DNA from: Cohnella kolymensis
Lineage (GTDB): Bacteria; Bacillota; Bacilli; Paenibacillales; Paenibacillaceae
Assembly (NCBI RefSeq): GCF_000829465.1
Contig: NZ_JXAL01000034.1
Location: 62,001-126,000 of the forward strand
Reading direction: 5' to 3'
DNA length: 64,000 bases
Shown: piece after piece, positions 1-64,000 of the stretch
How the letters are laid out: each line of letters starts with the position of its first letter
Numbering within the stretch: the stretch's first letter is position 1
Notes under the pieces: generated by a model
The model's database searches: none
What the model was told of the DNA's origin: nothing
Seen by the model: the letters and a program-made list of their open reading frames with translations, nothing else
Translations under genes and position numbers: made by a program

Positions 1-1
1 C

Positions 2-1473
2 TTCGAGGCGTTCCAACAGGCTGACGGCAGCACGAATCGGGAATACGGCGGAACAGGATTAGGGCTCGCTATTTCGAGAGAAATCGCCGAAATGTTAGGC
101 GGTGAAATCTCGATTTACAGTGAAGTGAACAGCGGAAGTGTATTCAATCTGTACTTGCCTTTGGACACGGAAGCTCCACAGCCGGCTCCGAAGCAGAAAC
201 ACATGCCTGAAGTGATTGATGTAACGCCGCCTAAGCGGACCCGCAGCTATGCGAATGCCGAGGACGTCATTACCGACGACCGCGACAACATTGAGCCCGG
301 CGATCGTGTATTCCTGATTATTGAAGACGATCAGAAGTTTAATGAAATCATTCTTGAGGTTCTGCGCAAAAAAGGCATCAAGACGGTTATCAGCACTAAA
401 GGTTTGGATGCTTTGGAATTGGTGCAAAAATACAATCCTGTTGCGATTACCCTCGATCTGCATCTAGGTGAGACGGATGGCGGGCTTGTGCTGGAGCATC
501 TGAAAAATGATATCAATGTCCGCCATATTCCCGTCTGTGTCATCACGGTGGAGGAGGACGAAATTCAGCTCTTTCAGAAAGGCGTCTACGACTTTTTCTG
601 TAAGCCGGTGAACAACGAAGAGCTGGAAAATGCTTTGGACAAGTTAAACGCCTTCGCCGACAAAAGCGTGAAAAGCCTGCTTGTGGTGGCCAAGGATGAT
701 CAGCTGCGACAAAAGTTCGTGGAATTGCTCGACAATACCGACATTAAAATCACTGCCGTAGAAACGGGGCGCAAAGCTTAAATCAATTGAATTCGAAAGA
801 GTTTGACTGTATATTGCTGGATAATGATCTTCCGGAAATGAATGTAGTACGGTTTGTACGCGACATGCACAAAAATCCGAATAACAAATATGTGCCGATT
901 GTGATCAACCGCAGCAAGAAGCTTTCTCCGGAAATACAGAGCGAAATGGACGAATTGTCGAAAACGGCCGTTATCAAAGAAGTAAAGACACATGTTCAGA
1001 TCATGGACGAAACCACCTTGTTCCTGCACCGGAAAGCGGAAAATCTGCCGTCCGGTTCAAGAGAGGCGCTTGAGAAAGTTCACAAGTCGGATGAGATGAT
1101 CGAGTACAAAAACGTGCTCGTCGTCGATGACGACATCCGCAATATCTTTGCTCTTACTACGATTTTGGAACGGCATCATATGAAAGTCATCCCGGCGGAG
1201 AACGGCCAGGACGCGATCTCGATTCTGGAGCAAAATCCGAACATCGAGATCGTGCTGATGGACATTATGATGCCTGTAATGGACGGCTATGAGACAACCC
1301 GTGCGATTCGTCAAATACCGGAATTCAAGGAACTGCCTATTATCGCTCTGACTGCCAAAGCGATGAAAGGGGATCGGGAGCTCTGCCTGGAAGCAGGCGC
1401 TTCGGATTACATTACGAAGCCGGTTAACAGCGCTCATCTCCTTGCCATGATGCGTACATGGCTGGATAAGTAA
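2..1473 (+). pseudogene. Hybrid sensor histidine kinase with three receiver domains, 5' truncated by window, frameshifted
   Basis: The window opens inside the ATPase domain of a histidine kinase: the G1/G2 boxes (YGGTGLGLAISREIAEMLGG) lie in the first 35 residues. Three response-regulator receiver domains follow. Receiver A is at about residues 100-215, with acidic pocket IIEDD and phospho-Asp in TLDLHL. Receiver B is at about 222-345. Receiver C is at about 370-485 (LVVDDD, LMDIMMPVMDG, LTAKAM, ITKPVN) and is the best conserved. Receiver B is broken at about 776-781: the frame hits TAA after ETGRKA and resumes one frame away at LNQLNSKEF. Restoring one T in GCTTAAAT gives a perfect join, so this is a one-base deletion or a sequencing error. 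Receiver B also looks degenerate around its active site (VVAKDD, LLDNDLPE). Such proteins act as multi-step phosphorelay hubs; the input domain lies outside the window. Confidence 0.85.
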
Positions 1474-1488
1474 ACATCCGGGTAAAGA

Positions 1489-1530
1489 AAGAACACGCAG
1501 GCTGTCATGCTGCGTGTTCTTTTCATTGTT
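1489..1530 (+). terminator. Rho-independent terminator after the hybrid kinase
   Basis: A perfect 12-bp stem, AAGAACACGCAG pairing with CTGCGTGTTCTT, has a 9-nt loop and is followed by a short T-rich tail. It starts 16 bp after the kinase stop codon and just before the next promoter. Confidence 0.85.
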
Positions 1531-1540
1531 CAGGATTAAT

Positions 1541-1569
1541 TTGACATCAAATCAGTGCCTGCGTATAAT
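1541..1569 (+). promoter_or_regulatory. Consensus sigma-A promoter of the marR-MFS operon
   Basis: Perfect -35 TTGACA (1541-1546) and perfect -10 TATAAT (1564-1569) are separated by exactly 17 bp. It lies directly after the upstream terminator. A GTG-initiated reading at 1555 would begin inside this promoter, so that longer start for the MarR gene is rejected. Confidence 0.9.
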
Positions 1570-1600
1570 TGTTCGCATGCGAAATATTTGGCTGCGAACA
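1570..1600 (+). promoter_or_regulatory. Probable MarR-type operator overlapping the transcription start
   Basis: Immediately after the -10 box is a perfect 12-bp palindrome, TTCGCATGCGAA (1572-1583). An 8-bp half-site pair also frames the region: TGTTCGCA (1570-1577) and TGCGAACA (1593-1600). Position over the +1 region and palindromic structure fit autorepression by the adjacent MarR protein (inference from family behaviour). Confidence 0.6.
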
Positions 1601-1623
1601 TTCTGGGACGGAGAGTGAAGGGA

Positions 1624-2076
1624 TTGAACGAACAGCAGCGCCTGCGAGAGCTGTTCACTTCTTTTCGGGAAGTGAATCAGGCGTATTACCAGGCCATTCA
1701 GCAGATCACCGGAAGTAATGGCATTACGCCGATCCAGTTTTTTACGCTTCGCATGTTATCGGAGCATCCGAACATTGGGCTTAACGAGCTTGCCGAGCGG
1801 ATTCGGTCAACGAGCAGTACGGCAAGCGGGATTATCGACCGGATGGTGAAGGCAGGCTGGGTATCACGCAACATTCCCGACACAGACCGCCGTTCCGTCG
1901 AGCTGAAACTTACCGGCAAGGGGGAGGAGATGTGTCGGCGCATCGAAGAAATTCGTACGAACCGGCTGTCGGGTCTATCTGAAATACCCGAAGAGGATCA
2001 CAATCATCTGCTCAGGATTTTAGGCAACATCTCACAAATTTTACACAAAAGCAAAGAGGGAGACCCGCATGATTGA
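1624..2076 (+). CDS. MarR family transcriptional regulator
   Basis: About 150 residues with the MarR winged helix: ITPIQFFTLRMLSEHP, LNELAERI, then the recognition region TSSTASGIIDRMVKAGWVSR and the wing DTDRRSVELKLTGKG. I chose TTG at 1624 because GGAGAG (1610-1615) sits 8 nt upstream and the longer GTG start at 1555 falls within the promoter; GTG 1615 is a second possibility. The gene overlaps the efflux pump gene by 8 bp, so the two are translationally coupled. The usual role of such a pair is ligand-relieved repression of the pump; the ligand is unknown. Regulation is likely autogenous through the palindrome just downstream of the -10 box. Confidence 0.85.
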   Translation: MNEQQRLRELFTSFREVNQAYYQAIQQITGSNGITPIQFFTLRMLSEHPNIGLNELAERIRSTSSTASGIIDRMVKAGWVSRNIPDTDRRSVELKLTGKGEEMCRRIEEIRTNRLSGLSEIPEEDHNHLLRILGNISQILHKSKEGDPHD

Positions 2077-3580
2077 AAATTTGAAAAGAGGCCCGATCGT
2101 AGCATCGATCTTGATCGCCTCGTTTGTCGCGTTCCTGAGCCAGACACTGCTCAACGTGGCACTTCCGAAGATGATGGACGATTTGGACATCGGCGCAAAT
2201 ACCATTCAGTGGCTTGCAACCGGTTATATGCTTGTGAATGGTGTCTTGGTTCCGATCAGCGCGTTCTTGATCGACCGTTTTACAACACGCAAGTTGTTTA
2301 TAGCAGCCACGACTTTATTTACAATCGGCACGGTCGTCTGTGCAGTTGCGCTTAACTTTCCTGCATTACTTACCGGTCGTTTAATTCAGGCAGCAGGCGC
2401 AGGTATTCTCATGCCGCTGATGTCAATCGTGTTCCTCACGATCTTCCCGATTGAACAGAGGGGGAAAGCGATGGGAATGATGGGGCTTGCCATGATATTG
2501 GCACCGGCTATCGGCCCGACGCTGTCCGGCTGGGTTGTGGAGCACTACTCTTGGAGAGTTCTGTTCTACATCGTTCTGCCTTTCTCGCTCTTCGGACTTA
2601 TCTATGGCGCAATTAACATGAAGAATGTTACGAAGACATCGCTGCCGAAGCTTGATGTGCTGGGCGTTATTCTATCCACACTTGGTTTTGGCGGATTACT
2701 GTACGGTTTCAGTGATGCAGGTGCTGACGGCTGGGGAAGCATCAGGGTGCAGATCAGCCTATTGGTCGGAGTGCTGGCTTTACTGTTCTTCCTATGGCGC
2801 CAACTCACAGTGCAAAGGCCGATTCTGGAATTCCGCGTGTTCCGGTTCGATATGTACTCTTTAACGACAGTAATTAACGTCATTATTACAATGGCGATGT
2901 TCTCCGGAATGATCCTGCTGCCGATATACCTGCAGACGATTCGCGGGTTTACGGCATTCGAGTCCGGATTGCTGCTGCTTCCCGGAGCGATCTTAATGGG
3001 AATTATGTCTCCGATCACCGGGATCGTTTTTGACAAAATCGGAGCCCGTTGGCTTTCTGTAGTGGGTCTGGCCATAACGGTAATTACAACGTATGAATTC
3101 AGCCTCTTAACGGCGGAGACCACCTATAACCACCTGATTATCATGTATACGCTTCGCATGTTCGGCATGTCCTTGATGATGATGCCGATCCAGACGGCCG
3201 GTATGAACCAGCTGCCTCAGCGTCTGAACGCCCATGGCTCGGCAATGTCGCAAACGCTTCGTAACGTCGCCGGTGCGCTTGGCACTGCTTTCCTCGTGAC
3301 GATGATGACCACTACAGCCAAATCTCACGGCAAAGACTTGGTTATCTCGCGGGGAATAGACCCGACAGATCCGGCAAATCAAGCGGTGATGAAGCAAATT
3401 ACCGGCCAAGCGACATTGTACGGCATCAATTACTCTTTTATCATTGCCACTTGGATGGCTGCAGCTGCATTGGTTCTCGCATTTTTCATCCGTAAAGTCC
3501 AGTTCCACAAGGAAGTCGAAGTTGCAAGATCAACTGAAGTTCAGCATAAGGCAAGCAGTTCCGTATCATCTTCGCAATAA
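2069..3580 (+). CDS. MFS drug efflux transporter, DHA2 (EmrB/QacA, LmrB-like) family
   Basis: 503 residues, a hydrophobic membrane protein of the size of 14-helix DHA2 transporters. Family signatures are visible: the N-terminal LNVALPKMMDDL and IQWLATGYML, motif A-like FLIDRFTTRKLF, and motif C-like LAMILAPAIGPTLSGWVVEH near residue 150. It is expected to export toxic small molecules using the proton gradient. The start ATG lies inside the end of the marR gene, after an AAAGAGGGAGA SD. The C-terminus carries a Ser-rich polar tail (KASSSVSSSQ). Substrate cannot be deduced from the sequence. Confidence 0.9.
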   Translation: MIENLKRGPIVASILIASFVAFLSQTLLNVALPKMMDDLDIGANTIQWLATGYMLVNGVLVPISAFLIDRFTTRKLFIAATTLFTIGTVVCAVALNFPALLTGRLIQAAGAGILMPLMSIVFLTIFPIEQRGKAMGMMGLAMILAPAIGPTLSGWVVEHYSWRVLFYIVLPFSLFGLIYGAINMKNVTKTSLPKLDVLGVILSTLGFGGLLYGFSDAGADGWGSIRVQISLLVGVLALLFFLWRQLTVQRPILEFRVFRFDMYSLTTVINVIITMAMFSGMILLPIYLQTIRGFTAFESGLLLLPGAILMGIMSPITGIVFDKIGARWLSVVGLAITVITTYEFSLLTAETTYNHLIIMYTLRMFGMSLMMMPIQTAGMNQLPQRLNAHGSAMSQTLRNVAGALGTAFLVTMMTTTAKSHGKDLVISRGIDPTDPANQAVMKQITGQATLYGINYSFIIATWMAAAALVLAFFIRKVQFHKEVEVARSTEVQHKASSSVSSSQ

Positions 3581-3590
3581 GCAAATAAGA

Positions 3591-3640
3591 ATCACCGTCA
3601 ACAGCCATCTTATTTACGGCTGAAGGACGGTGATCTTTTG
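3591..3640 (+). terminator. Terminator after the MFS gene
   Basis: ATCACCGTC (3591-3599) pairs with GACGGTGAT (3626-3634), with an inner AGCC/GGCT stem, and a CTTTTG tail follows. It separates the efflux operon from the monooxygenase gene. Confidence 0.75.
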
Positions 3641-3735
3641 TTGCACCTGAAAAAATTCCTATTTCTTGAGTGTTCCATTATAATGAAATAGGTAAATCCT
3701 ACTGTTCATTGGATCAATCAGCAGGAGGGGTCAGA

Positions 3736-4677
3736 ATAGCCAGCGAACTTAAACTTAGTATTTTGGATCTCGTTCCGGTAATAGATAACACAGATGACAA
3801 GACAGCTCTTGAACAAGCGGTTAAGCTTGCTCAAGCCGGCGATGCATGGGGATATAACCGTTATTGGGTGGCCGAACACCATGACATGAAGCAGCTTGCG
3901 TGCACATCGCCGGAAGTGCTGCTTGCACATATAGGCGCGCGGACCAGCCGCATCCGTATCGGTTCAGGCGCATTGCTGCTGCCGCATTACAGACCGCTCA
4001 AAGTAGCTGAGTCGTTTCATCTGCTGGCAAGCTTGTACCCGGATCGCGTGGACCTTGGAATCGGCAGGGCGCCCGGTGGATCGGCACACGCCACACAAGC
4101 ATTAAGCGGCAATTTTATTGAGAATATAAGCAAGCTGCCTGAGTCACTTCGCTCCCTAACGGAACTCCTTCAGGGCACATACAGGTTTGAAGGTGAACCG
4201 GTAACCGCGCGGCCCAGTCCTCCTGTACCGCCTGAGTTATGGATGCTGGGCACGAACCGGAAGAGTGCGGGATACGCAGCCGAGTTCGGAACAGGTTACG
4301 TGTTCGGCCAGTTCATGAGCGATGTCGGTGCCGAGGAGATTTTACCCGTATACCGTGACGCCTTCACTCCCTCCGAACTTTGTCCAGAGCCGAGGGTTAT
4401 CGTTGCAGTGGCCGCTGTGTGTGCCGATACGGCGGAACAAGCCAAAGAGTTGGCGTTAACGGGGGCAGCTTTATTTCGCAAGGACGGTGAAGCCGGCGGA
4501 CCGTCGTCGCTAGACGAGCGCAAATTATTTATCGGCACCCCCGCTGACGTGATGGAACGGCTCCAGCAGCTGTCTATTCAGCTGGGTGTAGACGAATTCA
4601 TCATTGTCACAACCATTCAGGATTATGAGAAGAGGATCCGTTCTTATCAACTTCTCTCAGAAATATGGAGGAACTAA
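3736..4677 (+). CDS. LLM class flavin-dependent (luciferase-like) monooxygenase, apparent ATA start
   Basis: About 313 residues with the bacterial-luciferase-like pattern: LKLSILDLVPV at the N-terminus, WGYNRYWVAEHHDM near residue 40, IRIGSGALLLPHYRPLKVAE, and LYPDRVDLGIGRAPGG. It belongs to the FMN-dependent group annotated as YhbW-like; the substrate is unknown. The reading frame is open back to a GTG at 3670, but that codon lies upstream of a TATAAT hexamer (3679-3684). A strong SD (AGGAGGGG, about 3722-3729) instead points to codon ATA at 3736, exactly where homologues begin (M-A-S-E-L-K-L-S pattern). Either ATA is used as a rare start, or ATG was mutated or misread. The gene sits 1 bp upstream of yojF. 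Confidence 0.85.
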   Translation: MASELKLSILDLVPVIDNTDDKTALEQAVKLAQAGDAWGYNRYWVAEHHDMKQLACTSPEVLLAHIGARTSRIRIGSGALLLPHYRPLKVAESFHLLASLYPDRVDLGIGRAPGGSAHATQALSGNFIENISKLPESLRSLTELLQGTYRFEGEPVTARPSPPVPPELWMLGTNRKSAGYAAEFGTGYVFGQFMSDVGAEEILPVYRDAFTPSELCPEPRVIVAVAAVCADTAEQAKELALTGAALFRKDGEAGGPSSLDERKLFIGTPADVMERLQQLSIQLGVDEFIIVTTIQDYEKRIRSYQLLSEIWRN

Positions 4678-4678
4678 A

Positions 4679-5023
4679 ATGCAGCTTATCATTCAAGAAG
4701 AAGTTCAACGCAAGATCGATGAACTGAAAGATCAAGCCCTTTATATTCATATGGAAATGACCACCGGAGCCTATGCTGCTCATTTTGACACTTCCAAACA
4801 TCCGGCTGCGAACTTCATAACCAACGCCCAGATCCGGTACTCTCATGGATCCATCGCAGGTGTCGGTCCGTATCGGGTCGGTTTGAAAATGGAGAACGGT
4901 TGGGTGTACACGGAAGGACTTACCCATTGGGAAGAGACGGAGACGGAGAGACTGCTGCTCGCCGGTCATGATCTTCAGGGCAAGCTGGTCGTATGCTTGC
5001 AATTGAGCCGTAAGCCATTCTAA
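4679..5023 (+). CDS. yojF: YojF family protein (DUF1806)
   Basis: 114 residues starting at ATG 4679 behind GGAGGAAC. The protein is soluble with no known catalytic motif; it matches the YojF family, including ALYIHMEMTTGAYA, AHFD and VGLKMENGWVYTEGLTHWE. In Bacillus, yojF is the partner gene directly upstream of bshB2, and that arrangement is kept here (stop at 5023, bshB2 start at 5047). The biochemical role of YojF is not established; context ties it to bacillithiol metabolism. The longer reading from 4604 overlaps the previous gene and ignores the SD. Confidence 0.85.
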   Translation: MQLIIQEEVQRKIDELKDQALYIHMEMTTGAYAAHFDTSKHPAANFITNAQIRYSHGSIAGVGPYRVGLKMENGWVYTEGLTHWEETETERLLLAGHDLQGKLVVCLQLSRKPF

Positions 5024-5046
5024 TTGACAGAGGAGATGAACACTGC

Positions 5047-5706
5047 ATGAATCAACGGATTCTTGTCATACTGCCGCATCCGGATGATGAAGCCTTCGGC
5101 GCATCCGGCACGCTGGCCAAGTATATACATAATGGCGCACAAGTGACGTACGCATGTTTAACTTTAGGTGAGATGGGCCGAAACATGGGATTTCCGCCTT
5201 TCGCCAACAGGGTAACCCTCCCTGAGTTTCGTAAGAAGGAACTCGAAGAGGCTTGCGAAGCGATCGGAATACAAGATGTAAGAATGCTGGGCTTTCATGA
5301 CAAAACCATCGAATTCGAAGACCCGCAGCTTCTGGACGGACGAATCGATGACCTGCTTGAAGAGCTTAACCCGTCGCTGGTCATCACCTTTTACCCGGGC
5401 CATGCGGTACATCCCGATCATGACGCGACAGGAGCTGCAGTGATCCGAACGATCGGCAGACTGCCCAAAGACCGGCGGCCCGTCGTCCATTGCATTGCTT
5501 TTGCCAACAATCACGAGCAGGTAATCGGTAAAGCCGATATCATTAATGACGTTAAAGATTTCATGACGCAGAAAATGGCCGCCATCGGTGCGCATCGCTC
5601 CCAATTCCAAGCGGCCGAGCTGGTCGGCAGCAAGAAGCTGAAGGACAAAGAAATCGCGGAGCGTTTCGGAACCGAAAGGTTCTGGACCTATAAATTTGAT
5701 TCTTAA
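5047..5706 (+). CDS. bshB2: Bacillithiol biosynthesis deacetylase BshB2
   Basis: 219 residues of the LmbE/PIG-L zinc deacetylase fold. The metal-binding PHPDDE motif (ILPHPDDEAFGASG) is at residues 10-16, and the second histidine pair lies in HAVHPDHDATG. BshB2 hydrolyses N-acetylglucosaminyl-malate to glucosaminyl-malate in bacillithiol synthesis. The preceding yojF and the overall length match the B. subtilis yojF-yojG locus, which distinguishes it from BshB1. The SD GAGGAGATGA is 8-10 nt before ATG 5047. A bacillithiol enzyme agrees with a low-GC Gram-positive host. Confidence 0.92.
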   Translation: MNQRILVILPHPDDEAFGASGTLAKYIHNGAQVTYACLTLGEMGRNMGFPPFANRVTLPEFRKKELEEACEAIGIQDVRMLGFHDKTIEFEDPQLLDGRIDDLLEELNPSLVITFYPGHAVHPDHDATGAAVIRTIGRLPKDRRPVVHCIAFANNHEQVIGKADIINDVKDFMTQKMAAIGAHRSQFQAAELVGSKKLKDKEIAERFGTERFWTYKFDS

Positions 5707-5734
5707 TAAGGGGATCAAGAGGAGATGAGTTGTC

Positions 5735-7429
5735 GTGAAATTCAGTGAATATCGTTATGAACGTCCGGATGTGAAACACATTGAGCAGCGTTATAAGGAG
5801 CTGCTCAATGCCTTCAATGCGGCACAAAGCGCTGACGAGCAAAACCGTATCATTGAAGCGATCAACAAACTGCGCAGCGAAGTAGAAACACAGGTCGAAA
5901 TTGTAGGGATTCGTCATTCCATTGATACGAATGATCAATTCTACAAAGCCGAGCAGGATTACATGGACGAGATCCTCCCGATCATTCAAGAATATAAAAC
6001 AGATTACTACCGGGCACTCGTAAATTCGGCTTTTAGAGAGCAGTTAGAGAAACAGTGGGGGAGTCAGCTGTTCCGGTTAGCGGAACTGTCCCTAAAAACT
6101 TTCAGCCCGGAGATTATCGAAGATTTGCAGCAAGAGAATAAGCTTTCCACTGAATACAGCCAGCTGATCGCATCTGCTAAAATTCCATTCGAAGGCGAAG
6201 AGCGTACGCTGGCACAATTAACACCATTCGAATTGTCCACCGACCGGGGAGTAAGACGAGCCGCTGGGGAAGCCAGATATCAATTTATGGCCGAGCATGA
6301 AGAGCAGCTTGACCGCATCTATGATGAGTTGGTGAAGGTTCGTACCAAGATGGCTAAAAAGCTGGGCTACAGCAATTTTATCGAGCTTGGCTATGCGCGG
6401 ATGAGCAGAACGGATTACAACGCAGAGATGGTTCAAAACTTCCGGACTCAGGTGTTGGAGCACATCGTTCCGGCAGCTACAAAGCTGAAGTAACGCCAAC
6501 GCAGGCGTATCGACGTCGATAAACTGAACTTCTACGATGAAGGCTTCAGCTTCAGCACAGGGAATGCCGCTCCAAAAGGCGGCCCGGATTGGATTGTACA
6601 GAACGGCGCCAAGATGTATGAAGAGCTTTCGCCGGAAACTCATGAATTCTTTACCTTTATGCAGGATAACGGCTTAATGGATCTGGTGAGTAAAAAAGGT
6701 AAGCAGAGCGGCGGTTACTGCACTTATTTGAGCGAGTATAAGGCTCCGTACATTTTCTCTAACTTTAACGGCACATCCGGCGACATTGATGTTCTGACTC
6801 ACGAAGTGGGTCATGCATTCCAGGTCTACCAGAGCCGTAACTATACCGTACCGGAATATAGTTTTCCTACGATGGAAGCCTGCGAAATACATTCCATGAG
6901 CATGGAGTTTTTCACGTGGCCGTGGATGGAGCTTTTCTTCAAGGAAGACACGGAGAAATATCGTTTTCATCATTTGGAAAGCTCTCTGCTTTTCATCCCT
7001 TATGGTGTAGCGGTGGATGAATTCCAGCATTTCGTGTACGGTAATCCCGAAGCGACACCGGAGCAGCGTAAGACAGCATGGCGCAATATCGAGAAGAAAT
7101 ATTTGCCTCACCGCAATTATGATGAAAATGAATACCTGGAGCGCGGCGGCTTCTGGCAAAAGCAGCAGCATATTTTCCGTTCGCCTTTCTATTATATCGA
7201 TTACACGCTTGCTCAAATTTGCGCTATGCAATTCTGGGTTCGGATGAACGAGGATTACAAGGCGGCATGGGCCGACTATCTGAAACTATGCCAGGTGGGC
7301 GGAAGCCGATCATTCGTTGAATTGGTGAAATACGCAGGCCTGATTTCGCCATTCGAAGACGGCTGTGTCGTATCCGTCATCGGGGACATTGAGAATTGGT
7401 TGAATAAAGTGGAAGACACTAAGCTTTAA
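5735..7429 (+). pseudogene. M3 family oligoendopeptidase (PepF-like), interrupted by one in-frame TAA
   Basis: A single reading frame of 565 codons, the normal length for Bacillales M3 oligoendopeptidases of about 564 residues, is cut once by TAA at 6491-6493. On either side the sequence is collinear: residues 1-252 end in AATKLK, then after the stop RQRRRIDVDKLNFYDEG continues in the same frame. A glutamate (GAA to TAA, one substitution) would restore KLKERQRRR. The zinc site HEVGHAF (HExxH) is in the second half, with the downstream glutamate in EACEIHSMSMEFF. There is no start codon or SD between the stop and ATG 6614, so the catalytic half is unlikely to be made independently. The start chosen is GTG 5735 behind GGAG. 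It may be a true nonsense allele or a base-call error. Confidence 0.88.
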
Positions 7430-7438
7430 CTTTATATT

Positions 7439-7462
7439 AGGCGCCTTCGGGCGTCTTTTTTA
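7439..7462 (+). terminator. Terminator after the oligoendopeptidase
   Basis: AGGCGCC pairs with GGGCGTCT around a short TTC loop and is followed by a run of T residues. It lies 10 bp after the stop codon. Confidence 0.85.
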
Positions 7463-7526
7463 TTTATCTTTTCTTGTTGTAACATTTTCGGGTTTGATGC
7501 GTTTATAGCTTCGGAGGTGTTCAACA

Positions 7527-8441
7527 ATGAACAACAAAATGAAGAAACTGACCATTCTACTATTAGCAGCCGTACTGGCATCCGGACTTGCGGCCTGCGG
7601 CAAGAAGGAAGAGCCGGCGCTATCACCGGCACAAACTGAAAACGCAGCTTCTCCATCAGCAGCAAGCAGCCCGTCTGCTTCTCCGGATGCGGTGAGTGAG
7701 ACGAAGCAGGGTACCGGAGAGTTTGTAGGCTTGGCTGATTCACATACGGTGGAAATCACAATGGCCGGTGAAAGTGCCAGCTTCCAATTCGACGAAAACA
7801 CGACATCTATGACCGGCTTTAAAACCGGAGATCAGGTGGCTTTCGAATATGTGGAAAAAGCGCTTGAAGGTAAGGATGCCGGTAAGCAGCTGATTCTAAC
7901 CAAGATCAACAAGGAACTCATTGCAAATGGTAAAGGCGGCGGCACCAACCAAGCCGGCGGCTCCGTACAACCCGAAGCTGATCTGCCTGCGACCAAAGAG
8001 TTCACGCTGACGCTTGAGGGAGACAAGGAAAAGCGGACAGGTAAATTGGCGGAAGCTGGTGGGTATGCGCTCTATGTGTTCGACGGTTTTACATTCGATG
8101 CCGCAGTGGGCAAGCTGAGCATGGATATCGATAAAGATTATTACGTGGAAATTGAAAAGCTGCCATCCGGCTTTAAATGGGATGAAATCAAAACGGATGC
8201 AGAGAAAGAGCTGGCCGCGCTGGGCGAAGTGCGAGAGCTAAAAGCTGACGAAATCAGCCCTATGCTGGGCGGCGCTTCATTGATGATGATCGGAAGCAGC
8301 GACAAGCTCACGAACGAAGTGATCGTCAAAGAGGTGGACGGCATCGGCTACCTGATCAAGGTCAACATGCCTCACACCGAGGCGAGTGAAGGCTTCGGAC
8401 CGTTCGCGTTTACATCTCTCAGCTCCATTTCGAATCAATAA
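7527..8441 (+). CDS. Uncharacterised secreted lipoprotein
   Basis: 304 residues. The N-terminus is a lipoprotein signal: positively charged MNNKMKK, a hydrophobic stretch, and the lipobox LAAC with Cys at about residue 23. A low-complexity Ala/Ser/Pro linker (to about residue 55) follows. There are two predicted domains: residues 60-125 look like a small beta fold (ADSHTVEITMAGESASFQF), and residues 150-300 form a second beta-rich region. I do not recognise either family. The SD GGAGGTG precedes the ATG. The gene stands alone between two terminators. It is probably anchored on the outer face of the membrane; function unknown. Confidence 0.75.
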   Translation: MNNKMKKLTILLLAAVLASGLAACGKKEEPALSPAQTENAASPSAASSPSASPDAVSETKQGTGEFVGLADSHTVEITMAGESASFQFDENTTSMTGFKTGDQVAFEYVEKALEGKDAGKQLILTKINKELIANGKGGGTNQAGGSVQPEADLPATKEFTLTLEGDKEKRTGKLAEAGGYALYVFDGFTFDAAVGKLSMDIDKDYYVEIEKLPSGFKWDEIKTDAEKELAALGEVRELKADEISPMLGGASLMMIGSSDKLTNEVIVKEVDGIGYLIKVNMPHTEASEGFGPFAFTSLSSISNQ

Positions 8442-8446
8442 TAATG

Positions 8447-8478
8447 AAGAGAGCCCCGCAAGCGATGCGGGGCTCTTC
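8447..8478 (+). terminator. GC-rich terminator hairpin after the lipoprotein gene
   Basis: GAGCCCCGCA (8451-8460) pairs perfectly with TGCGGGGCTC (8466-8475) around a 5-nt loop, extended by A/T pairs. The tail is only weakly T-rich. Confidence 0.65.
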
Positions 8479-8579
8479 GTATATCTATAACAATGACTTC
8501 AACTGGGTAATACTAATTTATTGCTCTGCTGAATATGGATTCCGACGTTTGTCAGCGCGTCTGCAAAGGGGAGCAGCTA

Positions 8580-8942
8580 ATGGTTAACAGACAAGATGCG
8601 AAATATGTCCAACAGCATTTGGCTAATGAAAGAACCTATCTGGCTTGGATCCGCACAAGCATCACAATAGTCGGACTCGGCTTTCTCGCGGCAGGTGTTA
8701 TTTTCCGATCCTCTCCATACGGTATGGCGGGCCACCGGGTCGCGGCTGTGGTCGGCATAGGCGCAGTAGTGGCAGGCGGCGCAATCATGGGGCTTGCCAC
8801 TAAAGATTATTTTGTTAAGAGAAGAGGAATCAATGAGGAAGCGTTCCAAACGACTGCATTGCTTATATGGCTAATGCTGGTCACCTTAGGTGTTGTTGAC
8901 ATTTGTCTAGTGATTCTGGTCGTCATTTTAATGTTCTATTGA
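8580..8942 (+). CDS. DUF202 (YidH-like) small membrane protein
   Basis: 120 residues. It has the family signature LANERTYLAWIRTSITIVGLG at the N-terminus and three predicted membrane helices (about residues 25-45, 55-75 and 95-118). ATG 8580 is preferred because AAAGGGGAG lies 6 nt upstream; an in-frame ATG at 8535 has no SD. DUF202 proteins have no established biochemical function. The gene is followed directly by the 51-bp hairpin array, which occupies the place of a terminator. Confidence 0.85.
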   Translation: MVNRQDAKYVQQHLANERTYLAWIRTSITIVGLGFLAAGVIFRSSPYGMAGHRVAAVVGIGAVVAGGAIMGLATKDYFVKRRGINEEAFQTTALLIWLMLVTLGVVDICLVILVVILMFY

Positions 8943-8957
8943 CTTATAAGTATAATG

Positions 8958-9266
8958 TAAAAGCCAACGACAAGACGGCGAACCTGCCTTACACGAGCAA
9001 ACTCGATCTCTTGCGGAGCTGTAAGGCGACCAAACCGTCTTACACGCGCCAACTCGCCCATTCGTGGAGCTGTAAGGCGGCTAACTCGCCTTACACGAGT
9101 AAACTCGCTCGCGTGTGGAGATGTAAGGCGGCGAACCCGCCTTACACGCGCAAACTCACTCTCGTACGGAGATGTAAGGCGGCGAACCCACCTTACACGT
9201 GCAAATTCGCTCTTGTGTGGAGCTGTAAGACGACCAAATCGTCTTACACAAGGTCGTTGGCTTTTA
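8958..9266. repeat. Tandem array of 51-bp hairpin units bounded by a 14-bp inverted repeat
   Basis: Six units begin at 8970, 9021, 9072, 9123, 9174 and 9225, a period of exactly 51 bp; the last is partial. Each unit starts with a hairpin of about 23 nt, in the cleanest copy GTAAGGCGG-loop-CCGCCTTAC, followed by a linker of about 27 nt containing CAAACTCG or TAAACTCG. Stem changes are partly compensated: unit 6 has GTAAGACGA with TCGTCTTAC, while unit 2 keeps pairing through a G-U. The whole array is enclosed by a perfect 14-bp inverted repeat: TAAAAGCCAACGAC at 8958-8971 and GTCGTTGGCTTTTA at 9253-9266. It lies between convergent genes. Because 51 is a multiple of 3, an open reading frame with a 17-residue repeat crosses it, but that ORF has no SD and I treat it as a by-product. 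Confidence 0.9.
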
Positions 9267-9271
9267 ATGTT

Positions 9272-10339
9272 CTAAAGCAGCAAAGAACCGACAATTCCAC
9301 TTAATATACCGACTCCGATAACGGACAGAGCTACGAATAACAGGACTTTCTTGGGGAAAGATTTCGCCACCATAAAGAGTGAAGGAAGGCTGACGGCAGG
9401 CAGCGTGAGCAGCAAGGCCGCCGCCGGTCCCGCGCCAACGCCTAACGCCAAGAATGATTGGATGATCGGAATTTCTGCGGCTGTCGGAATGACGAACAGC
9501 ATGCCTGCCGCAGCAAACAGGATAATCGCGATAAAACCGGTGCTCATGGAAGTCGGAAAAATTAAGCCTTGCAAACCGCCCAGCAATAATACGGTAATGA
9601 TATAGGCTGGAATCACCTGCAGAGCTAGCGAGCCCAGCGCTCTAAGCCAGCGCAACAAGAAAGGTTTCTGTTGTTGTTCCGGCATCATTTCGGGTTCAAG
9701 GACCTTTGTTTCTGTCACGGCATCGGCATTGCGGTCCGCAAAACGATTTGCCCAATAACTGACTCCAAAGGTTAAAAGGACCCCGAACAAAACTCTAATC
9801 AGAGTAAATTTCCACGACAGTACAAAAGTCATAAAGATAAGCGTCGCCGGATTCAGGACCGGATTTCCGATCCAGAACGCCAAGCTGGCGCCGACAGAGA
9901 CATTCTTTTTTCTAAGACTTGCGGCGATAGGAGCTGCGCAGCAGGAGCACATCATACCGGGGATCGAGGCGGCGCCTCCCAATAAGGTGCTTCGCATACT
10001 TGCCTTGCCGAGTACTTTATGAAGCCATCCGGCTGGCAGCAGCACCTGTACCAAAGAGCCAAGCAGTATGCCAAGTACGGCTGCTTTCCATATCGCTTTG
10101 AAATATTTTTCGGCATAGCTCCAAGCGGAGCTCCATGACCAAGTACCGTCATTGGCACCCGAGAGGATGGAGGAACCGATGGAATGAGCCGTCGCAGCAG
10201 TCAGCGCTTTATGATAATACGGCCACCATTTTACATAAGTTAAACCGGCTATAACGATTAACACAAATACCATGATCATGACCGCCGCTTTTACCGTACT
10301 GCGTTGATCATTTAACTTCAAACTGTGTGCGGGTTGCAT
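9272..10339 (-). CDS. Predicted permease, COG0701 (UPF0718/ArsP-like) family
   Basis: 355 residues, 8 or more membrane helices. The diagnostic cysteine motif PGMMCSCCAAPIAASLRKKNV follows the first helical bundle and recurs as the weaker VIPTAAEIPIIQSF in the second half, showing the two-fold repeat of this family. WIGNPVLNPATLIFM is also typical. Members include the organoarsenical exporter ArsP, but the substrate of this one is unknown and no ars genes are nearby. The start is ATG 10339, with GGAGGG eight bases upstream; the extra TTG codon before it is not used. The gene converges on the DUF202 gene across the hairpin array. Confidence 0.85.
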   Translation of the reverse strand: MQPAHSLKLNDQRSTVKAAVMIMVFVLIVIAGLTYVKWWPYYHKALTAATAHSIGSSILSGANDGTWSWSSAWSYAEKYFKAIWKAAVLGILLGSLVQVLLPAGWLHKVLGKASMRSTLLGGAASIPGMMCSCCAAPIAASLRKKNVSVGASLAFWIGNPVLNPATLIFMTFVLSWKFTLIRVLFGVLLTFGVSYWANRFADRNADAVTETKVLEPEMMPEQQQKPFLLRWLRALGSLALQVIPAYIITVLLLGGLQGLIFPTSMSTGFIAIILFAAAGMLFVIPTAAEIPIIQSFLALGVGAGPAAALLLTLPAVSLPSLFMVAKSFPKKVLLFVALSVIGVGILSGIVGSLLL

Positions 10340-10489
10340 CAATATTTCCCTCCATATCTGTCTTGAAAAATAGCATAACTTCTATTATATAGGAAGGAGT
10401 CTGGATCTGTTAAGCGTAAATACAGTAAAAACAGGAAGAAGGTGGTCGATATGCGAGTGTTCGCGCACGCCACCCCTAAAGGAGGACTT

Positions 10490-10819
10490 ATGGCCACGAT
10501 AGACGACTTTACAAAGCTGGACATCCGTATCGGAACCGTCATCAAAACAGAACCGTTCCCTGAAGCAAGGAAACCGGCAATCAAACTGGAAATTGATTTT
10601 GGAGAATTGGGTATCAAGAAAACGTCAGCTCAGCTGACGCACAGGTATAACCCGGAGAGCTTATTGGGCAGTCAAGTGGCGGCCGTCGTTAACTTCCCGC
10701 CAAGGCGCATAGCCGGTTTTCAATCCGAAGTGCTTGTGCTGGGCGGTGTGCCGGAGGAAGGAGATGTCGTGCTGCTGCGCCCGGAGTTTCCGGTACAAAA
10801 TGGTACGAGAATCAGCTGA
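10490..10819 (+). CDS. csaA: CsaA, tRNA-binding-domain export chaperone
   Basis: 109 residues forming a single EMAP/tRNA-binding OB fold: [74 protein letters not shown]. Length and sequence match B. subtilis CsaA (110 residues), a homodimer with chaperone-like activity on exported proteins. The start ATG 10490 has a near-perfect SD, AAAGGAGG. An in-frame start at 10442 would add a poorly conserved tail. Monocistronic and convergent with the ger operon. Confidence 0.92.
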
Positions 10820-10834
10820 TTTTGTCGTGTATGT

Positions 10835-12181
10835 TTAGGTTTCTACGCTTTTCATCTCCCGATACGTTGTGAACACCAACAGGATTAATACAAGCATGTA
10901 TACGGCAGCGCACACTCTCGCGATCCATTGAACATCTTTTGCCACCATCCAACCGACGATCACTGATGCGATGCCAAGCACGATGAGGATATAGGTGAAC
11001 AGCTTCCATCTTCGGAACGACCGAATAGAAGAAGCGGAGAAACTTGCAGCTGACGGTTGATTTGACTCAGATGACTTCTGATCCTGTGTTGGAGAACCTT
11101 CTCTGGCTTTTTTTCTGAAGCTTAGCAGAAAAACAATGACCAGCGCCAATGGCTGAACGGCAAACACGTAAACCGGATATGCGTAATTCGCGAATGTGCT
11201 GACCTCAGGGGTGCCTTCAAAGGCAAATACAAGCGTCATCAGAAGGAACCATCCGGCCGTTTTATTGTAAGCCTGAGGGCGATTCGACCTGTCGAAACTG
11301 CCGAGACCGGTCAGAATGGCCAAAAATGCAATGACGATACATACAATAAAAGACGGAAAATAGATGCTGAATATAAAAATCTCCATGCGATCCAGAAAGT
11401 CGGTAATATGTATTTGCTGGATTAAGGCGTATGTCGGATAGATCTCCCGAGACGTGATGCTTGGCCCCAGCACACAGATCTCCGTCACAAGAATCCAAGT
11501 AATTAGCAGAGCGGCAATTGAGAGGCCGTGCCGAAAGGATGTGTAGAGCATCTTAGAATTTGCGATGACCGGCAGAAAAGCGGCAAAAACGGTGATATCG
11601 CCATACGATGATGCGGTCAACGCATTAGCGATGCCCAGATCAGGCAACGGTTCGACAAAAATGGGCAGCATTTGGAAAATGCTAATGTCATTGCTCAGCA
11701 GAAGGGGAATCGTAATGATCAGAAAGGCAATCAGAGCAAAAAACATATCATTCACCCGCGTGGCTACTTCAACACTCGTTTTCCCATAATAAATCAGCAC
11801 CAGGATGAGCAAAAACAGAGAGACTTCATAGGGGGTTCTGAGCAGCAGATTTGTTTTGATAAAACCGATAAATAAATTGGTATTCTTAGCGAGAATGAAC
11901 CAGATGTGCACCAGGAATACGATGTTGATGAGAGCTCCTCCGTACTTACCAGCGATCTGGAAACAAATTTCGAAAAAGTTTTTGCCCGGAAAAACTTTAG
12001 CCAGCCTGTAATAGACGTAACACACAGCAAAACCATATATGACAGGGAGCATCTGTGTTACCCAAGCGTCCATATAGGCCAATCTTGCTAAATGCTGCGG
12101 CATGTTAATTACAGCAGGCGCGACAATAAAAACCGCAACCAGCCAGGCCAATTGGCGCCCGCTGAGAAAATACTTAGCCAT
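10835..12181 (-). CDS. GerB-family spore germinant receptor subunit with C-terminal extension
   Basis: 448 residues of the APC-superfamily GerAB family. It begins MAKYFLSGRQLAWLVAVFIV and has about ten membrane helices up to residue 360. This subunit is thought to bind the germinant in the inner spore membrane. The family is usually about 365 residues. Here a charged Ser/Gln-rich linker (about 360-390) and two additional predicted helices (about 392-412 and 418-438) follow. It is the last gene of the operon and overlaps the small D-like gene by 8 bp. Forespore-specific (sigma-G) transcription is expected for such operons but no clear promoter was recognised. Confidence 0.88.
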   Translation of the reverse strand: MAKYFLSGRQLAWLVAVFIVAPAVINMPQHLARLAYMDAWVTQMLPVIYGFAVCYVYYRLAKVFPGKNFFEICFQIAGKYGGALINIVFLVHIWFILAKNTNLFIGFIKTNLLLRTPYEVSLFLLILVLIYYGKTSVEVATRVNDMFFALIAFLIITIPLLLSNDISIFQMLPIFVEPLPDLGIANALTASSYGDITVFAAFLPVIANSKMLYTSFRHGLSIAALLITWILVTEICVLGPSITSREIYPTYALIQQIHITDFLDRMEIFIFSIYFPSFIVCIVIAFLAILTGLGSFDRSNRPQAYNKTAGWFLLMTLVFAFEGTPEVSTFANYAYPVYVFAVQPLALVIVFLLSFRKKAREGSPTQDQKSSESNQPSAASFSASSIRSFRRWKLFTYILIVLGIASVIVGWMVAKDVQWIARVCAAVYMLVLILLVFTTYREMKSVET

Positions 12182-12422
12182 TAAACATACCTCCGATCAT
12201 CGATTTTATCCACGGAGCCACATTCCGTGCCAACAGCTGGGTTGGCATCGTAATGCGTATATTGGCTACGTGAGAGACAAACAGTGCTAACGTGATCGCG
12301 TTCAGGCACAGATACAGCGGCTTGTTAACATCCTTTTTCTTGTTGTTTTTGTTCCATATTGAATAATCGAGCAGAAGCGAACCGATCCATCCAATTGCAA
12401 AGAATACGTCGAAAATGGTCAT
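12174..12422 (-). CDS. Small two-helix protein of ger operon (D-subunit-like)
   Basis: 82 residues with two predicted membrane helices (FFAIGWIGSLLLDYSI and LYLCLNAITLALFVSHV) joined by a very basic NKNNKKKDVNK loop. It overlaps both neighbours: 4 bp with the C-subunit gene and 8 bp with the B-subunit gene, so it is an integral operon member. Small two-helix D proteins encoded with some Bacillus germinant receptors modulate receptor function; assignment here rests on size, topology and position rather than recognised sequence identity. Confidence 0.7.
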   Translation of the reverse strand: MTIFDVFFAIGWIGSLLLDYSIWNKNNKKKDVNKPLYLCLNAITLALFVSHVANIRITMPTQLLARNVAPWIKSMIGGMFNG

Positions 12423-13603
12423 TGCCGGGTCACCTCAGCGATATTTTTAGAGATATAGCCGATTTGTACGATGTCGACTTGGACATCCAAATCGAAATTA
12501 GCTTCGCTAAGCTTGTCACGCCAGTTATTCTCATACCTGTCCTTCCAGATTCGAGGGTAATCCCTCCAAATTTGCATACCGAGCTGGAAGGGGTCTGTTT
12601 TTCTCTGTTGTGCTTGTCTGATCGTATCCATCAGGTTTTCACGGATCCTTTCAGCTGCGGCTCGCCGAACCCCTCTAAATGCGCGCGTGCTCGTTAGGTC
12701 GGCTCCGGACAAGTTCTCCATTACAGCCACTCTGCCCATGACCCTGACATTGAATGAAATACTTCCATCATTACTGAACTGCGGTTCGATTATCGTTCTG
12801 CCTTCCGTCACCTCTAAGCTGATGCTGCCTTTTCCGTATCGGATGTCATAATCATAGGGCTGCGGCTCTCTGCGAAGCCAATTCACCGCATTGCTCTTCG
12901 GACCTTCGAAGGCGTCCACCATTTTCTCCTGCCGGAAATGAGCGTAACCCAATACCTCCGGCTGAGCAGCTTTGTCTTTAGAGCCTTCCGTTTCTTTTAC
13001 TCCCATGTAGAGAAGAAGAGGATCCGTATTGGGGTTGCTCAAGGCTTGCGCAACATTTTTGATATTGATGACAATGCGGCCCTGTGACTTTGCCAGCTCA
13101 CGGATTGCTTCTCCTGAGAATCTTTCCAGCTTAGGATCGGTGTTCACGAGGTCTGCAGCCTTGCCTTTGGAAATGATCATGTATGCGGTAATACGATTTT
13201 CAGGAAACCGGGCAATCGCCTCGAACGCTTCCCGGATCCCGTACTTGCGGGCTAGAGCCTCGCTGATTATGATCACCCGCCTGTGAGCGGAATAAAGACG
13301 TCGAGCCGAGCGCGCTTGAACCTTGGCAATCGCGTCCCTGATGGTATTCCCCGTTTCAGAATCTATGTAGTATGTTTTATCGCCGCCGGAACCGCCGCCG
13401 CCTCCGCCTGGGCCTCCCAGTTGTCCGGCCAGGGGAATTTGCATGCTTACACGAATCTTCCCGTCCGGTTCAAGATCAATAGCAGTGGTCAAAATGAAGG
13501 CAACGTCGTTGATTTCGCGTCGATCCCAACATCCAGTGAGCAGCAGCGCGGAAACCAGTAACAGCAAACCAATTCTAAAAGCCGAATTAGTTTTGATCTC
13601 CAT
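12419..13603 (-). CDS. GerC-family spore germination lipoprotein
   Basis: 394 residues. It has a signal peptide with lipobox (LLLTGCWDRREIND); the Cys-Trp-Asp-Arg-Arg-Glu-Ile start of the mature protein is the Ger(x)C hallmark. The C-terminal domain (about 215-390) ends in VQIGYISKNIAEV. GerC subunits are lipid-anchored on the outer face of the spore inner membrane. A Gly-rich loop (GGPGGGGGGSGGD) at about residue 70 is unusual in length. The start is ATG 13603, because AAAGGAGG lies just upstream within the end of the A-subunit gene; the longer frame to 13663 is ignored. It overlaps the A-subunit gene by 17 bp. Confidence 0.92.
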   Translation of the reverse strand: MEIKTNSAFRIGLLLLVSALLLTGCWDRREINDVAFILTTAIDLEPDGKIRVSMQIPLAGQLGGPGGGGGGSGGDKTYYIDSETGNTIRDAIAKVQARSARRLYSAHRRVIIISEALARKYGIREAFEAIARFPENRITAYMIISKGKAADLVNTDPKLERFSGEAIRELAKSQGRIVINIKNVAQALSNPNTDPLLLYMGVKETEGSKDKAAQPEVLGYAHFRQEKMVDAFEGPKSNAVNWLRREPQPYDYDIRYGKGSISLEVTEGRTIIEPQFSNDGSISFNVRVMGRVAVMENLSGADLTSTRAFRGVRRAAAERIRENLMDTIRQAQQRKTDPFQLGMQIWRDYPRIWKDRYENNWRDKLSEANFDLDVQVDIVQIGYISKNIAEVTRQ

Positions 13604-15233
13604 TCGAATCTTCCTCCTTTGGCTGTTGTCCGGAGGGCTTGTCGCGACGGTCATGATCGACATTCGTACCTTTCATTCCGCCTTGCTCCCAGATTTTCCG
13701 CGAAAGAGACGGTTTCGTACGAATATCATCCAGTACATTCATGAAACCGGGACGCTTCTTCATTGCCCAGAGGGGAGCGCGCACAGCAATATCTTTAAGA
13801 TCCCGGAACTTGATCGGCCCGATCGGAGACATGTACGGAACCCCGAAAGAACGAAGGTTGCTCAGATGACCAATCAGAACCATGAAGCCAATTAGAATGC
13901 CATAGATGCCGAACAACGAGCCCAAAATAATGAATGGAAATCGAAGCATTCGGACCGCTATCGCCCCGTTAAAGCTCGGGATCGTGAATGAAGCGATACC
14001 GGTGATCGAGACGACGATAACCATCGGCGCCGACACGATTCCCGCTTGAACGGCAGCTTGTCCGACGACAATCGCTCCGAGTATTCCGATGGCGGAACCG
14101 ACGGCCTTGGGCAGCCGGATACCGGCTTCCCGGAGCGCTTCGAATGTAATTTCCATAATGAGCGCTTCAACCACTGCCGGGAAGGGAATATGCTCGCGGG
14201 CGGATGCGATGCTGAACAGAAGGGTCGTCGGTATCAATTCCGCATGATACGTTGTTATGGCTACATACAGCGCCGGAGTAAAGAGAGAGATAAACAAAAA
14301 AAGATAACGCAGCCAGCGAAGTAATGTGCCCATCTGAAACCGCTCGTAGTAATCCTCAGAGGCTTGAAGAAGCTGATAAAAGGCTGTTGGAGCCAGAAGC
14401 ACCATAGGAGTACCGTCGATGATCACTGCTATGCGTCCCTGCATCAGGGCGAGTGCGGTGGTGTCGGGCCTCTCGGTCACCTGCATTTGCGGAAAAGGAG
14501 ACCATGCGCTGTCCTGTATGTATTCTTCAAGAAATCCCGATTCAAGCAGCACATCCAGGTCGACTTTTTTCAGCCGGGCGATGACTTCTTCCACGAGACC
14601 CGGATTTGTGAGCCCTTCCATATAGACAACCACTAAGCTCGTATTGCTTTGTCGGCCCAGGACGAAAGGCTTCATCTTCAGCAGCGGGGTTCTGACTCTG
14701 CGGCGGACCAATGAAGTATTGACACGCAGGTTCTCCGTGAAACCTTCCCGCGGCCCCCTGACGACACCTTCCGTCTCCGGTTCTGCAACCGAACGAGTCG
14801 CCGGACCCCGAATACCAAGAAGCAAAGCCTTTGTATTTCCGGTCACCAGAATACCCGTATCCCCGGACAGAACACTTTCCAGGAAATCTCCGTAGTTATC
14901 GGTTGTTTTGACCTGGGATACCGGCAGAGACCGGTTCATCAGCGACTCGACATCTTTTTCCTGGCCTTCGAAGATCATGAGGTTTTCCAGAGCATTGTCG
15001 ACCAGCTCCGTTTTCACCAAACCATCAACGAAAACAGCGATCGCCTGAATATCCTTCTCTATTACAAACGGACGAACGATGATGTCCGAACAGTCCTTGA
15101 ATATGCGTTTCAAAAAGGCTCGATGTTCTTCAAGATTTGCGGACAGGGGCAGGGATTTAAGCTCGGTAATGAATTCGAATTGTACCTGCTCGTAGTCCGG
15201 TTTTTTATCGGATGTACTGTTGTCGGGACACAT
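13587..15233 (-). CDS. GerA-family spore germinant receptor subunit
   Basis: 548 residues. A long hydrophilic N-terminal half (about 1-300) includes NTKALLLGIRGPATRSVAEPETEGVVRGPREGF in several pieces; the RGP..GF element is invariant in this family. The membrane half begins at about residue 300 (WLRYLFLFISLF) and carries PFPAVVEALIMEITFE and the GIASFTIP segment. It is the first gene of the minus-strand operon A-C-D-B. The polar C-terminal tail is rich in Lys/Asp/Gln. The start ATG 15233 follows AGGTGA. Its product forms the receptor complex with the GerB and GerC subunits. Confidence 0.93.
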   Translation of the reverse strand: MCPDNSTSDKKPDYEQVQFEFITELKSLPLSANLEEHRAFLKRIFKDCSDIIVRPFVIEKDIQAIAVFVDGLVKTELVDNALENLMIFEGQEKDVESLMNRSLPVSQVKTTDNYGDFLESVLSGDTGILVTGNTKALLLGIRGPATRSVAEPETEGVVRGPREGFTENLRVNTSLVRRRVRTPLLKMKPFVLGRQSNTSLVVVYMEGLTNPGLVEEVIARLKKVDLDVLLESGFLEEYIQDSAWSPFPQMQVTERPDTTALALMQGRIAVIIDGTPMVLLAPTAFYQLLQASEDYYERFQMGTLLRWLRYLFLFISLFTPALYVAITTYHAELIPTTLLFSIASAREHIPFPAVVEALIMEITFEALREAGIRLPKAVGSAIGILGAIVVGQAAVQAGIVSAPMVIVVSITGIASFTIPSFNGAIAVRMLRFPFIILGSLFGIYGILIGFMVLIGHLSNLRSFGVPYMSPIGPIKFRDLKDIAVRAPLWAMKKRPGFMNVLDDIRTKPSLSRKIWEQGGMKGTNVDHDRRDKPSGQQPKEEDSNGDQN

Positions 15234-15394
15234 AGGCTTTTCACCTGCCTGCGATGATTATCAGCTTCACCTGTGTATGTTCACCAAAAATGGTTTAATT
15301 TATTAATCTTGTTCGAGTCAGATATTTCCTGTTTAGAAACGTGAAGATATGGCTAAAAACCTTCAAGGCTTTTGCTTATTGGAGGCGGTGCATC

Positions 15395-15619
15395 TTGGAA
15401 AAAAACGAAAGCAGGGAGTCAACGAACAATTTCACCACAGTTGAAAAGATGGTTTACGATAAATTGCAAGCCGGGGAAACCGATATATCCGAATTGGCCA
15501 AGGCAACGAAACTGTCAAAGTTAGAAGTCAAGGTGGCCATCCAACTGTTGAAATATAGAGACGTAATCATCTGCAATGATGATGTCCCACGGTTAAAGGA
15601 CAGTCAGGATTCGAACTGA
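15395..15619 (+). CDS. Small winged-helix-like protein, uncharacterised
   Basis: 74 residues from TTG 15395, chosen because GGAGG lies 9-10 nt upstream. The central part (TVEKMVYDKLQAG, ISELAKATKLSKLEVKVAIQLLKYRDVII) has the spacing of a compact helix-turn-helix, as in MarR or ROK-type DNA-binding segments. It lacks any effector domain. It is divergent from the ger operon and followed by its own terminator. It could be a small regulator; no family name recognised. Confidence 0.6.
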   Translation: MEKNESRESTNNFTTVEKMVYDKLQAGETDISELAKATKLSKLEVKVAIQLLKYRDVIICNDDVPRLKDSQDSN

Positions 15620-15622
15620 CTT

Positions 15623-15655
15623 AAGACTCCAGAGAACGAGCTGGGGTCTTTTTTA
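15623..15655 (+). terminator. Terminator after the small HTH gene
   Basis: AAGACTCCAG pairs with CTGGGGTCTT (one G-U pair), with an 8-nt loop and a TTTT tail, just after the stop codon. Confidence 0.8.
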
Positions 15656-15705
15656 TGAAGCCGTTAATGGGAATGAAGGCCGGGTCCTCCGTCACATACT
15701 AATAT

Positions 15706-16456
15706 ATGCCATTGCAAAAAATCGGGGCGGTGATGAAGATGACTAAAGCGGTGGATGGCTCGGAATGGGACATATATTTGCTGGCAGGCATCAGTTCGAC
15801 AGCCGCGATTTTTCGCGAGTGCAAACGTGAGCTTCTGCGGCGGTTCCGGGAGGCCGGCCGGGAGCCAGTCGTTCGCGAACTGCTCCCGTATGGGGACAAT
15901 TCACAAAGTATTGTCAGGCAACTTCTGGATGTCGGCAGCGATCTAGCCCGCCTGCGCCTGCCCGGCCGATGGAGATCGGGCGGCAAGGAGGCGGCGGATG
16001 AGATCCGGAAATTTTCGTTGGGACGCCGCGTATTGTTGATCGGACACAGCGGGGGAGGGGTAGCCGCATACGAAGCGGCGGTATTATTGCGGGCAGAAGG
16101 CGCGATCAGGGACTTCCGTATCGTTATGGTAGGGTCTCCCAAGGTTCCGATCCGGATGCTGCCTGCCGAGCGGGTGAGTTATTTCGTGGCCATAGACGAG
16201 AACGGCCAGCAAGTGGATCCGGTTACCCGGCTCGGGAGCTGGGGAGGGTGGGCAAGGAACGGGCGAGGTTTTTTTTTACTGGAATCGGTATAAATACGCC
16301 CCGGGTTACATCGGCACGATCACGGTTTTGGGAGGGCATCAGCATTATTTCAGGAACAATGACCCTTATATCCATCCCGTTCGAGGCTCTAATTTATTAC
16401 TGACTGTGGACTCATTCTGGGAGATCGTCGCCAAAGAAGCAGAGAGTGTTACATAG
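15706..16456 (+). pseudogene. Alpha/beta-hydrolase-like protein, frameshifted in a T9 tract
   Basis: The first part (to TAA 16291-16293) contains the nucleophile elbow GHSGGG in VLLIGHSGGGVAAYEAA at about residue 110, preceded by a class-typical strand. The frame is lost at the nine-T run 16269-16277. In the next frame the sequence continues without a stop to TAG 16456: YWNRYKYAPGYIGTITVLGG, then HQHYF with a candidate catalytic His, and WEIVAKEAESV. An eight-T tract would give one protein of about 240 residues. The ser-his arrangement suggests a lipase or esterase; substrate unknown. Start uncertain: ATG 15706, GTG 15730 or ATG 15733, none with a strong SD. The hit in a homopolymer suggests sequencing error or slippage. 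Confidence 0.7.
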
Positions 16457-16470
16457 CAAAATATTGAAGA

Positions 16471-16496
16471 AGCCGCGCGCGTGCGCGGTTTTTTTA
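16471..16496 (+). terminator. Terminator after the hydrolase gene
   Basis: CCGCGC pairs with GCGCGG around GCGT, flanked by A/T pairs and followed by seven T. Confidence 0.9.
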
Positions 16497-16659
16497 TGGC
16501 TTTTTTCATTCGTTTGACGGATTTTCTATGAATGCGACAAATTAAACTGCACCGTTTACAGACAGTGTGACAAGCTTTTCACAAGCTTATATGTACAATC
16601 TATGTATCTTACGTCAAACCCTGATAGAATCACTGTTAAAAAAACGAAAGGTGGTAACC

Positions 16660-17658
16660 ATGCAAAATAAAATCAACCAGCATTTTTTTGCTTACATACT
16701 ATGTTCCGCAATGATACTGGCATTGGGCATGTATTTTGGGACGGCCAACCACAATCACGTAAATGCGTCGCAGAATTCAGCTGAAGCTGCGGGCATTGAT
16801 AAACAGCAGTTACCGGTTGCTGAGCAAGCGGATATTGAGGCTGAAGAATTCATCGCTCCGATCATACGCACTGCAGTTAACGAACCGGAAGACAAGGTCG
16901 CGGTTAAAGAAGCGGCAGTCGATAAATATGAGACGACCGCTTATTTCCTTAATGTTCGGGCAAACGCGTATGGAACATCCAAAATCATTAATGTCGTTGA
17001 AAAAGGCACGGTGCTTGAGGTCTTATCGGTAACGAAGAACGGCTGGCTGAGACTGGAGGGAGGCGGCTATGTGCATGGAGGATTTGCCAGATTGGTCGCT
17101 GACGATGAGGACAAGGACGAGAGCGAAGTCAAGGTTTTATCAGCACCGGCTGCCGGCGATGACATGATGGCCACACCGTCAACAGTTGAACTGGCTGAAT
17201 TCGAAGAACCGGCTGCAGAGCCGCTGAAACCGACGTCGGCAGTTTTATCGGATTCCGGTCTGACGGCCGGGCATATTGCAGAAATTTTTGAGGGGACCGC
17301 TCTTGCGGATCACGAGCTGGAGCAAGCTATTCTGGAGATTGAGGACGAGTATGGCATTAACGCTTATTTCACGATCGCCGTTATGAAGCTCGAAAGCGGC
17401 AATGGCAGCAGCCGTCTGGCCAAGAAGAAAAATAATCTGTTCGGGTTGAACGCCATTGACGGCGATGCATTCAACAGAGCGTTCAGCTTCGAAACAAAGG
17501 GGGACAGTGTCCGTAAATTCGGACAGCTGATCGCGGAGAAGTATGTAGATAAAGGTTACGTAACCGTTGAGAAGGTGGCCAGAAAGTATTGTCCGGCTAA
17601 CCCTAAATGGCCGGGTATGGTAAAAAGCATCATGAACGACGATTTCGGCAAGGTGTAA
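16660..17658 (+). CDS. Secreted SH3 / glucosaminidase cell-wall hydrolase
   Basis: 332 residues. An N-terminal membrane signal (FAYILCSAMILALGMYFG) is followed by an acidic linker, an SH3_3 domain at about 85-145 (TTAYFLNVRANAYGTSKIINVVEKG, NGWLRLEGGGYVHGGFARL), a second acidic Pro/Glu linker, and a C-terminal glucosaminidase-type domain (about 205-332). The last shows the catalytic-glutamate context IAVMKLESGNGSSRLAKKKNNLFGLNA. It probably cleaves peptidoglycan glycan strands; SH3 may target the wall. The start ATG 16660 follows AAAGGTGG; the earlier ATG at 16567 lacks an SD. Only 1 bp separates its stop from that of the convergent nucleoside transporter. Confidence 0.85.
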   Translation: MQNKINQHFFAYILCSAMILALGMYFGTANHNHVNASQNSAEAAGIDKQQLPVAEQADIEAEEFIAPIIRTAVNEPEDKVAVKEAAVDKYETTAYFLNVRANAYGTSKIINVVEKGTVLEVLSVTKNGWLRLEGGGYVHGGFARLVADDEDKDESEVKVLSAPAAGDDMMATPSTVELAEFEEPAAEPLKPTSAVLSDSGLTAGHIAEIFEGTALADHELEQAILEIEDEYGINAYFTIAVMKLESGNGSSRLAKKKNNLFGLNAIDGDAFNRAFSFETKGDSVRKFGQLIAEKYVDKGYVTVEKVARKYCPANPKWPGMVKSIMNDDFGKV

Positions 17659-17659
17659 T

Positions 17660-18856
17660 TTACCATACGAATAAACCGACGACCATCGCAGTAAGGAAAG
17701 AAACCAATATGCCCGAGGCCAGCAGCATCCATGTGTTTTTGGCGACGAAAGCCGCTTTCTCCTCGTTAAATAAGGTCCTTACGCTGCCTAGAATGATTCC
17801 CACGGTAGAGAAGTTGCAGAACGAAACGAGAAAAGCTGAAATGACTGCTTCCGTATGCCTGCTTAGATTTGGGAGGATCGGATGCAGATGACCCATGGCC
17901 ACGAACTCGTTGGTCGCTAATTTTTCGCCCATAAAACGGGCAACGGTCATGACTTGAGAGGGTTCCACACCCATTAAGAATGCGAATGGGGAGAAGACGA
18001 AAGCAAAAGCGTTCTCAAGTGAAGCATCCGGATGGAACAGGTTCAGAATTCCGTTGATACAGGCAATGAGAGCAATAAAACCCATGAGAACCGCGGCAAT
18101 AATAAGCGCCAATTTGCCGCCGGTTAACATACTTCCGGTAATCACGTTGAAGAAGTTGCCGCGCTCCGTTTTATTCGGCGAGTATACGACATCTTCTTCG
18201 GGGGTTATTTTGTATGGATTCATTATGGATGTCATCAACAGCGCGCCTACAGCGTTTAACGGAATGGCAATAAGCACATACGTCGGGTTAATAAGCTGCA
18301 TATAACCGCCCAGAACACCGACACTGATACATGACATCCCTAGCAGACATGCGGTGAGAAGCCGTTTATCGCTCATTCTTTCGAGTTGTTCTCTCGTAAT
18401 CGCCAGCACTTCGTTATTGCCTAGAAACATGACTTGCGTTGCAAAGAAGCTCTCGAACCGGGGAGTTCGGGTCACCTTCGACAGAACCCAGCCCAGGCTG
18501 TTAATGATGGCAGGAAGTATGCGGAAGTAGGTCAGAATATCGAAGAAAGCTACGATAAAAATGATCGGCATTAACACCGCAATGAAAAACGAAGGCATGC
18601 CTTCGGTCGGTGCCAGTTCCCCGAACACAAAACGGATTCCGGACATCGAACAGTCGATGAGCCATAGAAAAAAGTCCGCAACAGCGCTGATTATTCTTCC
18701 GCCGACCTTGGTGGTAAGCATAAGCCACGTGATGAGAAGCTGAAGCACCAGCATGATTAGGATCGCTTTCACATCGATTTTTTTCCGGTCATTAGAAAAT
18801 AAAAACGCGAGTGCGAAAACCACTATAATCCCGATCACATTAAGTGCGACGTACAT
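17660..18856 (-). CDS. Concentrative nucleoside transporter (CNT/NupC family)
   Basis: 398 residues with the CNT layout: N-terminal helices, the gate region, then PSFFIAVLMPIIFIVAFFDILTY in pieces and the substrate-loop residues MFLGNNEVLAITREQLERM. The second half contains GFIALIACINGIL, FSPFAFLMGVEPSQ and LANEF-type GEKLATNEFVAMG. It imports nucleosides with protons or sodium. The start ATG 18856 has GGGGAGG 10 nt upstream. No nucleoside hydrolase or phosphorylase genes are next to it. Its 3' end abuts the glucosaminidase gene with no room for separate terminators. Confidence 0.9.
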   Translation of the reverse strand: MYVALNVIGIIVVFALAFLFSNDRKKIDVKAILIMLVLQLLITWLMLTTKVGGRIISAVADFFLWLIDCSMSGIRFVFGELAPTEGMPSFFIAVLMPIIFIVAFFDILTYFRILPAIINSLGWVLSKVTRTPRFESFFATQVMFLGNNEVLAITREQLERMSDKRLLTACLLGMSCISVGVLGGYMQLINPTYVLIAIPLNAVGALLMTSIMNPYKITPEEDVVYSPNKTERGNFFNVITGSMLTGGKLALIIAAVLMGFIALIACINGILNLFHPDASLENAFAFVFSPFAFLMGVEPSQVMTVARFMGEKLATNEFVAMGHLHPILPNLSRHTEAVISAFLVSFCNFSTVGIILGSVRTLFNEEKAAFVAKNTWMLLASGILVSFLTAMVVGLFVW

Positions 18857-18925
18857 GAATGAGAGGCCTCCCCGATTTAAAGGAACACCTTCATTTGTGT
18901 CCAGAATCTGCTGAGTCTATGCGCG

Positions 18926-19555
18926 TCAGAAGCGCTCAAGCAATACGGAGACGCCGAATAGTAGAAGCAGGTGGGCCGGATAAAAGCTGCGGTACACCCA
19001 TTTGTTAAAGAAAGTGCCGCGATAGGGAACGGGATTCACGATGATCACGGTTCCCAGAACGCTGAAAAGCTGCAGCCACTGACTGCCGCCGCTTGCAAGG
19101 AAAAAAGCCGCATTCAGTAACAAATGCCCGGCAACCATCTGCCAGTCGCGAAGATAGCGGTAAATGAAAGTCAGCAGAATTCCGTATATGCCGTAATCCA
19201 TCGGTACCAAGATGGCTGCAGCGATGATGGAGCCCAGCGCCGCGGCCCGAAGTGTGCCGGATGCGATCCGGCTTGCCGCATATAGCGCCAACAAAGATAG
19301 CAAAAGTGTAAATATGACATTCAGTTCAAAACGTTGCAGAGCTAACGTATATGGAACCTGAGAAATGCACGCAAGCGCCAGCAGTCTCATCATATATTTC
19401 TTGTGGTTTCGCGTATGCAAGTAACCTTGCACCAGAAACCAGCTGTACAACGGAAACGCGATTCGTCCGATGATGCGCAAAATATCGGTGTGAGGGGAAA
19501 AGATGAATCCTATGTGGTCAATCAGCATGGTTACCATTGCGATTAGCTGCATCAT
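18926..19555 (-). CDS. TraX family membrane protein
   Basis: 209 residues, about six membrane helices. The N-terminus MMQLIAMVTMLIDHIGFIF and RIIGRIAFPLYSWFLVQGYLHT are the TraX family hallmarks (named for F-pilin N-acetylation). Firmicute homologues occur outside conjugation loci and may acylate unknown targets; there are no conjugation genes here. GAGGGGG lies 9-10 nt before the start on the minus strand. Confidence 0.85.
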   Translation of the reverse strand: MMQLIAMVTMLIDHIGFIFSPHTDILRIIGRIAFPLYSWFLVQGYLHTRNHKKYMMRLLALACISQVPYTLALQRFELNVIFTLLLSLLALYAASRIASGTLRAAALGSIIAAAILVPMDYGIYGILLTFIYRYLRDWQMVAGHLLLNAAFFLASGGSQWLQLFSVLGTVIIVNPVPYRGTFFNKWVYRSFYPAHLLLLFGVSVLLERF

Positions 19556-19646
19556 CTATGGAGAACCCCCTCTTTTTCACATACTTGGTGCGGTCTTTGG
19601 AGAGAATCTAAATCAACCGGACGACGGCCAACAGGAGGAATCGCTG

Positions 19647-19769
19647 TTGAGCCGCCTGAATCTGCGGAAGGATTTAATCAATTATATCGAGTATACACCG
19701 AGAACGGCCAATTTGTGGTCAGCGAGATTACGCGTTGATTCTAACGGCCGATACAAAAGGAGTAGATGA
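19647..19769 (+). CDS. Possible small ORF of unknown function
   Basis: TTG 19647 lies 8 nt after a perfect AGGAGG (19633-19638) and opens a 40-codon basic peptide ending at 19769. Another frame of the same stretch, beginning at GTT 19646, reads to TGA 19738 and ends YRVYTENGQFVVSEITR, which looks more protein-like but has no legal start. One of the two may be a true small gene, the second possibly with a mutated GTG. The ribosome site is the real evidence; which frame is used is open. The reading from ATG 19503 is mostly antisense to traX and not supported. Confidence 0.3.
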   Translation: MSRLNLRKDLINYIEYTPRTANLWSARLRVDSNGRYKRSR

Positions 19770-19773
19770 GCAT

Positions 19774-20373
19774 ATGTATCAATGGGGCCCGGATTTTCGT
19801 TATCAAAATGCTGTTGAACCTACACACAACGGCAATTTTGCGTGGAACGGACAGCCGATTCCGGACTTTCGGAACAGCATGATGGCTATGCAGCAGCAAT
19901 CGTTCATGCCCCAAGCCCGTAATTTTTACAATGGCCAAAATTTTCAGGGCGGCATGCCGGTTCCCGGTGCATCCGGCAACCCTTATGCGGCGTTTGGGCA
20001 GCGGAATACAGGGATCAATAATGCAGACGCGCGTAATGTCGGTTTCCAAGGCGGCTTTACAGGGTACGGGCCGAACGGTCAGCCCATTCAATTCGGAACC
20101 TTCATGCGGGACGGCACCCAATACGGCGTGGGGCCTCACACCATTGATCCGAACAAGGGGATCATCCAAGCGGTTCACTATCAGAACGGCGCCATCGCAG
20201 CAGTTCAACTTCAAAACGGTTCCGTCGTAGATATTGCGACCGCCATCGGAATGGCAGAGGCCGGGCTCATTGAAGATGTGAATACCGGCAGAAACCGGGA
20301 AGGGCAGAAGACATTAAGATCCTACCCTGATGGAGAACAGAGCAATAACCTCTCCAACCTGCCTCGATTTTAA
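19774..20373 (+). CDS. DUF3892 domain protein with Gln/Asn/Gly-rich N-terminus
   Basis: 199 residues. The first 120 are rich in Gln, Asn, Gly and aromatic residues (PQARNFYNGQNFQGGMPVPG), probably disordered. The C-terminal 60 match DUF3892: IQAVHYQNGAIAAVQLQNG, IATAIGMAEAGLIEDVNTG, and the terminal LRSYPDGE. Function of the family is unknown. ATG 19774 is used, with AAAGGAG upstream; the frame continues to 19735 but that start lies before the SD. The gene converges with the small coiled-coil gene over a shared terminator. Confidence 0.75.
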   Translation: MYQWGPDFRYQNAVEPTHNGNFAWNGQPIPDFRNSMMAMQQQSFMPQARNFYNGQNFQGGMPVPGASGNPYAAFGQRNTGINNADARNVGFQGGFTGYGPNGQPIQFGTFMRDGTQYGVGPHTIDPNKGIIQAVHYQNGAIAAVQLQNGSVVDIATAIGMAEAGLIEDVNTGRNREGQKTLRSYPDGEQSNNLSNLPRF

Positions 20374-20376
20374 GGC

Positions 20377-20408
20377 AAAAGAAAAGGCCGCGTTAAGCGG
20401 CTCTTGTC
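20377..20408 (-). terminator. Terminator of the minus-strand coiled-coil gene (possibly bidirectional)
   Basis: Read on the minus strand, AGCCGC-loop-GCGGCC is followed by TTTTCTTTT. On the plus strand the tail is CTCTTGTC, so it could also serve the DUF3892 gene weakly. Confidence 0.7.
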
Positions 20409-20425
20409 ATTTCTATAGGGTTATA

Positions 20426-20659
20426 TTACTCGTTGGTGCCGCCCAGCTCAGCGCGCTCTTGCCGCACCTGCTGCTGCAGTTGATCAGCGCGGTCGCCGCC
20501 GGCGTCCTGGGCTTGCTGTACAGAGGCTTGCGTATGCCGCATAGCTCTCTCGGCCTCTTCGATTTTCTGGTCAGAGGGATGACTTTCCGCTTGGTCCACC
20601 GCATGCTGAACCGCTTCAAGGGCATTCTCGGCTTGACTGATCTTCGTCTGCTCACTCAT
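20426..20659 (-). CDS. Small helical, coiled-coil-like protein, uncharacterised
   Basis: 77 residues, highly charged and Gln/Ala-rich without membrane segments or cysteines: AENALEAVQHAVDQAESHP, EEAERAMRHTQASVQQAQD, QLQQQVRQERAELGG. The heptad-like spacing of Ala/Val/Leu suggests two or three amphipathic helices. AGGAGG lies 11 nt before ATG 20659; a nearer ATG at 20668 opens only a four-codon frame. Small helical proteins of this kind are common in spore formers, but no function can be given. Confidence 0.65.
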   Translation of the reverse strand: MSEQTKISQAENALEAVQHAVDQAESHPSDQKIEEAERAMRHTQASVQQAQDAGGDRADQLQQQVRQERAELGGTNE

Positions 20660-20721
20660 AGTCCATTTTTCCTCCTGTTCCTGTAATCAACCCTTTTCAA
20701 TATGCATGATTTATGGATGAT

Positions 20722-21591
20722 TTATACAGGAGATTTAGGAACGATGACTTCCAACAGACCCACACGGCCGGCAAAACGGGGATCGAATAACCGGATGCTG
20801 TCTCCGAGATCCTGTGTCGCTACGAAAGGTGCGAAGAGCAGGATATCCTTCGCCCGGCGATCCTTTTTGAGCAAATCTAAATCTACGGGATCATTGATAT
20901 ACGTCTTCACCGTACCGCGCACACCGCTAAGGAGTTCATGCCTGCCTTCGATGATGACATCATCTTTCTTTGCGAAATAGGACATGCCTCCCGGCGCGCG
21001 GTCGGCGCGAATCGCCACCTGATCATATCCGGCAGCTTTCAGGTCCACATAAACGTATGCGGAATATGCGATCTGGAAGCCGACATATAACGTTGCAATG
21101 ACCCAGAAAGACCGGCATATGCGAAGCCTGTATTCTTTTTGCCTGAAAAGCAGCAGAAGAAGGACCACTACAGAAGCGATTCCCCAGAAAACATAACCTT
21201 TGTTCGGTACAATGCCGATCGCATAACGGCGCGAGGTAAAAGGCTCGAGCAGCCCTGTTCCCCAAGGGTTCGTCCAATCGCTGATAATATGAAGAAGAAC
21301 GCCTGCGGCGGCAGTGAAGAAGATCCGGACATCTTTCCTGCGAAATATAAGATAACATAACAAAGAGAACAGGCCGGCCCACACGGGAACCATTATGAAA
21401 GAATGCGTAATCCCTCTGTGCAGCATCAAATATTGCGCACTGGCTTTCGCCCAGTACAAATCAATATCCGGAATTGTATTGGCTCCCACCGAAGTGGCGA
21501 ACAACGACCACTTGGTCTTGCTGTCCATGTCGGTTTTCTTCAAAGCTGCGTACATCGCGGCTCCAAACAGTGAATGGGTGATGTAATCCAG
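20722..21591 (-). CDS. Membrane-bound metal-dependent hydrolase (DUF457, YfhP-like), apparent CTG start
   Basis: About 289 residues with the family pattern of conserved His and Asp near the membrane: DYITHSLFGAAMYAAL at the N-terminus, IPDIDLYW, LMLHRGITHSF and LHIISDWTNPWGT. Several helices lie between residues 65 and 175, and the last 110 residues form a soluble domain. The N-terminal element DYITHSLFG is the normal beginning of this family, but it is encoded upstream of the first ATG (21555). The best start is CTG at 21591, 6 nt after GGAGAGG. That is a rare start or a mutated ATG; using ATG 21555 would remove a conserved histidine. Confidence 0.78.
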   Translation of the reverse strand: MDYITHSLFGAAMYAALKKTDMDSKTKWSLFATSVGANTIPDIDLYWAKASAQYLMLHRGITHSFIMVPVWAGLFSLLCYLIFRRKDVRIFFTAAAGVLLHIISDWTNPWGTGLLEPFTSRRYAIGIVPNKGYVFWGIASVVVLLLLLFRQKEYRLRICRSFWVIATLYVGFQIAYSAYVYVDLKAAGYDQVAIRADRAPGGMSYFAKKDDVIIEGRHELLSGVRGTVKTYINDPVDLDLLKKDRRAKDILLFAPFVATQDLGDSIRLFDPRFAGRVGLLEVIVPKSPV

Positions 21592-21734
21592 GCGGATCCT
21601 CTCCTCCAGCTCCAGTGCGATACTCGTAATCCTATTTTATTGTGGATGGCTGCAATAAACAACGCTCGAAAGAGCCGAATAATTTTTTTTAAGAGTCACC
21701 TACCTAAATACGGGTAAAAGGGAAGGTGTACTAA

Positions 21735-21905
21735 GTGGCTGACAACAAAGAATCCAAAGATAAGGCCAGCAAATGGGACGTCCAAACGACGCGGGCGAAC
21801 AAACTGCCTGTTCCGGAGCTCGACACCGAAAGCGCAGCTGAAATTGTCTACGGAACCGAAACGAATCTTGCAGAGCGGAGCGCATTTAATAAAGAGCAAT
21901 CTTGA
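21735..21905 (+). CDS. Small acidic/polar protein, uncharacterised
   Basis: 56 codons from GTG 21735, with AAGGTG 6-7 nt upstream, to TGA 21903-21905. The peptide is hydrophilic and lacks cysteine (N-terminal ADNKESKDKASKWDVQTTR, C-terminal NLAERSAFNKEQS). Codon use resembles neighbouring genes. No family recognised. It lies 56 bp before the next gene, with a CCCCCGG/CCGGGGG hairpin between (21912-21933) that lacks a T tail. Confidence 0.55.
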   Translation: MADNKESKDKASKWDVQTTRANKLPVPELDTESAAEIVYGTETNLAERSAFNKEQS

Positions 21906-21961
21906 ACCGATCCCCCGGTCGTAAGCCCGGGGGTATTGTAACAACTACAGGAGGCGTGAAT

Positions 21962-22318
21962 ATGGAGTCATCGGTGCAAAATGTTATGGACTGGTTGGAA
22001 GGCAACATCAATAAGTCGATTTTCATCCACAAACGGGAAGACGGCGATTCCGACAGCGTACATATCCGTTTATCGAAAGTCGACTATCTGGACAATAGGC
22101 ATTCGATAGACGGATATACGGACGGCAGCGCCTTTGTTCTCCATGGAGAAGGAACGATTGTCACCGACAGCGGCGACGCCGTCCTTCCCGGGGACAGCTA
22201 CGTGATATCCGCAGAAGGCTTGCTCATATCCGACAGCAGCCAAGACCATTTCAGCGTCAGGACTCCGAGCGCGGAGTACAAGTTATCACTGGAAAATGAA
22301 TACGGCAGAACTACATAG
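21962..22318 (+). CDS. Conserved hypothetical protein
   Basis: 118 residues from ATG 21962 behind a perfect AGGAGG. It is soluble and rich in Ser, Asp and Gly. The pattern (KSIFIHKREDGDSDSVHIRL, GYTDGSAFVLHGEGTIV, LPGDSYVISAEGLLI) suggests a compact all-beta domain. No signal peptide or catalytic motif is visible. It may share an operon with the 56-residue gene upstream. Function unknown. Confidence 0.65.
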   Translation: MESSVQNVMDWLEGNINKSIFIHKREDGDSDSVHIRLSKVDYLDNRHSIDGYTDGSAFVLHGEGTIVTDSGDAVLPGDSYVISAEGLLISDSSQDHFSVRTPSAEYKLSLENEYGRTT

Positions 22319-22367
22319 TTTTCTTCACGCGTCATGAATTGGAAAAAAGCATATCGCCTTTGTTAAC

Positions 22368-22395
22368 TGAAACCGCAAATTGCGGTTTTTTATTT
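22368..22395 (+). terminator. Terminator before the GHL10 gene
   Basis: AAACCGCA pairs with TGCGGTTT around AAT and is followed by a long T-rich tail. Confidence 0.9.
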
Positions 22396-22504
22396 TATTT
22401 ATTTCGTAAATTAATGAAATTTTTTTTTACCGAAGGCAGGTTATCGGCCATAAATCAAGAATAGTGTTAAAAGAGCATAATCCCATTAGAAGGAAGTGAA
22501 ACTT

Positions 22505-25500
22505 GTGACGCGCAATTATGACAAAGCATCTCGATTCATTCGTATGTTAATGGCATTCATCCTCATCTCCGGGTCCGTTGCGTTCGGTTTTGGAAGCGCT
22601 TTAACGTCTGTCCACGCGGAAACAGCTGCAGTTGAAAATGTCGAAGCATTCGAGTCGCTGACCAACATTGCTCCTGCCTCGGCTAGAGCCAATTCAGTCA
22701 AGTTGGACTTGATCAGCCGCCCGGAATCCATTCCTTACGGCTACCGCGCAGCAAAACTAACTTACGATTTCACAGGAACGATCGGTACGTCCGCCGCTTA
22801 CATCAATTTCAAAGACCCGAGCGGCACCGCGGGACGGACATTACAAGGATCACCTAAGAAATTAGGGCTATGGGTGTATGGCGATGCGGGAAATCACTGG
22901 CTGCGCGGGCAGGTGCAAGATGCGAGCGGCGCCAGAACGGCCATAGACTTTACAACTTCCACAGGGCTCAATTGGAACGGTTGGAAATACGTCACTGCAA
23001 ATCTGCCGGCCGCTATTGCAGGTCCGGTAAAGCTTAATCAGATTTACGTGACCGAAACCAAAGACAATAACAAAAACAGCGGATCGCTCTACTTTGACCA
23101 GCTTAAAGCATTTTACACCGATACATCGGTTTTCGGTCTCGATCTGGTCGGGCTTCCGCCGATGCAAATCGGCGATGCCAAGCAGGCTAAAGTATATGCG
23201 ACATATCAGGGCAGTCAGGCACCCGTGGAGATCACAAGCGGTGTGTCGTTCGCAAGCAGCAATAATCAGGTCGCATCTGTCGATTCGAGCGGTACGGTTC
23301 GCGCATTGGAGGCAGGAACAGCAGTCATTACTGCGACCTTTAGTAACGCTCCGCAAGCCTCGTATACGCTGACTGTAAGCACTGAGGCTCCTGCTCCTCA
23401 AAGGCTCGAGCTCCAAGCACTCTCCAAACTGGAGAATGGAAGTAAAGACCGGCTGAAAGTGTTCGCAGCATACAACGGTATGGGTGATCCGGTTACGATT
23501 ATCAGCGGCGCCGTATTCCAGAGCAGCAGTCCGGATATCGCCTCAATCGACGCTGCCGGACAAATCACAACATTGAAAGTCGGCTCCACGACAATTACAG
23601 CGAGCTACGGCGGCTCATCTGCCTCTTACACACTTACAGTGACCGAACCTGTACCCGTATTGCAAAAGATCGAGCTTCCGGGCTTGAAGGCGATGATCAT
23701 CGGACAGACGCAGCAAGCCAAGGTCATGGGCACATATACGTGGATTCCCGAACCGGTTGAAATAACCTCCGGTGTCACGTATACCAGCAGTAACCCTTTA
23801 GTGGCGACAGTCAGTTCCACCGGATTGATCAACGCGATTAAGTTCGGCACCACACGAATTACCGCAGTGTACAGCGGTAAAACAACCGACTTCTACCTGG
23901 TCGTGAATAAGGAGCCTATTGTGCCGAAAAGAGAGCTTCGCGCCGCTTGGATCGCCAGTGTCGATAACGTCGACTGGCCGGAAAAGGGCGTCGTAACGGC
24001 TGAAGAGCAAAAACGCGACTTTATTGCCAAACTTAACGAGCTGCAAGCGGCGGGCATGAATGCGGCAATCGTACAGATCAAGCCGACGGCCGATGCCTTC
24101 TATCCTTCTCAATATGGGCCATGGTCGGAGTGGCTGACCGGCGAGCAAGGCAAAGATCCGGGTTATAATCCGCTGGAATTCATGCTCGAAGAGGTTCATA
24201 AGCGGAATATGGAATTCCATGCATGGTTCAATCCTTACCGCATCAGCCTGCACGATGACATCAACAAGCTCGTGCCGGACCATCCGGCGCGATTGCATCC
24301 GGACTGGGTGGTCAGCTATGGGGGAAGGCTCTATTTCAACCCCGGCATTCCGGAAGCTCAGAATTTCATCCGTGAAGGAATCATGGAGGTAGTCAGAAAC
24401 TACGATATCGATGCGGTGCATTTTGACGACTATTTCTATCCCTATCCGGTAGCGGGGGTCGATTTCCCTGACGAAGCCACATATCGGACTTACGGATCTG
24501 GCTTCGCGAACAAAGCGGATTGGCGCAGAGACAATGTAAATTCATTTATTCGTTCTGTAAATGAAGCCATTAAGCAAGAAAAGAGTTATGTCAAGTTCGG
24601 GATCAGTCCGTTCGGGATCTGGAGAAACAAAGCGCAGGATCCGACGGGTTCGGATACGAACGGCTTAAGCAGCTACGATGCGATTTATGCAGACTCGAAA
24701 AAGTGGATTCAACAAGGATGGATTGACTACATTACTCCACAGATTTACTGGTATATGGGTTATACGCCGGCCGCCTACGACAAGTTGATCGAGTGGTGGA
24801 GTCAAGTCACTCAGGGTACGAATGTTCAGCTATACAGCGGCAAAGCGACTTACCGAATCGGTTCCTCCGAATCCTGGCTGAACCCGGATGAAATGCCGAA
24901 TCAGATCGCCTATGACCGCAATTTCGATCAGGTAGACGGCAGTATCTTTTTCAGCACCAAATCGATTTTATCCAATCTGCTCGGGTTTACTGACCGGTTA
25001 AAGAATGACCTTTATCGTTATCCCGCACTTATACCTGCTATGCCGCATCTCGATTCTGTCGCACCTGAGCCTGCTGTAATGAAGACTGCTGTCCGCAAAC
25101 CTGAAGGTGTACGGCTCACTTGGAGGATGCCGCCAGCGATGCCGCATATTATGCGATCTACCGGTTTGATGCCGGTTCATCCGTAAATATTGAGGATGCT
25201 GCCCATCTGCTGGGTACTGTTCGTAAGCAGGGTGCAGGGCTGCAAACCTATACGGACAACACCGCAGTGGACGGCAGCCGGTATACTTATCTGGTGACTG
25301 CCGTCGACCGGCTTCACAACGAAAGTCCGGCAAGCAATGAAATCACCATTACCAATATCTTGGATGTCACGGCTCCCGTCACAGAAGCTGCGGTAGAAGG
25401 ACAGAAGCGCGGTGATTGGTATGTGTCTGACGTATCGGTTACGCTTAGCGCTTCAGATGATCTTACAGGCGTAGTGCAGACGGAATACAGCTTGGACAAT

Positions 25501-26069
25501 GGGCAACAGTGGCTGCGTTATCAGGAACCTCTGACGCTGACCACGGATGGAGAACATCTCATCCAATACCGTTCAACAGACTTGGCCGGCAACATCGAGA
25601 ATGCGGCCAACATCCGGATTCCTATCGACCGGACACCGCCTGTCATTACGATCCACGGAGCGCAAACCTACACTGTGGATCAGACGGTAATGATCACTGT
25701 ACTGCAACCGATGCCGGATCCGGGATTGCAGATCATCCTTGTGATTCACCACTGGTGAATTCTCCGGCTTATGAATTGGAACTCGGCACACATGATATAC
25801 AGGTGCAAGTGATTGACGCAGCGGGCAACTCGGCTGCCGCAACGGCAACTTACACAATTGCAGCGACTGCTGAAAGTCTGTCCGTGCTCACGGAAAAGTT
25901 TGTTGAAGGTGAAGGTGAGGAAGGCGTCAGCGTGTCCCTGTTGGAAAAGCTTGAAAAGGGCAACTATCATGCGTATATCAACGAGGTGTCCGCACTCAGC
26001 GGCAATAAGATCACGGAAGAGCGTGCCGCTGCTCTTATCCGCTTTGCAAAAGCACTTATGGAAGGCTAA
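22505..26069 (+). pseudogene. Secreted GHL10 (YngK-like) glycoside hydrolase with Big_2 repeats, two frameshifts
   Basis: A protein of about 1190 residues if two one-base losses are repaired. Order: signal peptide (1-40); N-terminal beta-sandwich (about 45-205); three bacterial Ig-like Big_2 repeats (about 210-470, each ending in a VSSTGLINAIKFGTTRITA-like pattern); GHL10/DUF187 catalytic domain (about 475-835: RAAWIASVDNVDWP, HAWFNPYRIS, VHFDDYFYPYP, ISPFGIWRN, YITPQIYWYMGY); FN3-like (about 850-950); OmpL47-like (about 955-1050); C-terminal helical FIMAH-like region. Frameshift 1 is at 25121-25125 (TGGAGG, one G lost; EDAASDAAYYAIY resumes). Frameshift 2 is at 25693-25698 (resumes CTATDAGSG). 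The catalytic domain is intact. Start GTG 22505 behind AAGGAA. It probably acts on wall or environmental glycans. Confidence 0.87.
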
Positions 26070-26081
26070 ATTGTTAACTCC

Positions 26082-26120
26082 AGCGCCACCCGGTTATTCA
26101 CGTGGTGGCGCTTTTCTTTT
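26082..26120 (+). terminator. Terminator after the GHL10 gene
   Basis: AGCGCCACC pairs with GGTGGCGCT around a 13-nt loop and is followed by TTTCTTTTC. Confidence 0.88.
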
Positions 26121-26263
26121 CGTGAAACAAGGTAAAAAGAGGAAATAATGGATGCCAGCACGAATATTAACAAGCATATTGTCGAACAGAAAGAGCGGAC
26201 TTTTTAGGTGAAGCAGGGTGGCATCGCATCATTCTGTAATTCAAATTTAAAGGAGGAATTTAT

Positions 26264-26797
26264 ATACAACCGAGGGATTTATCATTCGTGCTGATTCGGA
26301 TCCTGTCTCTGTACACGATGATCAAAGGTTTGGAACACCTCATTAATATCGTTCAAATCTTGTATCCTTATTACTTTATGAATGTAGCATCATCATTCAG
26401 CCTCTGGGGGATCGTTTTTTTGGCTTTTATCACCGGAGCCTTATTCCTCGTTCTTGGATTATTTGTTTGGATTAAAACCGCTTGGATTGCAAATCTAGTC
26501 GTAGGTAACGAGCAGTTCACTCAGGAAAAGGTGGCTGCAATCAAGGAAAGTCAGCTCTACACTTTGGGGCTTACCTTGGTAGGTACTTTTGTATTTATAG
26601 AGAGCTTGCCAGTGCTGATCAGTCTCTTTGGACAATTAATTCAGCTTTCTACGACTGATTTTGCTGATTCGTTTGAAGATCAGCGGGATAAGGTATGGCT
26701 CCAAATAGGAGTAACTATTTTCAAATTGGCTTTGTCTTTAGCGCTTGTCCTGAGAGCCCGCGGAGTCGCTCATGTCATAAGAAAAATAAGATCATAG
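26264..26797 (+). CDS. Small multi-pass membrane protein, apparent ATA start
   Basis: About 178 residues with three or four hydrophobic segments: LYTMIKGLEHLINIVQIL, SLWGIVFLAFITGALFLVLG, LYTLGLTLVGTFVFIESL and VTIFKLALSLALVLRA. Family unknown. A strong AGGAGG at 26251-26256 is followed 7 nt later by ATA (26264), opening Q-P-R-D-L-S-F-V-L-I-R-I-L. The first standard start is GTG 26288, 31 nt after that SD with nothing better nearby. Initiation at ATA or loss of an original ATG is therefore suggested. The upstream gap 26121-26257 holds no gene but includes a T-box-like AGGGTGGCATCGC (26215-26227). Confidence 0.6.
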   Translation: MQPRDLSFVLIRILSLYTMIKGLEHLINIVQILYPYYFMNVASSFSLWGIVFLAFITGALFLVLGLFVWIKTAWIANLVVGNEQFTQEKVAAIKESQLYTLGLTLVGTFVFIESLPVLISLFGQLIQLSTTDFADSFEDQRDKVWLQIGVTIFKLALSLALVLRARGVAHVIRKIRS

Positions 26798-26809
26798 GCA
26801 ACCACACAG

Positions 26810-27337
26810 ATGATGAGAAAAGTTCTGATATTCTCAGGAATATTGTTGGCGATTATCATTTCAATGCTCATGTTCGCTGATTTCCCAACCTCGCCTAAAG
26901 TACCGCTTCTCATGACTCGAGATGAGGTAGAGAGAATACACGGCAAGGGGCCGGATCCTAAACCACAGTGCTTCGGTTGCCAGCTAAATTTTATTTATCC
27001 TCAATTAAAGCTGTCAGGCCTCTATTCAGACACTCTGGGTAAGGTCAAACAAATGACGACTGCAGATCGTAAAGTGTCCATTTTCAACATCCATCTCGGT
27101 GATACATTCGAAAAAGCCGTCAAAATTTTAGAAACTAAAGGATACATACTTCAATCGGACTCCAACCCAAATTATCACAATTATTACTATAAAGATGACT
27201 TTTACATAAGATTATGGACTGACGATGAAATTGATCTGTTTAACAAAAAAGACGATTACATGGGCGAAAAGAAAGCGATTATACGAAGCATTACGTTCGA
27301 GATCAGAGTGAAAAAGGATGAAGAGATTCGATACTAA
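26810..27337 (+). CDS. Membrane-anchored hypothetical protein
   Basis: 175 residues. One N-terminal hydrophobic helix (ILLAIIISMLMFA) and then an extracytoplasmic domain containing a CFGC motif (PKPQCFGCQLNF) and many Tyr/Asn/Asp residues (NPNYHNYYYKDDFYIRLW). The two cysteines could form a disulphide or bind metal; this is not the CxxC-plus-thioredoxin pattern. There is no obvious SD; ATG 26810 or 26813 follows the previous stop by 12 nt, so coupling is likely. Function unknown. Confidence 0.55.
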   Translation: MMRKVLIFSGILLAIIISMLMFADFPTSPKVPLLMTRDEVERIHGKGPDPKPQCFGCQLNFIYPQLKLSGLYSDTLGKVKQMTTADRKVSIFNIHLGDTFEKAVKILETKGYILQSDSNPNYHNYYYKDDFYIRLWTDDEIDLFNKKDDYMGEKKAIIRSITFEIRVKKDEEIRY

Positions 27338-27374
27338 TGGGATTTGGTCATGTCAATGAGAGGAGGCACCAGCT

Positions 27375-28073
27375 TTGCTTAGAAACGACGATATCTATGA
27401 ACACATTGCAACTCCATACGATTTGCTTATTTCAAAAGAAGACTACATGAACAACATCTCTGCAGCACTTTTGGACATTGCAGAATTTAATCATAAAGAC
27501 GTTGCCGATCTCGGAGCCGGAACCGGGCGGTTATCGTGCATGGTTGCGCCCCTATGCAAAAGCATTGTGGCTTTAGACTTCGCTGCTGATATGCTCAAGC
27601 TCACTGCAAGCAAGTTGTCGCAGATGAAACTGACGAATTGGAAAACAACCGTTGCAGATTTGCGACAACTGCCGCTGGAGGATCAAAGCATGGATATTGT
27701 CATGGCAGGATGGAGTATCTGTTATCTCGCCAGCAGCAATAACGAAGACTGGAGTGATAACTTAACCCGGGTATTGAATGAAGTGAACAGGGTGTTGAAG
27801 CCCAACGGTACCGTGATTGTCTTGGAAACCTTGGGCACTGGAAATGAACGGCCGGAGCCGCCTGACTTTCTGCAAAGCTATTTTACGAGACTTGAACAGG
27901 ACTTCGGATTCAAACACAAAGCCATTAGGACCGATTATCAGTTTGACTCGGTAGAACAAGCGGAAGCATTATGCCGCGACTTTTTCGGGGATTCATTAGG
28001 CGATTGGATCAGTAAAACAAAGACCGCCACTATTCCTGAATGTACGGGGATCTGGTGGAGAACTCAGGACTGA
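27375..28073 (+). CDS. Class I SAM-dependent methyltransferase
   Basis: 232 residues with the Rossmann methyltransferase motifs: motif I VADLGAGTGRLSCMVAPL (about 48-60), the acidic post-I residue in VALDFAADML, motif II-like DIVMAGWSICYL and motif III LKPNGTVIVLETLG. Substrate unknown. TTG 27375 is used with GAGGAGG 8 nt upstream. It belongs to a row of short accessory-type genes with mixed functions. Confidence 0.8.
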   Translation: MLRNDDIYEHIATPYDLLISKEDYMNNISAALLDIAEFNHKDVADLGAGTGRLSCMVAPLCKSIVALDFAADMLKLTASKLSQMKLTNWKTTVADLRQLPLEDQSMDIVMAGWSICYLASSNNEDWSDNLTRVLNEVNRVLKPNGTVIVLETLGTGNERPEPPDFLQSYFTRLEQDFGFKHKAIRTDYQFDSVEQAEALCRDFFGDSLGDWISKTKTATIPECTGIWWRTQD

Positions 28074-28103
28074 CGAAAACATCTCATTGAAGGAGTGATC
28101 CGA

Positions 28104-28550
28104 ATGAGCGGCAAGTTTGCTTTTACGAGAATCGGATATGTGTATGTGCCAACGACAAGGATCGATGAATCGATTGAATGGTATACGCGGAACCTGGAAT
28201 TCAAGCTTATTGATAAATTCAAAGACCGCGGTTCCTATTTGGCTGTTCTGCATCATCCGCATCGAAATTCCATTGCATTGCTCCTTATTGAAACGGAAGA
28301 CCGCAGGCCGTTGGAAATCTCAAGGAACGGAAATGCTTTTCCCATTATGGCTATTAATTGTCCTGATATTGAGTACACACATGCTTACTTAACGAACAAT
28401 GGCGTCTGGGTAGAAGACTTGCATACACTTGGAGCCGGAGAAGCCAAATACTTTTACTTTCGAGATAACGAAGGCAACTTGCTGGAAGCGGCTTGGTCGA
28501 AGTGGGATCCGAAGGATGAGATTAAACAAGAATTTCGGAAAGAAGCCTGA
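28104..28550 (+). CDS. VOC (glyoxalase/bleomycin-resistance) superfamily protein
   Basis: 148 residues with a paired beta-alpha-beta-beta-beta fold: FTRIGYVYVPTTRIDESIEWYTRNLEF begins module 1, and FYFRDNEGNLLEAAWSK carries the terminal metal-binding glutamate of module 2. The family binds divalent metal and covers isomerases, dioxygenases and resistance proteins; no specific reaction can be given. ATG 28104 is preferred to GTG 28095 because AAGGAG lies 8 nt upstream. Confidence 0.78.
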   Translation: MSGKFAFTRIGYVYVPTTRIDESIEWYTRNLEFKLIDKFKDRGSYLAVLHHPHRNSIALLLIETEDRRPLEISRNGNAFPIMAINCPDIEYTHAYLTNNGVWVEDLHTLGAGEAKYFYFRDNEGNLLEAAWSKWDPKDEIKQEFRKEA

Positions 28551-28592
28551 TAAATCAGACTTACGACGCAATCGAATACAAGGAGGGATCTT

Positions 28593-29239
28593 TTGCGCAA
28601 GAGATTTCTATTCCCGATACTATTACTTTTACTGCTCGCTCTTGCCGGATCAATTTATTACTACAGAAGTGATGATGGCTCAAGCGAAACGATACTAGAA
28701 GCGATAGCAAGGTGCGGGGCGATTCATACGTACACTATTTGATTCACAAAGAGCCTGTCGAGGGTGGAGTCGTCGTTTTTTACCGGAGGAACACGAAAGA
28801 TGACGTCCTGGACGTATCAGCAGAGTTTGTGAGAAAGACGAGATCAGGCTGGAAAATGGGCTATGGAGGGGGCTTGTCTACTGGCAAAGGCGAAGATGTC
28901 CGCATTGACGATTCCAGTATGTACCTACCCAGTACCGAGGGCACAGAGTTCGGCGACAGCCCTTTTCCCATGCAGTTCGGCTATGTCCAACACCCTCAAG
29001 AATCACGAATCGTTATTAGAGACAAAGCTACGGGTCTGTCGAAACAAGCGAAGATTGTAGAGATTAGCCGCGACTTCAAGCTATTTTATGTATTTCTCGA
29101 TAAATCACAAGGGCAGCAATTTGAAATCACAACCTATAATGCAGATGGAAAAATGATCAGACAGGAATCCATTGACGAAAGTCTTCTCTCAAACGCTTCT
29201 GAAGGTACAGAAACAATTCAGGGGGAAAAATTGCGATGA
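28593..29239 (+). pseudogene. Membrane-anchored hypothetical protein, frameshifted
   Basis: TTG 28593 follows AAGGAGG and begins RKRFLFPILLLLLLALAGSIYYY, written here as a short basic start plus one long helix. This frame ends at TGA 28740. From about 28712 another frame runs to 29239: RGDSYVHYLIHKEP, GGVVVFYRRN, GYVQHPQESRIVI. Adding one G at GG 28711-28712 fuses them as EAIARVRGDSYVHYL, giving about 215 residues. It is probably a single anchored extracytoplasmic protein with an outer beta domain. Unknown family. A homopolymer-type one-base loss is the simplest explanation. Confidence 0.6.
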
Positions 29240-29598
29240 AAATCTTGCAAAATGACAGGATCAAAGCTAAAGAGATCACTGCTTTTAACAGCAGGAACTT
29301 ATTGATGAATCGGATTATAATAAGTTATGACGAAATACATATCGGATGTATGTTTATTGGTGCAGACGGAATAGTAGGGTACCATCAGGCTACAACCGAG
29401 CAGTTGTTTCTTATCGTTGAAGGGGAGGGCTGGGTAAAAGGAGAGGATGGAGAAGAAATCTTTGTTACAGCGGGCTTCGCAGCCTTGTGGGATGCAGGGG
29501 AATGGCACGAATCAAAGAGTGAGAAAGGTATGACCGCTATCGTAATTGAAGGGAAGAACCTTAAACATTATTTACCTGAATACGGAGGGGTACTTTGA
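29236..29598 (+). CDS. Cupin-fold protein
   Basis: 120 residues. A single small beta-barrel is suggested by GYHQATTEQLFLIVEGEGWVKG and AALWDAGEWHESKSEKGMTA, which carry the two cupin motifs with H-x-E and late His residues. It may bind a metal or small ligand; many such proteins modify or sense sugars or amino acids. ATG 29236 overlaps the preceding gene by 4 bp. The 3' end overlaps the next gene by one base. Confidence 0.72.
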   Translation: MKILQNDRIKAKEITAFNSRNLLMNRIIISYDEIHIGCMFIGADGIVGYHQATTEQLFLIVEGEGWVKGEDGEEIFVTAGFAALWDAGEWHESKSEKGMTAIVIEGKNLKHYLPEYGGVL

Positions 29599-30041
29599 TG
29601 AAAATCGAATTGAACAAGAAGCAATACAGAGATTTAATAGAACTTTTGTTTCTGGGTAACTGGGTTGCCAATGCTTCGCGTACCGGCGCAGAAGGCGACG
29701 AGATGCTCGAGCAATATGAAGAAATTTATGACTACATATTATCTCATGCGACAACTTTTGAAGCGGACGATGTTGTTCAACAAGAAGGCAAGCAATTCTA
29801 TACGACGATGGATTTCGATGAGTCCATAATGCCTATCGTTGAGGACTACGATGACTACACGTTCTGGGAACAGCTTTCATTGAAATTAGCGGAACGGGAT
29901 CTGCTGCGGGAACTCGGACCGGTTAGTTTCAACGAAGCACATAGAGAGAGAATGTATGAAATCGCGGAAGAATATGAAATTGAATTTGAGAAAAATGGAT
30001 TGAAGAATCTGACATTGATGAAGCCGGAAAAGAAAAAGTAA
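29598..30041 (+). CDS. Acidic hypothetical protein
   Basis: 147 residues from ATG 29598, which shares its A with the stop codon of the cupin gene and follows GGAGGGG. Strongly acidic (EGDEMLEQYEEIYDYIL, MPIVEDYDDYTFWEQL) with amphipathic helices; no membrane segment. Similar short acidic proteins occur in Bacillales but I cannot name a family with confidence. Overlap with the cupin gene shows one transcription unit. Confidence 0.6.
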   Translation: MKIELNKKQYRDLIELLFLGNWVANASRTGAEGDEMLEQYEEIYDYILSHATTFEADDVVQQEGKQFYTTMDFDESIMPIVEDYDDYTFWEQLSLKLAERDLLRELGPVSFNEAHRERMYEIAEEYEIEFEKNGLKNLTLMKPEKKK

Positions 30042-30143
30042 TGATCGTGGTGCTTTAGGTTGACAGTTACAAAAAGGACACTTACATCAGGACACTTACA
30101 ACAAGGAATCGGAATCGGTTCCTTTTGTTTTGGAGTGATAAGC

Positions 30144-30675
30144 GTGCGAGACGAGTCGGCAGATCTTTTTCTGAAAATATCATTGCACCGAATGATGGAT
30201 CATTATTATCCGAAGTTGCTTGAGTGTCTTCAACGAATCAAAAAAAGACGAATTGTGGCACAGCGAAGAGTGTTCTAATTCAATCGGCGGAATCATTCTG
30301 CATATGTGCAAACATATTGAGAGAAATCATGACAAATATCTTAAATCCGATCAACGTGTCGAGAACAAAGAAGGGATTGAAAATTACTTCCCGGTTGTTC
30401 ATGATATGGAGCCGGACATATTAATTAACCAGGTTAAATACTCCTTTGAAATGTGGAAGCAATTAATAACTTACTTATTGGAGAGCAAGCAGTCGAGCTT
30501 TGATATGCATTCGGTGTACCATGTGGTCGAACATTGCGGTTATCACTTAGGGCAGATCGTGGATCGAGTACAGCGGATTTCCGGGCAACCGTTCCAATTC
30601 TGCCAAAGGGGCATAAACGAAAAAAACTTGAAGGACATTATTGACCGGAGGTATCCAGGTGGAAAAGACGATTAA
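30144..30675 (+). pseudogene. DinB-like protein, frameshifted in an A7 tract
   Basis: GTG 30144 follows TTGGAGTG and begins VRDESADLFLKISLHRMMD. The frame runs into a stop at 30276-30278. The continuation KDELWHSEECSNSIGGIILHMC lies in the next frame and runs to 30675. Reducing the seven-A run at 30240-30246 to six fuses them into about 176 residues. Histidines expected for the DinB metal site are present: H in MCKHIERN and HVVEHCGYHLGQI. DinB-fold proteins include thiol-dependent transferases; function here unknown. Upstream at 30075-30100 two perfect copies of AGGACACTTACA lie 14 bp apart. Confidence 0.68.
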
Positions 30676-31371
30676 AAATGTTGATGAGCTCTTTGAGATG
30701 TTAGATTCTAGCTTCCGGACTGAAAAGCAATTTTGGGAGCCATTTTATTCAAATCGGCAGCGGCTCATTCCCTTTTTTGTAAACAAGCCCTGCGAAAACC
30801 TTGTATCGTACATAGAGGACGGAAAGATTCACGCAGGCAAGGCAATGGAACTCGGATGCGGACCTGGGCGAAACGCACTATTTTTAGCAAGCCGCGGGTT
30901 TTCAGTTGATGCATTTGATCTTTCTGAAGTCGCGATTGAATGGGCTAAAGAAAGAGCCAAGGAAGCTGGGCTTAACATCAATTTCAAATGTGAATCGGTG
31001 TTTAACCTGGCGCCGCAACAAGAATACGATTTTGTATACGATTCAGGCTGTCTGCACCATTTGCTGCCACATCGAAGAGTGCAATATATACAAATGATAT
31101 ATAACGGACTCAAACCGCAAGGCTATTTCGGACTGACATGTTTTGCCCCGGTTACGGAGAGATTGGCGGACCTGAATTAGAAATGACGGATTGGGATGTC
31201 TATCAAGAGAGATCGATGAAGGGCGGACTTGCTTTTACAGAAGAGAAACTTAGATATATATTATCTGATCACTTCGAGTGTATTGAACTCAGGAAAATGC
31301 GGGAAAACAGCTCTGAAGATCCGACATTTGGAGTGCCCTTTTTATGGACTTCTCTGTGGAGGAAGAAGTAA
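30659..31371 (+). pseudogene. SAM-dependent methyltransferase, frameshifted
   Basis: GTG 30659 sits 7 nt after GGAGG inside the end of the DinB-like gene. Motif I is MELGCGPGRNALFLASRGFSV, followed by DAFDLSEVAIEWA, DFVYDSGCLHHLLPH and LKPQGYFGLTCFAP. The frame then terminates early (31178-31180), while PGYGEIGGPELEMTD continues one frame away to 31371. Adding one G or C in CCCCGG (31146-31151) joins them as FAPGYGEIGG, a protein of about 237 residues. It resembles thiopurine/tellurite-type small methyltransferases in general plan; substrate unknown. One-base loss in a homopolymer is likely. Confidence 0.72.
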
Positions 31372-31398
31372 TTGTTTGGTTTTTAATTGCTCAGTGTA

Positions 31399-31427
31399 TT
31401 GATTTATGTGTGAAATACTAGTAAATT
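31399..31427 (+). promoter_or_regulatory. Possible sigma-A promoter of the branched-chain acyl-CoA operon
   Basis: TTGATT (31399-31404) and TAAATT (31422-31427) are spaced 17 bp, ahead of the first operon gene. Agreement with the consensus is moderate (4/6 and 4/6). Confidence 0.35.
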
Positions 31428-31502
31428 CTGTCTGTAGACGAACAAATATGCATTTCATGAGCAGCCACAGCTTAACGATGATCTTGTTTAAGGAGGTGGT
31501 TA

Positions 31503-31568
31503 TTGGAGGGTGATATCCGCATAGAATGGTGTTGTCGGCGTCTGAAGTCGAAGGGGGATACGGAATGA
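31503..31568 (+). CDS. Possible 21-codon leader peptide overlapping the first dehydrogenase gene
   Basis: TTG 31503 is 6 nt after a perfect AGGAGG (31491-31496). The frame gives 21 codons, ending with [10 protein letters not shown] and a TGA whose TG is shared with the ATG of the acyl-CoA dehydrogenase gene (ATGA overlap). Such spacing allows translational coupling. The peptide contains adjacent Cys-Cys and no run of one amino acid, so classical attenuation is not evident. It could also be a chance ORF. Confidence 0.35.
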
Positions 31569-32707
31569 ACTTTGACTTATCGGATGAACAGAGATTGATT
31601 GTCTCGAAGGTGCGCGAGTTCGTAAAAAATGAGGTTGAACCTACCGCGGCCGAACGGGATGAGGAAGAACGATTTGATCGAAGACTGTTCGACAGGATGG
31701 GCGAGCTTGGCTTGACCGGTATTCCTTGGCCTGTCGAATATGGCGGCCTGGGATCGGACTACATCGCGTATGTGATGGTCGTTGAGGAGCTGTCCCGCGC
31801 ATGCGCATCCACCGGAGTGATGCTGTCCGTACATACTTCTCTCACCGGCTGGGCCATGTACAACTATGGAACGGAAGAGCAAAAGCAAAAATTTCTGCGG
31901 CCGTTAGCGGAAGGGAAGAAGCTGGGCGCTTATTGTTTGACCGAAAGCGGATCAGGATCCGATGCCGGAGCGATGAGCACAAAGGCAGTACAGGATGGCG
32001 ACGGATATCGATTGAACGGCTCTAAAATATTTGTTACGAACGCTGGAGAAGCGGACTTTTACCTCGTTTTTGCGATTAGCGGCGGCGACCGGCACAGACG
32101 AGAAACCAGCGCGTTCATTGTTGAAAAAGGAACACCCGGTTTTCATTTCGGCAAAAAGGAGAAAAAGCTGGGGATCCGTTCTTCACCGACGATGGAGATT
32201 ATGTTCGATAACTGCCGCGTACCGCACGAGAACATGCTCGGTACGAAAGGTGAAGGCTTCAAAATAGCGTTGTCAGCTCTGGATGGCGGACGAAGCGGAA
32301 TTGCAGCGCAGGCTTTAGGGATTGCCCAAGGCGCAATGGATGCTTCCATTGCCTATGTCAAACGATGCAGACAGCTTGGTGGGCTGAACAACGAACATCA
32401 GGCCATTGATTTCAAAATAGCGGATATGGCCAATAAAATTGAGGCGGCCAGGCTGCTTACTTATCAGGCGGCATGGCGCAAAAGCATGGGCTTGCCTCAC
32501 GGCAAAGAGTCCGCTTTCGCCAAGCTTTTCGCCAGCAATACGGCAGTCCAGGTTACACTCGCCGCCGTGGAGATATTCGGGGAGCACGGCTACAGCCACG
32601 ATTACCCCGTCCAACGGTTTTTACGCGATGCTAAAATTACACAAATTTACGAGGGCACGAATGAGATCCAACATATTGTCATTTCACGCATGCTGCTGGC
32701 TGAGTGA
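31565..32707 (+). CDS. Acyl-CoA dehydrogenase (short/branched-chain type), copy 1
   Basis: 380 residues, standard acyl-CoA dehydrogenase length. Signatures: [19 protein letters not shown] at the N-terminus, [21 protein letters not shown] around the FAD/substrate site, [18 protein letters not shown], and the catalytic glutamate region [20 protein letters not shown]. It oxidises a short acyl-CoA to the enoyl-CoA with FAD, passing electrons to ETF. The second copy downstream is clearly a paralogue. This copy has [16 protein letters not shown] where copy 2 has the commoner [16 protein letters not shown], so it is the more diverged of the pair. ATG 31565 follows GGGGG. First gene of the operon. 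Confidence 0.9.
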
Positions 32708-32858
32708 ACCATTTCCTTCAGGGCAATTGTTGTAACCGGTTTCATTTTAATAGCCCGAATCCCCTAGCCACAACATGAATAAAAATAAAAAGGCTTCGCT
32801 GATCCAGTCAGTGGGGTCTTTGCGTGTGCGTTCAAGACTGTACGAAGGAGGCTGCGGC

Positions 32859-34001
32859 ATGGACTTTGCCTTATCGGAAGAGCTTGAAATGATCCGCGCG
32901 ATGGTGCGTGATTTCGCCAAGAACGAAATCGCGCCCAGCGCAGCGGCACGGGATGAAGAAGAACGTTTTGATCGGGCATTGTTCGACAAAATGGGTGAAC
33001 TCGGATTGACCGGCATTCCATGGTCTGAAGATTACGGCGGATTGGGCTCGGACTACTTGACCTATGTGGTGGCGGTGGAAGAGCTGTCGCGCGTGTGTGC
33101 CTCGACCGGGGTAACACTTTCCGCGCATATCTCTCTTGCCGGCTGGCCCATTTATAAATTCGGAACGGAAGAGCAGAAACAACGATTTTTGCGGCCGATG
33201 GCGGAAGGTAAAAAGCTTGGCGCTTACGGCTTGACCGAGAATGGCTCCGGTTCCGACGCGGGCTCCATGAGAACAACGGCAATCCGCGACGGTGACCATT
33301 ATGTTGTAAACGGTTCCAAAATATTTATTACGAACGGCGGCGATGCAGAGATCTACGTCGTGTTCGCATTGACAGACCCGCAGCTTAAACATAAAGGATG
33401 CAGCGCGTTCATTATTGAAAAAGGCACACCGGGCTTTACATTCGGCAAAAAGGAAAGAAAATTGGGTATTCGGTCATCCCCGACAATGGAAATTATTTTT
33501 GAGGATTGCCGCATTCCGAAAGAGAATTTGCTCGGCCAAGAAGGCGAAGGCTTCAAAATTGCGATGATGACACTCGATGGCGGACGAAACGGAATCGCCG
33601 CTCAAGCGGTAGGTATTGCCCAGGGAGCTCTGGATGCCTCTATTGCTTATGCGAAAGAGCGTCAGCAGTTCGGCAAGCCGATTGCATCCCAGCAAGCGAT
33701 TGCGTTCAAGATCGCCGACATGGCGACCAAGATCGAAGCGGCCAGATTGCTTACTTATCAGGCGGCATGGCGGGAAGGCCAAGGATTGAGCTATGGCAAG
33801 GAATCCGCTTTCGCCAAGCTGTTCGCTGCGGACACCGCGATGGAGGTAACCGTCGAAGCCGTGCAGGTTTTTGGTGGATACGGCTATACGAAGGATTTTC
33901 CTGTTGAACGGTATATGCGCGATGCCAAAATCACGCAAATATACGAAGGTACCAACGAAATTCAGCGTGTCATTATTTCTCGCATGTTGTTAACCGACTG
34001 A
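32859..34001 (+). CDS. Acyl-CoA dehydrogenase (short/branched-chain type), copy 2
   Basis: 380 residues, the same length as the upstream paralogue and alignable throughout: [74 protein letters not shown], and [19 protein letters not shown] with the catalytic glutamate. Length, family and neighbours (BKDH, IcmF) suggest butyryl-, isobutyryl- or isovaleryl-CoA as substrate; the exact chain is not decided by sequence alone. ATG 32859 is chosen because AAGGAGG lies 7 nt upstream; the frame extends to 32775 without an SD. The 150-bp gap before it holds no gene or clear terminator. Confidence 0.92.
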
Positions 34002-34016
34002 AGAGGAGGAACTGCC

Positions 34017-37000
34017 GTGGAATCGGATACCGTTTATCGTTCCAAGCATAAAGTGAGATTCGTGACTGCATCGGCATTGTTCGACGGGCACGATGTTTCC
34101 ATCAACATTATGCGGCGTATTCTTCAGGCAAACGGGGCGGAAGTGATTCACCTCGGGCACAACCGCTCGGCCGGTGAAGTGGTTCGAACCGCGATACAGG
34201 AAGACGTTCAAGGCATCGCCGTGTCTTCCTATCAAGGCGGCCATGTCGAATATTTTAAATATATGATCGATTTACTCAGAGAGAAAGGCGCCGAAAAGAT
34301 CCGGTTGTACGGCGGAGGCGGGGGGGTCATTCTTCCTTCGGAAATGAAAGCTCTTCATGATTATGGAGTTGCCCGCATCTTCTCGCCTGACGACGGAAGG
34401 GAGTTCGGCCTTGAGGGAATGATCCGGCTGATGATCGAAGAGTGTGATTTTTCGACGGTTGCGGAGCATATGCCCAGTCCGGACGCCCTGCGCTCCGACA
34501 ATCATCGGAACGTTGCTCAACTCATCACGGTTGTCGAGAATACCCGGGATCACAATGTAAAGGACTTAATCCCGCCTGCTTCAAACCATTGTCCGATTAT
34601 CGGCATCACGGGTACAGGGGGTGCGGGGAAGAGCAGCCTAACCGATGAATTGGTGCGCCGATACCTGCGGCAATATCCGGATCGAACCATTGCGATACTG
34701 TCGGTGGACCCGACCAAGCAGAGGACGGGCGGCGCGCTGCTCGGCGACCGGATTCGCATGAACGCCGTAGACTCCGAGCGGGTGTATATGCGAAGCTTGG
34801 CGACACGCGGATCCGGCAATGAGCTGTCGGGCAGCATTCGTGACGTCATTTCGGTGGTGAAGGCGGCAGGCTTTGACATGATCCTGGTGGAAACGAGCGG
34901 GATCGGGCAAGGGGATCACCGGATTACCGAAGTTGCGGATGTGTCTTTGTATGTAATGACAAGCGAGTTCGGCGCGCCTTCCCAACTCGAGAAGATAGAC
35001 ATGATCGATTATGCCGATCTGATCGCCATTAATAAGTTTGATCGCAGGGGCTCGGAGGACGCTCTTCGGGATGTGAAGAAGCAATATCAGAGAAATCACG
35101 GCTTATTCGACAGTGCGGTCGAAACGATGCCCGTATATGGTACGATGGCCAGTCAGTTTAACGATGCCGGGGTGAACGTTTTGTTTGCGGCGTTGATCGA
35201 CACTGTGAACCGGAAGTGTTCGCTTCAGTGGCCGCTCCCCGATTTCTCCCATGTGCATGACCCTAAGAAGCAGGACATTATTCCGACTGATCGCACACGT
35301 TATTTAGGTGAAATCGCACAAACAGTACGTTCTTATACAGCGTTCACTGAAAGTGAAGCCGAACTCGCAAGCGCCTGCTACCGAATCGCGGGATCGGTTC
35401 AAGCGTTGCGGGAGCAACAGGATTCAGCCGACATGATCACGCCGCTGGAAAAGCTTAAGGAATCGTATGAGGAGCGTATGCAGAAGCAGACACGCAACTT
35501 GATCGATCAATGGCCCGAATTACAGCGGCGCTATACGGGAAGTACGTTTGTCTCGCGAATCCGCGACAAAGAAATCGTGACTGAGCTGACGACACAAAGC
35601 TTATCCGGGCTCGAGATCCCGAAAGTCAGCTTGCCCAAGTTCCGGGATTGGGGAGACCTTGTACGTTGGCAGTACCGTGAGAATGTACCCGGGGAGTTTC
35701 CGTATACGGCAGGCGTGTTTCCTTTTAAACGCAAAGAAGAGGACCCGAAGCGCCAGTTTGCCGGAGAAGGAACGCCTGAAAGAACGAACTTGAGGTTTCA
35801 TTACCTGTCGCAGAACGATCAAGCCAAGCGGTTGAGCACGGCATTCGATTCCGTCACCTTGTACGGCGAGGACCCGGATTTGCGGCCCGATATCTTCGGA
35901 AAAATCGGTGAAAGCGGTGTGAGTGTCTGTACGCTGGATGATATGAAAAAGCTGTATGCCGGCTTTGATCTCTGCCATCCGATGACCTCGGTATCGATGA
36001 CGATCAACGGTCCTGCGCCTGTTCTGCTTGCCATGTACATGAATACAGCGATCGACTTTGAGACGGACAGGTTCCGCCGTGAAGAAGGCAGAGAGCCGAC
36101 AACCGAGGACGCGGAACGAATTCGCAGCACGACGCTGAACTCGGTAAGAGGAACCGTGCAAGCCGATATCCTAAAGGAGGATCAAGGGCAGAACACCTGC
36201 ATTTTCTCCACGGAATTTGCGCTGCGGATGATGGGTGACATCCAGCAATATTTTATCGATCAGAAGGTCCGCAATTATTACTCCGTGTCCATCTCGGGCT
36301 ATCATATCGCCGAAGCCGGCGCAAATCCGATCTCTCAGTTGGCGTTTACGCTGGCGAACGGATTCACGTATGTCGAATATTATCTGTCACGCGGCATGCA
36401 CATCGACGACTTCGCCCCCAATCTCTCCTTCTTTTTCAGCAATGGGCTTGATCCGGAGTATACGGTAATCGGCCGGGTGGCGCGCAGAATTTGGGCAACG
36501 GTTATGAAAATGAAATATAAAGCCAATGATCGCAGCCAGAAACTCAAATATCACATTCAAACCTCCGGACGTTCCCTGCATGCGCAGGAGATCGATTTCA
36601 ACGATATCCGCACAACGCTTCAAGCCCTGATGGCGATTCAGGACAATTGCAATTCGCTTCACACGAACTCCTATGACGAGGCAATCACCACCCCGACGGA
36701 AGATTCGGTACGCCGGGCTATGGCCATTCAATTGATCCTTACGAAAGAGCTCGGGTTATTGAAAAATGAAAACATGCTGCAAGGTTCGTTCATTATCGAG
36801 GAATTGACTGACCTGGTGGAAGAGGCGGTATTGCAGGAGCTTGAACGGCTGAGCGACAGGGGCGGAGTCCTTGGAGCCATGGAGCTGCAATATCAGCGGG
36901 GAAAAATCCAGGACGAGTCGATGTTGTATGAGATGAAAAAACATAGCGGCGAGCTGCCTATTATCGGTGTAAACACGTTCCTCAATCCGAATCCGCCTGC

Positions 37001-37247
37001 AGGAGAGCTGAACATTGCGCTAGCCCGCGCATCGTTTGAGGAAAAGGAGCATCAGATGACACAGCTGAAAATATTCCAAGAGAAACATCAGGCGGAAGCG
37101 CCTGCCTCATTAGCCAAACTGCAGCAAGCGGCACTTGATGGCGGGAACATTTTCGCAGAGTTAATGGAGACGGTTAGAGTAGCAAGCTTGGGGCAAATCA
37201 CTCGTGCCCTCTATGAAGTAGGCGGACAGTATCGACGCAATATGTAA
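34017..37247 (+). CDS. icmF: IcmF, fused isobutyryl-CoA mutase with G-protein chaperone
   Basis: 1076 residues. N-terminal B12-binding domain (about 10-140) with the DGHD cobalamin-His motif in [12 protein letters not shown]. Central MeaI-type GTPase (about 190-410): P-loop GTGGAGKSS at about 199-207, [29 protein letters not shown] and NKFDRRG. C-terminal mutase TIM barrel (about 520-1076) with [28 protein letters not shown] and [20 protein letters not shown]. This order, and GVFPFKR in place of the methylmalonyl-CoA mutase YAGF region, identify IcmF. It interconverts isobutyryl-CoA and n-butyryl-CoA (isovaleryl/pivalyl in some) with adenosylcobalamin. GTG 34017 follows GAGGAGG, 15 bp after the dehydrogenase gene. 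Confidence 0.95.
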
Positions 37248-37308
37248 TCGGCAGGACACAAGTTCATGCAGCAGTTCATTCTGTCAAAGTAGAAGCGGAG
37301 GGTTTAGC

Positions 37309-38319
37309 ATGGCCTCTCAGACCGTCACCAAGCATAGGCAGATCGGTTTAACGGATGAACAGGTTCTAGAGATGTACACGATTATGCTGAAGGCTAGAAG
37401 ATATGACGAACGCGCATTACTCATTCAACGTTCGGGCAAGACCGCGTTTCATATCTCCGGGATCGGCCAAGAAACGGCGCAGGTAGCGGCAGCGTTCGCT
37501 TTACAAAAACAGCATGACTACTTTTGTCCCTACTATCGCGATTACGGCGTCGTTCTCTCGGCCGGCATGACTTTGCACGAGCTTATGCTTTTATCGTTCG
37601 TGAAGGCGGAGGACGTCAACGCCGGCAGGCAGATGCCCGCGCATTTCAGTCACAGGAAGCATCATATCGTCACCGGATCAAGCCCGGTTTCCACGCAGGT
37701 TCTTCATGCCGTCGGTATTGCTCTCAGCGCCGTGATGGACCAAGAGGATCGCGTCGCATTTACGAGCTTCGGTGAAGGGTCCAGCAATCAAGGCGATGTG
37801 CATGAAGCATTTAACTTCGCCGGCGTTTTTAAGCTGCCGGTCATTTTCATGTGTGAGAACAACCAGTATGCGATCTCCATTCCTGCTCATAGACAAGTAG
37901 CCGGACGAGTGGTGGACCGGGCCGCGGGATATGGCTTCCCTGGCGTCCGCGTAGATGGCAACGATCCGCTTGAGGTCTATCAGGCGGTCAAAGAAGCACG
38001 CGAACGAGCGGTTCGCGGTGCGGGTCCGACCTTGATCGAGGCGATGCTTTACCGCATTTCGCCGCATTCGACTGCGGACGATGACATGATTTACAGAACG
38101 AAAGAAGAGGTCGAATACCACAAGGAACAGGACGGGATCCAAAAGTTTCGCGCTTATTTGCTCGAGTGCGGCGTGTTGGACGAAGAACTGGACCGTTCGG
38201 TGAATGAGGAAGTTATGCGCGAATTGAATGAGGCGACCAAATATGCCGACAAAGCGCCTTATCCCTCGCCCGAGGACGCATTAAAGCATGTCTATGCTGA
38301 AGACGGGGGTGGCATATAA
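37309..38319 (+). CDS. bkdAA: Branched-chain 2-oxoacid dehydrogenase E1 alpha
   Basis: 336 residues. The ThDP motif is GEGSSNQGDVHEAFNFAGVF ending in the CENNQYAIS pair of Asn. The regulatory-loop type region YRISPHSTADDDMIYRTKEE follows. It decarboxylates branched-chain 2-oxoacids with thiamine diphosphate together with E1 beta. Specificity for branched-chain rather than pyruvate substrates is inferred from IcmF and acyl-CoA dehydrogenases in the operon. ATG 37309 has GGAGGG 6 nt upstream. Its stop is adjacent to the E1 beta start. Confidence 0.9.
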   Translation: MASQTVTKHRQIGLTDEQVLEMYTIMLKARRYDERALLIQRSGKTAFHISGIGQETAQVAAAFALQKQHDYFCPYYRDYGVVLSAGMTLHELMLLSFVKAEDVNAGRQMPAHFSHRKHHIVTGSSPVSTQVLHAVGIALSAVMDQEDRVAFTSFGEGSSNQGDVHEAFNFAGVFKLPVIFMCENNQYAISIPAHRQVAGRVVDRAAGYGFPGVRVDGNDPLEVYQAVKEARERAVRGAGPTLIEAMLYRISPHSTADDDMIYRTKEEVEYHKEQDGIQKFRAYLLECGVLDEELDRSVNEEVMRELNEATKYADKAPYPSPEDALKHVYAEDGGGI

Positions 38320-38320
38320 A

Positions 38321-39301
38321 ATGGCGATCATGACTTATTTGGAGGCTATCCGTTCAGCCATGTCCGAGGAGATGGAGAGGGACGAGAACGTTTTTGTGCT
38401 TGGCGAGGATGTCGGCAAGGGCGGCGTCATGAATGCGACCAAAGGGATGAGGGACCGCTTTGGCGAACGCCGTGTGCTGGATACGCCGCTGGCCGAATCG
38501 GCCATTGTGGGTGTTGCCATTGGGGCTGCAATGGTCGGCAAAAAGCCGATTGCTGAAATCCAGTTTGCGGATTTTATTTTCCCTGCGGCCAACCAAATCA
38601 TCAGCGAGGCGGCGAAAATCCGTTACCGTTCCAACAATGATTGGCAATGTCCGATCGTGATTCGTGCTCCTTACGGTGCGACCGGAGGCGGAGGGTTATA
38701 CCATTCACAGTGTCCTGAAGCGGTGTTTTTCGGCACGCCGGGCTTGAAGATCGTCGCACCTTCAAGCGCTTACGACGCCAAAGGATTGCTGAAAGCGGCG
38801 CTCCGCGATGGCGACCCCGTCCTTTTTTTCGAGCATAAAAAGTGCTATCTCTACGTATCCGACGAGGTTCCGGATGAGGATTACACCGTCCCGATCGGCA
38901 AGGCAGCCGTGAAGCGTGAAGGTGACGATATCACCGTTATTTCTTACGGGATGACCGTTCATCATGTGTTAAAAGCTGCAGAAGAGGTTCAGAAAGAGGG
39001 GATCAGCGCACATGTGCTGGACTTGCGGACGCTGCAGCCCCTGGATGTCCCCGCTATACTGGAGGCTGCCGCAAAAACCGGCAAAGTGATGATCGTGCAT
39101 GAGGACAACAAGACCGGCGGCGTTGGTGCCGAAGTGGCGGCAATCATATCCGAACATAAGCTCTACGAACTTGATGTTCCGATTATGCGTTTATGCGCGC
39201 CTGATGTCCCGGCCGTTGGAATGGCGCCGACGCTTGAGAAGTTCTACCTGCCGAATGCCGACAAGGTTAGAGACGCCATGCGCCTGTTAGCAGAAATGTA
39301 G
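38321..39301 (+). CDS. bkdAB: Branched-chain 2-oxoacid dehydrogenase E1 beta
   Basis: 326 residues: MAIMTYLEAIRSAMSEEMER, VFVLGEDVGKGGVMNATKGM, DTPLAESAIVGVAIGAAMVG and IQFADFIFPAANQII are typical of E1 beta. Segment RAPYGATGGGGLYHSQCPEA lines the active site. The C-terminal transketolase domain includes VIVHEDNKTGGVGAEVAA in this family's form. ATG 38321 follows GGGGGTGG; an in-frame start at 38288 overlaps E1 alpha and lacks an SD. It pairs with the preceding gene to form the E1 heterotetramer. Confidence 0.92.
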   Translation: MAIMTYLEAIRSAMSEEMERDENVFVLGEDVGKGGVMNATKGMRDRFGERRVLDTPLAESAIVGVAIGAAMVGKKPIAEIQFADFIFPAANQIISEAAKIRYRSNNDWQCPIVIRAPYGATGGGGLYHSQCPEAVFFGTPGLKIVAPSSAYDAKGLLKAALRDGDPVLFFEHKKCYLYVSDEVPDEDYTVPIGKAAVKREGDDITVISYGMTVHHVLKAAEEVQKEGISAHVLDLRTLQPLDVPAILEAAAKTGKVMIVHEDNKTGGVGAEVAAIISEHKLYELDVPIMRLCAPDVPAVGMAPTLEKFYLPNADKVRDAMRLLAEM

Positions 39302-39356
39302 CAGCCGATACGATTACCGAATACCAAGTTTGATAGAGCTCAGGAGGATGGAGAGC

Positions 39357-40649
39357 ATGGAGAACGAGGAGCACGGTACCGAGGTAACTTTACCGCATTT
39401 GGCTGAAAGCCTCGTGTCAGCCACTGTCGGCAGATGGTTGAAGCAGCCGGGAGACTATGTGCAAGAGTACGAGGTTTTGTGCGAGCTGATCACAGACAAA
39501 GTGAATGTGGAAATGCCGTCGCCGATGGAAGGCACGCTTACCCGCATTTTGGTGCAAGAAGGGGACATCGCCGACGTCGGAGCCGCCATCTGCTTGATCC
39601 GGGGATCGGATTCAGCTAATGAGACTCCGGTAGAACCGGCTAAGGCTGCAACTCAGAAGAAAGACAAAGATGAGGCTGATCAAAGAACGAGGTATTCACC
39701 TGCTGTTCTCAGTCTCGCAGAAGAGAATAGGATTGATTTGCGCAAAGTGCAAGGCACTTCTCTTGGCGGGAGGATCAGTCGCAAGGATGTTCTGGCCTAT
39801 ATCATGAACAATCTGGATTCTAAGCCTGCTGCGAGTCCGGAATCTAAGCCCGAAGAGAAAGCTGCGCCCGCAAATAGAGTTGTCCCGGAGAACGCAAGTG
39901 ACTCGCGCACTGAAGAACGCAAAGAGCCTGCCGCCAGCATGTTCACTGCAGAAGATCAAATTGTTCCGGTATCTCCCATCCGAAAAATGATTGCGCAGCG
40001 CATGCTCCAGAGTGTCTCGGAAATTCCCCATGCCTGGCTGATGATTGAGGCTGACGTCAGCGGTCTCGTAGCGTTACGGGAAAAAGTGAAAGAGAGCTTT
40101 GCCGCCAAAGAAGGCGTGCGGCTTACGGTTACTCCTTTCGTATTGAAGGCGGTTGTTAATGCCATTAAAGAGTACCCGATGCTCAACTCTACTTGGGCTG
40201 AGGACAATATCATAGTGAAGAAGGACATTCATGTTTCTATAGCTGTAGGTTCGGAAGAATCCGTTGTTACTCCCGTTATTCGCAATGCAGACCGTAAAAC
40301 CATCGCAGGCTTGGCGATCGAGATGGAAGAGTTGATAGCAAAAGCAAGAAACGGCAAACTGACGCTCTCCGATATGCAAGGCGGCACGTTTACTTTTAAT
40401 AACACGGGATCATTCGGTTCTGTGCTTTCTGTTCCGATCATCAACTACCCGCAAGCGGCTATCATTACGTTGGAGTCGATTGTCCGCAAGCCTGTTGTCG
40501 TCAACCATGATTCAATCGCAATCCGATCCATGGCGAATCTTTGCCTGTCGCTAGACCACCGCATACTGGATGGCAAAATCTGCGGTCTGTTTATTCAGCG
40601 CGTGAAGCAGTACTTGGAGAAATACGACGAAAATACGGTCATTTATTGA
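39357..40649 (+). CDS. bkdB: Branched-chain 2-oxoacid dehydrogenase E2 (dihydrolipoyl acyltransferase)
   Basis: 430 residues: one lipoyl domain (about 5-80; lipoyl Lys in ITDKVNVEMPSPMEG at about residue 47), peripheral subunit-binding domain (about 108-145: RYSPAVLSLAEENRI, GGRISRKDVLAYI), a Glu/Ala/Pro linker, and the acyltransferase core (about 200-430) with catalytic LDHRILDG at about 398. It transfers the acyl group to CoA. ATG 39357 lies 9 nt after AGGAGG; ATG 39348 touches the SD and is unlikely. No E3 (dihydrolipoyl dehydrogenase) gene follows, so E3 must be supplied from another locus. Confidence 0.93.
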   Translation: MENEEHGTEVTLPHLAESLVSATVGRWLKQPGDYVQEYEVLCELITDKVNVEMPSPMEGTLTRILVQEGDIADVGAAICLIRGSDSANETPVEPAKAATQKKDKDEADQRTRYSPAVLSLAEENRIDLRKVQGTSLGGRISRKDVLAYIMNNLDSKPAASPESKPEEKAAPANRVVPENASDSRTEERKEPAASMFTAEDQIVPVSPIRKMIAQRMLQSVSEIPHAWLMIEADVSGLVALREKVKESFAAKEGVRLTVTPFVLKAVVNAIKEYPMLNSTWAEDNIIVKKDIHVSIAVGSEESVVTPVIRNADRKTIAGLAIEMEELIAKARNGKLTLSDMQGGTFTFNNTGSFGSVLSVPIINYPQAAIITLESIVRKPVVVNHDSIAIRSMANLCLSLDHRILDGKICGLFIQRVKQYLEKYDENTVIY

Positions 40650-40685
40650 TTCGGTAATTGAGGAGTGAGAGAGGGGGCAGGTACG

Positions 40686-41867
40686 ATGAGGGAGACCGTG
40701 ATTGTCGGCGGCGCGCGTACGCCGTTCGGTAAGTTCGGCGGTTCGTTAAAAGAAGTTTCTGCCGTCGAACTTGGCGGAACCGCGATTCGAGCTGCGATTG
40801 AGCGTTCATCACTTGATGCTGCGGACATCGAGGAAGTGCTCATGGGGATGGTTCTGCAGGGCGGTGCCGGGCAGATCCCTTCCCGACAGGCGGCGAGGCA
40901 TGCCGGCTTGGACTGGAACGTAACCACGGAAACGATCAACAAAGTGTGCGCATCGGGCATGCGAAGCGTGACGCTCGCCGATCAAATCATTCGCACCGGA
41001 GATGCTGACGTCATTGCGGCCGGCGGCATGGAAAGCATGAGCAATGCTCCGTATATTGCAGAAGGCGTCAGGTGGGGCGCGAGAATGGGACATCAAGGCC
41101 TCGTCGATTTGATGCTGCATGACGGGCTGGAATGTACCTTCGACAAAGTGCACATGATCGTGCAAGGAAGCGAGGTTGCCGCCGAGTTCGGGATCAGCCG
41201 CAGCGCTCAAGACGAATGGGCTTTGAGGAGCCATGAGCGGGCGATTAATGCCATTAATAAAGACTATTTTGCTGAAGAAATCGTTCCCGTGTCCATCGTG
41301 AGCAAGCGGGGGACGTCGACCGTCTCTCAAGACGAAGCGCCGCGGACGGATGCCAGTATTGAGAAATTATCCGCATTGCCGGCCTTGTTTCTCAATGACG
41401 GCAGCATCACAGCAGGTAACGCACCCGGTGTCAATGACGGAGCTGCCGCTTTGATCCTGATGTCCAAAGAGAGAGCGCTAGCCAGAAGAGTGAAGCCTCT
41501 GGCCACTATTCTCGGCCATGCATCGGTAGGCCAAAATGCTAGGTATATCGCGACGACGCCTGCACTGGCGATCCAGAAGCTTCTTCGGCAAACTTCCGTC
41601 TCATTGGATCAGATTGAGAGATTCGAAATCAACGAGGCTTTCGCGGCGGTAACACTTACAAGCGGCCAAATCGTCGGATGGGATCCGGAGAAGGTCAATG
41701 TGAACGGGGGAGCTATAGCGTTAGGGCACCCCATTGGTGCCAGCGGTACCCGCATTATACTAACACTTATCCATGAGCTTCAGAGAATCGGCGGAGGTTT
41801 AGGCATCGCAGCGATTTGCAGCGGCGCTGCCCAGGGGGATGCCGTTTTGCTGCGTGTCGAGGCTTAA
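40686..41867 (+). CDS. Acetyl-CoA C-acyltransferase (thiolase)
   Basis: 393 residues. Active-site cysteine Cys88 in NKVCASGMRSVTLADQ; His in GGAIALGHPIGASGTRI; the C-terminal catalytic cysteine lies in AICSGAAQGDAVL, where most family members have CGGGGQG, so this loop is somewhat unusual. Catalyses thiolytic cleavage of acetoacetyl-CoA or longer 3-ketoacyl-CoA, or the reverse condensation. ATG 40686 has GAGGGGGCAG upstream. Placed after the BKDH genes, it is the last step of acyl-CoA breakdown. Confidence 0.93.
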   Translation: MRETVIVGGARTPFGKFGGSLKEVSAVELGGTAIRAAIERSSLDAADIEEVLMGMVLQGGAGQIPSRQAARHAGLDWNVTTETINKVCASGMRSVTLADQIIRTGDADVIAAGGMESMSNAPYIAEGVRWGARMGHQGLVDLMLHDGLECTFDKVHMIVQGSEVAAEFGISRSAQDEWALRSHERAINAINKDYFAEEIVPVSIVSKRGTSTVSQDEAPRTDASIEKLSALPALFLNDGSITAGNAPGVNDGAAALILMSKERALARRVKPLATILGHASVGQNARYIATTPALAIQKLLRQTSVSLDQIERFEINEAFAAVTLTSGQIVGWDPEKVNVNGGAIALGHPIGASGTRIILTLIHELQRIGGGLGIAAICSGAAQGDAVLLRVEA

Positions 41868-41891
41868 GGAGCAGGAAAGAAGGTCGATCAG

Positions 41892-42740
41892 ATGAGCATT
41901 CGCACCATAATGGTCGCAGGCGCAGGACAAATGGGCAGCGGGATCGCGCAAGTGGCGGCTGCGGCCGGGATAGATGTACTGCTCTACGATGTTTACTCAG
42001 AGAGCGTGGAGAAAAGCCTGTCCGGCATAGCTAAGCAATTGACCCGGAATGTGGAAAGTAAGCTTTCGGAGGAAGCGAAGTTGGAAATTCTTGACCGGAT
42101 CATCGTCTCGGACAGCTTGCAACAAGTGGAGCGAGCCGATCTGGTCATTGAAGCGATATCCGAGAACATGGAACTGAAAGCATCGCTTTTCCGGAATCTG
42201 GAATCCATCTGTCAATCGCATACTATTTTGGCGTCGAATACTTCCTCACTTCCGATTACGGAAATTGCCGCGGTGACGAAACGGCCGGCGCAGGTCATAG
42301 GAATGCATTTCATGAATCCGGTGCCGGTCATGCCTCTCGTTGAAGTGATACGGGGATTGGAAACATCCCAGGAAGTATGCGAAACCGTGTTCCGGCTAGC
42401 CGAGAAAATGGGGAAAACACCGGTGGAGGTCAACGACTTTCCCGGTTTTGTCTCCAATAGAATCTTGATGCCGATGATCAATGAAGCTGTGTATACCGTT
42501 TACGAAGGTGTCGCATCGATCGAATCGGTGGACAAGGTAATGAAGCTCGGCATGAACCATCCGATGGGACCCCTGGAGCTTGCGGATTTCATCGGGCTGG
42601 ATACGTGTCTTTCCATTATGGAGATCCTATACGAAGGGTTTAAAGATTCGAAATATCGCCCGTGTCCGCTGCTGCGTAAATACGTAAAAGCCGGGCGGCT
42701 GGGCCGTAAATCCGGACAAGGTTTTTACAGCTATAACTGA
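41892..42740 (+). CDS. 3-hydroxybutyryl-CoA dehydrogenase
   Basis: 282 residues. NAD-binding Rossmann motif VAGAGQMGSGIAQVAAAAG at the N-terminus, then the catalytic His region QVIGMHFMNPVPVMPLVEVI, NDFPGFVSNRILMPMINEA and GMNHPMGPLELADFIGLD of the C-terminal helical domain. It oxidises 3-hydroxyacyl-CoA to 3-ketoacyl-CoA. Comparable to MmgB/Hbd. AGAAGG lies 8 nt before ATG. It closes the operon; the intermediate enoyl-CoA hydratase is not encoded here. Confidence 0.93.
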   Translation: MSIRTIMVAGAGQMGSGIAQVAAAAGIDVLLYDVYSESVEKSLSGIAKQLTRNVESKLSEEAKLEILDRIIVSDSLQQVERADLVIEAISENMELKASLFRNLESICQSHTILASNTSSLPITEIAAVTKRPAQVIGMHFMNPVPVMPLVEVIRGLETSQEVCETVFRLAEKMGKTPVEVNDFPGFVSNRILMPMINEAVYTVYEGVASIESVDKVMKLGMNHPMGPLELADFIGLDTCLSIMEILYEGFKDSKYRPCPLLRKYVKAGRLGRKSGQGFYSYN

Positions 42741-42751
42741 TTGCTTTGCGC

Positions 42752-42780
42752 AGACACCTCCTGAATGGAGGTGTTTTTGC
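42752..42780 (+). terminator. Terminator of the branched-chain acyl-CoA operon
   Basis: ACACCTCC pairs perfectly with GGAGGTGT around TGAAT and is followed by TTTT. It lies 13 bp after the stop codon and just before the second hairpin array. Confidence 0.92.
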
Positions 42781-42781
42781 G

Positions 42782-43013
42782 TTTAAACCGCTGCGAACGG
42801 CTTAATTCTCGTAAATCGGGCTCCAGCCGCCATTTAAGCCGCTGCGAACGGCTTAATTCCAGTAAATCAGGCTCCATCTGCCATTTAAGCCGCTGCGACG
42901 GGGTTATTTCTCGGAATTCACGTTTCTTCCGCCATTTAAGCCGCTCTGGTCGGCTTAAATCTGTAAAAAGCAGAGCATTCGCTCTATAAGCCGCTACAAT
43001 CTGATTAAATCTT
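42782..43013. repeat. Second tandem array of 51-bp hairpin units
   Basis: Units begin at 42782, 42833, 42884, 42935 and (degenerate, partial) 42986, again exactly 51 bp apart. The stem is TTAAGCCG pairing with CGGCTTAA around a 7-nt loop (unit 2). Unit 4 has a perfect 9-bp TTTAAGCCG/CGGCTTAAA with a different loop. The linker contains GTAAA at nearly the same offset as in the 8.96-9.27 kb array and ends in a C-rich GCCA or TGCCA. The architecture (25-nt hairpin plus 26-nt linker) equals that array although the sequence differs. It lies directly behind the operon terminator. ORFs of 17-residue periodicity exist on both strands as a consequence of the period being divisible by 3. No gene in the remaining gap to 43127. 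Confidence 0.87.
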
Positions 43014-43127
43014 GGCAACTGGTCTCGAATCTCCTTCTGAGAGATAAAAAATTAAAATGCGTCAAACCGTATCACTCGCCTCGCCGTTATCTTTTATGAT
43101 TGCGTCAAAATGAAGGAGGAGATCAAA

Positions 43128-43580
43128 GTGAAGAAAAAACGGTTAACAGCATTAATTATTATGTCAGTCATTATGTCCATGTCTTTATTCGCTGCTGTTG
43201 CATCTGCCGCTGATATGTCCCAGTTTGGATTCACCAAAGTGGTGGCAGAAAAGAAGATCAAAGCCGGGGAAGCAGCCCAGATCAGCCACAGCGGGATCAA
43301 GATTGATATACCGGCAGGTGCTTTTACCAACGATGTTAGTTTTCAAGTTCTGGAAGCAGATATTAAACTCTCACAATTTAATTCGCCTGTCATGTTTAGT
43401 TTTAAAGACAAGGATGTGAACTCAAGCAATATCTATTGGAACGTTCCTTCTGTAGGGAAGATAGCCCCAAATTCAACTGCAGCAGTTATTGACGGTCGTA
43501 CATTAACCCATAGCGTTGGCGGTGCTCCTATAGGCTGGATGATTACCTCTCCAACTTGGAGCGTTCAAGACGATAACTAA
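43128..43580 (+). CDS. Secreted hypothetical protein
   Basis: 150 residues. Signal peptide: KKKRLTALIIMSVIMSMSLF and AAVASAAD with a likely cleavage after ASA. The mature part (MSQFGFTKVVAEKKIKAGEA, HSGIKIDIPAGAF, VMFSFKDKDVNSSN) resembles a short beta-sandwich; IDIPAGAF is common in ZU5 or anti-sigma-factor-type surface domains, but too little is conserved to assign it. GTG 43128 is used because AAGGAGGAG precedes it; ATG 43110 overlaps the SD. It is followed by a CACTAC/GTAGTG hairpin (43587-43603) without T tail before the DoxX gene. Confidence 0.7.
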   Translation: MKKKRLTALIIMSVIMSMSLFAAVASAADMSQFGFTKVVAEKKIKAGEAAQISHSGIKIDIPAGAFTNDVSFQVLEADIKLSQFNSPVMFSFKDKDVNSSNIYWNVPSVGKIAPNSTAAVIDGRTLTHSVGGAPIGWMITSPTWSVQDDN

Positions 43581-43623
43581 AAACTACACTACATAACGTA
43601 GTGAAATTGGGAGGAATTCTCGC

Positions 43624-44115
43624 GTGAACGATAAAGCGCAAATCGGCGGTTTGATCATCCGTGTTGCAATCGGTGTGATTTATCTCATGAACGGCATACA
43701 GAAATTTCAGAACCTGAGCGGCACAGGTGCTTTTTTCGAAAGCAATGGGCTTCCGGCTTTCATGGCAACGGTTATCGCTTTGCTCGAGACAGTCGGCGGA
43801 ATCGCACTAATCGTAGGATTAGGCACTCGCATTTTCGGCAGCCTGTTCGCGATAGAAATGATTGTCGCCATCTTTGCGGTTAAGCTCAGTATGGGTTTGG
43901 TCGGCGGCTATGCTTTGGACCTCGCATTGTTGGCATCAGCTTTGCACCTGGCCATCAACGGAAGCACATTATACGCAGTCGACACGATGATCGGCCGCAG
44001 CGGTGCGAGCGTTAGAAAAACACGAGCCCGCACGCGTCAGACTAATAAACAAATTGTATTACAACAAACGGTGCCAGCCAGTTGCTGCACCGTTTTTGTA
44101 TTTTGGGGCAACTAA
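43624..44115 (+). CDS. DoxX family membrane protein, 3' end probably frameshifted
   Basis: DoxX-type four-helix protein: IRVAIGVIYLMNGIQKFQN, GLPAFMATVIALLETVGGIALIVGLG, FGSLFAIEMIVAIFAV and YALDLALLASALHLAINGS. The start is GTG 43624 behind GGGAGG. The frame as read continues to 44115 through a perfect terminator hairpin at 44066-44098, which is unnatural. Adding one A to AAAAA (44016-44020) would end the gene at the double stop TAATAA 44043-44048, directly before that terminator, giving about 140 residues. DoxX proteins are linked to redox or sulphur metabolism in some species; role here unknown. Confidence 0.82.
   Translation: MNDKAQIGGLIIRVAIGVIYLMNGIQKFQNLSGTGAFFESNGLPAFMATVIALLETVGGIALIVGLGTRIFGSLFAIEMIVAIFAVKLSMGLVGGYALDLALLASALHLAINGSTLYAVDTMIGRSGASVRKTRARTRQTNKQIVLQQTVPASCCTVFVFWGN
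44066..44098 (+). terminator. Terminator after the DoxX gene
   Basis: AAACGGTGC pairs with GCACCGTTT around a 12-nt loop and is followed by T residues. Confidence 0.85.
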
Positions 44116-44215
44116 GCGTGGAAAATAAAGGATATTCATGGAAAATCGTCGAATATGCTCATAAAAATATAGAGCTCAAAAAAATATAGAGCTGTCTTGT
44201 GCAGGGGGTCGTCTC

Positions 44216-45184
44216 ATGTGGCTTTACATTGTCAGGCGAAGCATTCATACCGTTATCGTGCTTTTCGTGGTCTCGCTAGTCTGCTTTACTTTGATGCACT
44301 TGATGCCGGGAAATCCGTGGGCGTCGATCGGCATGACTTTAGAGCAGCGTCAATTTATTGAAGAACAAAAGCATCTTCACGGGCTGGATCTGCCGATATA
44401 CCTACAGTACATACGTTGGTTAAAAGGCCTCACCGATGGATATTTGGGCTTGAACTATAATTTCACCCCAATCGATCAATACATTTGGACGTATGTGAAA
44501 CGCAGCCTGACTCTAATGGTGACCGCCTGGACTCTAGCGCTGCTCATCGCTTTTCCTTGGGCTGTGTACAACAGCAGACGCCCGTATGGGCTATCCGACA
44601 CGACAGCGCTGATCCTGGGACTGATCGGTTTTTCGATACCGCTATTCTATCTCGGCATTGCGATGAAGCAAGTTTTCGCGATGGAGCTTTTTTGGCTGCC
44701 GCCTAGCAGTATGCACAGACCGGATCGGGTAGGGCAGCTTGGGGATTTGCTTGTACATATGGTGCTTCCTGTTGCCACATTGACAATCAGCATGCTCGCG
44801 TATTATTTGAAATTTATACGAAACAGCATGCTGGATATCCTTCCCTCAGATTACCTGCAGACCGCACGCGCTAAAGGAGTACCGGAAAGACAGGTGATTT
44901 ATCGTCATGCCTTAAGAAACGCGTACATTCCGATCATTACAATGCTCTCTCTGGATTTGCCCGCTATCATGAGCGGATCTGTCGTTATTGAAAAGGTGTT
45001 TAATTGGCAGGGCATCGGCTGGCTAATGGTCAAATCAGCCCAAACTCGTGATCTCCCGACGTTGATCGCGATCCTGATGATCGTCAGCGCAGTCGTTGTC
45101 GCAGCAAATTGGATTGCGGATATGTTTTATTTGCTGGCCGATCCGCGAGTACGGTTGTCCGGAACACGAACGAAGTCCGCATAA
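44216..45184 (+). CDS. DppB/OppB-type ABC transporter permease, orphan
   Basis: 322 residues with six helices and the DppB pattern: MWLYIVRRSIHTVIVLFVVS, MHLMPGNPWA at the N-terminus, GFSIPLFYLG, LPVATLTISMLAYYLKFIRN, the EAA loop YLQTARAKGVPERQVIYRHALRNAYIPIITM, and GSVVIEKVFNWQGIGWLMV. Imports peptides or nickel in complete systems. Here it stands alone: no substrate-binding protein, DppC partner or ATPase is adjacent, so it is either a remnant or a subunit paired with genes elsewhere. AGGGGG precedes ATG 44216. Upstream are two 14-bp direct repeats AAAAATATAGAGCT, 17 bp apart (44163-44193). Confidence 0.85.
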   Translation: MWLYIVRRSIHTVIVLFVVSLVCFTLMHLMPGNPWASIGMTLEQRQFIEEQKHLHGLDLPIYLQYIRWLKGLTDGYLGLNYNFTPIDQYIWTYVKRSLTLMVTAWTLALLIAFPWAVYNSRRPYGLSDTTALILGLIGFSIPLFYLGIAMKQVFAMELFWLPPSSMHRPDRVGQLGDLLVHMVLPVATLTISMLAYYLKFIRNSMLDILPSDYLQTARAKGVPERQVIYRHALRNAYIPIITMLSLDLPAIMSGSVVIEKVFNWQGIGWLMVKSAQTRDLPTLIAILMIVSAVVVAANWIADMFYLLADPRVRLSGTRTKSA

Positions 45185-45282
45185 ATTTGCGTTCAACATG
45201 TGAGTAAGGCATTCATAATGGTTAACAATACCTTAAGAATCCCGCTTTCTTTAGGAGTGTTGCATCGAAAGAGGTGGAGCCA

Positions 45283-45753
45283 TTGAATGCCATGCTTGAC
45301 ATTTTTTATAACTTTCCGTTAATCGCCGCTTTGATTTCGATCCTTTTAGCCCAACTTGTCAAAATACCTGTCTTTTTCATTACAAAGCGTACCTGGAACC
45401 TGAGACGCGCCGTGAGCACAGGGGGAATGCCGAGTTCGCATTCCGCGGCCGTGTCCTCCTTGACCGCAGCTGTGGGGATCACCGAAGGTCTGTCGTCATC
45501 CGCATTTGCGATTGCTGTGGTGCTCAGTGCAATCACGATGTTCGACGCGGCAGGCATCCGTAGACATGCAGGGATACACGCGTCATTGATCAATCGGATC
45601 GTTTTAGCCGAAATCGCCAGCCAGCAAGAGGGATACGAAGGCTACACTCACAAAGCGCTGAATGAATTACTCGGGCACAGACCTATTGAAGTATTCGTTG
45701 GAGCTTTGTTCGGCATCGTCGTCAGCATCCTGCTTTATTTGCTGTTTTACTGA
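45283..45753 (+). CDS. Divergent PAP2 family membrane protein (DUF212, YuiD-like)
   Basis: About 156 residues. DUF212 hallmarks: AQLVKIPVFFITKRTWNLRR, STGGMPSSHSAAVSSLTAAVG with the PSSHSA phosphatase-like motif, FDAAGIRRHAGIHA and the terminal helix. Catalytic role in lipid phosphate hydrolysis has not been shown for this divergent group. Start uncertain: GTG 45274, TTG 45283 or ATG 45292; TTG 45283 fits GAGGTGGAG best. Ends before a terminator. Confidence 0.85.
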   Translation: MNAMLDIFYNFPLIAALISILLAQLVKIPVFFITKRTWNLRRAVSTGGMPSSHSAAVSSLTAAVGITEGLSSSAFAIAVVLSAITMFDAAGIRRHAGIHASLINRIVLAEIASQQEGYEGYTHKALNELLGHRPIEVFVGALFGIVVSILLYLLFY

Positions 45754-45784
45754 CGTGCGCGGTCGTTAAAAAATAAAATCTAAC

Positions 45785-45818
45785 GAAGTCCTCATCGCTA
45801 TTGCGAGAGGGCTTTTTT
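45785..45818 (+). terminator. Terminator after the DUF212 gene
   Basis: AAGTCCTC and TCGC on the left pair with GCGA and GAGGGCTT on the right (one bulge), followed by TTTT. Confidence 0.75.
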
Positions 45819-45950
45819 CGATTCAATAAAAGTGTCTTCCACATTTTGGTCGTTTAATCCCGTTAACTAAAGGTTAATTATGGTTCTATGTAGCACGACC
45901 GCAACGATACGCACTGTAACTAAAACTAAAACAGAAAAGGATGATTGGTT

Positions 45951-46835
45951 TTGCGTAAAGCTTTAATGAGTTTGACATCACTGTTTTTCATTCTGACCAT
46001 CGCCGCTTGCGGACAAGCCGGAAGCAGCACGAATGCCGCCGGCAAAGAGGGTGGCGGAACTCTGGCAGAGGCCAGAGAGCGAGGATCTATTACTGTCGGG
46101 TTCGCGAATGAGAACCCTTATGCGTATAAAACAGCCGACGGCAAGTTAACGGGTGAAGCCGTTGAGATCGCCCGCGTCGTATTGAAGCGGCTTGGTATTA
46201 ACGAGATGAAAGGGGAGATGACCGAATTCGGGTCATTGGTCGCGGGTTTGCAGTCCAGCCGGTTCGACCTCGTTACGGCAGGGATGTTCATACAACCGGA
46301 CCGCTGCCGGGCTGTACTGTTCGCCGATCCGGAGTACAGTATCGGTGAAGCGATCGCGGTAGCGAAGGGCAACCCCGGGCAGTTGAACAGCTACAAGGAC
46401 ATTGCGGACAACAGTGAGGCCAAAGTGGCCGTAATGACCGGAGCGGTAGAGATCGATTATCTCGAAAAATCGGGCGTGCCTGAAGACCGGATCGTACAGG
46501 TGCCGGATCAGGCATCCGCTATAAGCGCGCTGCAAGCGGGCCGTGTGATGGCAATCACCATGACAGGACCGGCGTTGCAAGCGATGCTTGATTCAGCGAG
46601 CGACGGCAATCTGGAGCGTGTTGAGGACTTCGAACAGCCTATGATAGACGGCAAAAGCGTGAAAGGCTACGGCGCTACCGCCTTCCGTCAAGCCGATACG
46701 GAATTTCAGCAAGCGTACAATGCCGAATTGAAAAAGATGAAAGAATCCGGCGAGCTTCTGAAGATTTTGCAGCAATTCGGCTTTACGGAGCAGGAACTGC
46801 CAGGCAACGTGACTGCAGATGAACTGTGTAAATAA
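45951..46835 (+). CDS. ehuB: Ectoine/hydroxyectoine ABC transporter substrate-binding protein EhuB
   Basis: 294 residues. Lipoprotein signal with lipobox IAAC. The periplasmic-binding-protein 3 domain follows: GSITVGFANENPYAYKTADG, EFGSLVAGLQSSRFDLVTAG, and PDRCRAVLFADPEYS. The RC-x-x-V/L-x-F pattern after IQP is typical of EhuB. The gene heads ehuB-ehuC-ehuD-ehuA. TTG 45951 is chosen because AAAAGGA lies 10 nt upstream; TTG 45945 is another in-frame option. Function: capture of ectoine and 5-hydroxyectoine outside the membrane, as an osmolyte or nitrogen/carbon source. Confidence 0.87.
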   Translation: MRKALMSLTSLFFILTIAACGQAGSSTNAAGKEGGGTLAEARERGSITVGFANENPYAYKTADGKLTGEAVEIARVVLKRLGINEMKGEMTEFGSLVAGLQSSRFDLVTAGMFIQPDRCRAVLFADPEYSIGEAIAVAKGNPGQLNSYKDIADNSEAKVAVMTGAVEIDYLEKSGVPEDRIVQVPDQASAISALQAGRVMAITMTGPALQAMLDSASDGNLERVEDFEQPMIDGKSVKGYGATAFRQADTEFQQAYNAELKKMKESGELLKILQQFGFTEQELPGNVTADELCK

Positions 46836-47490
46836 CATGCCGAATTCATGGATTGATTTTCTGCCCACATTGCTCCAGGGGGCGGAAGTCACGATCAAGG
46901 TAGCCGTATTTGCTGGAATAGTGGCGGTCTTCATGTCCTTCGCTGCAGGACTATGCAAGCTGTCGAAACTTTGGCCGGTCCGTACGATCAGCGGCATTTA
47001 TGTTGAGATTTTCAGAGGCACTTCTTTGTTGGTACAACTGTTCTGGTTATATTTCGCGCTGCCGTTCGTCGGCATTCAGATGCCGATGATGACGGCGGCC
47101 GTTCTCGCGGTGGGACTTAATTTCGGCGCTTACGGTTCCGAAATCGTCAGAAGCTCCGTCCTCGCCGTATCGAAAGGGCAATGGGAGGCGGCGCTCGCAT
47201 TGAATATGACCCCGACTCAGAGACTTGTCCGTGTTATTCTGCCCCAGGCAGGGATGAGAATGCTGCCCCCGTTCGGCAATTTGATGATCGAGTTGATCAA
47301 ATCAACGTCCTTGGTGTACTTCATTACGATGGCCGATTTAACTTATCAGGCGATGGTACTGAGAAACAACTACATCTCATGGACGCCTGAAATATTACTG
47401 CTGCTCCTCCTCAGTTATCTTGTCATATCCGTTCTTGTTTCCTTCGGAATCCGCATGTTGGAACGGAAATTGACGGCAGGGAGGGTGTAA
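46819..47490 (+). CDS. ehuC: Ectoine ABC transporter permease EhuC
   Basis: 223 residues of the His/Glu/Gln-type amino acid permease fold, five helices. VEIFRGTSLLVQLFWLYFAL and the EAA loop EIVRSSVLAVSKGQWEAALALNMTPTQRLVRVILPQAG are intact. ATG 46819 overlaps ehuB by 17 bp; ATG 46837 is an alternative, and neither has a good SD, so translation is probably coupled to ehuB. It forms the membrane channel with EhuD. Confidence 0.87.
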   Translation: MNCVNNMPNSWIDFLPTLLQGAEVTIKVAVFAGIVAVFMSFAAGLCKLSKLWPVRTISGIYVEIFRGTSLLVQLFWLYFALPFVGIQMPMMTAAVLAVGLNFGAYGSEIVRSSVLAVSKGQWEAALALNMTPTQRLVRVILPQAGMRMLPPFGNLMIELIKSTSLVYFITMADLTYQAMVLRNNYISWTPEILLLLLLSYLVISVLVSFGIRMLERKLTAGRV

Positions 47491-47492
47491 CG

Positions 47493-48155
47493 ATGTGGGA
47501 TTGGCAATACGTGTTTGAAATTTTACCGGAGCTTGTTCGTGCTTTGAAAATGACTGTATCGGCTACGCTCTGCGGCTTTGCCGTTGCTTGTGTCGGCGGG
47601 CTGCTGCTTGCTGCGGCGGTTCGGTCACGCTATATGTTCCTGCGGCTGGCGGCCAAGGCGGTCATCGGATTTATACGCAACACCCCTCTGCTGGTTCAGG
47701 TATTTTTCTTGTACTACAGTCTCCCTGTGCTCGCGGATATCAAGATTTCCGCTTTTGCCGCGGGAATCATCGGACTTGGGCTGCACTACAGCACTTATCT
47801 TTCCGAAGTCTACCGCTCAGGTATCGAAGCAGTGCCCAAAGGACAATGGGAGGCGGCTACCGCTCTGAATTTCTCCAAATGGAGAACATGGAGGAACATT
47901 GTGCTTCCTCAAGCGCTGCCGCCGATCATTCCCGTGATGGGCAATTACTTGATTGTCATGTTCAAGGAAACGCCGATCCTGTCGGCGATTACGTTAGTGG
48001 AACTGCTGCTGACGGCGAAAAATCTCGTGTCGGATACCTATCGGGTGTTTGAACCTTATACGCTTGTCGGCATTTTATTTTTAGCGATCAGCTATCCGGC
48101 TTCCCTGCTGGTACAAAGGCTGGAAAAACGAATGAATCTACCAAGAGGATTGTGA
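47493..48155 (+). CDS. ehuD: Ectoine ABC transporter permease EhuD
   Basis: 220 residues, paralogous to EhuC: IGFIRNTPLLVQVFFLYYSLP and the EAA loop EVYRSGIEAVPKGQWEAATALNFSKWRTWRNIVLPQALP. Two bases separate it from ehuC and 4 from ehuA. GGGAGGG is 7 nt before ATG. Family order B-C-D-A supports the assignment; on sequence alone it would be a polar amino acid permease. Confidence 0.87.
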   Translation: MWDWQYVFEILPELVRALKMTVSATLCGFAVACVGGLLLAAAVRSRYMFLRLAAKAVIGFIRNTPLLVQVFFLYYSLPVLADIKISAFAAGIIGLGLHYSTYLSEVYRSGIEAVPKGQWEAATALNFSKWRTWRNIVLPQALPPIIPVMGNYLIVMFKETPILSAITLVELLLTAKNLVSDTYRVFEPYTLVGILFLAISYPASLLVQRLEKRMNLPRGL

Positions 48156-48159
48156 TAAG

Positions 48160-48945
48160 ATGCAGTCGATTGTAAGATACTCTAACATCACAAAGTCATA
48201 CGGAGATCTGGAAGTCATTAAGGGAATCGATCTGGATATCGCTCCGGGTGAGAAGCTGGCCGTCATCGGTCCGAGCGGTTCTGGTAAAACAACCTTGGGC
48301 CGCATGCTCATGACGCTTGAGGTGCCTACTTCAGGAACGATCGAGCTAGACGGGGAGCTTCTCTGGCATATCCGTGATAAAGAACGACTGATTCGGGCAA
48401 ACGAAAAACACCTCCATCGCATGCGAGGGAGCGTAGGAATGGTGTTTCAACACTTTAATCTTTTTCCCCATATGAATGTGCTTCGCAACGTTACCGAGGC
48501 CCCGCGAAAAGTATTGGGTATGTCCAAAGAGGAAGCGGCGGAAAGCGCGGTTTCGATGCTGAGGAAAGTGGGATTGGAAGACAAATTGAAAATGTATCCG
48601 GCACAGCTGTCAGGCGGTCAGAAGCAGCGTGTCGCCATCGCCCGGGCGCTTGTCATGAGACCTAAAGTGATGGTGTTCGATGAAGTGACGTCAGCACTGG
48701 ATCCGGAGCTCGTCGGTGAAGTGCTTGAGGTGATCCGCGAAATTGCCGAAGAAGGCGAGATGGCGATGATGCTCATTACGCACGAAATGGATTTCGCCAA
48801 AGAAATTGCGGATCGTGTCATTTTTGGAGCAGACGGTCGAATCGTTGAACAGGGAACACCGGAACAGATATTCGATAATCCGCAAAGCGAGCGGCTGCAA
48901 TCGTTCCTGAAGCGATTCCGAGCCGGTTATGCTTTGCGCGATTGA
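48160..48945 (+). CDS. ehuA: Ectoine ABC transporter ATP-binding protein EhuA
   Basis: 261 residues of the polar-amino-acid ABC ATPase group: Walker A GPSGSGKTTLGRML, Q-loop MVFQHFNLFPHMNVLRNVTE, signature LSGGQKQRVAIARALVM, Walker B VMVFDEVTSALDPEL and the switch His in LITHEMDFAKEIAD. It energises EhuBCD. It ends 22 bp before the UPF0316 gene with no terminator between, so that gene may be co-transcribed. Confidence 0.9.
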   Translation: MQSIVRYSNITKSYGDLEVIKGIDLDIAPGEKLAVIGPSGSGKTTLGRMLMTLEVPTSGTIELDGELLWHIRDKERLIRANEKHLHRMRGSVGMVFQHFNLFPHMNVLRNVTEAPRKVLGMSKEEAAESAVSMLRKVGLEDKLKMYPAQLSGGQKQRVAIARALVMRPKVMVFDEVTSALDPELVGEVLEVIREIAEEGEMAMMLITHEMDFAKEIADRVIFGADGRIVEQGTPEQIFDNPQSERLQSFLKRFRAGYALRD

Positions 48946-48967
48946 GGGGGGAGTCCCGAGCGGGACT

Positions 48968-49501
48968 ATGATTTCACTATCCGTAATCGTTGCGATCATT
49001 AGCATCAACGTGGTCTATGTGTCGATCTTTACCTTGAGATTAATCCTGATGATCAAAGGCAAGAAAGGACTCGCGTCCGTCCTGGCCATGCTTGAGGTGT
49101 TCGTTTACTTGATGGGGCTGACCCTCGTGCTGCAAAATGTGAACAATCCTTACAACATGGCGGCTTATTGTCTCGGCTTTGGAATGGGCGTGTACCTCGG
49201 CAGCTGGATTGAGGAATATTTGGCGCTTGGATATCTTGTTGTTCAAGTCATTGTCGACTACTTGCAACTGCAGCTAGCCGATGACTTGAGAAAAAGAGGC
49301 TACGGCGTAACCTCTTGGCCCGCCGACGGCAAAGACGGCAAGCGGCTGGTGCTTCAGGTGCTCGTGAAGAGGAAAAATGAGAAACGTCTGATGGAAACTT
49401 TGAAAACTTTATCACCGCAGGCGTTCGTGATCTCCCATGAGCCCAAAAATTTCAAGGGCGGTTTCTGGATCAAGCTCACCGATGGAATGAGACGCGGTTA
49501 A
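48968..49501 (+). CDS. UPF0316 (DUF2179 C-terminal domain) membrane protein
   Basis: 177 residues from ATG 48968: two or three N-terminal helices (SVIVAIISINVVYVSIFTLR, VLAMLEVFVYLMGLTLVL) and then a soluble DUF2179 domain (LRKRGYGVTSWPADGKDGKR, VLVKRKNEKRLMETLKTLSP, KNFKGGFW). It matches the YebE-type UPF0316 family in B. subtilis; function unknown, perhaps nucleotide sensing. Between SD GGGGGG and the ATG is a perfect hairpin AGTCCCG-AG-CGGGACT (48952-48967). An earlier ATG at 48929 lies inside ehuA and is less likely. Confidence 0.8.
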   Translation: MISLSVIVAIISINVVYVSIFTLRLILMIKGKKGLASVLAMLEVFVYLMGLTLVLQNVNNPYNMAAYCLGFGMGVYLGSWIEEYLALGYLVVQVIVDYLQLQLADDLRKRGYGVTSWPADGKDGKRLVLQVLVKRKNEKRLMETLKTLSPQAFVISHEPKNFKGGFWIKLTDGMRRG

Positions 49502-49510
49502 ACGATCGAT

Positions 49511-49550
49511 AAATATGAGCCAATCCCTCACGGGAGAGGCTCATATTTTG
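49511..49550 (+). terminator. Terminator after the UPF0316 gene
   Basis: AAATATGAGCC pairs perfectly with GGCTCATATTT around a 16-nt loop and is followed by TGCTTT. Confidence 0.85.
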
Positions 49551-49645
49551 CTTTCCGAGTAGTTTCACACCCTTTGCCCATAATAAAACAGCCGAAGGAT
49601 CAGTCCAGGTTGGCATATACAACGCAAACGCTGAGGGAGTTCGTG

Positions 49646-51076
49646 ATGGATCCAAATTCGTCTACAAAATCGATCATGCTGGACGGCGCGCGGCTCCAGC
49701 TTTCCGGCGTTCAATTCGATTCACGCAAAATCAAAAAAGGAGATTTGTTCGTGGCCGTTCCCGGTATGGAGGCGGACGGCCATGATTATATACGAGAAGC
49801 GATCAAAGCGGGTGCTGCGTGCGTAGCAGGAGAGAGGAATCTGACGGATCTGCCGGTGCCTTATTACCGTGTGCCTAACGCCCGTGCGGCATTAGCGCAA
49901 ATAGCCGGCCAGTTATACGACCATCCTTCCACACGCCACACCATGATCGGGATTACCGGTACGAACGGGAAAACGACGACGGCACATATACTGCAGCATA
50001 TTGCCGAGCAGGCAGGGTTGACATGTTCATTAATCGGCACGGTATCTAACCGAATCAACGGCATCGAGATGCCATCATCGCAGACGACTCCGGATGCGCT
50101 GCAGCTGCAGCAGTGGTTGAATGAGAGCCGTGACCAGGCGGTAATCATGGAAGTTTCATCACACGGAATCGACCAGGACAGAGTCGGTTCGATCGATTAT
50201 GACTATGCATTGTTCACAAACCTTACTCATGATCATCTGGATTATCACAAGACGATGGACCGGTATTTTCAGACGAAGGCCCGATTATTCGATCAGATCA
50301 AGCAGCCCGGCGAAGCGATAATCAGCAGCAGATGCCAATGGGGGAATCGGCTGATTGAGAAGCTGCAAGGCCAGAACAGGAATGTGAGAACTTTCGGACA
50401 AACGGACAGAGATCACCTGCAAATTCTCCGTGTACTTCAAGAGGCCGATCTGCAATTTGAGGTGCAGGATGGAGATACCCGATATGAAATAAAAATGCCG
50501 CTTCCCGGCATGTATAACGCTTGGAATGCTGCAGCGGCCTGGCTCACAGCGCGGCGAATGGGTATCGAGCCGGCCGTAATACAAGAGGCGCTTCGCGGAT
50601 TCCCCGGCGTTCCCGGCCGATTTGAAGTTTATCCGCATCCGCGTGGCGCGAAATTCGTTGTGGATTATGCTCATACACCGGATGGATTTCAGCAGTTTCT
50701 GCGAACGCTGCATCTGCATAAACCCAAGCGGATCATACACATTTTCGGTTTTCGAGGCAGAGGAGACCCCTCTAAACGCCGGCTAATGCTGGAAATATCG
50801 GCTGCCTGGTCCGATCTCATCATTTTAACATTAGACAATTTACAGGGAGTCCCAGCTGAGAGCATGACAGCGGAGCTTCAGGAACTGGCCAAACAGCTCG
50901 GCAGGCACCTTGCTGTGGTAATCGAAGATCGGACCAAAGCCATCCAATATGCATGGAACAGGGTAAGCCAAGGTGACTATGTCGCCATTACGGGAAAAGG
51001 CAGAGAGCCTTACGAGAAGCCCTTTGCGCTGCCGTGCCGCACCGACCAGCACACCATCGAATACCTGTCTTTTTAA
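49646..51076 (+). CDS. MurE-like Mur ligase lacking the DNPR motif
   Basis: 476 residues with complete Mur ligase architecture. N-terminal UDP-binding domain (SGVQFDSRKIKKGDLFVAVPG); central ATPase domain with P-loop ITGTNGKTTTAHILQ at about residue 103 and SSHGIDQDRVGSIDYDYALF, NLTHDHLDYHKTMD; C-terminal domain VPGRFEVYPHPRGAKFVVDY and ITGKGREPYEK. In canonical MurE the C-terminal specificity motif is DNPR (meso-diaminopimelate); here it is DNLQ at about 397, followed by GVPAESM. There are no mur or division genes nearby. The amino acid (or other nucleophile) ligated is therefore uncertain. It may be a paralogue acting on a different muropeptide or cofactor. ATG 49646 follows GAGGGAG. Confidence 0.85.
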   Translation: MDPNSSTKSIMLDGARLQLSGVQFDSRKIKKGDLFVAVPGMEADGHDYIREAIKAGAACVAGERNLTDLPVPYYRVPNARAALAQIAGQLYDHPSTRHTMIGITGTNGKTTTAHILQHIAEQAGLTCSLIGTVSNRINGIEMPSSQTTPDALQLQQWLNESRDQAVIMEVSSHGIDQDRVGSIDYDYALFTNLTHDHLDYHKTMDRYFQTKARLFDQIKQPGEAIISSRCQWGNRLIEKLQGQNRNVRTFGQTDRDHLQILRVLQEADLQFEVQDGDTRYEIKMPLPGMYNAWNAAAAWLTARRMGIEPAVIQEALRGFPGVPGRFEVYPHPRGAKFVVDYAHTPDGFQQFLRTLHLHKPKRIIHIFGFRGRGDPSKRRLMLEISAAWSDLIILTLDNLQGVPAESMTAELQELAKQLGRHLAVVIEDRTKAIQYAWNRVSQGDYVAITGKGREPYEKPFALPCRTDQHTIEYLSF

Positions 51077-51078
51077 CA

Positions 51079-51106
51079 TTGCTCCATAATGTTTAATTCC
51101 TACTAT
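51079..51106 (+). promoter_or_regulatory. Possible sigma-A promoter of the lipid kinase gene
   Basis: TTGCTC (51079-51084) and TACTAT (51101-51106) with a 16-bp spacer lie just upstream of the AGAGAGGGGAG SD. The match is moderate. Confidence 0.4.
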
Positions 51107-51123
51107 AGAGAGGGGAGTCGAAC

Positions 51124-52017
51124 ATGCAGAAAGCCGCCATCATTCTAAATCCAGCTGCAGGCAATGCGCAGTTGCCGGAGAATATCGATCGTATTGCACA
51201 TAAATTGAGAGATCAGTACGACGATGTCACGATCTATGAGACAAAGGAAGCCGGGGACGGTGCAGGATTCGTTAAAAAGATCGCTTCTGAAGTCCAGCTT
51301 ATTGTCGGCGCAGGAGGAGACGGCACGATCCATGAACTGATTAACGCGCTCGCTCCATTGGAGAATCGGCCGTTATTCGCTGTTGTGCCGGGCGGAACGT
51401 GCAATGATTTCTCAAGAGCGATCGGAATGGCTCAGGATCCCTTAGCGGCAGCAGAACAAATTATGAGTCATCGAATCAGACAAGTGGATATCGGCAAATA
51501 CGGAGACAAGTATTTCCTGAATTTTTGGGGTATCGGTCTAATCGCACAAGTTTCCACAAATATAGATTCGAATTTAAAGGACAAGCTTGGTAAACTCTCC
51601 TATTACCTTTCTGCAGCGCAGACCATACCGGGATTCGAACCCTTCTTATTAAAGGTTGAAAGTGAGAGATTTGAATATAACGGGAAAGCATGTTTATTAA
51701 TCGTCAGTAATGGGGCCTACACGGGCGGGGTAAAAACCTTTTTCCCCAAGACCGACTTACAGGACGGTTTATTCGATGTGCTCATCATTAAGGAAACGTC
51801 TATTGAGCTGGCCTGGCAGGCCATACAGTCGAAAATGACGAGCGACATTCCGGAAAGCGACAATATCAGCTACTTCAGAGCAGATAAGCTTACCGTTCTA
51901 GCAACACCGGACCAGCGGATAGATTGTGACGGTGAAATTAGCGGGCGAACGCCTGTTTACCTTGAAAATATGAGGCAGCATCTCTCTGTGATTCTCGGTG
52001 ATTTCCAAGATGACTGA
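51124..52017 (+). CDS. Diacylglycerol/lipid kinase (YegS/DagK family)
   Basis: 297 residues. Kinase signature GGDGTIHELINAL at about residue 63, preceded by ILNPAAGNA, and VPGGTCNDFSRAIGM for nucleotide binding. The C-terminal beta-sandwich carries GKACLLIVSNGAYTGG and ATPDQRIDCDGE. It phosphorylates diacylglycerol or a related membrane lipid alcohol. SD GAGGGGAG is 7 nt upstream. Its own promoter is probable. No lipid genes are adjacent; B. subtilis has several paralogues with different substrates. Confidence 0.88.
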   Translation: MQKAAIILNPAAGNAQLPENIDRIAHKLRDQYDDVTIYETKEAGDGAGFVKKIASEVQLIVGAGGDGTIHELINALAPLENRPLFAVVPGGTCNDFSRAIGMAQDPLAAAEQIMSHRIRQVDIGKYGDKYFLNFWGIGLIAQVSTNIDSNLKDKLGKLSYYLSAAQTIPGFEPFLLKVESERFEYNGKACLLIVSNGAYTGGVKTFFPKTDLQDGLFDVLIIKETSIELAWQAIQSKMTSDIPESDNISYFRADKLTVLATPDQRIDCDGEISGRTPVYLENMRQHLSVILGDFQDD

Positions 52018-52118
52018 AATCGAGCTTCATTATGGGAATGATATCCATCTTTGGATGAGGATGCTTCTTCGTTATGTTAAAATTATATCAAACAAGTGCG
52101 GCGGGGGAGGTGACCGGT

Positions 52119-52817
52119 TTGGCCGGTAAATCGATATTGGTCGTAGATGATGAGGAGAAAATATCCCGACTGCTGGAGATCGAGTTGGAGATGGAGGGAT
52201 ACCGGGTCGCGAGGGCGGGCAACGGCAGCGATGCTCTGGAAATGTACCGCACCGGAGGCTGGGACCTCGTTCTTCTGGACATCATGCTTCCGGGAATGAG
52301 CGGCATCGAGCTGTTAAGGCGCATTCGTGCGCAGGATGCCGACACCCCCGTCATCCTGCTTACGGCCAAAGGCTCTGTTGAGGATAAAGTGTCCGGCCTC
52401 GACCTAGGAGCCAACGACTATATGACCAAACCTTTTATTATTGAAGAGCTGCTTGCCCGAATACGCGCTACGTTAAGACTGCGAACATCAAATTATTCCG
52501 ACGCGATTCCCGAGCAATGGCTGACTGCTGCGGACTTGAAAGTAAATGGGGGAACCAGGGAGGTCTTCAGAGGAAGCGACGAGATCGTATTGACTCCGAG
52601 GGAATTCGATCTGCTGGTATATTTGCTGAAGAACAAACGAAGAGTGCTTAACCGGGAGCAAATCATGGAGGCCGTATGGGGATATGATTATTACGGCGAG
52701 ACGAATGTGGTGGACGTGTATATCCGCTATATCCGCAAGAAAATAGACTACGGCCGGGAATTTGAACTTATTCATACGATCCGCGGCGTGGGCTATGTGT
52801 TAAAGGACAGCAAATGA
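52119..52817 (+). CDS. OmpR/PhoB-family response regulator
   Basis: 232 residues. Receiver domain: SILVVDDEEKISRLL, phospho-Asp in LVLLDIMLPGMSG, LLTAKGS and DYMTKPFIIEELLARI. The winged-helix effector is DEIVLTPREFDLLVYLLKNK, VLNREQIMEAVWGYDYYGE, VDVYIRYIRKKID. TTG 52119 is preferred since GGGGGAGG lies 8 nt upstream (GTG 52110 and earlier starts lie in or before the SD). It overlaps the kinase gene by 4 bp. Downstream PepSY genes carry direct repeats suited to this regulator type. Confidence 0.92.
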   Translation: MAGKSILVVDDEEKISRLLEIELEMEGYRVARAGNGSDALEMYRTGGWDLVLLDIMLPGMSGIELLRRIRAQDADTPVILLTAKGSVEDKVSGLDLGANDYMTKPFIIEELLARIRATLRLRTSNYSDAIPEQWLTAADLKVNGGTREVFRGSDEIVLTPREFDLLVYLLKNKRRVLNREQIMEAVWGYDYYGETNVVDVYIRYIRKKIDYGREFELIHTIRGVGYVLKDSK

Positions 52818-54169
52818 GATTAAGCAATAAAATCCATCTTTACTCCTCGGTATTGTTCGCGGCCTTGCTTATCGTTCTTAATCTTTTCGTATACATACTT
52901 TTCTACCGCGTATCTTTAAACAGCCAGATCGAACGAATTGAAGCGGAGGCCTCTACAATCGCTGAAGGGATGGGCAAATCCGTTCATCAAATTCCTGCGG
53001 AGGATTTGCTCAGGGCCTATGTGCCGTTGGAAGGCATGCTTCGCGTTGTTACTCCAACAGGCACCGGTCTTTCTCCGGTTACTTCATCTTCCGAATCATC
53101 CCTCACTGAGCGTGAAGTCCGCTTTTTTGCGGACAAGAACGTTGAGGTGATCAAGCACCTAAACCACCGTTACGTACTGGTGTCCCTTCCCGTAATTTGG
53201 CTGGATGGAGAGGTCGTCAATATTCAAGTGACACAGAGCCTCCGGGAGACGGAAGAGAACTTGCGGGTGCTGCGAAACGTCCTGATTGCCGTAACAGGCA
53301 TGGCTCTCATCCCTGTCATCATTTCAAGCCGGGTTCTCAGCAGATTGATCACTCAGCCGATTACTTCGATGACCAACACGATGCGGGAAATTCGGCAAAG
53401 CGGACGCTTCAAACGGCTCGAGCTTAGCCGGTCCTCCAACGACGAACTGGTGGAGATGGGCCGCACATTTAACGATATGATCGATCTTCTTGAGACGAAC
53501 TTCGATAAGCAGGAACAATTCGTCTCGAACGCCTCCCATGAGCTGAAAACGCCTCTTACCGTTATAGAAAGCTACGCCAGCCTGTTAAAGAGAAAAGGAC
53601 TCGAGCGTCCTGAGCTTTTTGCCGAATCCATTGACGCCATTCATTCGGAAGCGATCCGGATGAGAGAAATGACGGAGCAGCTGCTTCTGCTTGCAAGGAA
53701 CAAGTCACAGAGGAATGTGAAGTTTACTTCGGTCGATCTCGCCGCATTAGCGCAGGATTCCGCCAAAGCGTTCTACAACGCTTATCGCCGCGACGTTCAT
53801 GTAGAAGCCGAACATAGCGCACAAGGTTATACGGACGAACATTTGTTAAAGCAGCTTCTGTTCATTTTTCTCGACAATGCGCGAAAATACAGTGAAGAAC
53901 CGATCACAGTGCACGTCGGGGCAGAGGACGGTTCAGGCTGGATTCGTATAATCGACCGGGGTATCGGTATTCCGAATGAGGACCTGCCGAAAGTGTTCGA
54001 CCGTTTCTACCGGGTCGATGAAGCCCGCAGCAGGCAAAGAGGCGGGTCGGGCCTGGGCTTGTCGCTTGCCAAGGAGATCGCGGAGGCGATTGGCGCACGG
54101 ATTGAACTGGACAGCCTGGAAAACGTGGGTACGACAGCAGTCATTATTTTGCGTAAACCACCGGCGTAA
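52814..54169 (+). CDS. Sensor histidine kinase
   Basis: 451 residues: N-terminal helix (VLFAALLIVLNLFVYILFY), extracytoplasmic sensor of about 120 residues, second helix (IAVTGMALIPVIISSRVL), HAMP, HisKA with the phospho-His in SNASHELKTPLTVIES at about residue 240, and HATPase_c with N box FIFLDNARKYSEEP, G1 IDRGIGIP, F box FDRFYRVD and G2 GGSGLGLSLAKEIAE. Partner of the upstream OmpR-type regulator. Signal not known; PepSY proteins downstream suggest envelope or protease control. Confidence 0.93.
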   Translation: MRLSNKIHLYSSVLFAALLIVLNLFVYILFYRVSLNSQIERIEAEASTIAEGMGKSVHQIPAEDLLRAYVPLEGMLRVVTPTGTGLSPVTSSSESSLTEREVRFFADKNVEVIKHLNHRYVLVSLPVIWLDGEVVNIQVTQSLRETEENLRVLRNVLIAVTGMALIPVIISSRVLSRLITQPITSMTNTMREIRQSGRFKRLELSRSSNDELVEMGRTFNDMIDLLETNFDKQEQFVSNASHELKTPLTVIESYASLLKRKGLERPELFAESIDAIHSEAIRMREMTEQLLLLARNKSQRNVKFTSVDLAALAQDSAKAFYNAYRRDVHVEAEHSAQGYTDEHLLKQLLFIFLDNARKYSEEPITVHVGAEDGSGWIRIIDRGIGIPNEDLPKVFDRFYRVDEARSRQRGGSGLGLSLAKEIAEAIGARIELDSLENVGTTAVIILRKPPA

Positions 54170-54178
54170 CAAGCTTTC

Positions 54179-54211
54179 TCTCATCAAATTCTCATTTTAA
54201 CCTTGTATAAT
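54179..54211 (+). promoter_or_regulatory. Direct-repeat operator and -10 box upstream of first PepSY gene
   Basis: TCTCAT occurs at 54179-54184 and 54190-54195, 11 bp apart. A perfect TATAAT follows at 54206-54211. The expected -35 position (54183-54188) is occupied by the repeat and is poor, the classic layout of an activator-dependent OmpR-family promoter. The same element appears upstream of the second PepSY gene at 55050. Confidence 0.55.
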
Positions 54212-54243
54212 GATCGCATATCGAGCGTGGCGGGGTGAAGAGA

Positions 54244-55037
54244 ATGACCAAACGTTGGCGATGGATAACGGGCATCGTTGTGCCGGCAGCCGCAATTATC
54301 ATCATCGGGTTAGCATGGAAACCATGGATTACCAATGCCGATGCGCTTACGAGAGAAGCGGCGGAGGATGCGGTTCTTCAACTGTATCCGGGTGAAGTGG
54401 CGGGCACTAAGCTTAGCAAGGGCATTTACTCGATGCTGCTTAAAACGGAAAAAGGGCTGTATGATATGAAGGTGGACGCACGCAGCGGAGAGATCGTGTC
54501 ATTAAAGCGATTGGACGCGTTTGCGGGAATAGAACAAGCGGAGCCTGTCGAAGCGAACCCGTCAACTCCAACTGCACAAATTCCGGCTTCAGAACCATCC
54601 CCAGATAACGCGCCGACTCAGCAAAAACCAAACATAGACCTGCCGCCGGAGCCGACGCCAGGGGACCCGCCGCCGAAGCGCCTGGCTCAAAGCAGCAGCC
54701 GAAGCCGGATGACCCGAAGCAGCAGGCTGCGAAGGACGACTCTCCTAAGGAATCGGCCCCAACGTTGTTGACCGCCGCAGACGCATCCTTGCTTGCCGCC
54801 AAACAGGTGAAAGGTACGGTTAAGGATGTTGATTTAAGACAAACAAAAGCGGGAGCTTACTATCTGGTAGAAATTCGCGGCGGCAAGGAGAAAAAAGCGG
54901 TCGTGCAGATTAACGCCATCACCGGCGCGATTATGTCCGTAACATGGGACGACCATGATCGCGGCGACGGCCAACCGGGCAAACGCGGCGGATCGGACGA
55001 CTCCGGCAAGCATAGCGGTGATGACGATAATGAGTGA
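54244..55037 (+). pseudogene. PepSY-domain protein, frameshifted in a G4 tract
   Basis: Signal anchor (ITGIVVPAAAIIIIGLAW), then PepSY 1 (about 33-90: TREAAEDAVLQLYPGEVAG, YDMKVDARSGEIVSLKRLD), a Pro/Gln-rich linker, and a second PepSY unit (ADASLLAAKQVKGTVKDVDL, VVQINAITGAIMSVTWDDHD) with a Gly/Asp/His tail. The frame is lost in the linker. Making GGGG (54661-54664) into five G reads PGGPAAEAPGSKQQPKPDDP and fuses both halves into about 264 residues. PepSY domains inhibit or modulate extracytoplasmic proteases. ATG 54244 follows GGGGTGA. It lies in the regulon candidate of the adjacent two-component pair. Confidence 0.75.
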
Positions 55038-55049
55038 CCTACTCCATTT

Positions 55050-55088
55050 TCTCATCAACTTCTAATGTAGCTCTTCATCGGCTCTCAT
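55050..55088 (+). promoter_or_regulatory. TCTCAT/TCTAAT direct repeats upstream of second PepSY gene
   Basis: TCTCAT at 55050-55055 and TCTAAT at 55061-55066 are again 11 bp apart and are embedded in TCTCATCAACTTCTAATG, close to TCTCATCAAATTCTCATT at the first PepSY gene. A further TCTCAT lies at 55083-55088. Confidence 0.45.
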
Positions 55089-55143
55089 CTAAGCGGTTTA
55101 CATTCAATATGTAACCAATAAGAGCTGAAGGAGGCATCATTTC

Positions 55144-55842
55144 ATGAACCGGAAAATAGGGATCGCCGCATTGTCTGCCGCTATTATGGTGGGAGGAATC
55201 GCCGGAACGGGAGCTGCATTGGCAAACAATTACGAAGTAAGCAAGACATCCATTGTGGCCACGGATTACAGACAAAAATTGACGATCAAGAGAGCGAAAG
55301 AATTGGCTTTGTCCAACGTTGCCGGCACCGTTCAGAATGTTCAGCTTTACATGGAGCAGGGAGTAACGTATTACAAAGTCACGATCACCGTAAAGGTCAC
55401 CTGGAGCTATAACGTACTTATCGATGCTTACAGCGGGAACAGATTGTTCGTAACGACGGATAGCAGCGGCTATCGTTATTTTTACCATGTATCGTCCGGC
55501 AAATGGATGCTCGTAGGTAAAAAAGCGTTTGTCAAAGCCAAATTATCGTCCAAACAAGCCGCTGCCATCGCCGTAGCCAAGGTAGGCGGCAAGGTCGTCA
55601 AAATCGAACGCGATGATTATCAGGATAAGCTCGCATATGTAATCGAATTGAAAACCAAACAAGGTGAAGTGAAGGTCTATGTTCTCGCGTCGACCGGAAA
55701 AGTTCTTTCCGTAGTGTGGGATCGCGATTATGATGATGACCGCCATAAGAATGAGTACCGCTTCAATGACAATGACCACCACAAAAATAGCGGCCGCGGT
55801 CATGACGACGATCACAATGATGGCCACAAGGGACGTCATTAA
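55144..55842 (+). CDS. Secreted PepSY-domain protein with Asp/His-rich tail
   Basis: 232 residues. Signal peptide ending in AALANNYEV. Two PepSY modules: LTIKRAKELALSNVAGTVQN to YNVLIDAYSGNRLFV, and LSSKQAAAIAVAKVGGKVVK to VKVYVLASTGKVLSVVW. The last 40 residues are an extraordinary Asp/His/Asn/Arg tail (DRDYDDDRHKNEYRFNDNDH and onward), a possible metal-binding or cell-surface electrostatic segment. ATG 55144 follows GAAGGAGG. It is the second PepSY gene after the OmpR/HK pair. The tail shows no membrane anchor. Confidence 0.85.
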   Translation: MNRKIGIAALSAAIMVGGIAGTGAALANNYEVSKTSIVATDYRQKLTIKRAKELALSNVAGTVQNVQLYMEQGVTYYKVTITVKVTWSYNVLIDAYSGNRLFVTTDSSGYRYFYHVSSGKWMLVGKKAFVKAKLSSKQAAAIAVAKVGGKVVKIERDDYQDKLAYVIELKTKQGEVKVYVLASTGKVLSVVWDRDYDDDRHKNEYRFNDNDHHKNSGRGHDDDHNDGHKGRH

Positions 55843-55868
55843 CCTTTAAAAGAATTCCATACGAATGG

Positions 55869-55904
55869 TAAGAGGATGCCGAGAGGCACCCTCTTTTTTT
55901 TTTA
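55869..55904 (+). terminator. Terminator after the PepSY genes
   Basis: AAGAGG and TGCC pair with GGCA and CCTCTT around GAGA (one mismatch), followed by a long T run. Confidence 0.85.
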
Positions 55905-56013
55905 TATGCCGACTTGGGATCGACTCCATAGCCTGCCAAAAATTGTTATCAACTATAAATCCGATTGGATAAGTTGTATTATTAAGAGAGAAGGAAAGGA
56001 GGAATCGATATTT

Positions 56014-57234
56014 ATGAGCAACACCAAGGTAAATATACTGAATGATAACGTGTCTGCCGCTATTCGGAAGCCAACTGTCAATCTACGCATCATCTTGTTG
56101 ACATCGATGCTGTTCGCGTTTGGATTCTTGTTCCTTGGCAGCACCGTTTCCTATAAGCAAGCATCGTTATATTTGATCGCCGGTGTTTTAGGACTGGCGC
56201 TTTATCATGCGCACTACGGCTTTACGAGTTCGTTCCGCAGCTTTCTCGTATCCGGACGAGGGGTCGGCATCCGGGCTCAAATGATTTTATTTCTGATTGC
56301 AAATGTTTTATTCCTTCCGCTCTTGTCAGGAGCAGGCGGCCATGAAGCTGCCGGCTTTGTATCTCCCGTCGGATTATCCGTGTTAATGGGTTCTTTTATT
56401 TTTGGTATAGGAATGCAAATGGGGGACGGCTGCGCTTCAGGCACACTGTACCACATCGGCGGCGGAGACTCCCGAGGCATATTGACGCTAGTAGGCTTCA
56501 TTGCGGGTTCTGTTATCGGTAGCGCTCATTTTACATGGTGGATGGGCACTCCTAATATCGGTCCCGTTTCGTTTATCGAACATTTGGGACCTCTACCAGG
56601 CTTCTCCGTCAATCTTGCAATTCTTACGCTCGTGTTCTGTGCAGTATATTATATTGAGAAACGCCGAAACGGTGATGTTGAATCACTTCGCCCGAGCTGG
56701 CAGTTTGGATGGAAGAGCCTGCTGAAGGGTCCCTGGCCATTGATACTGGGGAGTATTGTCCTTGCAGTGGGAAATGCAGTCGTACTCTATATTTCAGGCA
56801 AGCCGTGGGGCGTGACATCCGCTTTCGCCTTGTGGGGAGCCAAACTTTCTCAGGCAGCTGGAATTCCCGTTACGGAATGGGCATATTGGCAGACCGATGC
56901 CAATGCCGCGGCATTAAACATCAGTATTCTGAAAGACGTAACATCGGTAATGGATATCGGACTTATACTGGGTGCATTGATGGCGCTCGGATTAAGCGGC
57001 AAACCGAATCGTTTTCTTCGGCACACTTCCTTGCGAATGATTACGGGTTTATTGGCAGGCGGTGTGCTGATGGGTTACGGCGCGCGAATTGCCTTTGGCT
57101 GCAATATCGGTGCTTATTTCGGAGGAATTGCTTCCTTCAGCCTTCATGGTTGGGAATGGATGATCGGAGCCATGATCGGCAGCATGATCGGCATCAAACT
57201 TCGTCCTCTATGTGACCTGCCTGTAACAAAGTAA
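56014..57234 (+). CDS. YeeE/YedE (TsuA-like) sulfur-compound transporter
   Basis: 406 residues, about ten helices in two related halves. The conserved cysteine motifs are GMQMGDGCASGTLYHIGGGDSR at the first half (given in part) and GARIAFGCNIGAYFGG in the second, the residues that conduct thiosulfate in TsuA. A broad Ser/Gly-rich interior fits a non-canonical channel. ATG 56014 follows AAAGGAGG; the frame extends to 55876 but that part includes the terminator tail. The TusA-like partner YeeD is not encoded next to it, so the precise sulphur substrate is open. Confidence 0.88.
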   Translation: MSNTKVNILNDNVSAAIRKPTVNLRIILLTSMLFAFGFLFLGSTVSYKQASLYLIAGVLGLALYHAHYGFTSSFRSFLVSGRGVGIRAQMILFLIANVLFLPLLSGAGGHEAAGFVSPVGLSVLMGSFIFGIGMQMGDGCASGTLYHIGGGDSRGILTLVGFIAGSVIGSAHFTWWMGTPNIGPVSFIEHLGPLPGFSVNLAILTLVFCAVYYIEKRRNGDVESLRPSWQFGWKSLLKGPWPLILGSIVLAVGNAVVLYISGKPWGVTSAFALWGAKLSQAAGIPVTEWAYWQTDANAAALNISILKDVTSVMDIGLILGALMALGLSGKPNRFLRHTSLRMITGLLAGGVLMGYGARIAFGCNIGAYFGGIASFSLHGWEWMIGAMIGSMIGIKLRPLCDLPVTK

Positions 57235-57243
57235 AACGATGGA

Positions 57244-57273
57244 CAAAAAAAAGAGCCGCACTTACTCCGGCTC
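57244..57273 (-). terminator. Intrinsic terminator oriented on the minus strand
   Basis: Read on the minus strand: GAGCCG-loop-CGGCTC then eight T. No minus-strand gene is visible upstream of it. The 57274-57551 interval holds no supported gene and may encode a short minus-strand RNA; two adjacent GCTGCAAC copies (57301-57320) lie in it. Confidence 0.6.
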
Positions 57274-57551
57274 CAAGAAGATTAAAGGTTATGAAGAAAA
57301 GCTGCAACAGTGCTGCAACCCTCTCTGTACTTCATGATACATGATTATGATATACGAATCATTAGGCTGTTATTGGAAGCGAAATGGTAATCCTTAGCGC
57401 CGACTTTGGTGCCGATTTGACAACTCATTCATTTTGTCGGAAAATGTCGAGCAGAGTTCTACATGAGCTTGTCCGGGTTAACTTCCGACCGTTTAGGGAA
57501 TTCTTATTCACAGCATAATGCTGCTTCGCAAGCGGAAATGAGTGGCGCACC

Positions 57552-59363
57552 ATGAGGGGAATGACAGAGCGTTGGGCGAATATGACACTCAGGCAAAAGT
57601 TGATTCTGGCTTTTGCCTGTTTCATTGTCGTCCCGTTTTTTATCATAGGCGGCACACTCTCCTGGTTGTACGTAAAGTCCAATCAAAGCATGCTTCTCGA
57701 TGCGGCCATAGCCAATAACAGGCAAATCGTCAAAAACATCGACACCTCGCTTAATCCGTTATTGCAGTTATCGATGCTGCCGGTACAGAATCACACCTTG
57801 TTTCAGATCATGCAAAAAGACTATGAATCAGTTTCGTATCCGTTTTATGAGAAGCAGCAAGATTTCGATACGGTTGGAAGCATTATCCGAAACAGTATAA
57901 TGCCTTATTCGGAACTGATCAGCTCGGCTATCATTTATCAATCCACCAATCAGTTGATTATAGGCAGAAGCAATGACGATTACATGAATCATCGTTATCT
58001 CGAGAACGGTTTCTATAATGAGACTTACGTCCGGGAGATCATACGGAATAACGGGATTTATGTGCCGGTCGGCATTCATGATGAAAAGCTGATGTCCTTC
58101 AAGCCTGCTCCTGTCGTGTCGATGGGACGTGCGGTGATCGATCCGTTCACCAAAGAAACACTCGGCTTCATCCTGTTCAATATCGGCGTAGAGAGATTAC
58201 AAATGCTGTGGAGCGACATCCATTTTACAGACAATACACGGTTTTATCTGTTCGACCAAAATTCAAATGTGATATACAGCACCAACGGAACGGAAATCGG
58301 CAAGCCGGCAGCAGACGTCCTGGGCAGCAGCGTGCAGCTCGTCGACGGTCATAGTGAGCAGCTTCAGGAGGACGAGGATCATTATTTTATTTCCTCCGAC
58401 TCGAGCTTAACGGGATGGAAAACCGTTACCGTCATGCCTAAAAATGAACTGTTCGGATTTGTGAATACCATTGTACGAACGATTGCCATATCCTTGTTCA
58501 TCCTGCTGGGCTTATCCATCGTCACATCGATTTATATCGCGACCAGCATCACCAAGCCGCTGCTTCAGCTCGAACGCCGAATGAAGCTTGTTTCACAAGG
58601 AAATCTGGACGTATCGTTCGAAGCCGGACATGGTGAAATCGGCAGAATCAGCGTGACCATCGATCGGATGCTGCAGGAAATCAGAAGCCTGATCCGGACG
58701 ATCTACCACGAGGAGCAGGAGAAAAGGCAGATGGAGATACTGGCCTTACAATCTCAAATCCGTCCTCATTTTATGTACAACACACTTAATGCGATCAAGT
58801 GGATGGCGAAGATGCAAGGAGCCGCAGGCATAGAGGAGGCGCTGACGGCATTCTCGTCAGTGATCCGGTTTACGGCTAGAACGCAAACCGATTATGTGAC
58901 GGTACGGGAAGAAATTGAATTTATCAAAAGCTACACCAAGATATTAGACATCCGTTATTTCAATAAGTTCGATGTGACCTATGATATCGATCCCGGCGTG
59001 TGGGAATACCAAATATTGAAATTCATGCTGCAGCCTTTAGTCGAAAACGCCATTTTCCATGGCTTTGACGAAATCCCCTATAAAGGAAAGCTCGAAATCC
59101 GGATTCGCCAAGAGGCGGGTCATCTGGTCATGACCGTCGCCGATAACGGTAGAGGGATGTCCGCAGAGCAAAGCGAGGCGCTGACACAAAACGAAGCAGG
59201 CGAACACTTAAACTCCATCGGTCTGAATAACATCCGCAGACGCATTGAATTATTTTTCGGACCAGGGTACGGGCTTACGATTCAAAGTGAAGAGAACGCC
59301 GGAACAACAGCGGTGATCGTCGTTCCCATCATAGATCAACCGAATGCAGGTGAGACAAAGTGA
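57552..59363 (+). CDS. YesM-type sensor histidine kinase
   Basis: 603 residues. N-terminal helix (LILAFACFIVVPFFIIGG), large extracytoplasmic domain (about 45-295), second helix (AISLFILLGLSIVTSIYIAT), HAMP, then the His_kinase domain with phospho-His in LQSQIRPHFMYNTLNAIKWM at about 404 and ATPase N box LQPLVENAIFHGFDE and G box DNGRGMS/SIGLNNIRRRIELFFG. This class pairs with AraC-type regulators to control sugar uptake. It overlaps the regulator gene by 4 bp. Start at ATG 57552 or 57561; neither has a strong SD. Confidence 0.93.
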   Translation: MRGMTERWANMTLRQKLILAFACFIVVPFFIIGGTLSWLYVKSNQSMLLDAAIANNRQIVKNIDTSLNPLLQLSMLPVQNHTLFQIMQKDYESVSYPFYEKQQDFDTVGSIIRNSIMPYSELISSAIIYQSTNQLIIGRSNDDYMNHRYLENGFYNETYVREIIRNNGIYVPVGIHDEKLMSFKPAPVVSMGRAVIDPFTKETLGFILFNIGVERLQMLWSDIHFTDNTRFYLFDQNSNVIYSTNGTEIGKPAADVLGSSVQLVDGHSEQLQEDEDHYFISSDSSLTGWKTVTVMPKNELFGFVNTIVRTIAISLFILLGLSIVTSIYIATSITKPLLQLERRMKLVSQGNLDVSFEAGHGEIGRISVTIDRMLQEIRSLIRTIYHEEQEKRQMEILALQSQIRPHFMYNTLNAIKWMAKMQGAAGIEEALTAFSSVIRFTARTQTDYVTVREEIEFIKSYTKILDIRYFNKFDVTYDIDPGVWEYQILKFMLQPLVENAIFHGFDEIPYKGKLEIRIRQEAGHLVMTVADNGRGMSAEQSEALTQNEAGEHLNSIGLNNIRRRIELFFGPGYGLTIQSEENAGTTAVIVVPIIDQPNAGETK

Positions 59364-60894
59364 GAATTTTAGTGGCGGACGATGAACCGCTCGTTCGAAT
59401 CGGAATCAAGTCTTCATATGGATGGAAGGATGCCGGCATGGAAATCGTCGGCGAGGCTGCCGATGGCGAGGAAACGTTAAGACTCATTGCCGAGCTAAAG
59501 CCCGACGTGGTCATCTTGGACATCAAGATGCCGAAAAGACCGGCATTCAAGTGCTTTCCGAAATGCGTGAACAACACATGAATGCCAAAGTGATCATCCT
59601 CAGCAGCTTCGATGACTTTGCTCTCGTCAAGAAAGCAATGAAGCTGGGAGCGTCGGACTATTTTCATAAACCGAGTATGAACGTGCAGGAGATTGTAGCT
59701 GTTCTGCAGCAGCTGAAGCTCGAAATCGGGAGCCGCGGCGACAGCGGAACAGAGCCTTCTATGCAAGGAGCAAGCAAAGATTCGGCACTTCGGGATATGA
59801 TCAAAGGTAATCTTGAGCATGCCGGCGCAACGGACTTGAAAGAAAGCAACCTGTATGCCGTACTTTTCTCCATTAAGAAATTCGAGCAAATGCTGAAACG
59901 ATATACGATGGAAAACGCCGCATTCCTGCCGGCCACGATCGTCAACATAGTCGGCGAACTGCTATCCAAAGAGAAAGAAACCGAACTGACGCAGCTGGAA
60001 GAGAATCTATTCGCAGTATTCTTATCGCATAGCGATTCCAATAGCTCACAGGCTTCCTATTCACACGTTAACGATATTGTGTACTTGATCCACAGCTCGT
60101 TAAAAAGATTTCTGAATGTTGAGCCGGTGTTCGGCATCAGCGACGCTTTTCATTCGTTCCGCGATCTCGGTCAAGCGGTCGGCCAGGCGGAACAAGCGCT
60201 GGAACTCAAGTTTTATCATCCTAACGACCCTTTGTTTTATTACCGCATCCGCAATCTCGATGACGAGCAGCTGCAGGAGCGCGTTAACGGATATATCCTG
60301 GCATTGAAGAACAGCTTGAAAGAGGAGAAGTACGAGGAGTTTGCCACCACTTTGGCGGAATGGGAAGAGTTTGTTCAGAATGAAGAATGCATGACGGAGA
60401 AGGATGTCAAAAAGGTGTATGAAGGCTTGCTGTTCATGATTGCCGAGGGCGAGGAGTATGGCGCGGACCGGAATCAGGCACAGCAGCTGGATGATTTCCT
60501 GGAATGCTCGGCGTTTTATCATGCCGCCTTTAACGAAAAACTGAAAGCCCGCATTACAGGTAAAAATAAAGAGTACAGCCCTCTAATCCGCAATGTGGTT
60601 CAATTCATCGATCAACATTACAACGAGGACATTTCGTTAAAGCTGCTCGGGGAGATGCTGCATTCGAGCCCGAACTATATCAGCAGACTTTTCAAACAGG
60701 AAGTGGGCAGAGGACTGTTCGACTATCTCAATGTCGTGCGCATCCGCAAGGCGAAGGAGCTGCTCAAGGACTATACGTACAAAATTTATGAAATCGCGGA
60801 AATGGTCGGCTTCAACAGCCAAGTCCATTTTGCCATCGTGTTCAACAAGTATGAAGGAATGTCTCCGACAGACTTCCGCAAGGAGCTAGGATAA
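59360..60894 (+). pseudogene. YesN-type AraC-family response regulator, frameshifted in an A4 tract
   Basis: Receiver domain with RILVADDEPLVRIGIKSS and phospho-Asp at about 54 in VVILDIKMPK. The frame breaks at AAAA 59534-59537: the encoded frame ends at TGA 59579-59581, while KTGIQVLSEMREQHMNAKVI continues one frame off to 60894. Five A would give MPKKTGIQVLSEM. The remaining protein (about 511 residues in all) has a variable middle region and a C-terminal AraC double HTH (about 405-510: ISLKLLGEMLHSSPNYISRL, YKIYEIAEMVGFNSQVHFAI). It regulates the downstream transporter. The ORF beginning at 59422 is the same gene plus an artefactual N-terminus. Confidence 0.88.
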
Positions 60895-60924
60895 TTTCAT
60901 TAAAGAAAAGTGCGTTTCATTAAA
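60895..60924 (+). promoter_or_regulatory. TTTCATTAAA direct repeats, possible YesN operator
   Basis: Perfect 10-bp copies TTTCATTAAA at 60895-60904 and 60915-60924, 20 bp apart (about two helical turns, as for AraC-type dimers); a third partial copy CATTAAA lies near 60971. They fall between the regulator gene and the solute-binding protein gene. Confidence 0.45.
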
Positions 60925-60973
60925 AACATCCTTCCTCTATGCGTACGGCTAAAGCAAAACTAGTGCATCCCAT

Positions 60974-61005
60974 TAAATTAATCATCATATGATTAATTTT
61001 TTTTT
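60974..61005 (+). terminator. Terminator before the sugar-transporter gene
   Basis: ATTAATCAT pairs perfectly with ATGATTAAT around CAT and is followed by eight T. It closes the two-component unit, or attenuates read-through into the transporter. Confidence 0.85.
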
Positions 61006-61065
61006 GCCTAGTGAAACTTTATCATGAAGGAGCACCAAGAAATTCGACCAAGAAGGGGATGCAAC

Positions 61066-62310
61066 ATGAAGAACACAATGAAAACAGCTGCTTCGCTGCT
61101 TCTCATCGTATGTTTGGTTTTCGCGCTCGCTGCATGCGGAAGCAAAAACAACGCGAATGATGAAGGACAAGCCGATGGCGGAAAAGGCAAAAAAACAACG
61201 GTTACTATGGGATTCTGGGGTACAGCGCAAGACCTTAAGATTTACCAGGAGGCCGCTAACACCATTTCCAAGACATACCCGAACATCACGCTCAAAATCA
61301 AGCAATACCCAAGCAGCGACCAGTTCTGGAATACGCTGCCCGGTGAAATTGCAGCCGGCGTGGCACCTGATTTCATCAAGATTTCCAACGAAGGCTCTTA
61401 TGAATACATCAGCAAAGGCATGTTCGCTCCGCTGGACGACTTGATCGGACCGGCAGGCGTAGACATGAACCGTTTCCAATCATCTGCGAACGATATTTGG
61501 AAAATCGACGGCAAGCAATACGGTATTCCGAACAGCGTAAGCCCGGCTATGTTCTTCATCAACGAAGACATGTGGAAAAAAGCGGGTCTTGGCGCTTACC
61601 CAACTACTTGGGATGAAGTTCAAGCTGCCGCTAAGACACTTACAACGAAAGACGTAAAAGGTATTGTCATCAACATCGATCCTTACCATATCACCAACTA
61701 TGTGAAAAGCTACGGCGGTGGATGGGATAACGGCAAGACGATCAACTCACCTGAAAACGTTAAAGGTCTGCAAAAGATCTTCGACATGTATAAAGACGGT
61801 TCAGCCGTTACACCTAAATCTCTCGGATACGGCTGGGACGGAGAAGTATTCGCCAACGGCAAAGCAGCAATGACAACCGGCGGTTACTGGTATAAAGGCT
61901 TCCTGAAAGACGCCGCTCCGAACATGAAATATGTTGTTCTTCCTGTACCGAAAGGAACTACAGAAAACAGTGACATGATCGCAGACGGTTACGTGGTTCT
62001 CAAAGACGCGAAAGACAAGCAAGCAGCTGTTCAAGCGGCTTATCACATGACCAACGAAACGACTCAAACCGAATTCATGAAAATCGGTAACGGCTCTCCA
62101 TTGGTCAGCTTGTCGCCGAAGTATTTCGAATTGAATCCGGAATTCAAAGCGGTTGAACCTGCGCTCAAAACGGCAACGGACTTCGCTTATCCGGCGGAAT
62201 CGAAGAAATTTAAAGACCAACTGGTAAATGAGCTGGAAAGCACATTGCTGGGCGGCGGGAACAAGACTCCTCAAGAAATCTTGGACAGCGTTCAACAGCA
62301 ATTCAAGTAA
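61066..62310 (+). CDS. Carbohydrate ABC transporter solute-binding lipoprotein
   Basis: 414 residues. Lipoprotein signal KTAASLLLIVCLVFALAAC with lipobox Cys. Family 1 extracellular solute-binding fold: TVTMGFWGTAQDLKIYQEAA, GEIAAGVAPDFIKISNEGSY, LDDLIGPAG, QYGIPNSVSPAMFFINEDMW, GKAAMTTGGYWYKGFLKDAA. Binds a sugar or oligosaccharide at the cell surface for the two permeases downstream. ATG 61066 follows AAGGGG. It is translated much like a highly expressed binding protein: a hairpin after its stop codon could raise its mRNA over that of the permeases. Confidence 0.9.
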   Translation: MKNTMKTAASLLLIVCLVFALAACGSKNNANDEGQADGGKGKKTTVTMGFWGTAQDLKIYQEAANTISKTYPNITLKIKQYPSSDQFWNTLPGEIAAGVAPDFIKISNEGSYEYISKGMFAPLDDLIGPAGVDMNRFQSSANDIWKIDGKQYGIPNSVSPAMFFINEDMWKKAGLGAYPTTWDEVQAAAKTLTTKDVKGIVINIDPYHITNYVKSYGGGWDNGKTINSPENVKGLQKIFDMYKDGSAVTPKSLGYGWDGEVFANGKAAMTTGGYWYKGFLKDAAPNMKYVVLPVPKGTTENSDMIADGYVVLKDAKDKQAAVQAAYHMTNETTQTEFMKIGNGSPLVSLSPKYFELNPEFKAVEPALKTATDFAYPAESKKFKDQLVNELESTLLGGGNKTPQEILDSVQQQFK

Positions 62311-62316
62311 TGGCTG

Positions 62317-62350
62317 CGTTCCCGTTTCCTTGGTGAAACGGGAACGATTT
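62317..62350 (+). terminator. Intra-operon hairpin between the binding protein and permease genes
   Basis: CGTTCCCGTTTC pairs perfectly with GAAACGGGAACG around a 6-nt loop, with a weak ATTTTATT tail. Such a hairpin usually protects or partly terminates so that the binding protein is made in excess. Confidence 0.75.
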
Positions 62351-62391
62351 TATTCACGGCATTAAATACATTCAAGTAAGGAGGGGTCATG

Positions 62392-63339
62392 ATGAGCAAC
62401 GGCACTAAAGCAGCCGCGGAATTGCGGCGCGACAACAAGGGCGGTCAGTCCTTGTTCAGAAAAATGTTCGATTCGGATATGTCCGTCGGCTGGTTGTTCA
62501 GCTTGCCGTTTCTGATCTTGTGGGCATGGTGGTTCTTCTATCCTTTCCTGCAGTCTTTCATTCGCAGCTTCCAGGATGCCAACTTCGCAGCATTGGATGA
62601 AGCGAAATTCATCGGATTTCAGAACTATGTAAGGATTCTGCAGGATCCCGAGTTTTACCGGGCGGTCCTTCACTCGCTTGAGATCGTGTTGATCGCGGTC
62701 CCTGTGCAAACACTGATCGGTCTTCTAATGGCGATCCTGGTCAACCAAAAGATCAAAGGGAAGGGGATTTTCCGGACTGTCTTCTTCATTCCGTACATTA
62801 CATCCCAAATCGCCATCACAACGGTATTCATGATGTTGTTCAAGCAGGGCACGTTCGTCACGGAATTCTTCGGACTTTTCGGGTTCGGCAATGTGACCTG
62901 GTTCGCAGATACGAACTATGCGCTTATGTTTGTCGCTATTCTATTTATTTTCCAACAATGCGGATTTACCATGATCGTCTATCTTTCCGGGCTTCAAGAA
63001 GTTCCGAAAGATTTGTATGAGGCGGGCCAAATCGACGGCGCATCCAAATGGGCGCAATTCCGCTACATTACCGTACCGTTCTTGAAACCGATCACCTTCT
63101 TCATTGTGTCAGTGGCAACGATTCTCGGTTTCCAAATTTTCGACCAGATCGCCGCCATCTCTAGATACGGCGCGCTCGGTTCCCCAGCGGGAGCCACCAA
63201 TACGGTTGTTACCTATTTCTATCAGCACGGTATTCGCTATATGAACATCGGATACGGAAGTGCGGCCGTTGTCTTGTTCTTCTTGATAATCATGATCATT
63301 ACGTACCTTCAGAAAAAACTGTTGGATGAAAAGGGGTGA
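62392..63339 (+). CDS. Carbohydrate ABC transporter permease (MalF/UgpA type)
   Basis: 315 residues, six helices: GWLFSLPFLILWAWWFFYPF, VQTLIGLLMAILVNQ, TVFFIPYITSQIAITTVFMM and the EAA loop LYEAGQIDGASKWAQFRYITVPFLKPI. It forms a heterodimer with the next gene's product. AGGAGGGG best serves ATG 62392 (ATG 62389 is too close). It follows the binding protein gene across the hairpin; no ATPase gene lies in the window, as is common for the shared MsmX-type ATPase. Confidence 0.9.
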   Translation: MSNGTKAAAELRRDNKGGQSLFRKMFDSDMSVGWLFSLPFLILWAWWFFYPFLQSFIRSFQDANFAALDEAKFIGFQNYVRILQDPEFYRAVLHSLEIVLIAVPVQTLIGLLMAILVNQKIKGKGIFRTVFFIPYITSQIAITTVFMMLFKQGTFVTEFFGLFGFGNVTWFADTNYALMFVAILFIFQQCGFTMIVYLSGLQEVPKDLYEAGQIDGASKWAQFRYITVPFLKPITFFIVSVATILGFQIFDQIAAISRYGALGSPAGATNTVVTYFYQHGIRYMNIGYGSAAVVLFFLIIMIITYLQKKLLDEKG

Positions 63340-63345
63340 GCGCAG

Positions 63346-64000
63346 GTGAAAACGAGAAAAGCTATAGCACAGTTCGGTAATTATACGCTGCTCATTATTC
63401 TTGGCGCTCTGTTCGCCCTGCCGTTTATATATACGCTTTACACTTCATTAATCACCATGCAAGATGTGAACAAGCTGGCCGGAGTTTCTAACTGGACGTT
63501 CGACAATTACAAGATGTTCTTCACGAATGACGCGTACAACGTGCCTAAATGGCTTATGAATACCGTCATCATGACGGCAGTCGTCATTCTAGGTAACCTC
63601 ATCATTAACCCGATGGTCGGATTCGCACTAGCGAAACTCGACTTCAAGGGCAAAAAGCTCATCTACTGGATCGTCGTCGGTACGATGATGGTTCCGTATC
63701 ACATGATTCTGATTCCTGTATATGTGAACGTGGCCGAGCTTGGCTGGTTGAACTCTTTTACGGGGTTAACGGTTCCGTTTCTGTATCAGGCGCTGTACAT
63801 CTTCATGATGCGTCAATTTTTCATCAGCATTCCGACCGAATTCATTGAAGCGGCTAGACTCGACGGCTTGACTAAAGTAGGGGCGTTCTGGCGGATCGTC
63901 TACCCGCTGGCTCGATCCTCGCTCATCACGATGTCGATCCTGGCATTCTCGGGAACGTGGAACAGCTACTTGATCCCCGTTACACTGACGAGCGATCCTT
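63346..64000 (+). CDS. Carbohydrate ABC transporter permease (MalG type), 3' truncated by window
   Basis: Starts at GTG 63346 behind GGGGTGA and stays open to the window end (about 218 codons). Helices and motifs fit MalG/UgpE: NYTLLIILGALFALPFIYTL, IIMTAVVILGNLIINPMVGF-like text around residue 80, PYHMILIPVYV and the EAA loop FIEAARLDGLTKVGAFWRIV. The last bases encode AFSGTWNSYLIPVTLTS. Partner of the MalF-type permease. Confidence 0.9.
   Translation, partial: MKTRKAIAQFGNYTLLIILGALFALPFIYTLYTSLITMQDVNKLAGVSNWTFDNYKMFFTNDAYNVPKWLMNTVIMTAVVILGNLIINPMVGFALAKLDFKGKKLIYWIVVGTMMVPYHMILIPVYVNVAELGWLNSFTGLTVPFLYQALYIFMMRQFFISIPTEFIEAARLDGLTKVGAFWRIVYPLARSSLITMSILAFSGTWNSYLIPVTLTSDP

Follow-up and report, generated by a model that had tools for sequence, protein, structure and literature searches.

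Tandem intergenic repeats of roughly 50–100 bp occur at many loci in mycobacteria in the form of MIRU, which make up one sequence family. As generally described, MIRU resemble the arrays reported here in being tandem, intergenic and present at many loci, but are set apart by that single family. Closest in layout are the BOX elements of Streptococcus pneumoniae. These are intergenic and dispersed, are built as boxA-boxB(n)-boxC, where the outer modules enclose tandem boxB modules whose number varies, have a predicted stem-loop fold and are over-represented between convergent genes (PMC3049150). Closest in unit anatomy are the GTAG/CGTC palindromes of REP, BIME and REPIN elements, together with the RAYT/BIME systems. 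These palindromes are short, intergenic and often clustered and vary in ways that preserve the stem, and the CGTC families have 8–9-bp stems and 4–5-nt loops, seemingly without a dedicated transposase (PMC3733652, PMC2817692). Neither "Firmicutes" nor "Paenibacillus" occurs in PMC3733652. Finally, the tandem repeats of Borgs form many rapidly evolving, independently formed arrays in one lineage; they belong to archaeal extrachromosomal elements, and the part of their description consulted gives no fixed period (PMC9879509).

The window analysed here, a stretch of 64,000 nucleotides from Cohnella kolymensis, contains at 8958–9266 an array that the first-pass annotation could assign to no named element. 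That statement has to be qualified, since BOX elements, as far as the cited account goes, are similar in general layout, the likeness including the variable number of tandem inner modules (2–8 units here) (PMC3049150). However, BOX is defined in that account by shared outer modules, whereas the 14-bp arms of the Cohnella array are private to one locus of 26, and the Cohnella arrays, unlike BOX, have many unit sequences with only their length in common. Compared with REP/BIME, the Cohnella units carry no tag, stand head to tail and have a nearly constant length, and no RAYT was found in the genome. A search of the open-access literature yielded no description of such arrays in Cohnella or Paenibacillus, which given that scope is weak evidence.

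The array at 8958–9266 and its closing arms

The array consists of six head-to-tail 51-bp units, as first described: TRF reports a tandem array of period 51 with 5.5 copies and 77% match (Table 1), and the hairpin cores of the six units begin at 8971, 9022, 9073, 9124, 9175 and 9226, all five spacings being 51 bp. It is closed by a perfect 14-bp inverted repeat, TAAAAGCCAACGAC and GTCGTTGGCTTTTA, and does lie in the position of a terminator between convergent genes. The protein encoded on the left gave no match in an NCBIfam search at 1e-10, and the permease-like protein on the right scores far under the cut-offs of the SaoE and SO_0444 efflux models.

Table 1. Features at and around the 51-bp array (positions in the window).
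Feature	Position	Strand	Remark
Left convergent neighbour, small-protein gene	8577..8942	+	membrane-like by eye
Left 14-bp arm	8958..8971	none	read as half of a split terminator; among 26 arrays, arms only at this one
Unit 1 hairpin	8969..8993	+	degenerate
51-bp tandem array	8972..9249	none	TRF
Unit 2 hairpin	9020..9044	+	one G.U and one A.C
Unit 3 hairpin	9071..9095	+	
Unit 4 hairpin	9122..9146	+	
Unit 5 hairpin	9173..9197	+	one C.A mismatch
Unit 6 hairpin	9224..9248	+	two compensated pairs
Right 14-bp arm	9253..9266	none	5 bp off the permease stop codon
Right convergent neighbour, permease-like gene	9272..10342	-	SaoE / SO_0444 efflux models

The claim that every unit has a 9-bp stem did not hold. 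Folded alone, unit 1 is no better than chance (z -0.09), compared with z values of -2.0 to -2.5 for units 2, 3, 4 and 6 and -1.1 for unit 5; an A.C mismatch accompanies the G-U change noted before in unit 2, and unit 5 has its C.A mismatch. The stem changes of unit 6 are compensated, as claimed. The fold comparison proposed at the same time gave a clear result: 8950–9275 has a predicted fold of -138.2 kcal/mol against a shuffle mean of -94.0 (n = 100, z -9.7, 0 of 100 as low). AAGACG of unit 1 is indeed complementary to CGTCTT of unit 6, but the long-range pairing proposed between them is missing from both the minimum-energy and the centroid structure, in which CGTCTT pairs with its own arm.

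A closing inverted repeat of at least 13 bp was found, among 26 arrays, only at this locus. The next longest flanking inverted matches are 12 bp (L028, where the match stems from a terminator present twice) and 9 bp (L037), the other 23 arrays having at most 8 bp, and cross-array controls reach 12 bp. The arms end in A4/T4 and enclose 281 bp. One weak minus-strand terminator match lies at 8988–8969, and the array region holds 2 terminator matches versus 1.5 in shuffles. Permease orthologues were compared at 11 further Cohnella loci, and in seven of them a long terminator-like hairpin starts within 30 bp of the stop codon; one of the remaining four has a weak terminator-like hairpin and three have no convincing one. 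The permease loci of G029 and C. luojiensis, of G007 and C. xylanilytica, and of G013 and C. caldifontis are identical, and on this ground we equate each of these genomes with the species named beside it. Because a terminator stands at this place behind most of the permease orthologues, we read the arms, from their position and shape, as a putative bidirectional terminator of the convergent pair that has been split by the array in its loop. No tandem array with a period of at least 28 lies at any of the 11 orthologue loci, and none of them offers an empty site for comparison, since the left neighbour was not found beside the permease gene at any of the 11 and synteny is lost.

A dispersed hairpin repeat

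The short hairpin repeat that makes up this array recurs in intergenic DNA at about 30 places of the source genome (4.34 Mb in 34 contigs), where the array gave 64 BLAST matches at E<=10. A covariance model, R1, built from 84 units gave 163 matches at E<=0.05, many of them palindromes counted on both strands; by hand count of the match list these fall at 31 places, 30 of which have at least two units. The 27 arrays that were fetched contain 128 hairpin cores in arrays of 2–8 units. Leaving out three wider gaps (84, 97 and 101), the spacings of adjacent cores below 70 bp are 47 (once), 50 (6), 51 (50), 52 (38), 53 (2) and 54 (once), so that 94 of 98 are within 50–52 bp. An entire array may have come to rest at 50, 51 or 52 bp, and units of 50 and 52 bp also occur inside one array.

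Each unit is made up of a palindrome, a 21–25-bp hairpin with an 8–11-bp stem and a 5-nt loop, and a spacer of about 26 bp, together 51 (50–52) bp. The 51-column consensus of 94 units is tcgcgcggCGAGCTGTAAGGCGGCtAAACCGCCTTACAcGAaaaAATtCgC. Units are directional and follow one another head to tail in each array. For L018, whose orientation is ambiguous, + was assumed in the mismatch and conservation counts. In L011, L013, L014, L016, L017 and L028, GGCGG-type and CCGG-type units are joined with their spacing kept. Near copies of a gene with an array edge are present on two contigs (L010 at the end of G000:C5 and L022 at G000:C1:395245); they differ in unit number, contain some N, and represent either a duplication or an assembly overlap. 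The window has a second 51-bp array, at 42782–42980, with a TTAAGCCG/CGGCTTAA hairpin (TTTAAGCCGCTGCGAACGGCTTAA) directly behind a terminator-like hairpin; the cluster test did not link its unit to that of the first array.

Sequence conservation is concentrated in the stems. Over 124 units from 26 arrays it is 0.88 for stem columns, 0.61 for the loop and 0.48 for the spacer. Hairpins are 0.79 identical within arrays and 0.74 between them, and spacers 0.51 within versus 0.34 between, which is not the pattern of a CRISPR array. The annotated stem conservation with partial compensation extends to the family: both sides of a pair are changed in 25 cells of the 84-unit set versus 10.9 in shuffles, with 0 of 500 shuffles reaching 25, in a count where the TAAG...CTTA columns are fixed because they were used to pick the set, and where 17 of the 25 cells fall at one pair, which separates subfamilies.

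Of 25 arrays (L012, L022 and L034 left out), 12 are flanked by convergent genes, 11 by co-directional and two by divergent genes, compared with 12, 91 and 23, respectively, among 126 regions taken as background (Fisher 2.4e-5 for convergent and 0.25 for divergent), as classed by a crude gene caller that missed the left neighbour of the 8958–9266 array, its class being unchanged. The convergent enrichment is also seen when regions are weighted by length, the convergent share of the intergenic background then being 19% of bases (binomial 0.001). Twenty-one of the 25 placed arrays are clear of called genes; among L027, L030, L011 and L018, two overlap a gene and two touch one. A strict terminator match was found within 150 bp of six of the 25, the search pattern overlooking some terminators that can be seen in the sequence. 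There is no general target-site duplication: for all but one of the 25 arrays, the longest direct match between flanks is at most 8 bp. The exception is L028 with a 13-bp direct match, formed by two terminator copies, and unrelated pairs also reach 13 once. At L028 (2456–2787), near-exact direct copies of the terminator hairpin stand one on each side of the array.

A unit length shared across Cohnella

Matches to R1 at E<=0.01 are found in 16 of 60 genomes including the source, all of them among the 37 Cohnella genomes and none among the 23 outside. The covariance search suggested in the first-pass annotation thus gave matches in Cohnella alone among these genomes.

Unit length reaches further than this family. 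In a blind TRF census of seven Cohnella genomes, of which six have no R1 match and one (G003) has seven, 24 of 33 arrays with a period of at least 28 fall at 50–52 (20 of 27 by site). The stretches were chosen irrespective of arrays, and G000, G014 and G010 were left out on account of their contigs with R1 matches. In two genomes from other families of the order (680 kb), one of 13 arrays is at 50–52, giving a Fisher value of 1.3e-4 by array, which is overstated as arrays within one genome are not independent. Within the seven, the three genomes added as a replication (G015, G006 and G035) gave 11 of 12, the twelfth array having a period of 104, and the blind stretch of G012 gave 0 of 1. Seven named Cohnella loci (40 kb) contained no tandem array. 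Elsewhere, periods of 50–52 were found for one of five arrays at 58 loci of non-Cohnella Firmicutes and for none of the one array at 15 loci of Pseudomonas and Herbaspirillum.

Two genes present in all 37 genomes, recA and hemL, served as fixed points, and for each gene the analysis covered its 30 best loci. An array of period 50–52 lies upstream of recA in 7 of 30 genomes (source included), in five of them between cinA and recA and in G023 and G013 with cinA beyond the stretch. These seven arrays fall into seven sequence clusters, or six after joining by R1. The cinA-recA spacer varies from 194 to 926 bp at the 27 loci with both genes, the array-free ones including the shortest as well as some that are long. 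In 11 sequences the recA leader appears intact by eye, as does the CGAACAAATGTTC-type box, which we take to be the LexA box. Between hemL and the next gene, an array of period 50–52 is present in 4 of 29 other genomes. Over both genes and without the source genome, 13 of 25 arrays are at 50–52, or 12 of 21 if overlaps with period 15–24 are dropped. The positions upstream of recA and behind hemL are taken by different arrays in different species.

A strict pairwise test sorted 41 Cohnella arrays into 26 clusters; R1 links three of these (those of G000 and of G014/G013/G007, and a singleton from G010), leaving 24, and on visual comparison an array of G006 looks similar to the G023 family. Against single-base shuffles of the consensus, 16 of the 42 rows of period 50–52 (41 arrays, one G023 array being entered twice) have a consensus hairpin at p<=0.05, compared with none of the 26 arrays whose period is different. 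In 12 of the 15 strongest cases the loop is 5 nt long. Since more than half of the period 50–52 arrays lack a significant hairpin, the palindrome is not the whole cause of the period. We conclude that the hairpin is common and dispensable, and that unit length is the shared trait of Cohnella arrays.

Other repeats were seen along the way. A Paenibacillaceae MAG, outside named Cohnella, has a 52-bp array with a CAACAGCT...AGCTGTTG palindrome (L092, 5695–5899). In the sister-genus species Paenibacillus cellulosilyticus and P. terricola, period-42 hairpin-bearing tandem repeats lie near 1041–1294 (L112 and L113). A CTCAGGTG or GGGATA-type dispersed repeat, recognised by eye in Cohnella (L159 15996–16371, L160, L163, L218, L220, L222 and L236), has no fixed period (34–73 bp) and in places also lies upstream of recA.

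Explanations for the arrays

We consider it probable that the array at 8958–9266 belongs to a dispersed intergenic minisatellite of Cohnella, which if active would act at the DNA level, and that it lies inside the loop of a convergent-gene terminator. What comparison establishes is the dispersal, the near-constant unit length, the likeness within arrays, the conservation of stems and the preference for convergent 3' ends. Comparison of loci and species further suggests that arrays may reach new intergenic sites, may grow and shrink by whole units, and may be homogenised internally with sequence turning over among loci and species. They would be tolerated mainly between the 3' ends of genes, and any action would be that of hairpin-forming or phased-site DNA and not of RNA. 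For the constancy of 51 bp, the candidates are a length-measuring process of expansion and selection for the same helical phase. Inheritance of an ancestral length as the sole cause seems unlikely, because arrays of period 50–52 never drift far while their sequence is replaced. To our knowledge, no mechanism accounts for a unit of about 51 letters common to many different repeat sequences. We put forward, as a tentative idea that may well be wrong, that a hitherto unknown Cohnella process builds and keeps tandem arrays out of many unrelated sequences, with the unit fixed near 51 bp: a DNA ruler acting at recurrent intergenic sites without RAYT or reverse transcriptase, for which the hairpin would be favoured but dispensable. 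Reverse transcriptase was rejected as the maker of the arrays, since no match to PF00078 was found in G010, G013, G003 or G015, all of which have period 50–52 arrays.

The arrays could instead be helically phased binding sites for a DNA-binding or nucleoid protein, with palindromic sites every five turns. The 21-bp palindromes with a 5-bp centre, and a spacing that stays at 51 +/- 1 while sequence changes, would fit such a role. However, the site sequences differ even within one genome, and the census has no clear peaks at the neighbouring whole-turn lengths of about 42 and 62, and we regard this explanation as rather unlikely.

Structured RNA, as either the closed multi-hairpin transcript originally envisaged or 3'-UTR hairpins serving to stabilise mRNAs or to terminate transcription, would account for the strong predicted fold (z -9.7), the conserved and partly compensated stems, and the enrichment between convergent 3' ends. 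L016, L017 and L025 begin within 1–3 bp of a stop codon, and on the units' own strand G.U slightly exceeds A.C (61 versus 50). Against this, some arrays (L009, L019 and the second one in the window) lie behind an intrinsic terminator, and units take either orientation to genes, running with co-directional genes four times and against them seven times. In arrays with co-directional neighbours (59 units), counted on the gene-sense strand, G.U at 14 is rarer than A.C at 36, although these mismatch counts represent few independent events as units of one array share descent. The mismatches thus carry no clear RNA signature. No match at the gathering score of any of 4227 Rfam families was found in the window, the best in 8900–9350 having an E of 2.2, far under its gathering score. 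With closing arms at one of 26 arrays, both orientations of units, these mismatches and the predicted structures, a single closed RNA is rejected as a feature of the family, and an RNA role of any of these kinds appears unlikely.

A non-autonomous REP/BIME-type element mobilised by a RAYT (Y1 transposase) would explain dispersed, clustered intergenic palindromes of 21–25 bp with stem-preserving changes and few copies in divergent regions, and the 128 cores in 27 arrays do agree with extragenic palindromes of 20–40 bp in high copy. However, the source genome, which is the richest in R1 matches, gave no match to Y1_Tnp (PF01797, E<=0.001) in its draft of 34 contigs. Across the 37 Cohnella genomes the domain is present in 12, namely 4 of 16 with R1 matches and 8 of 21 without. 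GTAG or CGTC, on either strand, stands next to the hairpin only 6 times in 124 units, and units lie head to tail in place of the alternating orientation of BIMEs. Mobilisation of this kind is improbable.

Coding repeats of 17 codons can be dismissed: 51 is a multiple of three and the frame 8903–9304 is open across the array, but 50- and 52-bp units are common, even inside one array, which refutes coding as a general explanation, many arrays have no frame open throughout, and arrays sit between cinA and recA or between hemL and the next gene.

For the minisatellite reading that we favour, these findings carry the caution that conserved, compensated hairpins at the 3' ends of genes need not be RNA elements. 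If the combination of constant length and free sequence is true, something measures 51 bp in Cohnella, and this would either be a new route to bacterial tandem repeats or mean that intergenic DNA is constrained by length in a new way.
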